Part shown: one piece after another, positions 1 through 48,941 of the stretch
Position numbering within the stretch: position 1 is the stretch's first letter
How the letters are laid out: every line of letters starts with the position of its first letter
Assembly: GCA_034190085.1 (NCBI GenBank)
Contig: JAXHTS010000067.1
Location: 1 to 48,941, forward strand
DNA: 48,941 bases
Direction of reading: 5' to 3'
Origin: Spirochaetota bacterium
GTDB taxonomy: Bacteria > Spirochaetota > UBA4802 > JAFGDQ01
Notes under the pieces: model-generated
Databases searched by the model: none
Told to the model about the DNA's origin: nothing
What the model saw: only the letters and a program-made list of their open reading frames with translations
Position numbers and translations under genes: made by a program

Positions 1-272
1 TTCTCTTGAATCAGCGTTTATCGCCTTCTCAGTTGGCTGGCGAGAAGGGTTATCAGTTGTGGAAGTCCTATATGAAGACCTGGGCTGATCTTGGATTGGA
101 TCATGTTCAGTTTAACATGGTTGATGACGCCACACTCAGGGCAGCGCAGCAGGATCCTGAGCAGTATCAGGAGGTAATTGTACGTGTGGCTGGATACAGT
201 GCTCACTTTGTGGATATCAGCCGCAAGACACAGGATAATATTATACAGAGAACTATTCAAGGATTAGGGTAG
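1..272 (+). CDS. Glycyl radical enzyme, C-terminal end only (X-succinate synthase type), cut by window edge
   Basis: Only the last 90 or so residues are in the window; the frame is open through base 1, so the gene starts upstream. It ends with the glycyl radical loop RVAGYSAHF followed by the same C-terminal tail as the three complete paralogues downstream. The glycine of that loop is the residue oxidised to a stable radical by a radical-SAM activase in this family. It is the first of four tandem copies. The apparent TTG at base 6 is internal, because the neighbours have Leu-Leu-Asn-Gln at the same place. Substrate cannot be judged from this fragment. Confidence 0.93.
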   Translation, partial: LLNQRLSPSQLAGEKGYQLWKSYMKTWADLGLDHVQFNMVDDATLRAAQQDPEQYQEVIVRVAGYSAHFVDISRKTQDNIIQRTIQGLG

Positions 273-327
273 TATTTACTACAGATTGCAAGGGTTACAT
301 CGATTATTATTGAACCTACTTTAGTAG

Positions 328-646
328 ATGTTCGTAAATGATTACAGATTTGAAATATTCGAGACTGATTATGCTCTTGAAGCAGTAACATCATTATTTA
401 AAAAAATCAATATAGATGCTAATGAGATAAGATAATGATGTGAGTCATATCAATTTCACTATTCTTCATTTTTATTGATGGATCTGTGAGATTGATATTA
501 TTAATCCAGATACTCTGAGGGATTATTATACGATTATTAATCATCATAATTAGGATGATATGGTAAAGGGTGAAGCAGTAAATAGGATACAGCTTTATCT
601 AGGGATGGCAAAAAGATTCAAGCGATTTAAAGGGAAAAAGCTATGA
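328..646 (+). pseudogene. Decayed small coding sequence between glycyl radical enzyme copies 1 and 2
   Basis: An ATG at 328 opens a 35-codon frame ending at 435 (begins MFVNDYRFEIFETDYAL). A second frame then runs from about 431 to 646 with protein-like composition, broken only by TGA at 476 and TAG at 551, and ends ...MAKRFKRFKGKKL. One frameshift and two stops would join the pieces into a protein of about 100 residues. I do not recognise the family. The 273-327 stretch before it shows nothing clear. This is read as a relic gene inside the enzyme array; it could instead be chance open frames in AT-rich DNA. Confidence 0.35.
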
Positions 647-651
647 ACTCA

Positions 652-683
652 AAGGAGGTGAAATATTGAAGCTTTATGTTTAA
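652..683 (+). promoter_or_regulatory. Orphan strong Shine-Dalgarno with 5-codon frame, resembling the small-subunit gene start
   Basis: AAAGGAGGTG is followed by TTG at 666 and a stop at 681. The sequence AGGAGGTGAAATATTG is nearly the same as AGGAGGTGAAGTATTATG at the start of the Fe-S small-subunit gene at 6092. It looks like the ribosome-binding site left by a deleted copy of that gene; it might also be a short leader peptide ahead of the next enzyme gene. Confidence 0.35.
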
Positions 684-743
684 ATTATTTTCTTTTTGTC
701 TGAATGTCTACAATAATAAACTACAATTTAGGAGGTATTAAAG

Positions 744-3266
744 ATGTCCCAAGGGATAGAGAAGGTTAGCGATGCTTCGCAAAAGAAGAGTATTGAAGAA
801 CTTGAAAAGGATAGAGAGTGGTGGTGGGTAGCTGAAAAAAATAGATCAAAGAGACTGGATTATTTGAGGAAGTCAGTCTGGAAAAAGGGCAGAAAGGGTG
901 GCATGTATGAGCCAGGGCTTAAGGTCGATCTTGAAAGACCTTTATTATTTACTGAGTCTTGGAAAGAGAATGAGAATGATCCCTTAATGATGAGAAGAGC
1001 CAAGGCTTTGTCTCATGTTTTAGAGAACATTACTATTTATATTACAGATTATGCTCAGATTGTTGGCTATTTGGGGAGTTTGCCCAATACATTTATGTGG
1101 TATCCTGATGTGGCGAGTTTCATGAATGAAGAGATATACAATGATCCAATGGTGATACCTGAGCCTGAAGATGAGTCCTTGAAAACAATGGCTGAGTTAA
1201 ATAATTATTGGGGCACAAGGGATAATTTAGGGAAGGTGCTCAGGGAGTTCTCCAGTGAAGAGGCAGTAAAAGCTATGAGTACTGTTATCATGTGGGGACT
1301 ACCAGTCGGAGGAAGCTTTGGCTATTCGGGCAAGGATTATGAGTACTGCATGACAGGTGAGAGAGGGTTTGATGATATAATAAATGAGATACAGGAAAGG
1401 ATAGATGATGCTGAAGAGAGAATAGATGGCGATCCTGGACCGGATATTCTTCCCTTATATGATAAGCTATCGAATTGGGAGGCTATGCAGATAATTCTTG
1501 AAGCCTGTATCAATAGTGCTAAGAGATATGCAAGGTTGGCAAAAATAATAGCTGAGAATTTTGAATCAGATCCTAAGCGAAAGGAAGAGTTATTACGTGT
1601 TGCAGAGGTCTGTGAGCAAGTGCCTGGCAAACCTCCTAGAAGCTTTCATGAGACATTACAGTATGATCATTTTATTCAAATATGGTCAAGATTTGAAGAT
1701 TTAGAGGGGGCATGGGCATTGCGTCCTGATTACTATCATTGGCCATACTATGAAAGGGATGTAAATATTGAAAAGAATATTACAAAAGAGGAAGCAATTG
1801 ATCTCATAGGCGAGTACATGATTCGAGCTTATGAGGTTGGTCATTATCTCCCTAGAGCTGGGGCTGAGGCAGTGCAGGGAATACAGGCAAGTTGGGTATG
1901 GACAATAGGTGGAGTCAACAAGGATGGTTCTGATGCATGCAATGATCTGACGGTTGCCTTTCTTCAAGCAGCAAGGCAAGTGCGAGTAGCCAATCCCACT
2001 TTCGGATTCAGGTGGCATCCTAAGGTAACGGATGAGGTTTGGCGAGAGGTGTTTGAATGTATTAGACATGGACTAGGGTATCCGAGCATAAGGAATGATC
2101 CTATATTGATTGCTAATGAGATGAATTGGTATGGCCATCCCTTAGAGGAAGCGAGGACATGGGTTCATCAGGCCTGTATGTCTCCCTGTCCAACGACAAA
2201 GCATGGCTTTCAACCATGTCGAATGGCATCAGCCACTATGAATACCTCTAAGATGGTTGAGTACGCCCTGCATAATGGTTTTGATCATATCATAAAATTA
2301 CAGATGGGTCCTAAGACAGGAGATGCGAGGAATTTTCAAAATTTTGAAGAGCTTTTCCAGGCATGGGTAAAACAGATGGAGTGGCTGATGAATTTTGGAG
2401 TTAGGATAATGAATCGCGGAAGAGTGAAAAGTCCGGATTATTTTGGTCGACCATTCTTATCAGCTATATCAGAGAGGTCAGTTGAGAGTGGTCTTGATGT
2501 TCTTGAGCCTGAAGGAGAGCGTGGCAATGCATGGATTACCTTCTTTACATGGGTAGAGAATGCTGACAGCCTTGCAGCGGTGAAAAAATTGGTCTTTGAC
2601 GAGAAGAAATATACTATATCGGAACTGATAGATGCCTTGGAGTCCAATTGGGATGGCAAGGAGGAGATGAGGCTCGATTTTGTGAGGAATGGTCCAAAGT
2701 GGGGCAATGATGATGATTATGTAGATGAGATAATGGTCCGTTGTGTTAAAGAGGTTGCAAGACACTCAAGAGAGATAAGGTGCCCATCCGGGAATCCATG
2801 GCCGTCATTACCGGAGAATGTGAGCGGTAACATACATTTTTCGGGTATGGTACATGCCTTACCTAATGGGAGAAGACTAGGTGATGCTTTATATGACGGA
2901 GGGATATCTCCAGGTCCTGGCCTTGACAAAAAGGGGCCGACTGCAGTGTTGAAGTCATGCGGAAAAATAGATCACATAAGCGATGGCAAGGCATTCTTAT
3001 TGAACCAGAGACTATCTCCTACTCAGCTTTCCGGTGAGAAGGGTTATCAGTTGTGGAAGTCCTACATGAAGACCTGGGCCGATCTTGGGCTAGATCATGT
3101 GCAGTTCAACATGATTGATGATGCTACACTACGTGCAGCGCAGAAAGATCCTGAGCAATATCAGGAGGTGATTGTACGGGTTGCTGGATACAGCGCTCAC
3201 TTTGTGGATATCAGCCGTAAGACACAGGACAATATCATACAGAGGACAATCCAAGGTATAGGTTAA
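744..3266 (+). CDS. Glycyl radical enzyme, fumarate-adding (alkyl/arylalkyl-succinate synthase alpha subunit type), copy 2
   Basis: This 840-residue protein is a pyruvate-formate-lyase-fold glycyl radical enzyme. The thiyl cysteine is Cys478 in HQACMSPCP, and the radical glycine is Gly815 in RVAGYSAHF near the C-terminus. Arg493 lies 15 residues after the cysteine, the same spacing as Cys493/Arg508 of benzylsuccinate synthase BssA, where the arginine binds fumarate. This favours an enzyme that adds a hydrocarbon to fumarate rather than a decarboxylase or diol dehydratase. The length is near that of alkylsuccinate synthase (AssA/MasD), but aromatic relatives cannot be excluded. The start follows AGGAGG at 731-736. 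It is followed by a hairpin at 3275-3300. It has Cys492 just before Arg493, where copies 3 and 4 have Ala. The enzyme needs a radical-SAM activase not present here. Confidence 0.93.
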   Translation: MSQGIEKVSDASQKKSIEELEKDREWWWVAEKNRSKRLDYLRKSVWKKGRKGGMYEPGLKVDLERPLLFTESWKENENDPLMMRRAKALSHVLENITIYITDYAQIVGYLGSLPNTFMWYPDVASFMNEEIYNDPMVIPEPEDESLKTMAELNNYWGTRDNLGKVLREFSSEEAVKAMSTVIMWGLPVGGSFGYSGKDYEYCMTGERGFDDIINEIQERIDDAEERIDGDPGPDILPLYDKLSNWEAMQIILEACINSAKRYARLAKIIAENFESDPKRKEELLRVAEVCEQVPGKPPRSFHETLQYDHFIQIWSRFEDLEGAWALRPDYYHWPYYERDVNIEKNITKEEAIDLIGEYMIRAYEVGHYLPRAGAEAVQGIQASWVWTIGGVNKDGSDACNDLTVAFLQAARQVRVANPTFGFRWHPKVTDEVWREVFECIRHGLGYPSIRNDPILIANEMNWYGHPLEEARTWVHQACMSPCPTTKHGFQPCRMASATMNTSKMVEYALHNGFDHIIKLQMGPKTGDARNFQNFEELFQAWVKQMEWLMNFGVRIMNRGRVKSPDYFGRPFLSAISERSVESGLDVLEPEGERGNAWITFFTWVENADSLAAVKKLVFDEKKYTISELIDALESNWDGKEEMRLDFVRNGPKWGNDDDYVDEIMVRCVKEVARHSREIRCPSGNPWPSLPENVSGNIHFSGMVHALPNGRRLGDALYDGGISPGPGLDKKGPTAVLKSCGKIDHISDGKAFLLNQRLSPTQLSGEKGYQLWKSYMKTWADLGLDHVQFNMIDDATLRAAQKDPEQYQEVIVRVAGYSAHFVDISRKTQDNIIQRTIQGIG

Positions 3267-3274
3267 TAAAAAAT

Positions 3275-3300
3275 TGGAACCCCTGAAATATGGGGTTCCA
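3275..3300 (+). terminator. Hairpin after glycyl radical enzyme copy 2
   Basis: A 9-bp perfect stem (TGGAACCCC / GGGGTTCCA) with an 8-nt loop begins nine bases after the stop codon. The downstream bases are G then T/A-rich with no long T run, so it may stabilise the mRNA end or attenuate rather than terminate fully. Confidence 0.5.
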
Positions 3301-3306
3301 GTAAAA

Positions 3307-3317
3307 AAGGGGGTGAT
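3307..3317 (+). repeat. AAGGGGGTGAT element, copy before enzyme copy 3
   Basis: The 11-mer AAGGGGGTGAT occurs here and at 6416-6426, in both cases 60-70 bases upstream of a glycyl radical enzyme start codon. It looks like a Shine-Dalgarno site without a gene, and may be a relic of a duplicated unit boundary. Confidence 0.4.
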
Positions 3318-3387
3318 GGAATAGTCTAATATATAGTTTATTTATCATTAAAATATAATATAAATAAATAGAGGGAGGTATTTCATC

Positions 3388-5910
3388 ATGGCACAAGAAG
3401 CAGAAAAGGTTAGCAGCGCAGTTCAGAAAAAGAGTATTGAGGAGCTTGAGGAGGGTAGGGAATGGTGGTGGGTAGCTGAAAAAAAGAGATCCTCAAGGTT
3501 GGATTATTTACGAAAGGCTGTCTGGAAGAAGGGGAAAAAGGGCGGCATGTATGAGCCTGGTATTAAAATGGATCTTGAGAGGCCGATGCTATTCACAGAG
3601 TCATGGAAGGAGAATGAGAATGATCCTATTATGATGAGAAGGGCAAAGGCTGTTTCGCATGTACTTGATAACATTACAATTCACATTACAGATCAGGCTC
3701 AGCTTGTAGGATATCTGGGAAGTCTACCCAACACGCTTTTATGGTATCCAGACATAGCGAGTTTCATCAATGAGGAGATTTACAACGATCCAGTTGTAAT
3801 ACCTGAACCCCAGGAAGAATCCCTTAAGGTTATGGCTGATATCAATAATTACTGGGGGCCAAGGGATAATTTAGGCAAGGTCTTCCGTGAGTTCTCCAGT
3901 GAGGAGGCCGTAAAGCTCATGAGTACTGTTCTGATGTGGGGCCTTCCTGTTGGTGGCAGCTTTGGGTATGCAGGGAAGGATTATGAATACTTGATGACTG
4001 GTAAGAGGGGGTTTGAGGATATCATTGATGAAATTCAGGAGAAGATAGATGACGCAGAAGATAGAATTGATGGAAATCCTGGGCCTGAGATTCTGCCATT
4101 ATATGATAAGCTATCAAATTGGGAGGCTATGCAGATTGTATTGGAGGCATGCCTAGGAATAGCAAGGAGGTATACTAGATTAGCTAAGATAATAGCCGAA
4201 AATTACGAATCAGATCCCAAGCGTAAAGAAGAACTTTTACGTATTGCGGAGACTTGTGAGAGAGTGCCGGCGAAGCCGCCAAGAAGCCTTCGGGAATCAT
4301 TTCAGTATGATCACTTCATACAAATTTTTACTAGATTTGAGGATGGTGAGGGTGCATGGCCTTCACGCCCTGATTACTATCATTGGCCCTACTACAATAA
4401 GGATGTAAATATTGAAAAGAATATTACAGAAGAGGAAGCGCTTGATCTTGTTGGGGAGTTTATGATTCGCTGTAATGAGGTTGGGATGTATGCCCCGAGA
4501 TTTGGATCTGATGGAGTACAGGGAATATCAGGCACCTGGGTATGGACTATTGGGGGTGTTAATCCTGATGGCACTGATGCATGCAATGATCTTACGATGG
4601 CCCTGTTAAAGGTATCAAGGCTTGTAAGAGTATCCAATCCAACCTTCGGATTCAGATGGCATCCTCAGGTAAAGGATGAGGTGATGAGGGAGGTGTTTGA
4701 GTGTATACGTCATGGACTGGGGTATCCAAGTATACGGAATGATCCGATTTTGATTGCGAATGGGATGAACTGGCATGGACATCCACTGGAGGAGATGAGA
4801 ACCTGGGTGCATCAGGCCTGTATGTCGCCATGTCCTGCCACAAAGCATGGTTCACAGCCAGCGCGAATGGCTTCGGCTACTCTTAATACATCCAAGATGG
4901 TTGAGTATGCGTTACATGATGGGTATGACCATTGTATCAAGTTGCAGATGGGACCAAAAACAGGTAACGCGAGGGGATTTACTGATTTTGAGCAATTATT
5001 TAAGGCCTGGGTTAAGCAGATGGAATGGCTTATGAATTTTGGAACCCGTATAGTAAATCGAGGTAGAATGAAGAGTCCTGAATTTTATGGTCGTCCCTTC
5101 CTGTCCGCCATTTCTGAAAAATCGGTAGAGAGTGGCCTTGATGCGCTTGAACCATCGATAGAGCGGGGAAATGCATGGGTAACATTCTTTACTTGGGTGG
5201 AGAATGCAGACAGCCTAGCGGCAATAAAAAAAATAATCTTTGATGATAAGAAATACACAATGAAAGAGCTCATTGATGCCTTGGAGTCCAACTGGGAAGG
5301 GGCGGAGGAGATGAGGCTTGACTTTGTGAAGAATGCTCCCAAATGGGGTAATGATGTTGATTATGTTGATGAGATAATGGTTCGCTGTATGAGGGAAGTA
5401 GCTCGACATTCAAAGGAGATCAGATGCCCTTCAGGAAACACATGGCCTGCTCTACCTGAAAACGTAAGCGGGAACATACACTTTTCAACAATGGTGCATG
5501 CTCTCCCTAATGGCAGAAAATTGGGAGATGCTCTATACGATGGCGGCATTTCTCCTGGACCAGGACTGGACAAGAAGGGGCCTACAGCAGTATTAAAGTC
5601 ATGCGGGAAGATAAACCACATAAGCGATGGAAGGGCTTTTCTGTTGAATCAGCGGTTATCGCCAACCCAACTTTCTGGAGAGAAGGGTTATCAATTATGG
5701 AAGGCATATTTGAAGACCTGGGCTGATTTGGGATTGGATCACGTTCAGTTTAATATGGTGGATGACGCTACGCTTAGGGCAGCGCAAAAGGATCCTGAGC
5801 AGTATCAGGAGGTGATTGTTCGTGTTGCTGGATATAGTGCTCACTTTGTTGATATCAGCCGTAAGACACAGGACAATATCATACAGCGGACGATACAGGG
5901 TTTAGGATAG
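3388..5910 (+). CDS. Glycyl radical enzyme, fumarate-adding (alkyl/arylalkyl-succinate synthase alpha subunit type), copy 3
   Basis: This 840-residue paralogue aligns over its full length, without visible gaps, with the copy at 744-3266. It has Cys478 in HQACMSPCP, Arg493 in PARM and radical glycine Gly815 in RVAGYSAHF, so it should be catalytically competent once activated. Substitutions relative to copy 2 cluster around residues 355-385 and around the thiyl cysteine (ATKHGSQPARM here, TTKHGFQPCRM there), regions likely to line the hydrocarbon pocket, which hints at different substrates. The start follows GGGAGG. The Fe-S small-subunit gene begins 181 bases after the stop, with a long hairpin between. 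Its last bases and the following spacer are identical to those of copy 4. Confidence 0.93.
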   Translation: MAQEAEKVSSAVQKKSIEELEEGREWWWVAEKKRSSRLDYLRKAVWKKGKKGGMYEPGIKMDLERPMLFTESWKENENDPIMMRRAKAVSHVLDNITIHITDQAQLVGYLGSLPNTLLWYPDIASFINEEIYNDPVVIPEPQEESLKVMADINNYWGPRDNLGKVFREFSSEEAVKLMSTVLMWGLPVGGSFGYAGKDYEYLMTGKRGFEDIIDEIQEKIDDAEDRIDGNPGPEILPLYDKLSNWEAMQIVLEACLGIARRYTRLAKIIAENYESDPKRKEELLRIAETCERVPAKPPRSLRESFQYDHFIQIFTRFEDGEGAWPSRPDYYHWPYYNKDVNIEKNITEEEALDLVGEFMIRCNEVGMYAPRFGSDGVQGISGTWVWTIGGVNPDGTDACNDLTMALLKVSRLVRVSNPTFGFRWHPQVKDEVMREVFECIRHGLGYPSIRNDPILIANGMNWHGHPLEEMRTWVHQACMSPCPATKHGSQPARMASATLNTSKMVEYALHDGYDHCIKLQMGPKTGNARGFTDFEQLFKAWVKQMEWLMNFGTRIVNRGRMKSPEFYGRPFLSAISEKSVESGLDALEPSIERGNAWVTFFTWVENADSLAAIKKIIFDDKKYTMKELIDALESNWEGAEEMRLDFVKNAPKWGNDVDYVDEIMVRCMREVARHSKEIRCPSGNTWPALPENVSGNIHFSTMVHALPNGRKLGDALYDGGISPGPGLDKKGPTAVLKSCGKINHISDGRAFLLNQRLSPTQLSGEKGYQLWKAYLKTWADLGLDHVQFNMVDDATLRAAQKDPEQYQEVIVRVAGYSAHFVDISRKTQDNIIQRTIQGLG

Positions 5911-6023
5911 TAGCATGAGATATGGGAGTCGTAAATTATTTGATTCTTAATGATCAATTATAGATGGAAGTGGGATTATATATTTAATTTTCATAGCTAT
6001 CACCACCGCTCTTGGCGGTGGTG
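5881..6023 (+). repeat. 143-nt identical tract, copy A (pairs with 8975-9117)
   Basis: From the last codons of enzyme copy 3 through the stop, spacer and hairpin, I find no difference from 8975-9117. Coding sequence immediately upstream differs at many third positions, so this non-coding spacer is better conserved than the gene, pointing to recent segmental copying or gene conversion. Confidence 0.85.
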
Positions 6024-6028
6024 ATAGC
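5996..6028 (+). terminator. Long hairpin between enzyme copy 3 and the small subunit
   Basis: The stem GCTATCACCACCGC pairs perfectly over 14 bp with GCGGTGGTGATAGC around a TCTTG loop. There is no T run, so it is more likely an mRNA processing or stabilising element that sets subunit ratios, or a weak terminator. A shorter version occurs at 9095-9117. Confidence 0.55.
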
Positions 6029-6091
6029 CTCTAAAATGATTTAATTTAGTTGGTGCTACATAATAATGACATATTTAGGAGGTGAAGTATT

Positions 6092-6379
6092 ATGCCTAGG
6101 AGGAAGGGAGGTGAATGGGATAGGGTAAGGGGCGCCATGTTGGGCATTATTGAGAAGGGTGGAAGCATGGAGGAGCAGGATATGCCTGAGAAGGCCTGTG
6201 GAAGATGCAGGAATTACATTCAGGGAGGATGCGGTTTAGGGGCTGTAAGCGGAATGTGTAATGTTCTTAAGGAAGGTTCTGATATAACACTTCATGAACC
6301 ACTCTTCCAGACAAAAGGCGACTCTTGTTATCTCGTTATCTCCAATATGGATGCAAGTAGGTGTAAATATTATTCATAA
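6092..6379 (+). CDS. Small Cys-rich Fe-S subunit of a fumarate-adding glycyl radical enzyme (BssB/BssC-like)
   Basis: This 95-residue protein has six cysteines (36, 39, 47, 56, 79, 91), with a CxxC pair followed by spaced cysteines. Benzylsuccinate synthase and relatives carry small subunits that bind a low-potential [4Fe-4S] cluster and regulate or stabilise the catalytic subunit; the size, cysteine pattern and position between two catalytic genes fit that role. ATG at 6092 follows AGGAGGTG. It is the only intact small-subunit gene seen for three to four catalytic genes, so it may be shared, or further copies lie upstream of the window. I cannot say whether it matches the beta or gamma subunit. 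The basic N-terminus (MPRRKGGEWDRVRG) is unusual to my eye. Confidence 0.72.
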   Translation: MPRRKGGEWDRVRGAMLGIIEKGGSMEEQDMPEKACGRCRNYIQGGCGLGAVSGMCNVLKEGSDITLHEPLFQTKGDSCYLVISNMDASRCKYYS

Positions 6380-6415
6380 GATATTTGTAGATTTTACTGG
6401 TTATAATTTTTGACT

Positions 6416-6426
6416 AAGGGGGTGAT
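6416..6426 (+). repeat. AAGGGGGTGAT element, copy before enzyme copy 4
   Basis: Same 11-mer as 3307-3317. Here it precedes an 8-codon open frame (ATG at 6439) that ends before the real start of the enzyme gene. Confidence 0.4.
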
Positions 6427-6484
6427 AAAAAAAAGAGAATGTTGTTTTTGGTTTTGATATATTAAACATGAAAGGAGGATTAAA

Positions 6485-9004
6485 ATGACACCAGAATTAC
6501 ATAAAAATACAGAGCTTTCGCAAAAGAAGAGTATGAAAGAACTTGAAGAGAGTAGAGAGTGGTGGTGGGTTGCCGAGAAGAAGAGGTCAAAGCGACTGGA
6601 TTATCTTAGGAAGGCTGTCTGGAAAAAGGGCAGAAAGGGAGGAATGTATGAACCAGGCCTTAAGGTAGATATTGAAAGACCACTATTATTCACAGAGGGT
6701 TGGAAGGATAACGAGAATGAACACATAATAATGAGAAGAGCCAAGGCCTTAGCCTATGTGTTTGACAACATTCCGATCTTTATTACAGACCAAGCACAGC
6801 TTGTGGGATATTTGGGGAGTCAACCAAATACCCTCTTCTGGTATTGTGAATTAGCTAGTTTCGGAAATGATGAGATATACAATGATCCAGTTGTAGTCCC
6901 TGAACCTCAGGAGGATTCTCTCAAGGTTATGGCGGATATCAACAATTATTGGAGTACAAGGGATTGTATGGGGAAGATGTTGAGGGACCTCTCAGGTGAG
7001 GAAGTTGTAAAAATGATGACTTTTGTACTCTTGTGGAGTTTCCCTGTTGGCGGCAGCTTCGGTTATGCGGGTAAGGATTACGAGTACTTTATGACTGGCG
7101 AGAAAGCATTTGAAGATATTATTGATGAGATACAGATGAAGATAGATGAGGCAGAGGATAAAATTGATGGCAATCCAGGCCCTGATATTCTGCCACTATA
7201 TGATAAGCTAACCAATTGGGAGGCAATGCAGATTGTTCTAGAGGCTTGTATAAGAAATGCCAAGAGGTATTCAAGGTTGGCGCGTATAATAGCGGAGAAT
7301 TTTGAATCGGATCCCAAGAGAAAGGAAGAGCTACTAAGGATTGCAGAGACATGTGAAAGAGTGCCCGGGAAGACACCGAGGAATCTGCAGGAATCACTTC
7401 AATATGATCACTTCATTCAAGTGTGGACTAGATTTGAGGATATTGAGGGTGCATGGCCAGCTCGTCCGGATTATTATCATTGGCCATATTATGAAAAAGA
7501 TGTCATTGTAGATAAGAGTATTACGAGAGAGGAAGCGATTGATCTTCTTGGAGAGTATATGATTCGTGCCAATGAGACCGGTTATTATCTAGCAAGGGTT
7601 GGCGCTGAAGGAATTCAGGGTATAACAGGTACATGGGTATGGACTTTAGGCGGAGTCAACAAAGACGGCACTGATGCGTGCAATGATTTGACTATAGCCC
7701 TTTTGCAGGCAGCAAGGCTAGTGCGGGTCTCAAATCCTACATTTGGATTCAGGTGGCATCCACAAGTATCGGATGAGGTGATGCGGGAGGTATTCGAGTG
7801 TATACGACATGGTTTAGGTTATCCCAGCATTCGAAATGATCCGATTTTAATTGCAAATGGTATGAATTGGCATGGACATCCTTTGGAAGAGATGCGGACA
7901 TGGGTTCACCAGGCATGCATGTCGCCTTGCCCAACAACTAAGCACGGCGCACAACCAGCAAGAATGGCAGCAACCCTGAATTGTTCGAAAATGGTAGAGT
8001 ATGCGCTACATAATGGATTTGATCATATAGTCAATATGCAGATGGGTCCGGAAACAGGGGATGCTACTAAGTTTACTGACTTTGAACAGCTTTTCCAGGC
8101 TTGGGTTGCGCAGATGGAATGGTTGATGAACTTTGGAACTCGGATAATGAACCGTGGCAGACAGAAGAGCCCAGAAAATCATGGGCGTCCCTTTTTATCA
8201 TCTATATCAGAGAAGTGTGTAGAGAGTGGTTTAGATGCTCTTGATCCCACGATAGAGCGTGGAAATTGTTGGGTTACATTTTTTACCTGGGCTGAGAATG
8301 CTGATAGTTTGGCTGCTGTGAAAAAACTAATTTTTGATGAAAAGAAATACTCTATGGAAGAATTAGTTGAGGCGTTAAGGTGCAACTGGGAGGGTAGAGA
8401 GGAGATGAGATTGGATTTTGTGAAGAATGCGCCTAAATGGGGAAATGACAATGATTATGTTGATGAGATAATGGTTCGCTGTTTGAGAGAGGTTGCAAGG
8501 CATTCACGGGAGATAAAGTGTCCGTCTGGGAATAATTGGCCTGCTTTGCCTGAGAATGTGAGTGGAAATATTCTATTTTCGAGTCTAGTTCATGCATTGC
8601 CAAATGGTAGGAAATTGGGGGATGCCCTTTATGATGGCGGAATTTCGCCAGGCCCGGGATTAGATAAGAAGGGACCTACGGCAGTGTTGAAATCATGTGG
8701 GAAGATAAATCATATAAGCGATGGCAGAGCCTTTCTGCTTAATCAGCGCCTTTCTCCTACACAATTATCAGGTGAAAAGGGATATCAGTTATGGAAATCC
8801 TATATGAAGACCTGGGCTGATTTGGGGTTAGATCATGTGCAGTTTAATATGGTTGATGACGCTACACTTCGTGCTGCTCAGAGTGATCCTGAGCAGTATC
8901 AGGAGGTGATTGTTCGTGTGGCAGGATACAGCGCTCACTTTGTGGATATCAGCCGCAAGACGCAGGATAATATTATACAGCGGACGATACAGGGTTTAGG
9001 ATAG
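6485..9004 (+). CDS. Glycyl radical enzyme, fumarate-adding (alkyl/arylalkyl-succinate synthase alpha subunit type), copy 4
   Basis: This 839-residue paralogue keeps Cys478, Arg493 and the radical glycine (Gly814). It is one residue shorter because a Ser codon is missing just after Arg493 (RMAATLN here, RMASATLN in the other copies), close to the active site. It also has distinctive differences at 115-125 and 175-195, such as WSFPVGG for WGLPVGG. The start ATG follows AAGGAGG with good spacing. It lies 105 bases after the small-subunit gene, so the two may be co-transcribed. It is followed by a near copy of the spacer and small-subunit start seen after copy 3, but that second small-subunit gene is broken. 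Substrate is unknown; fumarate addition is inferred from the Cys/Arg spacing. Confidence 0.93.
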   Translation: MTPELHKNTELSQKKSMKELEESREWWWVAEKKRSKRLDYLRKAVWKKGRKGGMYEPGLKVDIERPLLFTEGWKDNENEHIIMRRAKALAYVFDNIPIFITDQAQLVGYLGSQPNTLFWYCELASFGNDEIYNDPVVVPEPQEDSLKVMADINNYWSTRDCMGKMLRDLSGEEVVKMMTFVLLWSFPVGGSFGYAGKDYEYFMTGEKAFEDIIDEIQMKIDEAEDKIDGNPGPDILPLYDKLTNWEAMQIVLEACIRNAKRYSRLARIIAENFESDPKRKEELLRIAETCERVPGKTPRNLQESLQYDHFIQVWTRFEDIEGAWPARPDYYHWPYYEKDVIVDKSITREEAIDLLGEYMIRANETGYYLARVGAEGIQGITGTWVWTLGGVNKDGTDACNDLTIALLQAARLVRVSNPTFGFRWHPQVSDEVMREVFECIRHGLGYPSIRNDPILIANGMNWHGHPLEEMRTWVHQACMSPCPTTKHGAQPARMAATLNCSKMVEYALHNGFDHIVNMQMGPETGDATKFTDFEQLFQAWVAQMEWLMNFGTRIMNRGRQKSPENHGRPFLSSISEKCVESGLDALDPTIERGNCWVTFFTWAENADSLAAVKKLIFDEKKYSMEELVEALRCNWEGREEMRLDFVKNAPKWGNDNDYVDEIMVRCLREVARHSREIKCPSGNNWPALPENVSGNILFSSLVHALPNGRKLGDALYDGGISPGPGLDKKGPTAVLKSCGKINHISDGRAFLLNQRLSPTQLSGEKGYQLWKSYMKTWADLGLDHVQFNMVDDATLRAAQSDPEQYQEVIVRVAGYSAHFVDISRKTQDNIIQRTIQGLG

Positions 9005-9117
9005 TAGCATGAGATATGGGAGTCGTAAATTATTTGATTCTTAATGATCAATTATAGATGGAAGTGGGATTATATATTTAATTTTCATAGCTATCACCAC
9101 CGCTCTTGGCGGTGGTG
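8975..9117 (+). repeat. 143-nt identical tract, copy B (pairs with 5881-6023)
   Basis: Identical to the end of copy 3 and its spacer. Homology then continues at a lower level to about 9241, covering the small-subunit ribosome-binding site and first codons, and stops abruptly. Confidence 0.85.
9095..9117 (+). terminator. Hairpin after enzyme copy 4
   Basis: CACCACCGC pairs with GCGGTGGTG around TCTTG. The outer stem of the copy at 5996-6028 is lost because GATAGC has become TTTGCC. Confidence 0.5.
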
Positions 9118-9184
9118 TTTGCCTTTAAAATATTTAATAAAGTTGGTGCTACATAATAATGATTTATTTAGGAGGTAAAGTATT

Positions 9185-9241
9185 ATGCCTAGTGAGGAAG
9201 GGAAGTGAATGGGATAGAGTAAGGGGCGCCATGTTGGGCAT
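9185..9241 (+). pseudogene. Broken second copy of the Fe-S small-subunit gene
   Basis: The ATG, ribosome-binding site and next 50 or so bases match the gene at 6092. An extra T after ATGCCTAG shifts the frame and brings a TGA after seven codons. Similarity ends at GGGCATTA, before any cysteine codon. It cannot encode a working subunit. The following 9242-9356 shows no gene; the bases at 9288-9304 resemble the end of an insertion sequence, but this is weak. Confidence 0.8.
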
Positions 9242-9356
9242 TACAAAAGAATCTGGATCGTTCGTTGATCAACTGCCTATTCCAACAGGGCTGCCCCAAA
9301 AGTCAATGACTCTTTGAACAACCCTGTGAATAAACTATTACGCTTTTCCTAAATAA

Positions 9357-12300
9357 CTAACGCTCGTAGTGGTATCCCATGTCTACCGTACCAGCGTCAT
9401 ATAAACCGTTAGTGAGTGTAGTCTTATCGTTCAGGCCAAGAAATAGCGCGGTGTCGCTTCCAATGTCAAAGCATGGGCTAACAGTATAAGGTTGATGGGG
9501 ATGGAGAGACAGATAGTAACCGCCTCTGGAACCAGTGCAAAACTCCGGATCGCTGTTTATGTTGCCTTCTCCAGGGTAACCGCCATCTATGTCCGAGTAG
9601 GTGACAGTTGGATCACTTGATGCATTCCAGTTATATATCTCATCTCCGCTTCCTGCATCATCATTCCACATTATGCAATCTGTGATAGTAGGCGAGCTGC
9701 TGTTTATGTTGAATATCCCGCCGCCAGCGTAGACTGCGCTGTTCTCGCTGAAAGTACTGTTTAACACTTTTGGCGAACTATTATTGTTATACACTCCACC
9801 ACCTTGTGATGCGGCAGAGTTATTTATAAGGAGGCAATTCTTTATGGTTACAATATTCGAGTTGTCTTCACAATAGATACCCCCGCCATTAGTGCTCGTA
9901 TTGGAATCAAAGGTGCAATTTTCAATAGTTATAGAAGATAAACCGATGTACATACCGCCACCCCAGTATGCATTGTTTTCCTCAAATTTGCAGTTAGCAA
10001 TTGTAATATCAACCTTCAAGCTGCTGAAAATGCCACCACCCCGGATATTTGAATCTCCGCCTGTTGCATTACCTCCGGTTATAGTAAATCCGTCGAGGCG
10101 CGCATTATGACTGCCAACCACAACATGATAGACCTCATCATGCCCATTCAGTATGGTCTCATTATCCTCTGGATAATCTCGATCATTGAGGCTTTCCTCA
10201 GTTCCGTCAAATCCTCCGTAAATATCCACATTACTTTTCATGGTGAGCAGTACAGTGTCGGTGCCTGATCTTCGCCAGTATGTGCCCTCTGCAATCCATA
10301 TCTGATCGTCATCAGAGGCAACGTCAATGGCATCCTGTGGATGATCAAAGGCATTAGCCCAGGAGCTTCCATCCTCACTTCCTGCGCCACCTACAACTAC
10401 GTATAGGATATCAGCCACTTCCTCTATATCAATGTTCACCGTGGCTGTATTGCTATTCTCAATTCCATCATCCACATAGAAGGTAAAGCTATCATCACCA
10501 CTGTAGTTGGGATCAGGAGTATATGTCAGATTTGGCGTGGTCCCGCTGAGGTCGCCGTGTTGAGGATTGCCGTAATGCCATCCAAGCGGATCATTATTGG
10601 CGTCGCTTGCTGTAAGGGTAATCTCAACTGAGGTGTCCTCGGAGGTAGTCACAGACTGCGAGTCAGCAACCGGAGGTACATTCTCCCAGACAAGGGGGGT
10701 AGGATCAACGCTGTCGGACCTGCTGTCGCGGTCTGTATCCCAGTTGTTGGGGTCGGTTAAGGCGCTAATCTCATCAGGATCAAGCAGACTATCGTCATCT
10801 ATATCCGCGCTTAATGGATTAGAATAGACCGCATAGGCATGCTCTTCATCATCTTTCCCGGTATATGAAACCCCCCAGCTTTCATATATTTCCTGAAAAT
10901 CTGTTAAACCATCATCGTCAGTATCCTCATCATCATCCCTTGTTCCTAGGGCATGCTCTACTATGTCCATCACTCCATCGCTGTCTTCGTCCTTGCCGTA
11001 AACAAGATATATCTTGTCCTTATACTCAAGAACAATATCATCAAAATTGCCGTCATCAACCATCTCTGCTCTGCCATCTCTTTCCGAGTCAAGTATAACA
11101 ACCCAAAAACCCTCTTCCATGTTTTTCGCTTCAACATTGCCGATTCTATACAATACGTCATTTCCAAGTTCCCGGGTCTCATAATCCTTTTGCAGAGCAT
11201 TCTCCATAACCTCTTTCATGGTTATGCCCATCGGTTTTCCATTGGCATTACGGCGAACATTCGTAGCCACTAAATATCGCTCAGGGACCATTCCTGAAAC
11301 ATGCCCATAATTGATCTCCACTAACGCAGTTTTAACAACAGTCTCTTCATTTATAAACACAAAGTCCCTGTCATCTTCATCCACAAGATCAAAATTGCTA
11401 AGCTCAACAAATAGACCATTAGGATTAGCCATAAGTGATTCAATCTCAGTGACAGAAACGTCGTTATTCTCAATCACATAAGGTCCCTTTGTGCCGCCAT
11501 TCGGCTCCATGCCCATCCCATCCTGATCTATCCCATCTATCTTAAGTGTTGTGATGACCTTATATTGAGAGGGATTTTCAGCGTCACGCTTTCCAATTGT
11601 AATATATGGATTTTTTAGCGTAAATGCTTTATCACCAGGATTAGTTACCATTAAACCAAGTTTGATGAATCCTGATATAGTTTCCACCTCGCGGCTCTGG
11701 TAGTATTTCCGCGCCTCGCTGTATTCGTGTTGAGAATGTTGATATGATGATTTATCAACCACTAATGTATGCCCCTTTGACATTGTATTATGTGTGGAGT
11801 ATCCCGTCTTTACAGTAAGCGAGGCGGATGGGAATAACCCCCATGTGCCTGTTGACGCCTTTAGCTTTGTGTCAATATAGAAATTATTTTCTGAAAATCG
11901 ATGCGTGACAGTTGTGTCGCTTGTTGAATAAGTGCTAGATTCTTCTGTCAATTCTGACTCAAATGTCTCTGTCTCTCCGCCGGTTTCATCTGTTACTTTT
12001 ATATTGAGTCCAATATTGGGGACGCCCCATATTGAAAGCTCAACCTGCGGGATTTCCGCAATAAGAGGATTATATCCGCCTGTTGATATCTCATCAGAGT
12101 CGCTCATGCCATCGCCGTCAGTATCAGCCATTGCCGGCGATGTATGATGGATTACCACCTCATCACCGTCATTTACGCCGTCTTCGTCAGTGTCGGTCTT
12201 TTCAGGATCGCTTGAATACTCCATGCACTCGCAGTAGTCTGTAAGACCGTCGCCGTCGGTATCGGTTGTGTCTGAAGGATCTGGGTCTTCAAATATTAGC

Positions 12301-12449
12301 GCACAAATTGCTGAACTGTCGCTGTTATCGCCACTATCAGGGATGAAGGGGAAGTCGCTGCCACCATCATCTCCGCAATTAATCACAACACCAAATGCAG
12401 CAATTAATGCAATAACCAAGAGTTTTTTTAATAAACCATGCTTCCTCAT
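9357..12449 (-). CDS. Large surface lipoprotein: calcium-type (thrombospondin type 3) repeats, cadherin-like domain, beta-helix
   Basis: The 1030-residue protein starts MRKHGLLKKLL and has a lipoprotein signal peptide ending at Cys25 (VVINC). Next come Asp-rich repeats of the DTDGDGLTD type, a middle region unknown to me, a second Asp-rich cluster, a cadherin-like/tandem-95 domain (PPVADSQSV... NPDPNYSGDDSFT-like pattern) and a right-handed beta-helix with many GGG(I/V/M)Y/F turns and N-rich rungs. The beta-helix and C-terminus resemble polymorphic outer-membrane or choice-of-anchor proteins. It is probably anchored in the outer membrane and faces outward. Two in-frame starts both have good ribosome-binding sites: ATG at 12449 after AAGGAGG, and ATG at 12518 after AGGAGG, which would add 23 residues before the signal peptide. 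A promoter-like element shared with the ECF sigma gene lies at 12594-12630. Ligand unknown. Confidence 0.85.
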   Translation of the reverse strand: MRKHGLLKKLLVIALIAAFGVVINCGDDGGSDFPFIPDSGDNSDSSAICALIFEDPDPSDTTDTDGDGLTDYCECMEYSSDPEKTDTDEDGVNDGDEVVIHHTSPAMADTDGDGMSDSDEISTGGYNPLIAEIPQVELSIWGVPNIGLNIKVTDETGGETETFESELTEESSTYSTSDTTVTHRFSENNFYIDTKLKASTGTWGLFPSASLTVKTGYSTHNTMSKGHTLVVDKSSYQHSQHEYSEARKYYQSREVETISGFIKLGLMVTNPGDKAFTLKNPYITIGKRDAENPSQYKVITTLKIDGIDQDGMGMEPNGGTKGPYVIENNDVSVTEIESLMANPNGLFVELSNFDLVDEDDRDFVFINEETVVKTALVEINYGHVSGMVPERYLVATNVRRNANGKPMGITMKEVMENALQKDYETRELGNDVLYRIGNVEAKNMEEGFWVVILDSERDGRAEMVDDGNFDDIVLEYKDKIYLVYGKDEDSDGVMDIVEHALGTRDDDEDTDDDGLTDFQEIYESWGVSYTGKDDEEHAYAVYSNPLSADIDDDSLLDPDEISALTDPNNWDTDRDSRSDSVDPTPLVWENVPPVADSQSVTTSEDTSVEITLTASDANNDPLGWHYGNPQHGDLSGTTPNLTYTPDPNYSGDDSFTFYVDDGIENSNTATVNIDIEEVADILYVVVGGAGSEDGSSWANAFDHPQDAIDVASDDDQIWIAEGTYWRRSGTDTVLLTMKSNVDIYGGFDGTEESLNDRDYPEDNETILNGHDEVYHVVVGSHNARLDGFTITGGNATGGDSNIRGGGIFSSLKVDITIANCKFEENNAYWGGGMYIGLSSITIENCTFDSNTSTNGGGIYCEDNSNIVTIKNCLLINNSAASQGGGVYNNNSSPKVLNSTFSENSAVYAGGGIFNINSSSPTITDCIMWNDDAGSGDEIYNWNASSDPTVTYSDIDGGYPGEGNINSDPEFCTGSRGGYYLSLHPHQPYTVSPCFDIGSDTALFLGLNDKTTLTNGLYDAGTVDMGYHYER

Positions 12450-12525
12450 TTTTTGTTCCTCCTTAATTTTTTTTACTTCAAAAGATCTAATAATTTGAAA
12501 TAGACGTAAGCTTTTCATAACCATG

Positions 12526-12531
12526 CCTCCT
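12526..12531 (-). promoter_or_regulatory. Upstream Shine-Dalgarno for an alternative start of the large lipoprotein
   Basis: AGGAGG lies seven bases before an in-frame ATG at 12518, while a second AAGGAGG precedes ATG at 12449. Translation from 12518 would place a basic 23-residue extension before the signal peptide, so the inner start is preferred, but the sequence alone does not decide. Confidence 0.5.
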
Positions 12532-12593
12532 GAATATATTTAGTGTTAAATTTGCAAACAATGATATAACCCAATCTATCCTGTTTGCTATAG

Positions 12594-12630
12594 ATAAGCG
12601 ATCTTTCAGCCCGATTCGTCACAAAAAAAA
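12594..12630 (-). promoter_or_regulatory. Predicted ECF-sigma promoter of the large lipoprotein
   Basis: On the minus strand a T-run ending in GTGACG is separated by exactly 16 bases from CGCTTATC. The same parts with the same spacing stand 24 bases before the ECF sigma gene. ECF promoters typically have a -35 box and a short -10 box at about this spacing. The leader to the ATG would be 70-135 nt depending on the start used. Confidence 0.7.
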
Positions 12631-13204
12631 TATAAAAAAGTTGTTTATTATTTCTTGTGAGGCAAATAGGTTGTAATGTCTCGCATCAATGAAATGTGTC
12701 TTGCTTCCACATTCAAAGACTCGGGTGGGATTACTTCCATCTTTTCCTGTTAAGCTTATATCTGTGATTGTGGTTATAGATAAGGATGATCTCTATCATT
12801 CCAATCGAATGATGAATATCCGCCATATGGATATGCATTCTTTTATATTCCCTTGCTATCTATGGGATAGAGGAACAATTATTACACCAATTGAGACAAA
12901 ATTAGGGTCGTTGGAAGATAGAGACAATATGTTAATAGAATTATTGTGACATCTTTCACGGGACGATAGGAAATTAGCAAAATTTTTGAGCAGTTTTGGA
13001 CTGCTGTTATTATGGGATATTCTGGCCCTTCAGCATTCATTATCAATGAGTGCATACAAATTATACTCGGTGCTGTGAATTTGGACTTATTAGTACCTTA
13101 ACCATAATGTCTTTGTTTCCCTACGGCTTCGCTAAGGATATATTTTTGGCAAGACTTTTTAAGAATTAGAAGGATAACAGGATAAACCGCAGACTTGGTT
13201 GTCG
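12631..13204. other. Gene-poor stretch with possible decayed frames
   Basis: Between the promoter and the relic at 13205 there is an open frame of 86 codons on the plus strand (12689-12949) without a ribosome-binding site and not recognisable to me. It contains the protein-like string VIVVIDKDDLYHSN and may be a gene remnant. I see no RNA gene here. Confidence 0.3.
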
Positions 13205-13338
13205 AAGATGTTCTTATGGTAGGATTGAAATCGGTAAAACGAATAGTTAGGGCTCATGAAATGCAGTTGGTGAATTATCTCACATCAATAGGAAAACCTG
13301 TTGGGTTGATTATAAATTGTGGAGAGCTAATTGGTTGA
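13205..13338 (+). pseudogene. C-terminal relic of a GxxExxxR-type protein
   Basis: The frame ending at 13338 reads VLMVGLKSVKRIVRAHE then MQLVNYLTSIGKPVGLIIN and a short tail. This matches my memory of the conserved C-terminal part of GxxExxxR proteins, in which an (E)LK(A/S)V..L...HE.QLL.YL...G..VGLLINF pattern is typical. There is no matching N-terminal half in frame upstream, so the gene is truncated or degraded. Family function is not established. Confidence 0.55.
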
Positions 13339-13345
13339 CGCTGAA

Positions 13346-16246
13346 TTATGGCCCATAGTCCAATATATTGTTCTCCCACACGACTATCTCGCCGTTATCG
13401 GATGCTGTGGCGATTATATCCATATCGCCGTCATCATCAATATCCGTAATAAATACCGATGACGCGCCATCAAAATCGGCTGCAATGGTGTGTTCAATCC
13501 ATTCAGTGTTATTGCCAATCATAGGATTCTTCCACCATGCTATTTTATCTCCATCTCTGGCCGTTGCCGCTATATCCATATCGCCATCGCCATCAAGATC
13601 AGCGGCATATACCGAAGATGCTCCATCGAATGAAGAGCTGACTGTCTGCCTACTTCCAAACGTGCCGTCACCATTATTTTCCCACCATGCAATCTCGTCA
13701 ATATCGCCACCTGCGGCGCCCAATACATCTATGTCTCCATCTTTGTCCATATCCAAGGCATAGGCATAATAAGATGGGAAGAAGCTATCATCGATGGTAT
13801 GAAGTGAACCTACAGGGTATTCAACACCTCCATTAGGGAAACTGCCACAGCCATCCATGTTTTCCCACCACCTTATACCACCATTAGCGCTAAGGACATC
13901 CATATCATCATCCCCATCAATATCAGCAGCCATAACCGAACGAGGTCCTCCCCAAGACATTGGTGATATGTTATGGTAGTCCCATTGTGTGCCATCGTCA
14001 GGCAAAGTGCCGTCGTTCTCCCACCAGATTATCCATGCTGAGCCCCACATAGATTCAATCACGTCCAGATCGCCGTCATTATCCATATCCGCGGCATACA
14101 CAGATTCATCGCCCCCACCAACGTATCCCATTTCATGCCTATCCCAATAAAGACCGTTGCCCTCTGTATTTTCCCACCATATCACACCGTCTCCGTCTCC
14201 TGCGCCAATCACATCTATGTCTCCATCTAAATCCATATCTAATGCATAACATGAACAGGCGCCTGTGAAATTGGTGTCAATAGGATGGCTGATTGTTACA
14301 AAGCTTTCATTATCAATGTTCTCCCACCATGTAATGGAGCCTAAAGAGCCGCTAGCTGTATTTAGTATATCCATATCGCCATCACCGTCTATATCAGCCG
14401 AATTGACCGAATTAGCTCCGTTGAGGGTTTCACTAATTGTGTGCCTGTACCAGCCATCCAATCTAATATTATACCAGGATATGCTATCCCCTGCGGCAAG
14501 CACATCCATATCACCATTACCATCCATATCTGCTGCATAAACTGAGCAAGCATCTAATAATTGATAGTTGATGATTTTTTTGGTGAAGCCTTCATTGCCA
14601 TTGTTATTCCACATTGCGATCAAAGAATCGCCGGTTCCCAAAACATCGGTTTTTCCATCTCCATCAATATCGGTTGTAAATAGTGAGGAGGGCCGTGAAT
14701 AATCGCTGTCGAGGGTAATTCTTGGCCCAAAGGTACCATTGCCGTCTGTGTTCTCCCACCAGATTATTTCGTAGATATCTTTTGGCTCACCAAAGTTGAC
14801 TATCCCCAATCCAAGCGTATCTAAATCGTTATCATCATCTATATCTATTGTTGTTAAGGATGTACAGTTGTGGAAACTATCGTCAAATATATGCTTTGTC
14901 CAGGATGTGCCATCTCCACTGGTGTTTTCGTGCCATTGTAATCTGCCTGGAGAACCTGAGGTGGAAGCCAACACATCCAGATCATTATCATTGTCAATAT
15001 CAGTCAGATAAGCATATCCTAAATACCAATCGTCAATTATTATGCCATCGCCGGTGAAGTTTCCGCTTCCATCGTTTGCCCACCAAGCGCTATTGCGGCC
15101 TACCGCCAAAACGTCGAGGCCATTAACTCCATCAATATCGGCTGCGCATACCATGCGCGCATAAGGGAAACTGACGATGCTCTGCTTTTCACCAAATGTG
15201 TCATCGCCGTTGTTCCTCCACCAAGCTATCTCGGCAATATAATAGGGTGACTTCCCACCTGATGCGGCCAGCACATCAATATTTTCATCGTCATCTAAAT
15301 CTACCGCAACAACATGGTTGTAATATGAGTTATCGAGGATGCTGGCTATGATTTGCTTATCTCCAAATGAACCGTTTCCATTGTTCTTCCACCAGGCTAT
15401 CTCGCCAATATAATCGGGTGACTTCCCACCTGATGCGGCCAGCACATCCATCTCACCATCGCCATTTAAATCTGCCGCAACAACATTACGGATATTATCG
15501 ACATTACTATCGATTGAATGTTCAATTGGCATAATAACAGTGATATAATTATCTCTTATCTTGTAGTGAGAACCGCCCGGTCCTGACAGGGTTAGCATAA
15601 CAGAGTAGGAGCCAGGGCTGTTATATGTATAGCTTGGATTCTGCTCATTTGAATCGATAACACCATCTCCATTGAAATCCCATTCCCATAATGTAATATC
15701 ACCAAGAGATTTATCCTCAAAATCTACAGTAAGTGAGATGATGCCCTTCCTTAACCTTGTGTTAAAATCGCAAACAGGATTTGTATTCCCTGAAACCGTA
15801 AATGTATATAGGCCTTCATCGAGGTCATTATTCATAATGGATATTGTTGCCGAGTTATTGCCTGGTAATTCAGGATTGTATGTTACAGAAAAAGTTACAT
15901 TTCTGCCTGCAGGAATAATGGAGGATGAGGGCTGCTCGATTTGAAAAATATCATCGCTTTCACAGTCTGCACAGCTAATTGTTATAATTGGCTCACCTGT
16001 CAGCATCAAATCGGCTAATCCGAGGTTTTCAATTAAAAATGTAATATTCGGACTTGAATCATTTACCTTAACTCCAACAATATCGTATCTGCCGCTGGGG
16101 GATAGAATATTATCAGCTCCCTGTTTCACATTGATCTCCGGGATTCGTGGATCTTTTGTGGAGTCTATTCCCTCCTGGATCATATTGCTGCAATAAAGAA
16201 GTGATAGAGATAGCAGAATATTCAAAATTGCTATTGCATTTTTCAT
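13346..16246 (-). CDS. Lipoprotein with HYDIN/ASH-like, PKD and many VCBS (FG-GAP) repeats
   Basis: The 966-residue protein has a signal peptide with a lipobox ending at Cys19 (LSLLYC). Residues 35-155 look like an ASH/choice-of-anchor-D domain (PVTFSVTYNPELPG-like text), and about 160-240 is a PKD domain (WEWDFNGDGVID). The rest is at least a dozen VCBS/FG-GAP repeats of the type DIDGDGDMDVLA...IAWWENNGDGTFG, which form a beta-propeller and bind calcium in relatives. It probably sits on the outer-membrane surface and takes part in adhesion or recognition; the ligand is unknown. It begins 37 bases after the CsgG-like protein gene and is likely in the same transcript. A 33-nt stretch is repeated exactly one repeat unit apart, showing recent internal copying. 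Confidence 0.87.
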   Translation of the reverse strand: MKNAIAILNILLSLSLLYCSNMIQEGIDSTKDPRIPEINVKQGADNILSPSGRYDIVGVKVNDSSPNITFLIENLGLADLMLTGEPIITISCADCESDDIFQIEQPSSSIIPAGRNVTFSVTYNPELPGNNSATISIMNNDLDEGLYTFTVSGNTNPVCDFNTRLRKGIISLTVDFEDKSLGDITLWEWDFNGDGVIDSNEQNPSYTYNSPGSYSVMLTLSGPGGSHYKIRDNYITVIMPIEHSIDSNVDNIRNVVAADLNGDGEMDVLAASGGKSPDYIGEIAWWKNNGNGSFGDKQIIASILDNSYYNHVVAVDLDDDENIDVLAASGGKSPYYIAEIAWWRNNGDDTFGEKQSIVSFPYARMVCAADIDGVNGLDVLAVGRNSAWWANDGSGNFTGDGIIIDDWYLGYAYLTDIDNDNDLDVLASTSGSPGRLQWHENTSGDGTSWTKHIFDDSFHNCTSLTTIDIDDDNDLDTLGLGIVNFGEPKDIYEIIWWENTDGNGTFGPRITLDSDYSRPSSLFTTDIDGDGKTDVLGTGDSLIAMWNNNGNEGFTKKIINYQLLDACSVYAADMDGNGDMDVLAAGDSISWYNIRLDGWYRHTISETLNGANSVNSADIDGDGDMDILNTASGSLGSITWWENIDNESFVTISHPIDTNFTGACSCYALDMDLDGDIDVIGAGDGDGVIWWENTEGNGLYWDRHEMGYVGGGDESVYAADMDNDGDLDVIESMWGSAWIIWWENDGTLPDDGTQWDYHNISPMSWGGPRSVMAADIDGDDDMDVLSANGGIRWWENMDGCGSFPNGGVEYPVGSLHTIDDSFFPSYYAYALDMDKDGDIDVLGAAGGDIDEIAWWENNGDGTFGSRQTVSSSFDGASSVYAADLDGDGDMDIAATARDGDKIAWWKNPMIGNNTEWIEHTIAADFDGASSVFITDIDDDGDMDIIATASDNGEIVVWENNILDYGP
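15245..15277 (-). repeat. 33-nt direct repeat inside VCBS gene, copy 1
   Basis: Identical to 15416-15448, offset by 171 nt, i.e. 57 codons or one VCBS unit. The flanks are also similar. This indicates recent unit duplication within the propeller. Confidence 0.8.
15416..15448 (-). repeat. 33-nt direct repeat inside VCBS gene, copy 2
   Basis: Partner of 15245-15277; encodes the same VLAASGGKSP segment in the neighbouring VCBS unit. Confidence 0.8.
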
Positions 16247-16283
16247 AAGATCGCCTTCTTCGAATAATATAGAATAAAAAATG

Positions 16284-17372
16284 CTAATAAAACATCTTTA
16301 CACCGGCATCAGCGCCCAAAATTTGACCGGTATTGCTTTTTTCAAAAAAATATGTATAGTTTGGCGAAAGAAAGATGTGCAGATTTAAAGACATAATGTA
16401 TTCCAGATCACACCTTGCTGAGGCAACGGGATCATAAAAATTCTCTCTCGAATATTCATAATCACCAAATTGATCCACACCGTCTTTGTCGTAGGTCATC
16501 ATATTTATAAAATATCCACAACCCAAATAGGGGACTATTCTTATTTTTCTCGATAGTTTGTAGATGTAACCAAGATTAAGCATTATCGGCGCTGTTATAA
16601 TTGACTCAATGGAATCATCGGCCCCATCAAAGGAATAAATGCCCGTTGATATGGTTAAAACAGCGTTTTTATAGATAAAATTGTTGACATTGAGATTTAG
16701 ATTGAAGCCGTATCCATCGTCACCAACCTTTGAGTAATCTCCAATTGCATATTGAAAACCAAATGAAATGGAATAGCTCAAATAGGTTTCTGTCTTAAAA
16801 TCGTATTCCAACATCTCAACAATCTCAATGCACGCCTCTTCCAGACGGGACTCTTCATCCGCCTTCACCTTGTAGTTGCCTTCCACTTTGCCGATTGCGA
16901 CATTTACGATCCTCAGGAGAATATAGTATGTATCAATCTTATGAATCGCTCCTATTATAATCTTGTTTGCGGAGAGTAGCCTCCCGACCTTAACAGCGCA
17001 TTCAGAATCTGTACACCAACTCTTCTGCAGTTCCATCTCTTCGAATACCTTATCAATCTGATTTCTCTCCACTATGGTAAAGATATGAGTCTCAAATATC
17101 CTTGCGCTAACTATGTCAGTTACAGCTTTAGCTATGGACTGGGGGCAATTATGCGCCTTAAAATCCAAAATCGCTGCCCTTTCTTTATCATTATCATTTT
17201 TATTCTTCATGGAATATGCTTGAGTAACCATAAGAAGTGATAAAACAATGGCTAAAATAGGCCATCTTTGAGTTATTATGACGCATATATATATTAATTT
17301 CATATAATTACATTCTTGTAATTGTATAAAATTCCAATGCCGTAAGAATAACAAACCAAGTCTTTTGTTCAT
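16284..17372 (-). CDS. CsgG-like domain fused to predicted outer-membrane beta-barrel
   Basis: The protein has an N-terminal hydrophobic segment ending near VTQAYS, then a CsgG/LpoB-like domain (ILDFKAHNC... IVERNQIDKVFEEMELQKS... LLSANKIIIGAI). The C-terminal half is made of alternating hydrophobic strands with a terminal aromatic (VKMFY), as in outer-membrane barrels. CsgG-like domains in relatives bind lipoprotein or curli partners in the periplasm. ATG at 17372 is chosen because GAGGTG precedes it; an in-frame GTG four codons earlier overlaps that site. A later Met (MKLIYICVI) gives a more usual signal peptide length but has no ribosome-binding site. It lies between the anti-sigma gene and the VCBS lipoprotein gene, and may help place or sense surface lipoproteins. 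Confidence 0.75.
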   Translation of the reverse strand: MNKRLGLLFLRHWNFIQLQECNYMKLIYICVIITQRWPILAIVLSLLMVTQAYSMKNKNDNDKERAAILDFKAHNCPQSIAKAVTDIVSARIFETHIFTIVERNQIDKVFEEMELQKSWCTDSECAVKVGRLLSANKIIIGAIHKIDTYYILLRIVNVAIGKVEGNYKVKADEESRLEEACIEIVEMLEYDFKTETYLSYSISFGFQYAIGDYSKVGDDGYGFNLNLNVNNFIYKNAVLTISTGIYSFDGADDSIESIITAPIMLNLGYIYKLSRKIRIVPYLGCGYFINMMTYDKDGVDQFGDYEYSRENFYDPVASARCDLEYIMSLNLHIFLSPNYTYFFEKSNTGQILGADAGVKMFY

Positions 17373-17492
17373 TATACACCTCACTCATAAATTACAAAAA
17401 AAATGATAAATGTCCAAACCCAGAGTACATTAAAGCAGTACAGCAATAAATAGTATATATCTAACAGATTAATATGATTGTATCAGCGCTTA

Positions 17493-18329
17493 TTACTCGC
17501 TTCTATTCCATATATCGCTGACACTAATAATCTGTTCAGCAATCTGTTCTAACTTGCTATCCAAGTTATCCACTTGCTTATAATTTATTGTCTTACCAAA
17601 TAACTGCTTTCCGCTCTCCCCATCTACAACCCTAACAGCAAGTATATATGAGTCTCTAAGTCTGCTGACTCTTCCAACCAACTGCCTGTTTACGCTTTTC
17701 TCAATCCCTTCAATTCTCTTATATACTACAAGGTTTCTACCCTTCAGCAAGCGAAGCTTTTGATATAATTTATCGGTTATATCAGATGCAATCCTTTTAT
17801 CAACTCCGCTTGCTTCAAATCTGTTTATCCCAAGCCTTGCGTTTATGGCTATAGGTTTTTTCCCTTTTAATCTTTCGAATGTTTGCGCGTTTCTCTTTTT
17901 TATTCCAACTGATTCTCTTGGCTGCTTCCATTTCTCGTTTAACTTTTTGATGATCGATTTTTCAGGCATAATATTATCTTTGTATAATTCGATTACTTCT
18001 TTGTTATCTAAGAATTCAGATTTGGTTTCCTTTAGGAAATCCGCCACTATTACAACTCCTGTAGATAATGAGGCTCCTAATAATAATGATATTATACCTA
18101 AAACAATTTTACTCTGAACGACTGAAATGGTTAATCCAAGCTTTCCGGAAAGAAAGTATATTCTGAGAACAAGATCGTATACTAAATTGTATTCACCAAC
18201 CGCCCTTAAAGTTTCCAAAAGGGCCCGCGCTCTATTATCGAGAATGTATTCCTTTACATCCTGAGGGATGGATTGCCTAAGCTTAAGTTTATCCAGTGCC
18301 CTCTCGAATATATTGAATCTATCGTTCAT
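17493..18329 (-). CDS. Probable membrane anti-sigma factor with CsgG-like outer domain
   Basis: The 278-residue protein overlaps the ECF sigma gene by four bases (ATGA), the usual arrangement for an anti-sigma factor. It has a cytoplasmic-type helical N-terminus (1-74), one transmembrane segment at about 75-98 and an outer domain. Residues 160-275 (INRFEASGVDKRIASDITDK... LVVYKRIEGIEKS... YILAVRVVDGESGKQLFG) look like the CsgG/TolB-N-type fold of the next gene product. No zinc-binding anti-sigma motif (HxxxCxxC) is present, and I do not recognise an established anti-sigma family. The role is inferred from overlap, topology and context. Confidence 0.62.
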   Translation of the reverse strand: MNDRFNIFERALDKLKLRQSIPQDVKEYILDNRARALLETLRAVGEYNLVYDLVLRIYFLSGKLGLTISVVQSKIVLGIISLLLGASLSTGVVIVADFLKETKSEFLDNKEVIELYKDNIMPEKSIIKKLNEKWKQPRESVGIKKRNAQTFERLKGKKPIAINARLGINRFEASGVDKRIASDITDKLYQKLRLLKGRNLVVYKRIEGIEKSVNRQLVGRVSRLRDSYILAVRVVDGESGKQLFGKTINYKQVDNLDSKLEQIAEQIISVSDIWNRSE

Positions 18330-18844
18330 AGAAGGTCCTCAATGTCCTTTATGCCCTTCTTATTCAAATAATCGATTATTCGATCAACTATACGTCTATA
18401 TCTATATTCTGCTTTTCTTTTAGTTAATCCCATTTGTTTTGCGGCTTCGCTGTAACTGTAATTATACACTGCAATAAGATCAAAGAGGGTCTTTTCCCCT
18501 TCATCTCCAAAATTGTCCATATTATCAATGGCCTCGCTTATGATTACTCTGCTGTCTTTAAATCCATTCACAAATGTAAGGCCTACATCTCCAAATACAT
18601 CATCAATATTGACTTCTTCAGCCCTTGTCCTTCTAAAAAACTCCAGAATGGCAATCCGTAATGCTCCATAAAGCCATTTTCTGCTGTTTTGTATCTCCTC
18701 ATATTTTTCAAAGAATTTGATAAATATTTCCTGACAGATGTCACTTGCATCATCAATATTGCCTATTTTTGTATAAACTGTGCTGAATACAACAGGATAA
18801 TATCTTTTATGATCTTCAGTAAATTTATCCTTCTTTGTGGCCAT
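18326..18844 (-). CDS. ECF-type RNA polymerase sigma factor
   Basis: The 172-residue protein has a sigma-70 region 2 (DDASDICQEIFIKFFEKYEEI... WLYGALRIAILEFFRR) and a region 4 helix-turn-helix (YNYSYSEAAKQMGLTKRKAEYRYRRIVDRI), with no region 1 or 3, as in ECF factors. It directs polymerase to a small set of promoters and is normally held by a membrane partner until a signal arrives. The partner gene overlaps its stop. Upstream lies a bipartite element that also occurs before the large lipoprotein gene, which suggests autoregulation and a local regulon of surface proteins. Confidence 0.9.
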   Translation of the reverse strand: MATKKDKFTEDHKRYYPVVFSTVYTKIGNIDDASDICQEIFIKFFEKYEEIQNSRKWLYGALRIAILEFFRRTRAEEVNIDDVFGDVGLTFVNGFKDSRVIISEAIDNMDNFGDEGEKTLFDLIAVYNYSYSEAAKQMGLTKRKAEYRYRRIVDRIIDYLNKKGIKDIEDLL

Positions 18845-18867
18845 CTATTGTGATGCCTTCTATAATT

Positions 18868-18902
18868 ATAAGCGTTTTTTTGTGAGCAAACGTCACAAAA
18901 AA
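18868..18902 (-). promoter_or_regulatory. Predicted autoregulated ECF promoter of the sigma operon
   Basis: Minus strand: a T-run and GTGACG, 16 bases, CGCTTATA, then a short leader to the ATG at 18844. An inverted repeat TTTTTTGTGA/TCACAAAAAA (18876-18902) with a 7-nt loop overlaps the -35 part, so a repressor site is another or additional explanation. The match in sequence and spacing to 12594-12630 supports a shared promoter. Confidence 0.7.
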
Positions 18903-19121
18903 TAATTGAAACGATATGTTAAATGTTATTATATATAGATTTAGTGCAAAAACTACTTCTAACCGAATTTTATGTTCCATATTTGGCGATAATCGCTTGT
19001 AATTGATTGTGATCAGTATCAGTATTAGAGAAATCGACTTTTTGCAGGAGCGCCATTTATATATTATGAAAGAGTTAAAATATTCGTCCTGAAGAAAAAT
19101 ATGCTACAGGAGGAAAAATAA
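18903..19121. other. Spacer between sigma operon and IS relic
   Basis: AT-rich with no gene. The string TAAAATATTCGTCCT at 19076-19090 resembles the start of the hairpin at 19513 and may mark the left end of the insertion sequence. Confidence 0.3.
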
Positions 19122-19506
19122 ATGAGTTTGATCAAGTTACAACCTGTAGTCTGGGATTGCAAGTATCATATTGAAATAATCCCCAAATATCGTTACAAGG
19201 TTTTTAATAGAGAGATAAGGGAAGCGGTAATAGATGAAATATGAAAAGTTTGTTTATGGATGAGTGTAGAGATTATTGAAGGGAACGAATGCAAAGATCA
19301 TATTCATATGTGTATAGCAATACCGTCGAAGTATTCTAATTCAGAAATAATTGGAAAGTTGAAAGGTAAGACAGCGATAAGGATGTTTAATAAGTTTCCT
19401 GAATTAAGGCAGCATCCCGTTTTATGAATACATTATCAGTAACACCTGAAAAGTTACTATCGAATTTATTGATTATAATTTGAAAGAAATAAGGGGTAGT
19501 TGTTGA
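19122..19506 (+). pseudogene. Relic IS200/IS605-family TnpA (Y1 transposase)
   Basis: ATG at 19122 follows AGGAGG and opens MSLIKLQPVVWDCKYHIEII with the WDCKYH.(E/V)(I/W).PKYRY start of IS200 transposases. After an internal TGA it continues with VEIIEGNECKDHIHMCIAIP, carrying the HxH-type metal site (DHIHM), then SEIIGKLKGKTAIRMFNKFPELR. More stops and a frameshift follow before a C-terminal IDYNLKEIRG. The catalytic tyrosine part (YxxxQ) is not intact. Several stop codons make it inactive. Confidence 0.85.
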
Positions 19507-19512
19507 CTATTA

Positions 19513-19549
19513 AAATATCGTCCCTCTTTTGTAGAGAGGGACGATATTT
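19513..19549 (+). repeat. 15-bp hairpin at the right end of the IS200-type relic
   Basis: AAATATCGTCCCTCT pairs perfectly with AGAGGGACGATATTT around a 7-nt loop, seven bases after the transposase remnant. IS200/IS605 elements carry such end hairpins as TnpA recognition sites. It could equally act as a terminator. Confidence 0.6.
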
Positions 19550-19570
19550 AAGAGATTCATGCATGATAAT

Positions 19571-19604
19571 GAGGGTTGTTGCCTAAAGAAGTGGCAACAA
19601 CCTC
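19571..19604 (-). terminator. Hairpin at the end of the glutamate-synthase-like gene
   Basis: GGTTGTTGCC pairs with GGCAACAACC around a 9-nt loop and the arm overlaps the last bases of the gene ending at 19604. No clear T run follows, so termination is uncertain. Confidence 0.4.
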
Positions 19605-21244
19605 TAACTGTTCAAAATTTTCTTGGCAAATTCATCCTGAACATCAGTTATGAAAGGAATACAAGTCTCCTTCTCTGTCTCCCTGTTTGCAGAGTAGATT
19701 TCGTTTCTTGTAATCTCGTTAATTGAAAATTTTCTGGCTCCGGACATCAATTGTTGTAATCCAGCAGCTAACTTATCAGCAAGAGTCCATACTGCAATTG
19801 CGCCATAGGGGATATTTTTCATCTCATCTGCACCGACCTTCTTCTGTACATCAAAATACCCTGCAAATATATCCTCAGCCTTAGCGCCATTATCAAGTAC
19901 AGATTTTGGCAATTTATCCCAATTTCCGTTTAATCTCTCTTTTCTATCCGGATATAATACACCTTCAATGTTCGAACCAAGGTATCCAGGGATCATTAGG
20001 CTTCTTCCCATACAGACAAGTTTGCTATAAGGCGCGCCCAGGGCAAGGGCCTTAAAGATATGATCCTCCCTAACTAGCCCGCCAGCAAATGATAAATCTA
20101 CAACATCTTTGCCTCTCGCTGCAAGGATGGATGCATACTCATATGCCTTGGAATGCAGTAGAATTGACGGAACCCCCCAGGTCTCCATCATATTCCATGG
20201 GCTCATGCCTGTTCCGCCGCCGGATCCATCAATAGTAAGAAGATCCATCTCAGCATCTGTTGCCAATTTAATTGAATGTGCCAGGGCTTCCATACCATAG
20301 GAGCCTGTCTTAAGGGTAAGTCGTTTATATCCCAATCCCCTTAGATGTTTTACAGCATTCATGAATTCTTCAGTAACTTCATCCGTGTTGTAGAGATTTG
20401 TATATCCCAAGCGGCTATGCCTTGCGAAGGACTTAATTGCGCCATTTTTATAGCCTTCCTGTACCTCCGGTTTTGTTGGATCAGGATCTACTATGTAACC
20501 CCTGTTCTTCAGGAATAGGGCATAATCCAGATCAGTAACCTGAATCTCACCGCCAATAACCTTGGCCCCCTGTCCCCATTTTAATTCTATAATCACCTTA
20601 TCGCCATATTTATCAATAATATACTCTGCTACGCGATTTCTGGTGTCCTCAACGTTCGTCTGAACTATGATTGCTCCATATCCATCAAAGTACTTAAGAT
20701 AGGTGTTTATTCTTCTCTCCAGTTCTGGAGCCTTTTCAATTTTTCCATTCTTGAGAATTGATAGTTTATCCACACCAACAACATTCTCTCCAACTACAAT
20801 TGGATAACCTACCAATGCAGCACCAATGGAAAAGGAATCCCAATATTTTGCCGCTATAAAGGTTGATCCTAAAGCTCCTGTCATTATGGGAACTCGATAT
20901 TTGGTCTTTTCTTTTTTTCCAAATTCTCCATCTAAAGTAACATTAGGGAAGACACAGTCATCAGGATCATTTGAAAGACCCTTGGCTAATCCATGAGAAC
21001 CATAGACGTAGCCATTAATCCTTATTGAATTATACGACACGCCAACATGACATGTATTGGCGCTTCCTGATGTTATTGCTCCAAAATCTCTTGGATAGAG
21101 TAATTTCCTACCCTGCATACATGACAACCATGTCTCACATCTACCCTGGCAATCAGCCCTGCATAATGTGCATAAGCCTGATTCGGCAGGATTTCCACGG
21201 TTTACTGTACCTAACGCATCATTATTTTTTGGCCACTGAATCAT
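19604..21244 (-). CDS. FMN-binding glutamate synthase family protein (stand-alone synthase domain)
   Basis: The 546-residue protein holds the FMN/2-oxoglutarate TIM-barrel domain of glutamate synthase (TIDGSGGGTGMSPWNM; DLSFAGGLVREDH), without the N-terminal glutamine amidotransferase domain. A cysteine cluster near the N-terminus (Cys25, 28, 32, 36, 42) probably binds an Fe-S centre. Archaeal-type and some anaerobe enzymes have such split organisation; in others the family is only distantly related and its reaction unproven. ATG at 21244 follows AAGGAG. The divergent neighbour is an NrpR-like nitrogen regulator, which supports a role in ammonia assimilation. A sigma-70-like promoter (ATGACA, 18 bases, TATAAT) lies at 21273-21302. 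Confidence 0.85.
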   Translation of the reverse strand: MIQWPKNNDALGTVNRGNPAESGLCTLCRADCQGRCETWLSCMQGRKLLYPRDFGAITSGSANTCHVGVSYNSIRINGYVYGSHGLAKGLSNDPDDCVFPNVTLDGEFGKKEKTKYRVPIMTGALGSTFIAAKYWDSFSIGAALVGYPIVVGENVVGVDKLSILKNGKIEKAPELERRINTYLKYFDGYGAIIVQTNVEDTRNRVAEYIIDKYGDKVIIELKWGQGAKVIGGEIQVTDLDYALFLKNRGYIVDPDPTKPEVQEGYKNGAIKSFARHSRLGYTNLYNTDEVTEEFMNAVKHLRGLGYKRLTLKTGSYGMEALAHSIKLATDAEMDLLTIDGSGGGTGMSPWNMMETWGVPSILLHSKAYEYASILAARGKDVVDLSFAGGLVREDHIFKALALGAPYSKLVCMGRSLMIPGYLGSNIEGVLYPDRKERLNGNWDKLPKSVLDNGAKAEDIFAGYFDVQKKVGADEMKNIPYGAIAVWTLADKLAAGLQQLMSGARKFSINEITRNEIYSANRETEKETCIPFITDVQDEFAKKILNS

Positions 21245-21272
21245 GATTTATTTTCTCCTTATATATTTTAAT

Positions 21273-21302
21273 ATTATAGCATTATGCTCAATCCTTTGTC
21301 AT
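21273..21302 (-). promoter_or_regulatory. Sigma-70-like promoter of the glutamate-synthase-like gene
   Basis: Minus strand ATGACA, 18 bases, perfect TATAAT, about 30 bases before the start codon. Confidence 0.5.
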
Positions 21303-21458
21303 TGCAGGGTGTATACCTCATCTCAACATTGAAAAGATGATGTCTTTAAAATAATTTTAACTAAGTATTGTTGTTACAGTTATCAGATACACCCTATCAT
21401 TAGTGGATGATGTATGTTTGTATTTTGAGTTACAAGGCTCCGGTTGTTAATAAATATG

Positions 21459-21474
21459 TGGCAACTAATTGCCA
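21459..21474. promoter_or_regulatory. Palindrome TGGCAA-N4-TTGCCA, candidate NrpR operator 1
   Basis: Inverted repeat in the divergent region between the glutamate-synthase-like gene and the NrpR-like gene. Archaeal NrpR binds related palindromes (GGAA-N6-TTCC in Methanococcus). Half-sites match the second palindrome at 21547-21573, with one base more in the centre. Confidence 0.6.
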
Positions 21475-21534
21475 AAAATATATTTCAGAAATGTAAAATC
21501 AAGCCTTTTTTATAAGAATTTTTATTCAGGAGGG

Positions 21535-21562
21535 TTGACATTGAATATTTTATGGCAATAAT
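21535..21562 (+). promoter_or_regulatory. Promoter of the NrpR-like gene, overlapped by an operator
   Basis: TTGACA at 21535-21540, 16 bases, AATAAT at 21557-21562. The candidate -10 lies in the centre of the palindrome 21547-21573, so binding there would block transcription. Confidence 0.5.
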
Positions 21563-21573
21563 TGCCATAAAAT
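21547..21573. promoter_or_regulatory. 27-bp perfect palindrome, candidate NrpR operator 2
   Basis: ATTTTATGGCAAT, one central A, and its exact reverse complement. It holds TGGCAA-N3-TTGCCA and overlaps the -10 region of the NrpR-like gene, fitting autorepression. Confidence 0.7.
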
Positions 21574-21682
21574 GCTTGATTATATTAAGTAATATTCACT
21601 AGTGTATTCTCTAATACTTAACCGCCTATATTATTTGATTTTTTATTGAAATTGTGCATTACAGTGAACACTATAATTGATC

Positions 21683-22705
21683 ATGAGCAAGTCTTCCGAA
21701 CAAAAAATCATAAATATACTTAAAATTCTGCAGAATAATAACAAGCCTGCATGTAGCATTATTATATCTCGGCAAATGCTGGAATTGGGCTTTGATCTCA
21801 GTGAGCGTACAATACGTTACTATCTTCAAAAAATGGATTATCAGGGTCTCACAGAGAATCTTGGCAAAAGGGGTAGGATAATTACCCCAAAAGGAATCAA
21901 TGAACTAAAATCTGCCTTTGTTTTTGAAAAAGTTGGTTTTATTGCATCAAAAATTGATTTTCTGACATACCAGATGGATTTTTCTTTGCAGAAACTGAAA
22001 GGAACAATTATCATCAACCTTACAACGTTTAATAAGCAATTCTTTAACAAAGCATTTAAACAGATAGAGTCAGTTTTTCAAGCGGGTCTGGGGATGGGTA
22101 AATTTTTAACAATTAGTCACCCAGGCGACACTATAGGTAATATTATAATTGATGAAGATAGGGTTGCGATTGGCACAGTATGTAGTGTTACTATCAACGG
22201 AATTTTTTTAAAAGAGGGCATTAATATTTCTTCTAGATTTGGCGGTGTGCTTGAGATATCAAAGGGACATCCTCTGAGATTCACGGACATTATCAATTAT
22301 AATGGCACTTCCATAGACCCTCTTGAAATATTTATTAAAGGTGGAATGACAAGCATTAGAGAGATCATTTCCACTGGCAGTGGAAAAATAGGTGCCAGCT
22401 TTCGCGAATTTCCATCCATTGCTATGCCTAAGGTAGAGAAGATAAAGAAGAGATTGGATGACATTGGATTGGGTGGGATATTATTGATTGGGAAACCCGG
22501 ACAGCCATTATTGGATATTCCTGTTCCAGATGGTAGAGTCGGGATGATTGTTGCAGGTGGATTGAATCCCATTGCGGCTGTAGAGGAGTCTGGCATTCCA
22601 ACTGAGAATGAAGCCTTGAAAACAATATATGATTTTAATGAGATGAAGTTATACACAAAGGTCGATTTATTTAACACCCCCTTTAGAATGATCAGACGTG
22701 ATTGA
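21683..22705 (+). CDS. nrpR: NrpR-like transcriptional regulator (winged helix + one NrpR regulatory domain)
   Basis: The 340-residue protein has an N-terminal winged helix-turn-helix (residues 5-70: LKILQNNNKPACSIIIS... LSERTIRYYLQKMDYQGL) and one DUF128/NrpR domain (GLGMGKFLTISHPGD... GTVCSVTINGIFLKEGI... KIGASFREFPS... GMIVAGGLNPIAAVEE). In methanogens NrpR represses nitrogen-fixation and assimilation genes and is released by 2-oxoglutarate; some have two regulatory domains, this one has one, like Methanosarcina NrpRI. It is divergent from a glutamate-synthase-like gene, with two palindromes between. ATG at 21683 is chosen over TTG at 21677; neither has a clear ribosome-binding site. Confidence 0.85.
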   Translation: MSKSSEQKIINILKILQNNNKPACSIIISRQMLELGFDLSERTIRYYLQKMDYQGLTENLGKRGRIITPKGINELKSAFVFEKVGFIASKIDFLTYQMDFSLQKLKGTIIINLTTFNKQFFNKAFKQIESVFQAGLGMGKFLTISHPGDTIGNIIIDEDRVAIGTVCSVTINGIFLKEGINISSRFGGVLEISKGHPLRFTDIINYNGTSIDPLEIFIKGGMTSIREIISTGSGKIGASFREFPSIAMPKVEKIKKRLDDIGLGGILLIGKPGQPLLDIPVPDGRVGMIVAGGLNPIAAVEESGIPTENEALKTIYDFNEMKLYTKVDLFNTPFRMIRRD

Positions 22706-22760
22706 GCTGTAATCACATTGAATAGTAGTGACATGGAAATATAGAATATGGAGAGGGATG

Positions 22761-23918
22761 ATGAAATACCGGAAATTTGGAAAGCTTGATTGGAATGCGT
22801 CAGTGTTGGGATTCGGCGCTATGAGGTTGCCTATTATCGATAATCAACCATCGAAAATAGATGTGCCTGAAGCAGAGAGGATGATACGGTATGCAATTGA
22901 TCAGGGAGTCAATTATATTGACACAGCCTATCCTTATCATGAGGGTCAGAGTGAGCGCTGTGTTGGACGTATTCTTGGTGATGGGTATCGTGAACGGGTA
23001 AGGATTGCTACCAAACAGCCCACCTGGTTTATAAGTAGTTCAAGTGATTTTGACCGTTATCTCGATGAACAACTTAAGCATCTACAGACAGACTACATAG
23101 ATTTTTACCTATTGCATGGATTGAATAAAGAGTATTGGACTAAATTGCATAATATGGGAGTGCTACCTTGGGCAGAGGGCGCGATTGCCGATGGTCGCAT
23201 TCAACATCTTGGATTTTCATTTCATGACAATTATGAGGCATTCATTGAGATAGTTGATTCTTATGATAACTGGACATTCTGTCAGATCCAATACAACTTT
23301 ATGGATATAAATTATCAGGCTGGGACAAAGGGGTTGGAATATGCTGCTCAAAAGGGTTTGGCAATTGTAATTATGGAGCCCTTGCGAGGGGGACAATTGA
23401 CCAAAAAACCACCAGAGGTGATAACTAAACTGTGGGCTAACGATCCAAATCCACACACTCAAGCCGATATAGCCCTGCAATGGGTGTGGAACCATTCTGA
23501 AGTGTCTGTGGTGCTTAGCGGCATGACCACAATGCAGCAGGTAGAGGAAAATATTATTAGCGCGGATCGCTCCGGACCGGATACACTCACAAAAGGGGAA
23601 TTGATGCTTATTGATAAGATGCGTGATGCATATCTGGATCTTTGTCCCATTCCCTGCACGAATTGCAGATATTGTATGCCATGTCCAAATTCTGTAAATA
23701 TACCTAGAATATTTGAAATCTATAACGAAGCAGTAATGTACAATGATCCTAGAACTGGACGCTTCTTTTATCGGGGTGCAATGGGGCTGAGTGAAGGGGA
23801 GCGGGCGAATAATTGCGTTGAGTGTGGGGAATGTGAAGAGAAATGTCCTCAAGATATTCCCATCATGGAGTGGCTTGTAAAAGCGCACGCTCTCTTAGGC
23901 CCTAAGAAAAAGGAATAA
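22761..23918 (+). CDS. Aldo/keto reductase with C-terminal ferredoxin-type Fe-S domain
   Basis: The 385-residue protein has an aldo/keto reductase barrel with the usual catalytic residues in context (Asp/Tyr in DTAYPYHEG, Lys in ATKQP, His in LLHGL). It is followed by two cysteine groups, CTNCRYCMPCP and CVECGECEEKCP, as in bacterial [4Fe-4S] binding folds. Such fusions are common in anaerobes and may link NAD(P)H and ferredoxin-type electron transfer; substrates are mostly unknown. ATG at 22761 (or 22758) follows GGAGAGG. The gene begins 55 bases after the NrpR-like gene and may share its transcript, but a nitrogen role is only inference. Confidence 0.88.
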   Translation: MKYRKFGKLDWNASVLGFGAMRLPIIDNQPSKIDVPEAERMIRYAIDQGVNYIDTAYPYHEGQSERCVGRILGDGYRERVRIATKQPTWFISSSSDFDRYLDEQLKHLQTDYIDFYLLHGLNKEYWTKLHNMGVLPWAEGAIADGRIQHLGFSFHDNYEAFIEIVDSYDNWTFCQIQYNFMDINYQAGTKGLEYAAQKGLAIVIMEPLRGGQLTKKPPEVITKLWANDPNPHTQADIALQWVWNHSEVSVVLSGMTTMQQVEENIISADRSGPDTLTKGELMLIDKMRDAYLDLCPIPCTNCRYCMPCPNSVNIPRIFEIYNEAVMYNDPRTGRFFYRGAMGLSEGERANNCVECGECEEKCPQDIPIMEWLVKAHALLGPKKKE

Positions 23919-23969
23919 ATTTATGTTGATATGAAATCCTGCTCAAAGTGAAAAAATGAGGATAGAATA

Positions 23970-24656
23970 TCATAATTCCTCATAAATTTCTTTTTTATCT
24001 AAGAATGGATCAATTACATAGCGTAATGTGCATTTTTCTTTCATCTTTTTCAGTAATTTCGGTAGTTGTTCAGAATTGATATCATATATGCGCATATAGG
24101 CATTTCGAAATCCTATTGGCGCTCTGGCATCAGAATGCAGCACATAACCGATACGACCACCATAATTGCTTACCAATTCAATGATTTCACCAATGAGACC
24201 AGGTATATACTTCACCAGAAAAGCGATCTGATAACCGGGTTTATCAACACCAGTGATTGACATATAGGTTTTCAAAATATCGCTTCTTGTAATAATTCCT
24301 ACAATTCGTCTTTCTTCATCTACTACAGGTAACCCTGATATATCATTATTTACTATAATGCTGGCGGCTTCATCTATAGTAGAATCAGGTGAAATTGTAA
24401 AAACATAAGGGGTCATGACCTGATGTATCTTAATTTTTGAGGTAATGTACATAGCCTCACTTATGTCTAATGGTATAGACTCTGGAAGAGAGGCTTTTTT
24501 CAAATCCCTGTCCGTCACGATACCTACAAGTTTACCATCATCAATTACCGGTAAAATTTTCACATTGCCTTCTTTTTGAAGCTTTAGGGCATGTTGTACG
24601 GAATCACTTGCTCTGATAGACATAACACCTGTACTCATCCAATTCTTGACTAACAT
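23970..24656 (-). CDS. CBS-domain pair with C-terminal ACT-like domain (AcuB-like)
   Basis: The 228-residue soluble protein has two CBS motifs (residues 7-60, MSTGVMSIRASDSV... LVGIVTDRDLKKA; 78-130, MTPYVFTISPDST... IVGIITRSDILK). An ACT-like segment follows (about 140-215, GYQIAFLVKYIPGLIGEIIELVSNYGG). CBS pairs bind adenine nucleotides and ACT domains bind amino acids, so it probably senses metabolic state; AcuB-type proteins have this layout. It stands alone between the reductase and the aldolase genes. Target unknown. Confidence 0.82.
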   Translation of the reverse strand: MLVKNWMSTGVMSIRASDSVQHALKLQKEGNVKILPVIDDGKLVGIVTDRDLKKASLPESIPLDISEAMYITSKIKIHQVMTPYVFTISPDSTIDEAASIIVNNDISGLPVVDEERRIVGIITRSDILKTYMSITGVDKPGYQIAFLVKYIPGLIGEIIELVSNYGGRIGYVLHSDARAPIGFRNAYMRIYDINSEQLPKLLKKMKEKCTLRYVIDPFLDKKEIYEEL

Positions 24657-24872
24657 TATTTAATCTCCTTTAGGTAAGTAATTATTTATGTAGCTGGAAT
24701 AATAAATTCCAGAACATGAATCCTATAAAGTCATTATATAATAGTCTAAAGAATATAATTATTAGTTAAATGAACTTATCAAGATAACTTATTTTAGTGA
24801 TCAATATACAACTTACCATTTAATTTATTGTGTTATTGAATTAAAATGATTAAGTTTATCATTTATTTATCT
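24657..24872. other. AT-rich spacer
   Basis: About 215 bases with no gene. It should hold the promoter of the CBS-ACT gene; no box stands out clearly. Confidence 0.4.
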
Positions 24873-26168
24873 TTAATCATCGAACTCGCCCTTTGGCCCT
24901 TTGTCCGAATCGATCTTAGAAGCCTTTTCCTTTATTTTATTATCTGTCCATTCATCCGGATTTTCTAAGCGGCTTGACTTGGGCCCAAGATTATATGAGT
25001 CGGCCTGAAGAATGGCATCAATAGCAAGCGGCGCAGTATCTTTAGCATTGAAAACTTCAGTTAGAAGATTGTAAACAAAATCCTCAACCCCCTTTGCCAT
25101 TCTCAATCGAATATCTTTGGGGAGTCCAAGAAGTTTGTTCTCGAAGGGGAGATTAAGCTTTTTATAATTACCACCCTTGATTTCTTTAGATTTCGCATAT
25201 TCTACCATTTCAGTCCACATATTATCGCTAACACCATCTTCATTGACCTTAATGAATTCGCCATTGTCATCCAGAATGGCATTCCCATAATCGTTGACCT
25301 GAACCCCCCAGGAGATCATTTGTAGTGCAGTGGCCACATTGGCCTTTGTCGTATTGGTATTGTTGGCTATATTTCGAAGTCTCTCAGAACTGTTCCCTGA
25401 GGTTCCATGCTGAGCGCCGGAAATATTATACCTGGACAGCGCATTATGAATTGTTGCCGTAAGTTCCACTTGAATTCCCTGATCGCTTGCCTCAATGCCA
25501 TGTGTGGTGCCATTATTCAGGGCTATCCAGTCTGGAAAGATATCATGGGCATTCAATCCTTGAATCAGAAAGAGAGCCTCTTCCTCAGTTGAAAGGCCAG
25601 CTTTGCCTTTTATCTCTCCAACCTCTGTCTCCAGGCCTGCCCACTTGGGTATAAAGGGATTAAGGGTGATATTAGCGAATAGATTTTCGTGATCTGGCAT
25701 ATGTGAAGCATCGATTGCAATTGATGTCATCCCAGCTTCGAACATGGTAGGTATTTCGATCTTGGCCTTTTCTACATCTTTCTCATTTTTTATTCCATAA
25801 TGATCAGCGTGAATTGCTACTGGTACAGTTATGTTCAACTCATTACAGATAGAATCAACTATTCTAGCCATATTCCAGTAATTGACAGCGCAATACGCAT
25901 TTGCACCGCCCTCGGATTTAGCAATTTCAATGATAATGGCGGCATTTGCTCTTTGAGCTGCCTGAAGTGCGCCTCTGATTACGAAATAGCTTCTACCATT
26001 TGCAGCAATAGTCATAGCCTTGCCTTTCGCAATCATGGCTCTATCAATGGCCTTGCCACTAACAATTAGCGCTCTTGAATTAGGAAATAGATCTACAATG
26101 TTAGGGGGTCGTCCTATCATTAGAGCTTTTTCAAATTGTGAGTCTGATTTACCTTTTGATGAAAACAT
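24873..26168 (-). CDS. Class II fructose-bisphosphate aldolase family protein
   Basis: The 431-residue protein shows the zinc-dependent aldolase signatures: HADHYG at 120-125 (metal-binding His and Asp), a SIAIDASHMPDHEN segment and QHGTSGNS for the phosphate site. It is longer than the usual 300-360 residue class II aldolase, with an extended C-terminus rich in charged residues, as in the long variants of some anaerobes. It would split or form fructose-1,6-bisphosphate or a related ketose phosphate in the cytoplasm. It lies 81 bases downstream of an LsrF-like gene on the same strand, likely one operon. Confidence 0.85.
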   Translation of the reverse strand: MFSSKGKSDSQFEKALMIGRPPNIVDLFPNSRALIVSGKAIDRAMIAKGKAMTIAANGRSYFVIRGALQAAQRANAAIIIEIAKSEGGANAYCAVNYWNMARIVDSICNELNITVPVAIHADHYGIKNEKDVEKAKIEIPTMFEAGMTSIAIDASHMPDHENLFANITLNPFIPKWAGLETEVGEIKGKAGLSTEEEALFLIQGLNAHDIFPDWIALNNGTTHGIEASDQGIQVELTATIHNALSRYNISGAQHGTSGNSSERLRNIANNTNTTKANVATALQMISWGVQVNDYGNAILDDNGEFIKVNEDGVSDNMWTEMVEYAKSKEIKGGNYKKLNLPFENKLLGLPKDIRLRMAKGVEDFVYNLLTEVFNAKDTAPLAIDAILQADSYNLGPKSSRLENPDEWTDNKIKEKASKIDSDKGPKGEFDD

Positions 26169-26248
26169 GTTTATCCTCCATAATCATGATAAAGTGGGCA
26201 TCTCATCCCTTTTCAATTTCATAAGGAATGAATGGGGCATCTCTCTAA

Positions 26249-27142
26249 TTAATTACTATTTTTAATCGTTTCAAAGAGTTCCTGGGCCTGCTTTGGTGTG
26301 GCCTTCTCATGAATGATTGCTTTTAGCGATCTCATTACAGCTATCGGATTAGGATTCTGCCATACATTCCTACCCAGATTGACTCCAATAGCGCCCTTTT
26401 GCATGCCATCATACACAAACTCAAAGACCTCCAGTTCTGTTTCACATTTCGGTCCTCCAGCCATAACGATAGGCACTGGACATCCATTGGTTATTTTTTC
26501 AAAATCCTCTGAGCAGTAATAGGTCTTTACAACTTTTGCTCCAAGTTCTGCAGCAATGCGGCATGAAAGCGCCAAGAAACGCGCGGTTCTCTTCTCCATT
26601 TCCTTTCCCACAGCAGTTACTGCCATGACAGGGATACCGTAATCCTCACATTCATTGACTAGACTGGCAAGATTTTCCAAAGTTTCCTTTTCATAATCGC
26701 TTCCAACGAATATGGAAAGACCTACAGCAGCGACATTCAACCGGATTATATCTTCAATGGAAGTTGTAATAACCTCGTTAGCAAGGTCCTTCCCAATAAC
26801 ACTGGTAGCTCCTGAGACTCTAAGGATAATGGGGGTATCAATACCTGGATCAATACAACTTCTCAATACGCCCCTTGTTAAAAAAAGACCATCAGCAAAG
26901 GGCAGAATATCTCTTATAGTATCCCCAGGTCTCTCAAGACACCTTGTGGGTCCTTGAAAGTAGCCATGATCAATAGGGAGAAAGAAACAGTGACCATCAG
27001 GTTTGATAAGGCGTGAAAGCCTGTTTTTAATTCCCCAATCAAGGTTGTCATATCCCTTTACCCATTTCCTGCTTTCATCTACTCCTTCAGCCTCCATTTC
27101 ATTTTTATTCCTGGCCTCTAAGATTCCAGCTGCATCAGGCAT
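26249..27142 (-). CDS. LsrF-like DeoC/LacD-family aldolase or thiolase
   Basis: The 297-residue protein closely follows LsrF of E. coli as I recall it: LDWGIKNRLSRL, PIDHGYFQGPT, LFLTRGVLRS, VKTYYCSEDF, CPVPIVMAGGPK, GAIGVNLGRNVWQ. LsrF is a thiolase in autoinducer-2 degradation, but close family members are class I fructose-bisphosphate aldolases, and no other lsr genes are nearby. Lys206 in KTYY corresponds to the Schiff-base lysine. ATG at 27142 follows AAAGGAG; a longer start at 27160 lacks one. The pairing with a class II aldolase suggests a sugar-phosphate path rather than signalling. Confidence 0.82.
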   Translation of the reverse strand: MPDAAGILEARNKNEMEAEGVDESRKWVKGYDNLDWGIKNRLSRLIKPDGHCFFLPIDHGYFQGPTRCLERPGDTIRDILPFADGLFLTRGVLRSCIDPGIDTPIILRVSGATSVIGKDLANEVITTSIEDIIRLNVAAVGLSIFVGSDYEKETLENLASLVNECEDYGIPVMAVTAVGKEMEKRTARFLALSCRIAAELGAKVVKTYYCSEDFEKITNGCPVPIVMAGGPKCETELEVFEFVYDGMQKGAIGVNLGRNVWQNPNPIAVMRSLKAIIHEKATPKQAQELFETIKNSN

Positions 27143-27472
27143 AGTTTTCTCCTTTATCATTTATTATACTATATATAACAATAAATCAAACATGCTTTTT
27201 TGAAGGATGAAATTGTTAAGAATATTTCTACTTGCCTTTATAGGAACATCATATTCTTACACAAATGGATTATTAAAATTTGAGCAGTTTAATAAACGTG
27301 CATTAACATCAAATTAGAATGAATAATAATCAAAGTATTGAGAAAAAACGCTGTAAATAATTTATGTTTGTCTTAATTTGGAATGTCAAATAGTTTTTAA
27401 TATATATTCTAAAATTGACTTGATTTATCAAATGCAATGCTTCACCCTTTTCCGTGAGACGATATTGGGAAT
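27143..27472. other. Intergenic region, nothing clear
   Basis: AT-rich, about 330 bases, between divergent genes. I see no RNA gene, hairpin or repeat worth naming; it should contain promoters for both sides. Confidence 0.4.
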
Positions 27473-27901
27473 ATGAAAATATTTATACTATATCTGTTTA
27501 TATTAGTCAATAATTCACAACAAAAGGATTTTCATATTAGTATACGTTATTACTCAAAACCCATAATAAGTCATGAGTGGTCTATCTCAATCTTCAGAGT
27601 TGGAGGTAACATTTATATAAATGCTCTTGATTATATGGATAGAACTATAAATAAAAAAGAGATACCAAGAAGATACTACCCTCAATTGATAGATAGGCTC
27701 AATAAATGTGGTATATGGATACTTAAGGACTACTATAGAAAGGGTAGTCATAACGGGTATTATCTTATTAGGGTAGAGAAGGGTAGACATCATAACAGCA
27801 TTAGGGTTGAGGCAGGAGTCCCCCTGTTGGGTCAAAATGCGAGGTATCTTGAAATAATAAGATCAGTTGAAAATGTTGTAAGGGTTGGCCTATATGATTG
27901 A
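27473..27901 (+). CDS. Hypothetical protein, possible signal peptide
   Basis: 142 residues beginning MKIFILYLFILV, a short hydrophobic stretch that could be a signal peptide. The body is basic and rich in Tyr, Arg and Ile, with a strand-like pattern. No family is recognised. There is no strong ribosome-binding site (GGGAAT before ATG). The coding look is fair but not certain. Confidence 0.55.
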   Translation: MKIFILYLFILVNNSQQKDFHISIRYYSKPIISHEWSISIFRVGGNIYINALDYMDRTINKKEIPRRYYPQLIDRLNKCGIWILKDYYRKGSHNGYYLIRVEKGRHHNSIRVEAGVPLLGQNARYLEIIRSVENVVRVGLYD

Positions 27902-27969
27902 TAATTCGTCCTTTGTCTCATGTATATTGAAGAAATCCTATTTGAACTATAAATACTTGACTAATGACT

Positions 27970-28431
27970 TCACTTGACAGGAGTAGAGGGCTTTGCCTTT
28001 GGAATCATCTTCATGAGATGTTCATAAAGGAATTCATCAACACCCTTAGTATAAAATACATATATGATAACGAGTACCCATAATATAAGCGTTAGTATAC
28101 ACATAAATATCAATAGCTTTTCAGCTCCAATATCATTTGCCTTATAAAAGATAAGAACAAGGGCTAATGGCCAAAAAAAGAATAGAGTAATAAATGTTAA
28201 TGAGATGAACTCCTTCAAAAAATTAATTGTTACTGGATACCATCCAGATGAGAATTCTCTATAACCGGTAGATATCTCTTCAAAGAAGAACCAGAAATAA
28301 AAGACAAATATCAGGGTGGCAATTATTTTCCAAAATATTTCAATCCTTTGCCTGAACCATAGAAATATTATTCCCAATCCCCAAAGGGCTATGAACATTA
28401 GTACTGATTTAACTAATATAATATTCTCCAC
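27970..28431 (-). CDS. Hypothetical inner-membrane protein, four predicted helices
   Basis: 153 residues with hydrophobic segments at about 6-25, 33-50, 74-96 and 105-128, aromatic-rich loops and a charged C-terminus (KMIPKAKPSTPVK). No family recognised. The neighbour on the other strand is a small lipoprotein. Confidence 0.65.
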   Translation of the reverse strand: MENIILVKSVLMFIALWGLGIIFLWFRQRIEIFWKIIATLIFVFYFWFFFEEISTGYREFSSGWYPVTINFLKEFISLTFITLFFFWPLALVLIFYKANDIGAEKLLIFMCILTLILWVLVIIYVFYTKGVDEFLYEHLMKMIPKAKPSTPVK

Positions 28432-28553
28432 TGTTATTTATTCCTTAATTACTAAATGCAGTATCTTTATTATGAAATTCTAATTATGTAGCAATGAATA
28501 AGCATTCTGTCAATGCAAAAACGATTTCCTGTTGAATACAAGTGGAGGCATCA

Positions 28554-28982
28554 ATGAGACAACCTGTTATTTTGAATGCATTGATCTTCGTTATAATTCT
28601 ATTGACTTCATGCAAGCATAATATTCGATTGGATAATTATACCCTAGGAGTATTCGTCCCCCTAAAGACACATAAGAAGATTGGGAAAAAGGAAATTGAG
28701 GATATTTTTCATACCCAATTCAAGTTCAATAGGGATGGCTCAAATCTTCTTGAGTTGGTTATTTATGGTTATTGCTCCGGCAAGGAGACATTTGTATTTT
28801 CAGGTGATACAGATAATAATATAACAAGGGATATACAGAAGGGCAGCATTGAAGCACTCTTAAAGATTAAGAGGGAGGGAAAACTAGAAAAAATATTTTT
28901 TCTCAAGGCATCAGGAAGCGATCAAGAGGAACTCATTGATAATTTGGTTTTAGAAACAAAAAAAATACTTAATTTTCAATAA
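28554..28982 (+). CDS. Hypothetical lipoprotein
   Basis: 142 residues. The start at 28554 follows GTGGAGG; the signal peptide ends in LLTSC with the lipid-carrying Cys20. The rest (about 120 residues) has mixed alpha/beta character with no recognised domain. It is probably a small outer-membrane or inner-membrane lipoprotein. Confidence 0.68.
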   Translation: MRQPVILNALIFVIILLTSCKHNIRLDNYTLGVFVPLKTHKKIGKKEIEDIFHTQFKFNRDGSNLLELVIYGYCSGKETFVFSGDTDNNITRDIQKGSIEALLKIKREGKLEKIFFLKASGSDQEELIDNLVLETKKILNFQ

Positions 28983-29079
28983 AGCCTCAATGATATCATT
29001 GCGTATTTAAGATTTATTCTCATAATTTAAGGAACTGGTTGGACTCCTTCTGCAAAACAAATCATGCTATTAACGATCA

Positions 29080-30084
29080 TTATATCGTTGATTTATTTTC
29101 TGCAAGGAGGTATGCCAAAGTAATTGCTTCGATCATGCTCTTATACTTAGCGCACCCCTTGCCAGCGATATCATATGCTGTGCCATGTGCTACGGATGTC
29201 CTTATTATAGAGAGACCCATGGTAACATTAACACCAGTATCAAAGGTGAGGGTCTTAAAGGGTATTAGCCCCTGATCGTGATATTGGGCTATAACTAAAT
29301 TGTATGATCTCCATCTCTCGGGCAGGAAGAGGGTATCAGCAGCAAAGGGACCCTCAATATTTATTCCATCGCTTTTTGCCATACTAACGGCCTTTTCAGT
29401 AACATTCATATCAAAATTGCCGATAGCGCCCCTATCGCCGCAATGAGGATCTAATCCAGTGATAGCAATTCTAACCTCCTTGCCGTCGATCCTGGATATT
29501 GCCCTATGCCCAGCGATAATTGTATTGTATATCTTTTCGGAATCAATCCTCTCAGTTATCCCTGATACAGGTATATGTGTTGTTACAAGCATCACTCTAT
29601 AGTCCTTTGAGTACATCATCATGTATGGATTTTTTTCCTGGATGGATTCAGCTATATATTCGGTGTGTCCTGTAAAGCGGCATCCTGATTTTTCGATTAG
29701 GCCCTTATTTACTGGTCCAGTAACAATAGAATCCAATGTACCACATCTCCATAGTTCTATTGCTTTATCAATATACTTGATAGACTCAATCCCAGTATAT
29801 ATGTTACCCTTGCCAGGGGTTGGTATTGGCAGGTCTAGGCAGATATTGTAAATATAATTGTGATCATCAAGAATATCCGAAGGTGTATCCCTTTTGTAGT
29901 CCCAAAGCCTGTATCCCTGAACGAGGTCAGGATAATGCCTAACTAGAACCTCGTATCGACCTATAACAATGGGAATGATATTATCAATCCCATCCAATTC
30001 TGAAACAGCCTTTAGGGCTACTTCTGGTCCAATACCAGCAGGATCGCCAATTACAATCCCAACCCTGATACTATGACTTTTCAA
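29080..30084 (-). CDS. pdxA: 4-hydroxythreonine-4-phosphate dehydrogenase
   Basis: 334 residues with the PdxA pattern: GDPAGIGPEV at the N-terminus, GHTEYIAE, GLDPHCGDRGAIG, YHDQGLIPFKTL and HGTAYDIAGKG, which carry the metal and substrate ligands. It oxidises 4-phosphohydroxy-threonine in the DXP-dependent route to pyridoxal phosphate. Its start overlaps the end of the bactofilin gene by 14 bases, so the two are translationally linked. A PLP-dependent decarboxylase is encoded two kilobases away. Close relatives named PdxA2 act on other substrates, so some doubt remains. Confidence 0.9.
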   Translation of the reverse strand: MKSHSIRVGIVIGDPAGIGPEVALKAVSELDGIDNIIPIVIGRYEVLVRHYPDLVQGYRLWDYKRDTPSDILDDHNYIYNICLDLPIPTPGKGNIYTGIESIKYIDKAIELWRCGTLDSIVTGPVNKGLIEKSGCRFTGHTEYIAESIQEKNPYMMMYSKDYRVMLVTTHIPVSGITERIDSEKIYNTIIAGHRAISRIDGKEVRIAITGLDPHCGDRGAIGNFDMNVTEKAVSMAKSDGINIEGPFAADTLFLPERWRSYNLVIAQYHDQGLIPFKTLTFDTGVNVTMGLSIIRTSVAHGTAYDIAGKGCAKYKSMIEAITLAYLLAENKSTI

Positions 30085-30496
30085 AAAACTCCTCTGGGAT
30101 TAGTCTATTCTTATCATATTCCTTCTCAATTAGATTCTTGGCGGATGATTTTAGATCATTGGAGATGGTGCATCTACCCTCAAGAATCACGCCGTTTTGA
30201 ATAATAAGCTCTGGGGTTTTTATATCACCAAGGATTCTTGCGGTGGGCATTAGGAGAACCCTGTTCGAAGCATTTATATTTCCAATTACAAGACCTTCCA
30301 CTATTACAGATATAGCATTTATATTAGTCTTTATTTTACCATCTGGACCGATGTATAACTGTTCTGCTTGAAGGTATTTCCCCTCAAATCGACCATCAAT
30401 TCTTAGTGATCCATTTATATGAAAGGCTCCTGCAAAATAAGAATTTTCACCTATGACATTATTAGCTAAATCACCACCACTCTTTGTTAATGCCAT
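30071..30496 (-). CDS. Bactofilin
   Basis: 141 residues with a central bactofilin beta-helix (about 15-115: IGENSYFAGAFHINGSLRIDGRFEG... GPDGKIKTNINAISVIVEGLVIGNINASNRV) and short polar ends. Bactofilins polymerise at the membrane and shape the cell or place cell-wall enzymes. It overlaps pdxA. A TTGACA box lies at 30559-30564 on the minus strand. Confidence 0.88.
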   Translation of the reverse strand: MALTKSGGDLANNVIGENSYFAGAFHINGSLRIDGRFEGKYLQAEQLYIGPDGKIKTNINAISVIVEGLVIGNINASNRVLLMPTARILGDIKTPELIIQNGVILEGRCTISNDLKSSAKNLIEKEYDKNRLIPEEFFEKS

Positions 30497-30533
30497 GTTA
30501 ACCTCTGTATATCAATAATATTTTTTTGAATAG

Positions 30534-30564
30534 ATTGTATCATCTCTATAATTACAATTGTCAA
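30534..30564 (-). promoter_or_regulatory. Candidate promoter of bactofilin-pdxA
   Basis: Minus strand TTGACA, 19 bases, TACAAT, about 40 bases before the bactofilin start codon. The spacer is a little long. Confidence 0.4.
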
Positions 30565-30719
30565 CAGCATTAATATTATTACTCTTAAAAAAAAACAACT
30601 TTTTGGAGACTCCCTCACTTTTATGAGTAAGAAATCAATTTATTAAAATTTTTATTATAGGGGATAAATATTAAATAACAATTCAGGGAGAGATGGTTGA
30701 TGCTGATTGAGGAAACGAA

Positions 30720-30730
30720 GGGGGGGGGGG
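30720..30730. repeat. Poly-G tract of 11
   Basis: Eleven consecutive G on the plus strand in otherwise AT-rich DNA, 23 bases after the stop of the gene at 30754 and about 220 bases upstream of the bactofilin start. Such tracts slip in replication and can vary expression; here it lies between genes. Confidence 0.9.
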
Positions 30731-30753
30731 CACTCTCTTTATATTATAATAGA

Positions 30754-31533
30754 TTACTTTATCTCAGGTACATTAATAACCTGGAGCGCTTCACAGAGAA
30801 ATTGTTTTATTGATTTTAGTGTGTTTAATATATTCCAACCCTCATAGGATTTAAATTTTTCGTATTCTGCATATTCTAATATATCATCAGGATTAAGCAC
30901 CATATTCCCGCCATTCTCAATATTTGAAATTAGGTTGGAGATAAAGTGCTTTGATATCTTAAAGAAATCATAAATCTCGAAAAGGAATAGTCTTCCTTGT
31001 CTAATACGCATCATCTGTAGCTGTGAGATGTATTCCTGTGATATCGCTTTTTCAATATCATCCAATGTCTGACAAAATGATTTAAAGGCTCTGTTACATT
31101 CATCTAACTTTCTATAAAGTGAATCCCTTTCACCAGAATTAGAAAAATCAAGCTTTGTATGTTGGTCAGATAATACACCCCATATCCTCTCCTCGAAATA
31201 TCTCATAATGCTTGAAGCCTCATTTATCTCTCTATCCTCTCTGTATGGTGATGTATTATCTATTTTAATATCTTGTAGGGATTCATAATCTTTAAGGGAT
31301 TTATCCTTATCAGATAAGTTATCTGATGACAAAGTCATTATATTAGTAAAAATTGCATTTTCAAGTTCCCTTAAATCAGCATCCGGGTATAATTTCTGTA
31401 AATTATTTCTAAGCTTATTGATATCTTCCTTGACCCTCTGTTTCTGAGCTTTATTTGGGGTTGTCTTCAGTACACCTTCAAGAAGCTTTATTGACCTTAC
31501 AATCTTCTCTGATTTATCATTCTTATAATCCAT
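30754..31533 (-). CDS. Hypothetical helical cytoplasmic protein
   Basis: 259 residues, almost entirely charged alpha-helix, no signal peptide or membrane segment. Residues 1-60 look like a coiled coil (KIVRSIKLLEGVLKTT... DINKLRNNLQKLYP), followed by an acidic linker and a longer helical domain. I recognise no family. ATG at 31533 is chosen; TTG at 31545 preceded by AGGA is an alternative. Confidence 0.7.
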   Translation of the reverse strand: MDYKNDKSEKIVRSIKLLEGVLKTTPNKAQKQRVKEDINKLRNNLQKLYPDADLRELENAIFTNIMTLSSDNLSDKDKSLKDYESLQDIKIDNTSPYREDREINEASSIMRYFEERIWGVLSDQHTKLDFSNSGERDSLYRKLDECNRAFKSFCQTLDDIEKAISQEYISQLQMMRIRQGRLFLFEIYDFFKISKHFISNLISNIENGGNMVLNPDDILEYAEYEKFKSYEGWNILNTLKSIKQFLCEALQVINVPEIK

Positions 31534-31545
31534 ATCTAATTCCAA

Positions 31546-32248
31546 TTATCCTATCATTTATAGATGATTAGTAGAAGGAAAACAGGTACAGCTTTACACT
31601 TTTTATTAAATTATTGAATAAATCCTCAAATATACTATTATATCGCTGATTTGGTTTTATCTCATCAATATTATCACTCTCATTGTTTGTTAATCGATGC
31701 TACCCTTGACATAGAAATACATAAAAACATTAGGATTTTCTTTATCAAATTCGTAAATGTATTTAGTCTAAAAATAAAATAGAAAGGAAATAAATCAATC
31801 ATATTACAGTAGAAACTTCCATCTTAACTTATTGCCCATAGATTGATATACGACTATAGCATTTTATGTGGAAATTTCAATAAAAATGTTATTTTTATTA
31901 CATTATTAGACCATTATTATTGTTAATATTTCAATTTATATTATATAATATAATTAGATAAATAATTGTGTCCTTGCGGTTATGGATATCCCTTTGATTT
32001 CATAAAATCTTTAGATATATAAAGGAAGCAATTATTTGTTATACAAAAAAATGTTGATATTGGAAAAAATCATTGTAATTTAACATCCTTTATCGTGATT
32101 AAGGTAATATATTGGATTAATAATGAGTATTTCCGTATTTAGAAATATTAGTAAGAGTTAGTAATTCATCAGTCATTTCCATTGAGAGGATAATTATTCA
32201 GGTTTATCCTGTTTAAAAAGTATTTTTCATGAGAGAGATATAAATATT
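31546..32248. other. 700-base AT-rich gap
   Basis: No convincing gene, repeat or RNA. A TTGACA occurs near 31705 but is far from the next start. The last 100 bases must hold the promoter of the decarboxylase gene. Confidence 0.45.
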
Positions 32249-33949
32249 ATGAAGCTTCTTGATAAGGATGTTCATAGAAAGGATGTCATAAAGGCTGATA
32301 TTGAGCATTTGAGGAAATTATTTATTATGCCGGATTCTCCGGATAAATTTTTGGAATTCGGTTATGAATTATTGAATCTTATTCATAATTTTTTTACTGA
32401 AAAGGGTGGAATACATAGCGAGATATCACTTCCTGAATTGTCAAAGCTATTCTCAAATATTCAGATTCCTAAATCCCCACAATTATTGAAGGATATTTTA
32501 TCCGAAATAAAAGACAAGATAATAGCTCATTCCGTGAAGGTAGGCAGCCCCTATTATATTGGTCACATGACAAGCGCAATACCATATTTTATGATACTCC
32601 TTGAGATGATAATAGCCGCGCTTAATCAGAATCAAGTTAAGATAGAAACAGCAAAGGCATCCACCTTTGTTGAACGTGAACTTGTAGCGTGGATACATAA
32701 ATTGATCTTTAATCGCTCTTCAAATTTTTATCAGAGACACATCCAGAATCCTGATGTGGCCCTGGGAAATGTTACACTTGACGGGACTATAGCGAATCTT
32801 ACAGCGATGCTTGTGGCAAGGAATAAGGCCTTTCCCCCAAAGGGCAGATTCCCAGGCATTAGGAAGGCTGGCGTATATGAGGCATTACGACATTATAATT
32901 ACAATAGGGCTGTGATAATTGTTTCTAACAGGGGTCACTATTCATTTGATAAGATTTCTCGGATCATAGGGATAGGTGAGAATAATATTATTAAGATTCC
33001 GGTTAATTCAGATAATAAGATTGATATTCATAAGTTAAGACAGACCTGCTATGAGATCAAAGAGATGAATAAAGACGGAGAGGATAGGACAAAGATCATC
33101 TCACTCATTGGCATTGCCGGCACCACAGAAACCGGAAATATTGATAACCTTGTTGAGATTAGGAAAATAGCCGATGAATATAATACCTTTTTTCATGTAG
33201 ATGCTGCTTGGGGTGGGGCTGTCCTTCTTGTTGATCAATATCGTTTCCTGCTAAATGGAATAGAATCAGCTGATTCAGTAACCTTTGATGCTCATAAACT
33301 TCTCTATACTCCCCTATCTATGGGATTGATACTATTTAAAGAGGAGACGGCGCTCGATTATTTAAAGCACACTTCAGAGTATATTATTAGAGCGGATTCA
33401 GTTGATCAGGGAAGATTTACTGTCGAAGGTTCCAGACCATTCTCCTGCCTTAAACCCTGGTCTACCCTAAAGATATTTGGCACAGAAGGATTCAAGCTAC
33501 TCTTGGAGCAGGCATTTGACAATATCAATTATTTGAGGAGAATTATTGAAGAGAATAGCAACCTTGAACCTATAAACCAACCTGAATTATTTATCTACAA
33601 TTATAGGTTTGTCCCAGAGGAAATTCAGAAGGAACTGGATTCCCTCCTTCAGGAGATAGCGGTACAAGGGAAACAAGGAAGGAATAAACTTCAAAAAAGG
33701 GTGGATAAAATAAATACGACACTAAATGAACTCAATATTGAGTTGCATAGAAAGATTAGGCAGGAGGATAATAGCTTTGTATCAAGGACTGTTCTTGAAT
33801 CAACGAAATATTCTCCCCAAAGGATAGTGGTTCTTCGTGCAATTACAATAAATCCCCTACTGACGCCTGAGATTATGGAGGAGATAATAAACGAGCACAA
33901 TCAGTTGGGATTAAAGATATACAAATCATACACATCTAGTCGTTTTTAA
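32249..33949 (+). CDS. PLP-dependent amino-acid decarboxylase, PanP/glutamate-decarboxylase type
   Basis: 566 residues, group II decarboxylase fold. Lys350 in DAHKLLYTPLS is the expected PLP Schiff-base lysine and HVDAAWGGAVLL carries the PLP aspartate. The segment GSPYYIGHMTSAIPYFM... ALNQNQVKIETAKAST resembles PanP, the aspartate 1-decarboxylase that supplies beta-alanine for pantothenate in some gamma-proteobacteria, as I recall it. Glutamate or aromatic amino acids remain possible substrates. Residues 455-500 form a charged helical insert. It stands alone as a transcript; no panC or panB is visible nearby. Confidence 0.82.
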   Translation: MKLLDKDVHRKDVIKADIEHLRKLFIMPDSPDKFLEFGYELLNLIHNFFTEKGGIHSEISLPELSKLFSNIQIPKSPQLLKDILSEIKDKIIAHSVKVGSPYYIGHMTSAIPYFMILLEMIIAALNQNQVKIETAKASTFVERELVAWIHKLIFNRSSNFYQRHIQNPDVALGNVTLDGTIANLTAMLVARNKAFPPKGRFPGIRKAGVYEALRHYNYNRAVIIVSNRGHYSFDKISRIIGIGENNIIKIPVNSDNKIDIHKLRQTCYEIKEMNKDGEDRTKIISLIGIAGTTETGNIDNLVEIRKIADEYNTFFHVDAAWGGAVLLVDQYRFLLNGIESADSVTFDAHKLLYTPLSMGLILFKEETALDYLKHTSEYIIRADSVDQGRFTVEGSRPFSCLKPWSTLKIFGTEGFKLLLEQAFDNINYLRRIIEENSNLEPINQPELFIYNYRFVPEEIQKELDSLLQEIAVQGKQGRNKLQKRVDKINTTLNELNIELHRKIRQEDNSFVSRTVLESTKYSPQRIVVLRAITINPLLTPEIMEEIINEHNQLGLKIYKSYTSSRF

Positions 33950-34030
33950 TGAATTAGTTTTGATGAGGATCGAGTCAAAATTAAGAACTAGCACCTTAGA
34001 AGAATATAGATTAACACAAGGATATTCCTC

Positions 34031-34906
34031 TTACTGAAAATCATTCAGTCTCTCAGTTCTCTTCTCATCCCTTTCAACTATCTCTTGCAGATGTTTATAC
34101 TGAACAGAATCTACGCCATATTTTAGTTCCGCTGCCTGAAGGAGATATCTGTTTTTTTTCTGTTTGTATTGAGTAATCTTCTCCTCAGATGCATGTCTGT
34201 ACTTATTGAGTACCGCTTCCATAAATGCATAACAGCTTGAAAGATATTTATAAGCCCATGGATCTTTTCTGTTTTCATCCCTGATAGCGATGTATCTTTC
34301 GAGAATTGGTATACAGGGTAAAAAGTTATGCAGATCATATTGAGTAGATACGTATACCTGATACAACCGTGATTGAAAGTTGACAAACTCGGGCCTCTTC
34401 CTAACCTCTCCTGACTGAATATCATCCAGATGATTGATTGCCTTGACGAAGTAGGTTATTGATTTCATCTTGGCTTCTGTTTTCATCAATGATATCTGCC
34501 TTCTTTCACGATTCTTTCTATCTATCTCCTGCCAATACCATCTTTCATTGAGCATATTTTTTTCTTTATTGGTTTGTTTAAATTTCAAAACCTCAAATTC
34601 CATATCTTCGAGTATGTCTATACCTGTGGAGAATTCATCAATGGAGATCCTTAACACATTTTCAGCATATTCAAGAGTAAGCTTTTCAAGATCCTTCATA
34701 GCCTTAATATAGGGCTTGAAATCCTTTATCCTCCATCCTGTTACTTCTCTTTCCCAGGGTTTTCCCTCCTCCTTCTTTTCCTCTACTGCTACCGCTTTCT
34801 TCTCTTCCTTTTGGGCATATAAATTATATGCTAATATACTGATAACGATTGACAGCAGGATCAGTGTGGCAATTAGTATATTATTTATAGTGTTCTTATT
34901 TTTCAT
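34031..34906 (-). CDS. Hypothetical membrane-anchored helical protein
   Basis: 291 residues with one N-terminal transmembrane segment (about 10-30), a Lys/Glu-rich linker and a long, mostly helical outer part with TPR-like length periodicity near residues 190-250 (AYKYLSSCYAFMEAVLNKY). No family recognised. It probably faces the periplasm. Confidence 0.68.
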   Translation of the reverse strand: MKNKNTINNILIATLILLSIVISILAYNLYAQKEEKKAVAVEEKKEEGKPWEREVTGWRIKDFKPYIKAMKDLEKLTLEYAENVLRISIDEFSTGIDILEDMEFEVLKFKQTNKEKNMLNERWYWQEIDRKNRERRQISLMKTEAKMKSITYFVKAINHLDDIQSGEVRKRPEFVNFQSRLYQVYVSTQYDLHNFLPCIPILERYIAIRDENRKDPWAYKYLSSCYAFMEAVLNKYRHASEEKITQYKQKKNRYLLQAAELKYGVDSVQYKHLQEIVERDEKRTERLNDFQ

Positions 34907-35131
34907 CTGGCATATCCCATTAAATTTAATGTAATTCTCTAATATTTATCGGAATCTACAGGCAGAAAATTGATTCTTTTTTAGCTGTAGCTCCCTTAAT
35001 TTAGAGGAGAATCTAAACCTATTTGATAATTCAATATAATAGATCTATCCAAAAAGATCAAGCCACATTCTTGTGTGCCTCAGATGTTGAGAGAATAAAT
35101 GTTCTTTAGGATCACCAAAAGTGGAATAAAA

Positions 35132-36640
35132 CTAATACCTGTAGGGTATTGAAATACTTATTATATTATCGCCTTCATTACCCTCTTCAAATCGAAGATC
35201 CAGTGATACCCTTTGGAACTCCCTTTCCATCTCAATGTTATAGAATCGATAGGATGGTTTGATATAATAAGCGCTTATAAATTCAAAAAGCTTTATTACC
35301 CCTAAGGCTATCAGGGTGGTTGAACCCTTTTTCTTGGAATCCTTATAATATAGGCTGTATCCACCCAAAAACATCTCAGAGAAGTAAAAACCCCAGCCAA
35401 GGGCCCTATGACCCTTATAGAACAAACCCCCACCCGGAATAAATGCTGAGAAGAGGAGAGCTGTAGCATTGTTATTCCCAAAGTAGGGCGGAAGCAACTC
35501 ATTCTTTTTAAATTGGTAGGCCAGTTGGTCCATGTAGGCTACTGAGAATATTACAGGGAGTGTAGCCCATAAGAATATATGAATATTCTTCATGTTTTGA
35601 TCCCTATCGCTGTCATCCTCCCATGGGAGGGGATTGATCTTAAAACCTGTAATGATCCAGGGTAGAGAGATATGGGTTAATATTGCTCCAGTTGAAACAA
35701 CTATTCCGCCTATATCTGATGAATGATTATTGAAACCCAGATAATTGGTTGATAGGAATGCCCCATATCCAGGGATGCAAATATTGCTGCCCATATTCAC
35801 TATACATATCCCTTCAATCATCCTCTTCCCAGGATTCCTACTCAATAATAGGGTATTCTCCAGTCCATATTTATCTATGGTTAATCTGGATATATTGCTT
35901 TCCCTCTCGCAAATGATCCTTTTGATGTCTGGAAATACTTCAATCGATATTAGTTCGCCTGCCTTTCTCCTCCTTCCCTTTATCCTTACAATTGATTCCA
36001 ACCTGCCCAATTGAATCACCTCAATCAAATCGCCTTGGATTGTAGGGTATTCAGATTTATCAATCCCGTGCCATTGACCAACATTGATAAGTGATAGACC
36101 ATTATCATAATTTTTTATGATCCCTGCCCTTATGGGTAGATTTTTATGCATATAGGCGATCTCTCTTCCAAGCTTCATGGGGATATTCATCATTATCCTG
36201 CTTCTTACTCGAATTCTTTTCTCTAAAAGCTTGTAATCCGGATTCCTTGGGATAACCCTGGCCTCGGCAAGGCATAGGTCCATTATCTGTGTGACTGAAA
36301 CTATCATATAGATATCTGCCCTCAATATCTTTGCAAGGCTGTCATAATCCCCTTCTGCGATATCCTCTAGTTTACTCTTTTCTATGGCTTCTTGAATATG
36401 CGTGTCATCAATAGGTAAAAATCTGCCAAGTTCGTTAAAAACATTTTTTATGCTTTCAACCGACTTATCTGTAAGGGCGTTTATGGTTATATTCTTCTGC
36501 CTTTTACTGAATACAACAACCCTGGGGGGTGTGTATCTATTATTGAGGTTAGCTAAGGCGGCCCTGGAATGTATCCCAATAAGGGTGATAACCAAAAGGG
36601 ATAACAAACATTTCTGTACTTTATTGTTATTGTATAGCAT
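35132..36640 (-). CDS. CsgG-like envelope protein with C-terminal GGGxFYKG membrane region, paralogue A
   Basis: 502 residues. A signal peptide (to about Ala30) is followed by a CsgG-like region (VVVFSKRQKNITINALTDKSVESI... LAKILRADIYMIVSVTQI), a middle domain, and hydrophobic segments near the C-terminus around SAFIPGGGLFYKGHRALGWGFYF. That glycine/aromatic motif recalls DUF5683-type proteins (G.GQ.YNG...KG). The next gene product has the same order of parts. The gene follows its paralogue by 15 bases. Role unknown; probably envelope assembly. Confidence 0.68.
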   Translation of the reverse strand: MLYNNNKVQKCLLSLLVITLIGIHSRAALANLNNRYTPPRVVVFSKRQKNITINALTDKSVESIKNVFNELGRFLPIDDTHIQEAIEKSKLEDIAEGDYDSLAKILRADIYMIVSVTQIMDLCLAEARVIPRNPDYKLLEKRIRVRSRIMMNIPMKLGREIAYMHKNLPIRAGIIKNYDNGLSLINVGQWHGIDKSEYPTIQGDLIEVIQLGRLESIVRIKGRRRKAGELISIEVFPDIKRIICERESNISRLTIDKYGLENTLLLSRNPGKRMIEGICIVNMGSNICIPGYGAFLSTNYLGFNNHSSDIGGIVVSTGAILTHISLPWIITGFKINPLPWEDDSDRDQNMKNIHIFLWATLPVIFSVAYMDQLAYQFKKNELLPPYFGNNNATALLFSAFIPGGGLFYKGHRALGWGFYFSEMFLGGYSLYYKDSKKKGSTTLIALGVIKLFEFISAYYIKPSYRFYNIEMEREFQRVSLDLRFEEGNEGDNIISISIPYRY

Positions 36641-36655
36641 ATAGGTTGATGCAGA

Positions 36656-38158
36656 TTAAAATCTATAGGTATATTTTGCGTTAATATTGATATTCATCTC
36701 CCTATCAAGATATATTTCAGGTTCAAGATTGAGACACTCCTCCAATATACCCCTATTCCGAATATTATCTTTTAGATAGAGAACATGTATTATCTCCATT
36801 ATCTTTACACAACCGAATAGTCCAAGCAAGGTATACCCCTTCTCCTCATTTATCTCTTCTTTATTATAAGAATTAGTCGATATGTCATATCGCTCCCCTC
36901 TGGAGAATTCCCTTATTGTAAAATATAATAGAATATTATTAAGATGAAAATATAGATATCCCCATGACCTGTATCCCCTATAGAAATGCCCCCCACCACC
37001 TGATACTAATGAAAGATATGCAGCTGAGAGCTTATTCCCCATGTATGGGTGTCTGCCATAATAATCTGACGAAAGGGCAAGGTGGCGATGCGAAAATAGA
37101 TCCGCAACAAGGGAAATCCCACCACAAAAGAGCATATAGATAGCGAAGCGATTACAGGCAAGTGTATTCTTTGAAATGTTCCTTTTGTCGTCACGAAAAT
37201 CCTCTGGTCGGTTGGCAAGGCCGTAGTATTCAATATATAGATAGGGAAGGGTATTCGCAATCCATAGGGATAACCCCCTAAAATCTCCGTATGTATAATA
37301 ACCGATAGGCGCTATAACGGGCATCAATGCGCTTGCTATTGGTGTGAAGAGAATCTCAAGAAATGTGTCAGCGCCAGAGGACTCCTCAAAAACGATCTCT
37401 TTTTTTCTTCCATAGTAAAAATCCTTAAGAAACCTAGACTGGTTATTATAGGAAATAAGGATAAAATCCCTTGAGGATATCGCTTCAGCATTCAATTCCC
37501 TTTTGACTACAATATTCTCCTTCACCCATAATTTACCAATGGGTTTAAATATCCCAAGTGGATCCTCCTTAATAGCGGCGTTATCGTATCTATAGAGGGT
37601 AAAGGCCCCTGTGATGAACTCATGAACATCTAATGCTAGCACCCCATTTTTCTCTCTTTTGATAAAGATCTGAGCTGTATATTTCTGCAGTAACCTTGAG
37701 AAAAAATGTGAGACATGCTCCTCAAGAATATGGCTCAGCCGAGTTGATATCCCTGACAGGGATAGGGGTATCATTATTCTATATTTATAGATTATTCTAC
37801 CAAAGTAGGGGGCGCAAATACCATATGATTTTAATTCAATTATGAGATCCTCTCCGCAATCCTCAATATGCCATCTGATTATCATATGCAATCCAGCCTC
37901 CATTGCAAATCGGAGTATACAGCCCTCATCCAGACACTTAAATTTGTTGAGTTCATGTTTCAGAAGGGATGTATTGATCACATCGAAGATGCCTGTTGAA
38001 TTAACAATATCAATTACGTGCCTCTCCAGGATATTTGATGCATTCGATATTCCAGGCGTTTTGCTATCGAATCCAATAATACCTAAAAGAGGTTTTGATG
38101 CGTATAGGGGATTCTCAATAATAAATACAAGTAGTATTATAAATAAATATCTCTTCAT
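36656..38158 (-). CDS. CsgG-like envelope protein with C-terminal GGGxFYRG membrane region, paralogue B
   Basis: 500 residues starting MKRYLFIILLVFIIENPLYA, a signal peptide. The CsgG-like N-terminal region (LLGIIGFDSKTPGISNASNIL... KCLDEGCILRFAMEAGLHMIIRW) is followed by a poorly conserved middle and by hydrophobic segments with SLVSGGGGHFYRGYRSWGYLYF, matching SAFIPGGGLFYKGHRALGWGFYF in the neighbour. An upstream in-frame ATG at 38185 exists in a TTGAAT-rich stretch; neither start has a good ribosome-binding site. Likely same operon as the M23 peptidase and paralogue A. Confidence 0.68.
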   Translation of the reverse strand: MKRYLFIILLVFIIENPLYASKPLLGIIGFDSKTPGISNASNILERHVIDIVNSTGIFDVINTSLLKHELNKFKCLDEGCILRFAMEAGLHMIIRWHIEDCGEDLIIELKSYGICAPYFGRIIYKYRIMIPLSLSGISTRLSHILEEHVSHFFSRLLQKYTAQIFIKREKNGVLALDVHEFITGAFTLYRYDNAAIKEDPLGIFKPIGKLWVKENIVVKRELNAEAISSRDFILISYNNQSRFLKDFYYGRKKEIVFEESSGADTFLEILFTPIASALMPVIAPIGYYTYGDFRGLSLWIANTLPYLYIEYYGLANRPEDFRDDKRNISKNTLACNRFAIYMLFCGGISLVADLFSHRHLALSSDYYGRHPYMGNKLSAAYLSLVSGGGGHFYRGYRSWGYLYFHLNNILLYFTIREFSRGERYDISTNSYNKEEINEEKGYTLLGLFGCVKIMEIIHVLYLKDNIRNRGILEECLNLEPEIYLDREMNININAKYTYRF

Positions 38159-38225
38159 TATATTCAATATATTCAATGCATTCAATCTTGATCAGTACAG
38201 TAATAGGAGAGAACAACAATCCCAA

Positions 38226-39377
38226 CTATTGGTGTATAGAAAAGATCCATGTGAAGTATTTCCGTATATCCTTTATATTCATCCCATATCCCAAGTATTG
38301 TCCATCTACCCATATTTCAAAGTGTAGGTGGATGCCATAATCTTTACCTTCAGCCTCACCCAGGAGGCCGGAATTCCCAGCCCAGCCAATCCTTTGACCC
38401 TTCTTAACATTAGCGCCCCTTACTATCTTCTTATCTATTCGGGAAAGGTGGTTATAGGTACTAATAACTCCATTCCTATGGTCGATCCATATCTGTCTTC
38501 CCCCAAAGGACCTCTTGACAAAGGTACAGGGATGTCTTTTATAATACTCAGACTGATTCTTCCATTCTTCAACGGACATGGGTATATAGTTCCAATCCGC
38601 CCTTAAAATTATGCCATTGTCCGCCGCAATCACAGGCGTCTCTTTATCAACTCCAATCGGATCATAAGAATCTTCTGAGTGATAATAATAAATATCCAAA
38701 CCAACATGTTTCCCGCCTCTATACTCACGCGGGGCATTAGGATAACTGGAATCCATGGTAGGAAGGAAACCATTATTTATTGGGAACCTCAGGCCCATGA
38801 GTCGTTCGTCATAGCATTTCAGATTATTCATCCCGATGTAGGTCTCAATCTCAGCTATAGCGGCATAACCATCATAGGTGGCGCTGGCCGGTATAAATAT
38901 TCTGAAGGCGCTTGCATCCACACCGCAGAGATCGAATTCAACCCTCTCCTTATAGACCCTTCGATTTGGAAAGAAGAATCCGAGTATGCAATTTTTATTG
39001 TTCTCTTCGAAATTGAGGGTGGCATAATCGAACCATTCATCATTATGAATGAATTGGAGTATACAATATTTTACTGCCCTGTAGTTATCCTTCCTTCCAG
39101 AATATACAACTATTCTACTCATGAGTCTTTTGGTAGCGAAATCAATTTCGATCCAATGATCTCCATCCCTTTGGGAGAGCCAGGAAGACTTCCTGTCATT
39201 GTCAAAGGCCTTGTTCCCGCTATGATTAAGACTATAGTTTGAGCTTGTGGAATAATAGATCTTCTGCAGGGTGTTGTTGCCGATTATAAAACACTGCTTG
39301 TCGCTATTCCCCCTTTGAGGAATTTTATAATCGATATTGAATAATAACAGGAAAAGAAGAATCGTTTTTATCATCAT
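38226..39377 (-). CDS. Secreted discoidin-like domain + M23 metallopeptidase
   Basis: 383 residues. A short hydrophobic N-terminus (MMIKTILLFLLLFN) is followed by an F5/8-type discoidin-like domain (about 45-180: SLNHSGNKAFDNDRKSSWLS... HWIEIDFA) and a C-terminal M23 domain with the zinc motifs HVGLD and HLHFE intact. M23 enzymes cut peptidoglycan cross-links or act as scaffolds; intact ligands favour an active enzyme. The discoidin-like part may bind glycan. Tandem ATG codons at 39377/39374 are taken as start; a TTG further up lacks support. It heads a three-gene set with two CsgG-like proteins. Confidence 0.83.
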   Translation of the reverse strand: MMIKTILLFLLLFNIDYKIPQRGNSDKQCFIIGNNTLQKIYYSTSSNYSLNHSGNKAFDNDRKSSWLSQRDGDHWIEIDFATKRLMSRIVVYSGRKDNYRAVKYCILQFIHNDEWFDYATLNFEENNKNCILGFFFPNRRVYKERVEFDLCGVDASAFRIFIPASATYDGYAAIAEIETYIGMNNLKCYDERLMGLRFPINNGFLPTMDSSYPNAPREYRGGKHVGLDIYYYHSEDSYDPIGVDKETPVIAADNGIILRADWNYIPMSVEEWKNQSEYYKRHPCTFVKRSFGGRQIWIDHRNGVISTYNHLSRIDKKIVRGANVKKGQRIGWAGNSGLLGEAEGKDYGIHLHFEIWVDGQYLGYGMNIKDIRKYFTWIFSIHQ

Positions 39378-39392
39378 TAGAAATAAATACAA

Positions 39393-39722
39393 TTATTATA
39401 GATATCTCAAAGGGCGCTTTAATTCATAATCATTGAGCATCAGTTACACTTATTATGTTTGATTATTAAAAGTCAATACCATCTTATCAAATAATTCAGT
39501 TAGTATCTCTATTACTCACCTATATTGAAGTTTAGGGTAAACTTCTTTTATAATTTTACGAGTATAAATGTTATCAACAATATTTTGCTTGATGAAATTA
39601 TAATATCCCTTCAAACCTGAAGGGATTGTTACATATGAGTATATGTCCGGACTCATCCCAGTACAAGTAAATGAGGAGAATCCGGGATATCATAAGTCTG
39701 AATAAATGAGAGGAGGAAAGAG
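39393..39722. other. Intergenic leader before cutA with hairpins
   Basis: Holds the hairpin 39605-39626 and a second weaker inverted repeat ATGAGT/ACTCAT near 39635-39656. No gene seen. Confidence 0.45.
39605..39626 (+). promoter_or_regulatory. Hairpin upstream of cutA
   Basis: ATCCCTTCA pairs with TGAAGGGAT around AACC (9-bp stem). It lies about 100 bases before the cutA start and could be part of a leader RNA; no known riboswitch is recognised. Confidence 0.45.
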
Positions 39723-40043
39723 TTGAGTAAATTTATAGTTATTCTATGCACTGTGCCCTCAAAGGATGATGGTATAGCCATTGCTAAAAGACTTGTTGAG
39801 GAAGGTCTTGCCGCCTGTGTGAATATCAATAGCGGTGTATCATCGATATATAAATGGAAGGGAGATATCTGTGATGATGAAGAATATCTCCTATTCATCA
39901 AGAGCAGAAAGGCGCTCTTTGATAAAGTAAGCGCTGAGATTGTTTCTCTTCACCCATATGATCTTCCAGAGATAATCTCTCTGCCTATAACTGTAGCATT
40001 AAAACCCTATCTCAACTGGATCGAGGAGAATACGCAGAATTAG
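39723..40043 (+). CDS. cutA: Divalent-cation tolerance protein CutA
   Basis: 106 residues matching CutA1: FIVILCTVPSKDDGIAIAKRLVEEGLAACVNI near the N-terminus, SIYKWKGDI, EYLLFIKSR and HPYDLPEI. It forms a trimer; a role in copper or other metal tolerance is debated. The start is TTG, supported by GAGAGGAGG just before; no ATG fits. Confidence 0.92.
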   Translation: MSKFIVILCTVPSKDDGIAIAKRLVEEGLAACVNINSGVSSIYKWKGDICDDEEYLLFIKSRKALFDKVSAEIVSLHPYDLPEIISLPITVALKPYLNWIEENTQN

Positions 40044-40085
40044 TTGCATTGAGGACGGATCGCTCATCTGCCTTAACCAATGACT

Positions 40086-40319
40086 TTATTGGTCCTCCAC
40101 CTCAGCATCATCCTTACAAGTATCCTCACATTTATTGATATTCAGTATCTCGTATAGTATGGAATATCTGCTAAGGGAACTATAGATCATGACTAATCCA
40201 AGGGTCAGAAGTATTATAAAGCCGATGACCCCTGGATTGAGAATAATGATGTTGAGTAGAAATGACATTCCTACTAGAAATCTTATATAGCTGTCTTCTG
40301 GACTCACATTTTTCTTCAT
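40086..40319 (-). CDS. DUF2892-type small membrane protein
   Basis: 77 residues with N-terminal polar part, two hydrophobic helices (about 13-30, 31-50) and a SRYSILYEILNINKCE segment that matches the CPLYxLLGINTC tail of DUF2892 (YgaP membrane part). Function unknown. Acidic C-terminus. It ends just before the ClC gene stop region on the same strand. Confidence 0.65.
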   Translation of the reverse strand: MKKNVSPEDSYIRFLVGMSFLLNIIILNPGVIGFIILLTLGLVMIYSSLSRYSILYEILNINKCEDTCKDDAEVEDQ

Positions 40320-40345
40320 GATTTATCCTTAATAGTAGAGCATCA

Positions 40346-42415
40346 TCATGAGAGTTCCTTAAGGAGGTTTATCTTCCCGATCTCTCCAGCAATCACGAGG
40401 GAATCATTAAAGGAGATGATATAATCAGGGCTTGGAATCGCCTTTATCTTGGAACCCTGATCCGTGTTATTCCTGATCAATAGAACATCAACACCATACT
40501 TAGCTCGTATATTGATCTCCTTAATCGATTTTCCAATGAATTTCCTTGGGGGCGGGATCTCGGCTAATGAATATCCCTCCATGAAATGAACATTCCCATT
40601 TATATTCTTCATTGTTATTCTGCTAGCAAATGTCGAGGTAATATCTCGACGTTCAATTTCTTTATTGTAGGCGTCGAGTATATCCCTACGCCAAATCATG
40701 CCGAGTATCCTGTGAGGATTAGAGGGGGACACCACCGGTAATCCCTCTAAATTCAATGCTGTCATCCTCTCCAACGCTGTTTGGCAGTTATCATTCAGGA
40801 ATACCGTTTCTACATCTTTAACAGCAATATCCCTTGCAATGAGAACATCCTTAAGGGTATCCCTCTCGAAAAGTAGATCCTTAATGTCATGGAGTGAGAT
40901 AATACCTGAGATCATACCCTTTTTATCTATAACAATAAAATAGGGAAGTTTGCCAGATATTGCTCTGTTGACTACGTCATTAAAATTATTCTTCTCTGGA
41001 ATTGTCTCAATATGATTTGAATAGATATCCTTAATAAAGATCGATTTCATTATATTGATCTCAGCACCATCCTTAATGTTAATATTCCGTTTCAAGAGCT
41101 TCAGGGTATATATGGATTCCCTCGATAGTTTTGAGGAGAGTATTGTGCTGATTATGCAGGTTATCATCAGTGGCAGAATAATCTGATAGTCATTAGTCAG
41201 TTCGAAAACGATAATAATAGCGGTAATCGGGGCATGCGTTGTGCCGGCCACAAGTCCTCCCATCGCTACAAGGGCATAGGCCCCTACCTCCGCAGTGATT
41301 GAAGGAAAGTGTGCGTGGACAAAGGAACCGAAAGCGCATCCAGCCATAGCCCCAAGGAAGAGGGAGGGCGCGAATATGCCGCCTGAACCTCCTGAAGCGA
41401 GTGTTAATGATGTTGCTGATAGTTTTATAAATATTAATATCAATGCCAGATGCCAGATCGTTTTGCCATGCAAGGCATCATTTATTGATTCATATCCAAC
41501 TCCCATTATTTGAGGAAAGTATATCGCTATAATACCGATTGAAATTCCGCCAATCATAGGTTTCAGATATTCCGGAAATCGTAAATGGTTGTCAAAGAAG
41601 TCCTCTGAGAAATATAGGATCTTAATAAATGAGTATGAAATAAGAGCGCAAATAACCCCGAGAATAAGATAGAATAATAGCTCATAAGGACTTGTCAGAT
41701 GATAGGAAGGCACCTGAAAGGCGGCGAAGTCGCCCTCAAAGTAATGGGATACAACCGTTGCCATTGCGGAAGATATTACAATTGGGGATAGATGAGAAAA
41801 CCCAAAATCCCGTAATAATATTTCAATAGCAAAAAAGGCGCCTGCAATGGGAGCATTAAAGGCCGCGGCAATACCTGCTGCAGCGCCACAGGCAGTGAGG
41901 GTCTTCATTCTTTGACTGGATACTCGAAACAGTTGTGCAACAGCTGATCCGATACTGGATCCTATCTGGACAATTGGTCCCTCCCTTCCAACAGACCCCC
42001 CTGTGCCAATTGTGATTGATGAAGCCACTGCCTTGACCAAAGCGACCCTTGCCCTTATTGTTCCACCTCTCATCAGGATTGACTGCATAACCTCTGGAAC
42101 CCCGTGTCCTTTTGCTTCTTTCGCAAAGAAGTGTATAATAGGCCCTACCGCAAGTCCTCCAATCATTGGAATTAGTATTTTCATATACCATGGCGTAAGG
42201 GTTATGCTCTCCAATAGATTTGCACCTCCGACAAAAGAGATGTCAGATATTAACTTAATCATGGCACGAACAAGTATCGCTCCAAATCCGGAAAAGATGC
42301 CAATTATTGTGGCAATGATTAACATAAATGTATGTTCAGTCATCCTTATTCGCTCTATTAATGAAGAGACTCTGGGAAAGAGGCTGAGATATACACTTCT
42401 AAGTTGATTTTTCAT
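40346..42415 (-). CDS. ClC-family chloride channel with CBS pair and C-terminal RCK_C-like domain
   Basis: 689 residues. The ClC membrane part (1-430) has GREGP at 143-147 (gating Glu145) and GSGGIFAPSLF. Where the E. coli antiporter has Glu202-Glu203 (IIEEMRP), this protein has AIEILLR, with Ile199 at the internal proton glutamate site, which favours a passive channel over H+/Cl- exchange. CBS motifs follow (about 460-580), then a RCK_C/TrkA-C-like end (KSIKEINIRAKYGVDVLLI... DSLVIAGEIGKI). CBS and RCK_C parts suggest ligand gating. It is transcribed away from ptsN. Confidence 0.9.
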   Translation of the reverse strand: MKNQLRSVYLSLFPRVSSLIERIRMTEHTFMLIIATIIGIFSGFGAILVRAMIKLISDISFVGGANLLESITLTPWYMKILIPMIGGLAVGPIIHFFAKEAKGHGVPEVMQSILMRGGTIRARVALVKAVASSITIGTGGSVGREGPIVQIGSSIGSAVAQLFRVSSQRMKTLTACGAAAGIAAAFNAPIAGAFFAIEILLRDFGFSHLSPIVISSAMATVVSHYFEGDFAAFQVPSYHLTSPYELLFYLILGVICALISYSFIKILYFSEDFFDNHLRFPEYLKPMIGGISIGIIAIYFPQIMGVGYESINDALHGKTIWHLALILIFIKLSATSLTLASGGSGGIFAPSLFLGAMAGCAFGSFVHAHFPSITAEVGAYALVAMGGLVAGTTHAPITAIIIVFELTNDYQIILPLMITCIISTILSSKLSRESIYTLKLLKRNINIKDGAEINIMKSIFIKDIYSNHIETIPEKNNFNDVVNRAISGKLPYFIVIDKKGMISGIISLHDIKDLLFERDTLKDVLIARDIAVKDVETVFLNDNCQTALERMTALNLEGLPVVSPSNPHRILGMIWRRDILDAYNKEIERRDITSTFASRITMKNINGNVHFMEGYSLAEIPPPRKFIGKSIKEINIRAKYGVDVLLIRNNTDQGSKIKAIPSPDYIISFNDSLVIAGEIGKINLLKELS

Positions 42416-43033
42416 TTTTATTGAAATAGTGGAATCTGTAGATTAATGAATAATCTTTCTTTAATAAATATTTCTTGCTTTATTGAGCAGTTACAATCTA
42501 TAAATATATATTCAGTTAAATAGTATATTCAAGAAATAAATGTCAATGATAAATACTTTTATTATAAATTCCAATATACTCATAAAATCAATATATTAGA
42601 GAGAGTAACAGCCCAAAAAGTGTATCTTCTATTGGAAAGAGGGTTTGAATAGTCTTCATGCAAAGAACAGGATTCAAAACACACAATACACCCCTTGAAT
42701 TGTTACCTTGGTTACTATCACAGGCCTTTGCCCAAGGTGGGGCAACCCTTCCAACCAATTGGCATGGAGTCCATAAACTGGAGGCTAAAGGGACTATTGG
42801 TTAGCATTGACAGATGAACATTTCCTCAAGAAGTGGAATCTCCATATTCGCAGAAAAGACAGCGCGCACAAACACTATTAGCAACCATGAGTAATCGCAG
42901 TCAAAATTAGGTATAACAGTGTTTTATTGTTGACATGTTCTTAAAGAAAAAGATTTGGTGAGTAGCATATTATTTGCGGCTCAAATATAGATGGTAATAA
43001 TAGTTATAGATTTTAAGCAGGCAGGCATATGAT
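42416..43033. other. Gap with possible decayed coding remnants
   Basis: No intact gene. A 48-codon frame (42658-42804) reads like protein (LELLPWLLSQAFAQGGATL), and another frame (about 42796-42882) contains WLALTDEHFLKKWNLHI. Together they may be a frameshifted relic; I recognise no family. Confidence 0.3.
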
Positions 43034-43486
43034 ATGAAACCTATTGTAAAATTTACAGATCAAAAGTATATTAAGAGAATTAAATCCAGAGACAAATACA
43101 AGGCAATTGCAGAACTCGCTCATGTCTTTAGTGATTCCAACATTTGTAGTAACATCGATGAGCTGATAAGGGCGCTGCATGAGAGAGAGGAGATCATGAG
43201 TACTGGGATTGGCTTTGGAATAGCTATACCTCACGCTAAGATTAAATCCGTAAACGAGATAACCTTTGCGATTGGGATTTCAAAGCATGGAATCGATTTT
43301 GATTCCATTGATAAAAAGCCTGTTCATCTGCTGGTTTTGGTCGCTGCTGGGGAAAGACAGCATAAGGATTATTTGAAATTATTGTCGAATATTATGGCAA
43401 AATTAAAGAATCAAAGGATTAAGCAGAGAATAATAAATTCTAATTCTAACAAGGAGATTATAAATATACTTTCAGAAGAAGATTAG
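43034..43486 (+). CDS. PTS system EIIA component (PtsN/fructose type)
   Basis: 150 residues of the PTS_EIIA type 2 fold with the phosphorylated His67 in GIAIPHAK. Without the rest of a PTS nearby, it is more likely a regulatory EIIA-Ntr-like protein than a transport component. It lies 50 bases before leuS, on the same strand. Confidence 0.86.
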   Translation: MKPIVKFTDQKYIKRIKSRDKYKAIAELAHVFSDSNICSNIDELIRALHEREEIMSTGIGFGIAIPHAKIKSVNEITFAIGISKHGIDFDSIDKKPVHLLVLVAAGERQHKDYLKLLSNIMAKLKNQRIKQRIINSNSNKEIINILSEED

Positions 43487-43536
43487 GTTTGTGAGAATGA
43501 TATTCAAATATCCACACTATTTACAGGGATTTACAC

Positions 43537-46005
43537 ATGAATGAAACAGAATATAGATTTAAAGAGATTGAGAAAAAATGGCAAAAGAGATGGAGCGATG
43601 AAGGGACATTCCTAACTGATGTGGATGATAATAGAAGAAAGTACTATCTCTTGGAGATGTTCCCATATCCTTCAGGAAGACTCCATATGGGCCACATGAG
43701 AAATTATTCCATAGGGGATCTGATAGCGCGATACTGGAGGATGAAGGGTTATAATGTGCTCCATCCCATGGGGTGGGATTCCTTCGGACTGCCTGCTGAA
43801 AATGCCGCAATTAAGAATAATATTCCTCCGCTAACATGGACTGAAGAGAATATCGCCTATATGAAAAAACAATTCGGCAGTATTGGCTTTTCCTATGATT
43901 GGAGAAGGGAGATCGCCACGCACAGGAAGGAATATTATAAGTGGAATCAGTGGCTTTTTTGCAGGATGTTCGAAAAGGGCTTGGCCTATAAGAATAAGGC
44001 TTCAGTAAACTGGTGCCCAACATGTAACACTGTGCTGGCAAATGAACAGGTGGTTAATGGCCTTTGCTGGAGGTGCTCTTCCTCAGTTACTCAAAAGGAG
44101 TTGAATCAGTGGTTTTTGAGGATAACCGATTATGCGGAAGAACTCCTGGCTGGGCACGATGAGTTGAGAGATAAATGGCCAGAGCGGGTAATTGTGATGC
44201 AGAGAAATTGGATTGGCAGATCCACCGGACTTCGAATCGATTTTAGGCTCGAGTCTGGCGAGGATTTTCCAGTTTACACTACCAGACCGGATACTGTGTA
44301 TGGGGTAACCTATATGGTTATTGCCCCGGAACACCCCTATCTCGATAGGATTGAGGATAGGGGGGTAAGGGATTTTATTGATAGATTCAAATCGCAATCC
44401 CTTATAGACAGGTTGTCCGATGAGAAGGCGAAAGAGGGGATTGATACTGGCATAAAGATAATCAATCCATTTACCGGTGAAAGGGTGCCCCTGTATGTGG
44501 GGAATTTCGTTCTTATGGAATATGGAACAGGCGCCATTATGAGCGTTCCCGCGCATGATACAAGGGATTTCGCTTTTGCTAAAGAATATGACATTCCTAT
44601 AAGGCTTGTAATAGATAATCCCGATTCGCCAATTGATGTTGATAAAATGAGAGATGCATACGTTGATGATGGGATATGTGTAAATTCCGGACCCTTCTCC
44701 GATATTCCGAATAGAGAAGCCATCGAGAAGATATCTGACTATGCGGAGAGGGAGGGATTCGGTAAGAGGGAGGTCAATTATCGATTAAGGGATTGGCTGA
44801 TATCAAGGCAGAGGTATTGGGGGTGTCCGATTCCTATCATATATTGTGATAGTTGCGGGACAGTACCTGTGCCCGAGGATAACCTGCCGGTTATTTTGCC
44901 TACTGAGATTGATTTTAAGGGAGATTCGAGATCGCCATTATATTCTATGGAAGAATTCATCAACACGGAATGTCCAGAATGCAAAGGAAAAGCTAAACGC
45001 GATGTTGATACCATGGACACCTTTGTTGATTCCTCATGGTATTATGCGAAATATACCTCTCCTGTTTCCAGCGATATCCTTGCTAAGGATGAGAGCGCCT
45101 ATTGGATGCCGGTGGATCAGTATATTGGCGGAATAGAGCATGCCTGTATGCATCTACTCTATGCTCGATTCTTTGCTATGGTGTTGAATGACCTTGGCGT
45201 ATTAGATCATAGAGAGCCATTCACCAGGTTGCTTACCCAGGGAATGGTGATAAAGGATGGCTCTAAGATGAGCAAGTCCAAAGGAAATGTAGTTGATCCT
45301 GATGATATTATTAAAGAGTATGGCGCTGATACAGCGAGGCTCTTTATGCTATTCGCTTCACCGCCGGATAGGGATCTTGAATGGTCAGATAAGGGTGTTG
45401 AGGGTTGTTTCAGGTTTGTTAACAGGATTTGGAGATTTGTCAATAAATACAGCGATTTATATCTGAATGATTTTAATCTCAATGATCTTGAACTCAATAA
45501 TGCCCTGAGAGACCTTCGAATAGAGCTTCATCGCACGGTAAAGATTGTGACCCAAGATATTGAGGAGCGAATGCAGTATAATACCGCCATTGCAAGGATG
45601 ATGGAACTGGTTAACAGAATATATCAGATCGATGAGAAAGATCTATCTTCACAAGGGGGTAGGGTTGTCATATCTGAGGTCTTCAGCAAGTTTATTCCCA
45701 TGTTGTCGCCCTTTGTCCCACATATCGCTGAGGAGATGTGGGAGGTGATTGGGAATAGGGAGATGCTTGTGGATCATAAATGGCCTGATTATATTGATGA
45801 ACTTACTGTTAGGGATGAGATTGAGGTAGTATTTCAGATAAATGGCAAGATCAGGTCAAAGGCAAGGGTCTCATCTGATATCTCCAAAGAGGATATGGAG
45901 AGGATTGCTATGGGGGATGAGAGGATCAGTAAACTGATTGAAAACAGGGATATTAAAAAGGTAATTTTCGTTCCCGGGAAGCTGGTGAATATTGTGGTAA
46001 AATAG
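43537..46005 (+). CDS. leuS: Leucyl-tRNA synthetase
   Basis: 822 residues, usual bacterial length. Class I signature HMGH at 50-53 and KMSKS at 577-581. The editing (CP1) domain is present (TTRPDTVYGVTYMVIAPEHP; IMSVPAHDTRDFAFA). The C-terminal tRNA-binding part (VVFQINGKIRSKARV) is complete. It charges tRNA-Leu in the cytoplasm. The ATG lacks a strong ribosome-binding site; TTTACAGGG precedes it. Confidence 0.97.
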   Translation: MNETEYRFKEIEKKWQKRWSDEGTFLTDVDDNRRKYYLLEMFPYPSGRLHMGHMRNYSIGDLIARYWRMKGYNVLHPMGWDSFGLPAENAAIKNNIPPLTWTEENIAYMKKQFGSIGFSYDWRREIATHRKEYYKWNQWLFCRMFEKGLAYKNKASVNWCPTCNTVLANEQVVNGLCWRCSSSVTQKELNQWFLRITDYAEELLAGHDELRDKWPERVIVMQRNWIGRSTGLRIDFRLESGEDFPVYTTRPDTVYGVTYMVIAPEHPYLDRIEDRGVRDFIDRFKSQSLIDRLSDEKAKEGIDTGIKIINPFTGERVPLYVGNFVLMEYGTGAIMSVPAHDTRDFAFAKEYDIPIRLVIDNPDSPIDVDKMRDAYVDDGICVNSGPFSDIPNREAIEKISDYAEREGFGKREVNYRLRDWLISRQRYWGCPIPIIYCDSCGTVPVPEDNLPVILPTEIDFKGDSRSPLYSMEEFINTECPECKGKAKRDVDTMDTFVDSSWYYAKYTSPVSSDILAKDESAYWMPVDQYIGGIEHACMHLLYARFFAMVLNDLGVLDHREPFTRLLTQGMVIKDGSKMSKSKGNVVDPDDIIKEYGADTARLFMLFASPPDRDLEWSDKGVEGCFRFVNRIWRFVNKYSDLYLNDFNLNDLELNNALRDLRIELHRTVKIVTQDIEERMQYNTAIARMMELVNRIYQIDEKDLSSQGGRVVISEVFSKFIPMLSPFVPHIAEEMWEVIGNREMLVDHKWPDYIDELTVRDEIEVVFQINGKIRSKARVSSDISKEDMERIAMGDERISKLIENRDIKKVIFVPGKLVNIVVK

Positions 46006-46037
46006 TATGATGGTCTGTAGAATACTAATATATAAAA

Positions 46038-46766
46038 ATGAAGGATGATGAAATTAAAATTCATACTCGGAAATACTACTCTCTTCTTTTTAAAAAGGAT
46101 TATAGATGCCATCTTAATGTTTCACAGGGTAAGAGGTTGGCCCTTGAGCTTGGTTACCCATCGGATTTAATCGATCGGATACCAATAGAAAGTTGGTATG
46201 CCTTTTTCCCTTGTGGAAATCCACTTTCATATCTAAAGCCATTGGCGGGTGATTCCATTCTTAATATTGGCTGTGGAATTGGGATTGATTCAATTGCGCT
46301 TAATAGGGAATATACATCCTCTGTTCAGATATATAATCTGGATGTAATTGATCATATCCTTTTAAAATCCAAGAAGCTTATCTCACATCTTGTTGAGGAT
46401 ATCAAGACAATGCACTGGATTTGCGCTGATGCTGATACCTTGCCCTTCCAATCCTCCTCCTTTAACTGGATAATGATGAATGGAGCCTTCAATCTCATTC
46501 CAGCCAAGAACAAGCTTTTGAGCGAGATTTATAGAATAATGAAACCCTACGGGAAACTCCTTGTGGCTGATCTGTCATGTCGGGAAAGGCTTGAGGAATA
46601 TTTTTCACAAGAACCTGATGCCTGGGCCTGGTGTATGAGCGGCGCTTATACCGAAGAGGATTTAATCCCCCTCCTTCAATCTTCAGGATTTAGCAGTATC
46701 AAAATAACCCGTACAGAATTGGATAGGACCTTCAATCGAATTATATTCCTATGTCAAAAGACATAA
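46038..46766 (+). CDS. SAM-dependent methyltransferase (class I)
   Basis: 242 residues with the Rossmann-type SAM site (SILNIGCGIGIDSIAL), a DADTLPF motif, and a loop MMNGAFNLIPAKNKLL... EIYRIMKPYGKLLVADL typical of Methyltransf_11. The N-terminal part with YAFFPCGNPLSYL resembles arsenite methyltransferase (CGNP), but the usual set of arsenic-binding cysteines is not clear. Substrate unknown. It begins 33 bases after leuS. Confidence 0.8.
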   Translation: MKDDEIKIHTRKYYSLLFKKDYRCHLNVSQGKRLALELGYPSDLIDRIPIESWYAFFPCGNPLSYLKPLAGDSILNIGCGIGIDSIALNREYTSSVQIYNLDVIDHILLKSKKLISHLVEDIKTMHWICADADTLPFQSSSFNWIMMNGAFNLIPAKNKLLSEIYRIMKPYGKLLVADLSCRERLEEYFSQEPDAWAWCMSGAYTEEDLIPLLQSSGFSSIKITRTELDRTFNRIIFLCQKT

Positions 46767-46892
46767 CGCTCATTACACCATAATTATGACAATCATAGTT
46801 GTTATTTCATTTATTATGGATATTTATCATTCTAAATAAGGAAAAATTTAATACCAAAGCAGAAGCTTCAATTCAAGTTCAAGGATAAAGAG

Positions 46893-48230
46893 TTGAGATT
46901 TATTTCCTTTACTCCGATACAAAAGTTTATTCTAAGCTTTATTGCTCTCATCATTGGAGGTATGCTTCTGCTTCTTTTGCCTTGCGCAACAATAAAAGGC
47001 ATTACTATTATTGACGCTATTTTTACATCAACATCTGCTGTTTGTGTAACAGGATTGATTGTACTCGATACCGCAGCTGATTTTACACTGTTTGGTAGAT
47101 TGATGATACTTATACTGATTCAGTTAGGTGGTCTGGGGATAATGACTTTTTCCTTTGGATTGTTGTCTTTTATAGGCGGAAATATATCTATCAAATGGAG
47201 GTTCGCATTTAAGGACATATTTAGTGAATTAGACAAAGTACCAATAAAAAATATATTTATAAAAGTACTTAAATATACTTTTATAATTGAAGGTATAATC
47301 TCAATTATACTTTTTTCAGTATTTATAAGAGATTTTCCAATTGGTAAAGCGGTAGAACATTCAATCTTTCATGCAGTTTCAGCATTCTGTAATGCTGGTT
47401 TTTCAACCTTTTCAAACAGCCTTGAAGGTTATAGAAACAATATTATCGTAAATTTATCAATATCAATAGCAATAATACTCGGCGGGCTGGGATTTCTCGT
47501 GCTTAATGAGCTGTTCGGAATCAGGTTAAGAGCTGCTGATATATTTTCACAGTTGTCAATTCATACACGATTGGTAATCATAGTAAGCATCCTGCTTATT
47601 AGTTTTGGAATGGCTGGGATCCTAATGTTAGAACTCAATTATTCACTTAGAGATATCAGTTTAGGTGAATCAATTCTGATTTCTTTTTTTCATTCAGTGA
47701 CCTGCAGAACAGCGGGATTCAATACCATTGATATATCTGCATTGAGAGAGAGCACGCATTTTTTAATAATAATTTTAATGTTCATTGGCGGTTCACCTGG
47801 CTCAATAGCGGGCGGTATTAAAACAACTACTATTGCGGCAATCGCTTTATTGATATTTTCTAAACTGAAAGGCAGAAATCAGACAATCTTATGGGGAAGA
47901 GCGTTAGATCGTGATACAATTGATAAAAGCACAACTCTTATTATCTTATCTATTATATTTCTTTCTATAAGTATATTTTTAATGCTAATAATAAGAGATT
48001 TTGATATAGGACATTCTTTTGTCTCCGTTGTATTTGAAAGTGTATCCGCTTTTGGGACTGTCGGTCTTTCCATGGGAATTACCACAGAATTACCTCCAAT
48101 GGGAAAAATAATTCTATCACTTGTAATGTTAATCGGTAGACTTGGACCACTGGCTCTGATCATGGCAATAACTTCAAACAAAAGGAATATATACATTGAA
48201 TATCCAACAGAGCATATTATAATCGGATAA
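46893..48230 (+). CDS. TrkH/KtrB-type potassium uptake channel subunit
   Basis: 445 residues with the four pore repeats of the Trk/Ktr family, each with its selectivity glycine region: SAVCVTGLIV, SAFCNAGFST, SVTCRTAGFNT and SAFGTVGLSM. The length fits KtrB/TrkG more than the longer TrkH. The start is TTG at 46893 after AAGGATAAAGAG. The regulator gene follows after five bases. Confidence 0.93.
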   Translation: MRFISFTPIQKFILSFIALIIGGMLLLLLPCATIKGITIIDAIFTSTSAVCVTGLIVLDTAADFTLFGRLMILILIQLGGLGIMTFSFGLLSFIGGNISIKWRFAFKDIFSELDKVPIKNIFIKVLKYTFIIEGIISIILFSVFIRDFPIGKAVEHSIFHAVSAFCNAGFSTFSNSLEGYRNNIIVNLSISIAIILGGLGFLVLNELFGIRLRAADIFSQLSIHTRLVIIVSILLISFGMAGILMLELNYSLRDISLGESILISFFHSVTCRTAGFNTIDISALRESTHFLIIILMFIGGSPGSIAGGIKTTTIAAIALLIFSKLKGRNQTILWGRALDRDTIDKSTTLIILSIIFLSISIFLMLIIRDFDIGHSFVSVVFESVSAFGTVGLSMGITTELPPMGKIILSLVMLIGRLGPLALIMAITSNKRNIYIEYPTEHIIIG

Positions 48231-48235
48231 TAATT

Positions 48236-48928
48236 ATGAAAAAAAAATTCTTTGTAATAGGTCTTGGAAATTTTGGCTTTAGCCTTGCTAAAACACTTGA
48301 GGGAAATGGATGTGAGGTATTGGGCATTGATACTTCCAGAGAGTTAGTTGAGAGATCAATGGATTATCTCAGCCATGCAGTTATAGGCGATGCTTCAAAC
48401 AAAGATACATTAAAATCGTTAATGGAAACTGATTTCGATGGCGCGATTGTAAGCATTGGCCATGATATGTCGCCCAGCATACTTGTATCCTTATATTTAT
48501 TAGAATTTGGCATTGAAAGGATAATTGTAAGAGCTATGTCAGAAGAGCATGGCAAGATATTAAATTTGATAGGCATATCGGAAGTTATTTATCCTGAAAC
48601 AGAGATGGCCGTAAGGCTTGCAAATAAACTATCTAAGAAAAACGCTGTTGATTACCTGCCTTTAGACGAGGATTATAGCATTATCGAAGCAATGCCTCCT
48701 AAGAGTTTCTGGAGTAAAAGCCTAAAAGAATTAAATATAACATCGAGATTTAATTGTCAGGTAATAGCGTTAAAATATTCAAGTGATAAATTAAAAAGAG
48801 AAGATGCTGAGATGGCAATAAATTCATTAAAAATTCCCCCGAAGGCAGATGACATTATCACCGAAAACTCTATTATGATTTTGATAGGCAAAAATAGTGA
48901 TATAGAACGATTTCTGGCTATTAAATAA
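48236..48928 (+). CDS. TrkA/KtrA-type potassium uptake regulator
   Basis: 230 residues: RCK_N with GLGNFGFSLAKTLEGNG and the following acidic residue of the NAD/ATP fold, then TrkA_C (about 150-230: FWSKSLKELNITSRFNCQVIAL). A single RCK unit, as in KtrA, not the double TrkA. It gates the channel encoded just before it. The window ends 13 bases after its stop. Confidence 0.94.
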   Translation: MKKKFFVIGLGNFGFSLAKTLEGNGCEVLGIDTSRELVERSMDYLSHAVIGDASNKDTLKSLMETDFDGAIVSIGHDMSPSILVSLYLLEFGIERIIVRAMSEEHGKILNLIGISEVIYPETEMAVRLANKLSKKNAVDYLPLDEDYSIIEAMPPKSFWSKSLKELNITSRFNCQVIALKYSSDKLKREDAEMAINSLKIPPKADDIITENSIMILIGKNSDIERFLAIK

Positions 48929-48941
48929 AATAATATTTTTT

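Follow-up and report, generated by a model that had tools for sequence, protein, structure and literature searches.

Three adjacent genes in the window (the whole 48,941-nucleotide stretch of Spirochaetota DNA analysed here) probably encode a relay akin to cell-surface signalling, in which an ECF sigma factor, a membrane regulator with a CsgG-fold sensor and a non-TonB, eight-stranded barrel protein would be co-transcribed (Table 1). The cytoplasmic helices at the N-terminus of the regulator would hold the sigma factor, and a single membrane helix would connect them to a periplasmic sensor of the CsgG/LpoB fold, which may dock on, or compete for, the periplasmic domain of the same fold in its cognate barrel protein. 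A changed state of the barrel or of its surface cargo would alter this contact, after which the regulator would be changed or cut by regulated proteolysis, and the freed sigma factor would direct transcription of its own operon and of one or more large lipoprotein genes. Regulated proteolysis is possible since the genome holds two site-2 protease genes. Computation gave the gene family, the gene overlap, the membrane topology, the homology of the two folds, the gene adjacency, the co-divergence and the shared promoter-like motif on which this reading draws.

Table 1. Features of the sigma factor locus and associated lipoprotein genes in the window.
Feature	Positions	Strand	Basis
ECF-type promoter-like motif TTTTTGTGACG-N16-CGCTTA, upstream of sigma	18869..18901	minus	56 sigma genes; perfect match
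ECF sigma factor, 172 aa, regions 2 and 4	18326..18844	minus	TIGR02937, PF04542, family alignment
ATGA, overlap of sigma stop and regulator start	18326..18329	minus	exact 4-base overlap in 55/57 loci
Single-pass membrane sigma regulator, anti-sigma candidate, 278 aa	17493..18329	minus	family alignments; no Pfam/NCBIfam match
Regulator residues 1-74, cytoplasmic helical, candidate anti-sigma domain, unclassified family	18108..18329	minus	all 57 loci
Regulator residues 75-97, transmembrane helix, N-in/C-out	18039..18107	minus	hydropathy and net charge, 57 proteins
Regulator residues 159-272, periplasmic sensor, short CsgG/LpoB/PelC/TolB-N fold	17514..17855	minus	hhalign, Foldseek
Partner, 339 aa: signal peptide, CsgG domain 42-169, 8-strand barrel 175-338	16284..17303	minus	Pfam, AlphaFold, Foldseek
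Putative surface lipoprotein, 966 aa, PKD and FG-GAP repeats	13346..16246	minus	lipobox LLYC; Pfam
Other perfect copy of the promoter-like motif	12595..12627	minus	pattern search, 4.27-Mb genome; 6.3 kb from the copy before sigma
Putative target: large lipoprotein, TSP3 repeats, Big_9/cadherin-like	9357..12449	minus	ORF, DNA, Pfam

A conserved pair of sigma factor and overlapping regulator

The sigma protein matched the NCBIfam model TIGR02937 (sigma70-ECF) above its cut-off (1.4e-12), and using Pfam we detected region 2 (PF04542, 1.2e-8) and a weak region 4 (PF08281, 1.1e-4, below the gathering score). Regions 2 and 4 are the only ones predicted in this 172-residue protein, in keeping with the ~170-200 residues usual for ECF sigma factors, which places it in the ECF family. 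Alignment of its relatives showed a conserved linker, LTFVNGF(R/K)D, and a conserved C-terminal end, (D/E)LL. Scores against the family profile were >159 bits within one order of uncultured Spirochaetota, with most >190 and lower values for a few copies that are truncated or weak, and fell to ≤66 bits outside it; this sigma family is confined to that order. When contigs were scanned with the sigma alignment, four Spirochaetota metagenome-assembled genomes (MAGs) and distant ECF sigma factors were returned, and all named records among the near matches were Spirochaetota MAGs, while the same scan with the regulator alone as query gave no matches.

An earlier note on this DNA, made from the sequence by itself, had described an ECF gene that overlaps the next gene, and the two do share exactly the four bases ATGA. 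The range that it gave, 18326-18902, takes in the sigma gene together with its promoter, with the anti-sigma candidate lying outside it at lower coordinates. In a first set of 39 loci carrying the N-terminal domain of the regulator, an ECF gene of the same family was located directly upstream on the same strand in all, with an overlap of exactly four bases in 37/39 pairs, of one base in another, and a 122-base gap in the last. Searching 59 relatives with the regulator gave matches in 26 genomes, and when 393 genomes from the phylum were searched with a profile, the N-terminal domain was detected in 29, all of which, except for three with weak matches, belong to the one order. On inspection two of these weak matches were unrelated frames, and the third (L214, in genome G070) was located in an adenylate-cyclase-like protein. 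From the phylum search we also fetched 20 newly found places as an independent set, in which the pair was present in 18 and overlapped by four bases in 18/18, with the start inferred inside a longer frame for two. An overlap that is identical in 37/39 and again in 18/18 loci is not due to chance. The note had proposed that the pair be sought in related genomes and the overlap checked there; the combined sample holds 57 such loci from the one order, with the overlap kept in 55, and the sigma factor and its overlapping membrane protein are thus a genuine gene family.

Two further copies in the same genome are damaged, and the window copy was the only intact one found. At L002/L083 (C50:71506-72203, minus) the first ~60 sigma residues are followed by a deletion and then by the sensor of a paralogous regulator. 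At L283 (C54:1543-2019, minus) a third sigma gene of the family is cut before its end, and a transposase-like frame adjoins it on the opposite strand.

Residues 1-278 of the regulator matched no family in Pfam or NCBIfam, and the earlier note was right that it carries no known anti-sigma motif. Likewise, none of the curated anti-sigma domain models was found in it, and among 22 relatives only FlgO recurred (8/22), positioned on the sensor. Sequence searches of solved structures gave no useful match for the regulator, its N-terminal domain or the partner domain. The N-terminal 70-75 residues are nevertheless helical and conserved at each of the 57 loci, and the AlphaFold model predicts three helices ahead of the membrane helix. 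Across the 57 proteins the mean net charge falls from +2.5 before the membrane helix to about +0.5 after it, which places the N-terminus inside and the remainder outside and predicts the single-pass, N-in/C-out arrangement of a FecR/PupR-type regulator. Several relatives have a fairly hydrophobic helix 3 (about residues 49-63), and if it formed a second membrane span the C-terminal domain would be cytoplasmic. This we regard as very improbable, as its mean apparent insertion cost is about 5-7 compared with about 1 for the main helix, the loop between the two is positive, and homologous domains elsewhere stand behind a signal peptide (L039) or a lipobox (L037, L042).

Alternatively, the overlapping protein might regulate positively, or might be a membrane protein unrelated to a constitutive ECF sigma factor with which it is co-transcribed. 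The lack of a known anti-sigma motif would fit this, and FecR-type regulators can act positively, as with LIC_12756 of Leptospira (PMC12155086), but the translational coupling kept in 55/57 loci and a topology as in sigma regulators argue against it. Furthermore, 13 members of the family carry this N-terminal domain ahead of a FecR region, a known sigma-regulator domain (two by Pfam, at 1.5e-7 and 3.6e-12, and the others read from sequence), and the distances of the N-terminal domain correlate with those of the sigma factor (0.66; partial correlation 0.50 given the partner). We consider such a role improbable and retain a sigma-binding, inhibitory N-terminal domain as the preferred reading.

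Sensor fold, barrel partner and their pairing

The outer part of the regulator had been noted to resemble the CsgG-like fold of the protein encoded downstream, and this is borne out by profile, fold and the FlgO matches of relatives. Profile-profile comparison of the regulator and partner families using hhalign (98.6%, E 9.5e-16) aligned residues 159-272 with the CsgG domain, while a direct BLASTP of one window protein against the other was only marginal (E 0.003), so the resemblance is real but faint in the two sequences themselves. In an AlphaFold model of the sensor built from 22 relatives, pLDDT for this block was mostly 82-96, with lower values near residues 201-210 and at the C-terminus, and the confident C-terminal domain (residues 165-270) has the order beta-beta-alpha-beta-beta-beta-alpha. 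Foldseek searches of the PDB, which used full-length models, matched it with PelC, TolB-N, FlgT, LpoB, the periplasmic domain of CadC and CsgG; the structure search that the note had proposed as a check thus returned the CsgG superfamily. By profile and predicted fold the sensor belongs to the CsgG/LpoB superfamily, and it corresponds to the domain of the partner without a two-helix insert that bears a C-x-D-x-x-C-A motif.

The length of the partner is counted from the ATG at 17303, and longer starts are possible. Its CsgG domain was detected with Pfam (PF03783, 1.9e-8), and in its AlphaFold model (pLDDT 86) the domain at residues 42-169 matched LpoB using Foldseek (TM 0.68 on target), while the barrel matched NspA, Ail, OmpX and OmpA. 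With a separate C-terminal eight-strand barrel predicted after the domain, the partner is not a CsgG secretion channel of the curli type, a ring-forming lipoprotein that builds its barrel from its own hairpins and is encoded beside curli genes, and no curli genes were recognised among the window ORFs examined. In some relatives the partner has a helical C-terminal part in place of the barrel. We also considered whether the likeness of sensor and partner arose by recent duplication or gene conversion, and rejected this: each sensor has another sensor as its best match, and in no case is the nearest domain that of its own partner.

The outer parts of the 57 regulators comprise the CsgG fold in 29, a small beta domain that we name KNG, with or without a FecR region, in 23, and no recognisable domain in five. 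An exported CsgG-domain protein is encoded adjacent to 28/29 of the CsgG-type regulators and to 0/28 of the others (Fisher 2e-15), and is placed downstream in 24 cases and upstream of the sigma gene in four; L069 is the one CsgG-sensor regulator lacking an adjacent partner. A KNG-domain neighbour accompanies 10/23 KNG-type regulators compared with 0/29 (7e-5), in an approximate count made by hand that includes the L075 neighbour, a weak profile match, on its sequence pattern. This neighbour combines a KNG-like N-terminal domain with a C-terminal region like the barrel of the CsgG-type partners. Among the short regulators, most lack a matching neighbour. On a tree of the sigma factor and regulator N-terminus, the CsgG sensors require four or more changes on branches with good support; in four independent comparisons, too few for significance alone, the presence of a partner tracks the type of sensor and never the opposite.

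Adjoining genes co-diverge anyway, and the partial correlation is the sole control for that. Distances between sensors and between partner domains correlated at 0.71 (28 loci) and still at 0.47 given the sigma distance, a value reached in 0/2000 permutations, while the regulator N-terminal domain and the partner gave 0.11 given sigma (p 0.08). Sensor and partner domain thus co-diverge beyond what sigma explains. This is the pattern expected, if indirectly, were the N-terminus to contact the sigma factor and the sensor to contact the partner.

It is also conceivable, although in our view unlikely, that the sensor has no contact with the barrel, the barrel gene being only a target of sigma and both folds binding a third thing, such as peptidoglycan, a lipoprotein or a ring-forming periplasmic protein. 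Domains of the CsgG fold fill many envelope roles (PelC, LpoB, FlgT, TolB-N), eight CsgG-domain proteins are encoded in this genome, and lipoproteins are also present in the operon. However, a CsgG-domain neighbour occurs only with CsgG-sensor regulators even though the sigma family is the same, partner presence tracks sensor type across the tree, the partner is sometimes upstream of the sigma gene, and sensor and partner domain co-diverge beyond sigma. We therefore favour contact between the sensor and the barrel protein. The suggestion of the earlier note that one fold may sense an envelope partner built from the same fold likewise gains strong comparative support, from the 28/29 against 0/28 adjacency, the co-divergence and, more weakly, the KNG match.

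Tentatively, this may extend to a general homotypic rule within the order, by which the sensor is exchanged jointly with the periplasmic domain of the neighbour and the regulator domain joins or mimics the oligomer or complex of the partner, a generalisation about which we are somewhat doubtful. Its pairings would perhaps be of like with like for the CsgG fold, the small beta domain and the FecR region.

Related domains were also observed in other settings. The window-type sensor is fused to FecR regions elsewhere, and six FecR-like proteins unlinked to a sigma gene (L034, L035, L037, L038, L041, L042) end in a sensor-like domain with up to 45% identity to the window sensor. At L039 the sensor occurs as a free secreted protein behind a signal peptide, and at both L039 and L041 the sensor domain adjoins a window-type partner (the CsgG barrel protein in L041). 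Regulators with FecR and the small beta domain (L195, L196, L198, L202, L208, L210) lie beside separate two-part exported proteins with both of the same parts, some of them divergently transcribed. Short regulators without a folded outer domain (L045, L046, L055, L073) have a common tail, xSD(V/I)P(T/S)L or TVPSM, and two or three of them adjoin similar Trp-rich exported proteins.

Promoter-like motif and surface lipoproteins

Upstream of 56 sigma genes of the family we detected a two-block motif, (A/T)TTTTTTGT(G/C)-N15-nnnaCgCTa, at one fixed spacing, with a summed score of 726 compared with 541 +/- 13 in shuffles. The search for a regulon in the whole genome used patterns only. Within the 4.27 Mb of the genome, perfect matches to TTTTTGTGNCG-N16-CGCTTA lie at two sites only, one of which, before sigma, is the source of the search pattern itself, while looser matches numbered 26 compared with 30 for the reversed pattern. 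The other perfect site is positioned ~145 bases upstream of the likely start of the large lipoprotein gene, a start (12449) inferred from a ribosome-binding site and the lipobox VINC; by eye, its product has beta-helix-like C-terminal repeats. The gene for the 966 aa lipoprotein (PF13517, 5e-63; PF18911, 4.5e-10) begins 37 bases past the partner gene, and in family operons with a co-directional gene past the partner a lipoprotein is encoded in 11/15, compared with 27/326 background genes. Second copies of the motif in relatives (≤2 mismatches) precede a lipoprotein gene in two genomes (G034, G038) and a gene for a barrel protein in G029, which is a hint only, since such counts hardly exceed the reversed-pattern control. 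Because the motif is shared and lipoproteins are found in 11/15 operons, the output of the sigma factor is probably its own operon and large surface lipoproteins, with promoter activity that we infer from these patterns.

The surrounding DNA holds other features. Just upstream of the sigma promoter is an IS200-like transposase remnant with in-frame stops (19123-19470, plus). Two near-identical glycyl-radical-type enzymes of 840 and 839 aa are encoded at 3388-9004 (plus), with a small Cys-rich protein between them (6092-6379), and judged by eye they may belong to the arylacetate decarboxylase or alkylsuccinate synthase type.

Relation to known signalling systems

The earlier note knew of no described ECF pair of this design, but a precedent exists in the sigma regulator PupR, whose STN subdomain shows structural homology to the signalling domain of PupB, its partner in the outer membrane (PMC7186176). 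The idea of a same-fold sensor is already known from the solved PupR/PupB, and the window system varies a known design. As in FecI-FecR-FecA and PupI-PupR-PupB, it combines an ECF sigma factor with a single-pass regulator that has an N-terminal cytoplasmic domain and a periplasmic C-terminal sensor, and its partner, like FecA and PupB, is predicted to be an outer membrane barrel with an N-terminal periplasmic domain. In contrast to those systems, the sensor has the CsgG/LpoB fold and not STN, the partner an eight-strand barrel of the OmpA/OmpX type and not that of a TonB-dependent receptor, and the N-terminal domain of the regulator matches no described family. No STN domain was found in this genome, and Pfam detected neither FecR nor STN in the window regulator, although FecR is present in other family members. 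With no STN in the genome, a partner that is not TonB-dependent and a regulator without a FecR match, the window system is not a member of the Fec/Pup group.

Another parallel is Leptospira LIC_12757/LIC_12756, likewise a spirochaete ECF sigma factor with an adjoining single-pass, FecR-like regulator, in which binding was detected by two-hybrid and residues 1-73 of LIC_12756 are cytoplasmic, 68-90 membrane and the rest periplasmic (PMC12155086); unlike the window system, no sensor-matched outer membrane partner is described for that pair. Class I anti-sigma factors (RseA, RsiW, RskA, ChrR) share with the regulator a helical N-terminus, a membrane helix, a periplasmic sensor and co-transcription with an ECF gene, but they have four helices (PMC7406223), whereas three are predicted before the membrane helix here, and the regulator matches no anti-sigma family model. 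The fold of CsgG, LpoB, PelC and TolB-N is common to the window sensor and the periplasmic domain of the partner; unlike in those envelope domains, one window copy sits on a membrane sigma regulator and lacks the two-helix insert. This fold was also matched by the periplasmic domain of CadC, a membrane-bound transcription regulator of the one-component, DNA-binding type with no ECF sigma factor. Among the papers searched, none combined terms for an anti-sigma factor, an outer membrane protein and a CsgG domain.

ECF cell-surface signalling is known mainly from TonB-dependent receptors, whereas the lineage-wide ECF switches described here would reach the outer membrane via a different fold and a different kind of barrel. 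Their candidate anti-sigma domain is missed by current models, and as the type of sensor tracks the type of domain in the neighbour, how envelope sensors choose their partners becomes directly testable. The recurring same-fold pairing suggests that like-folded pieces are used for reporting on the cell surface, and hints at how uncultured spirochaetes may control large surface lipoproteins.
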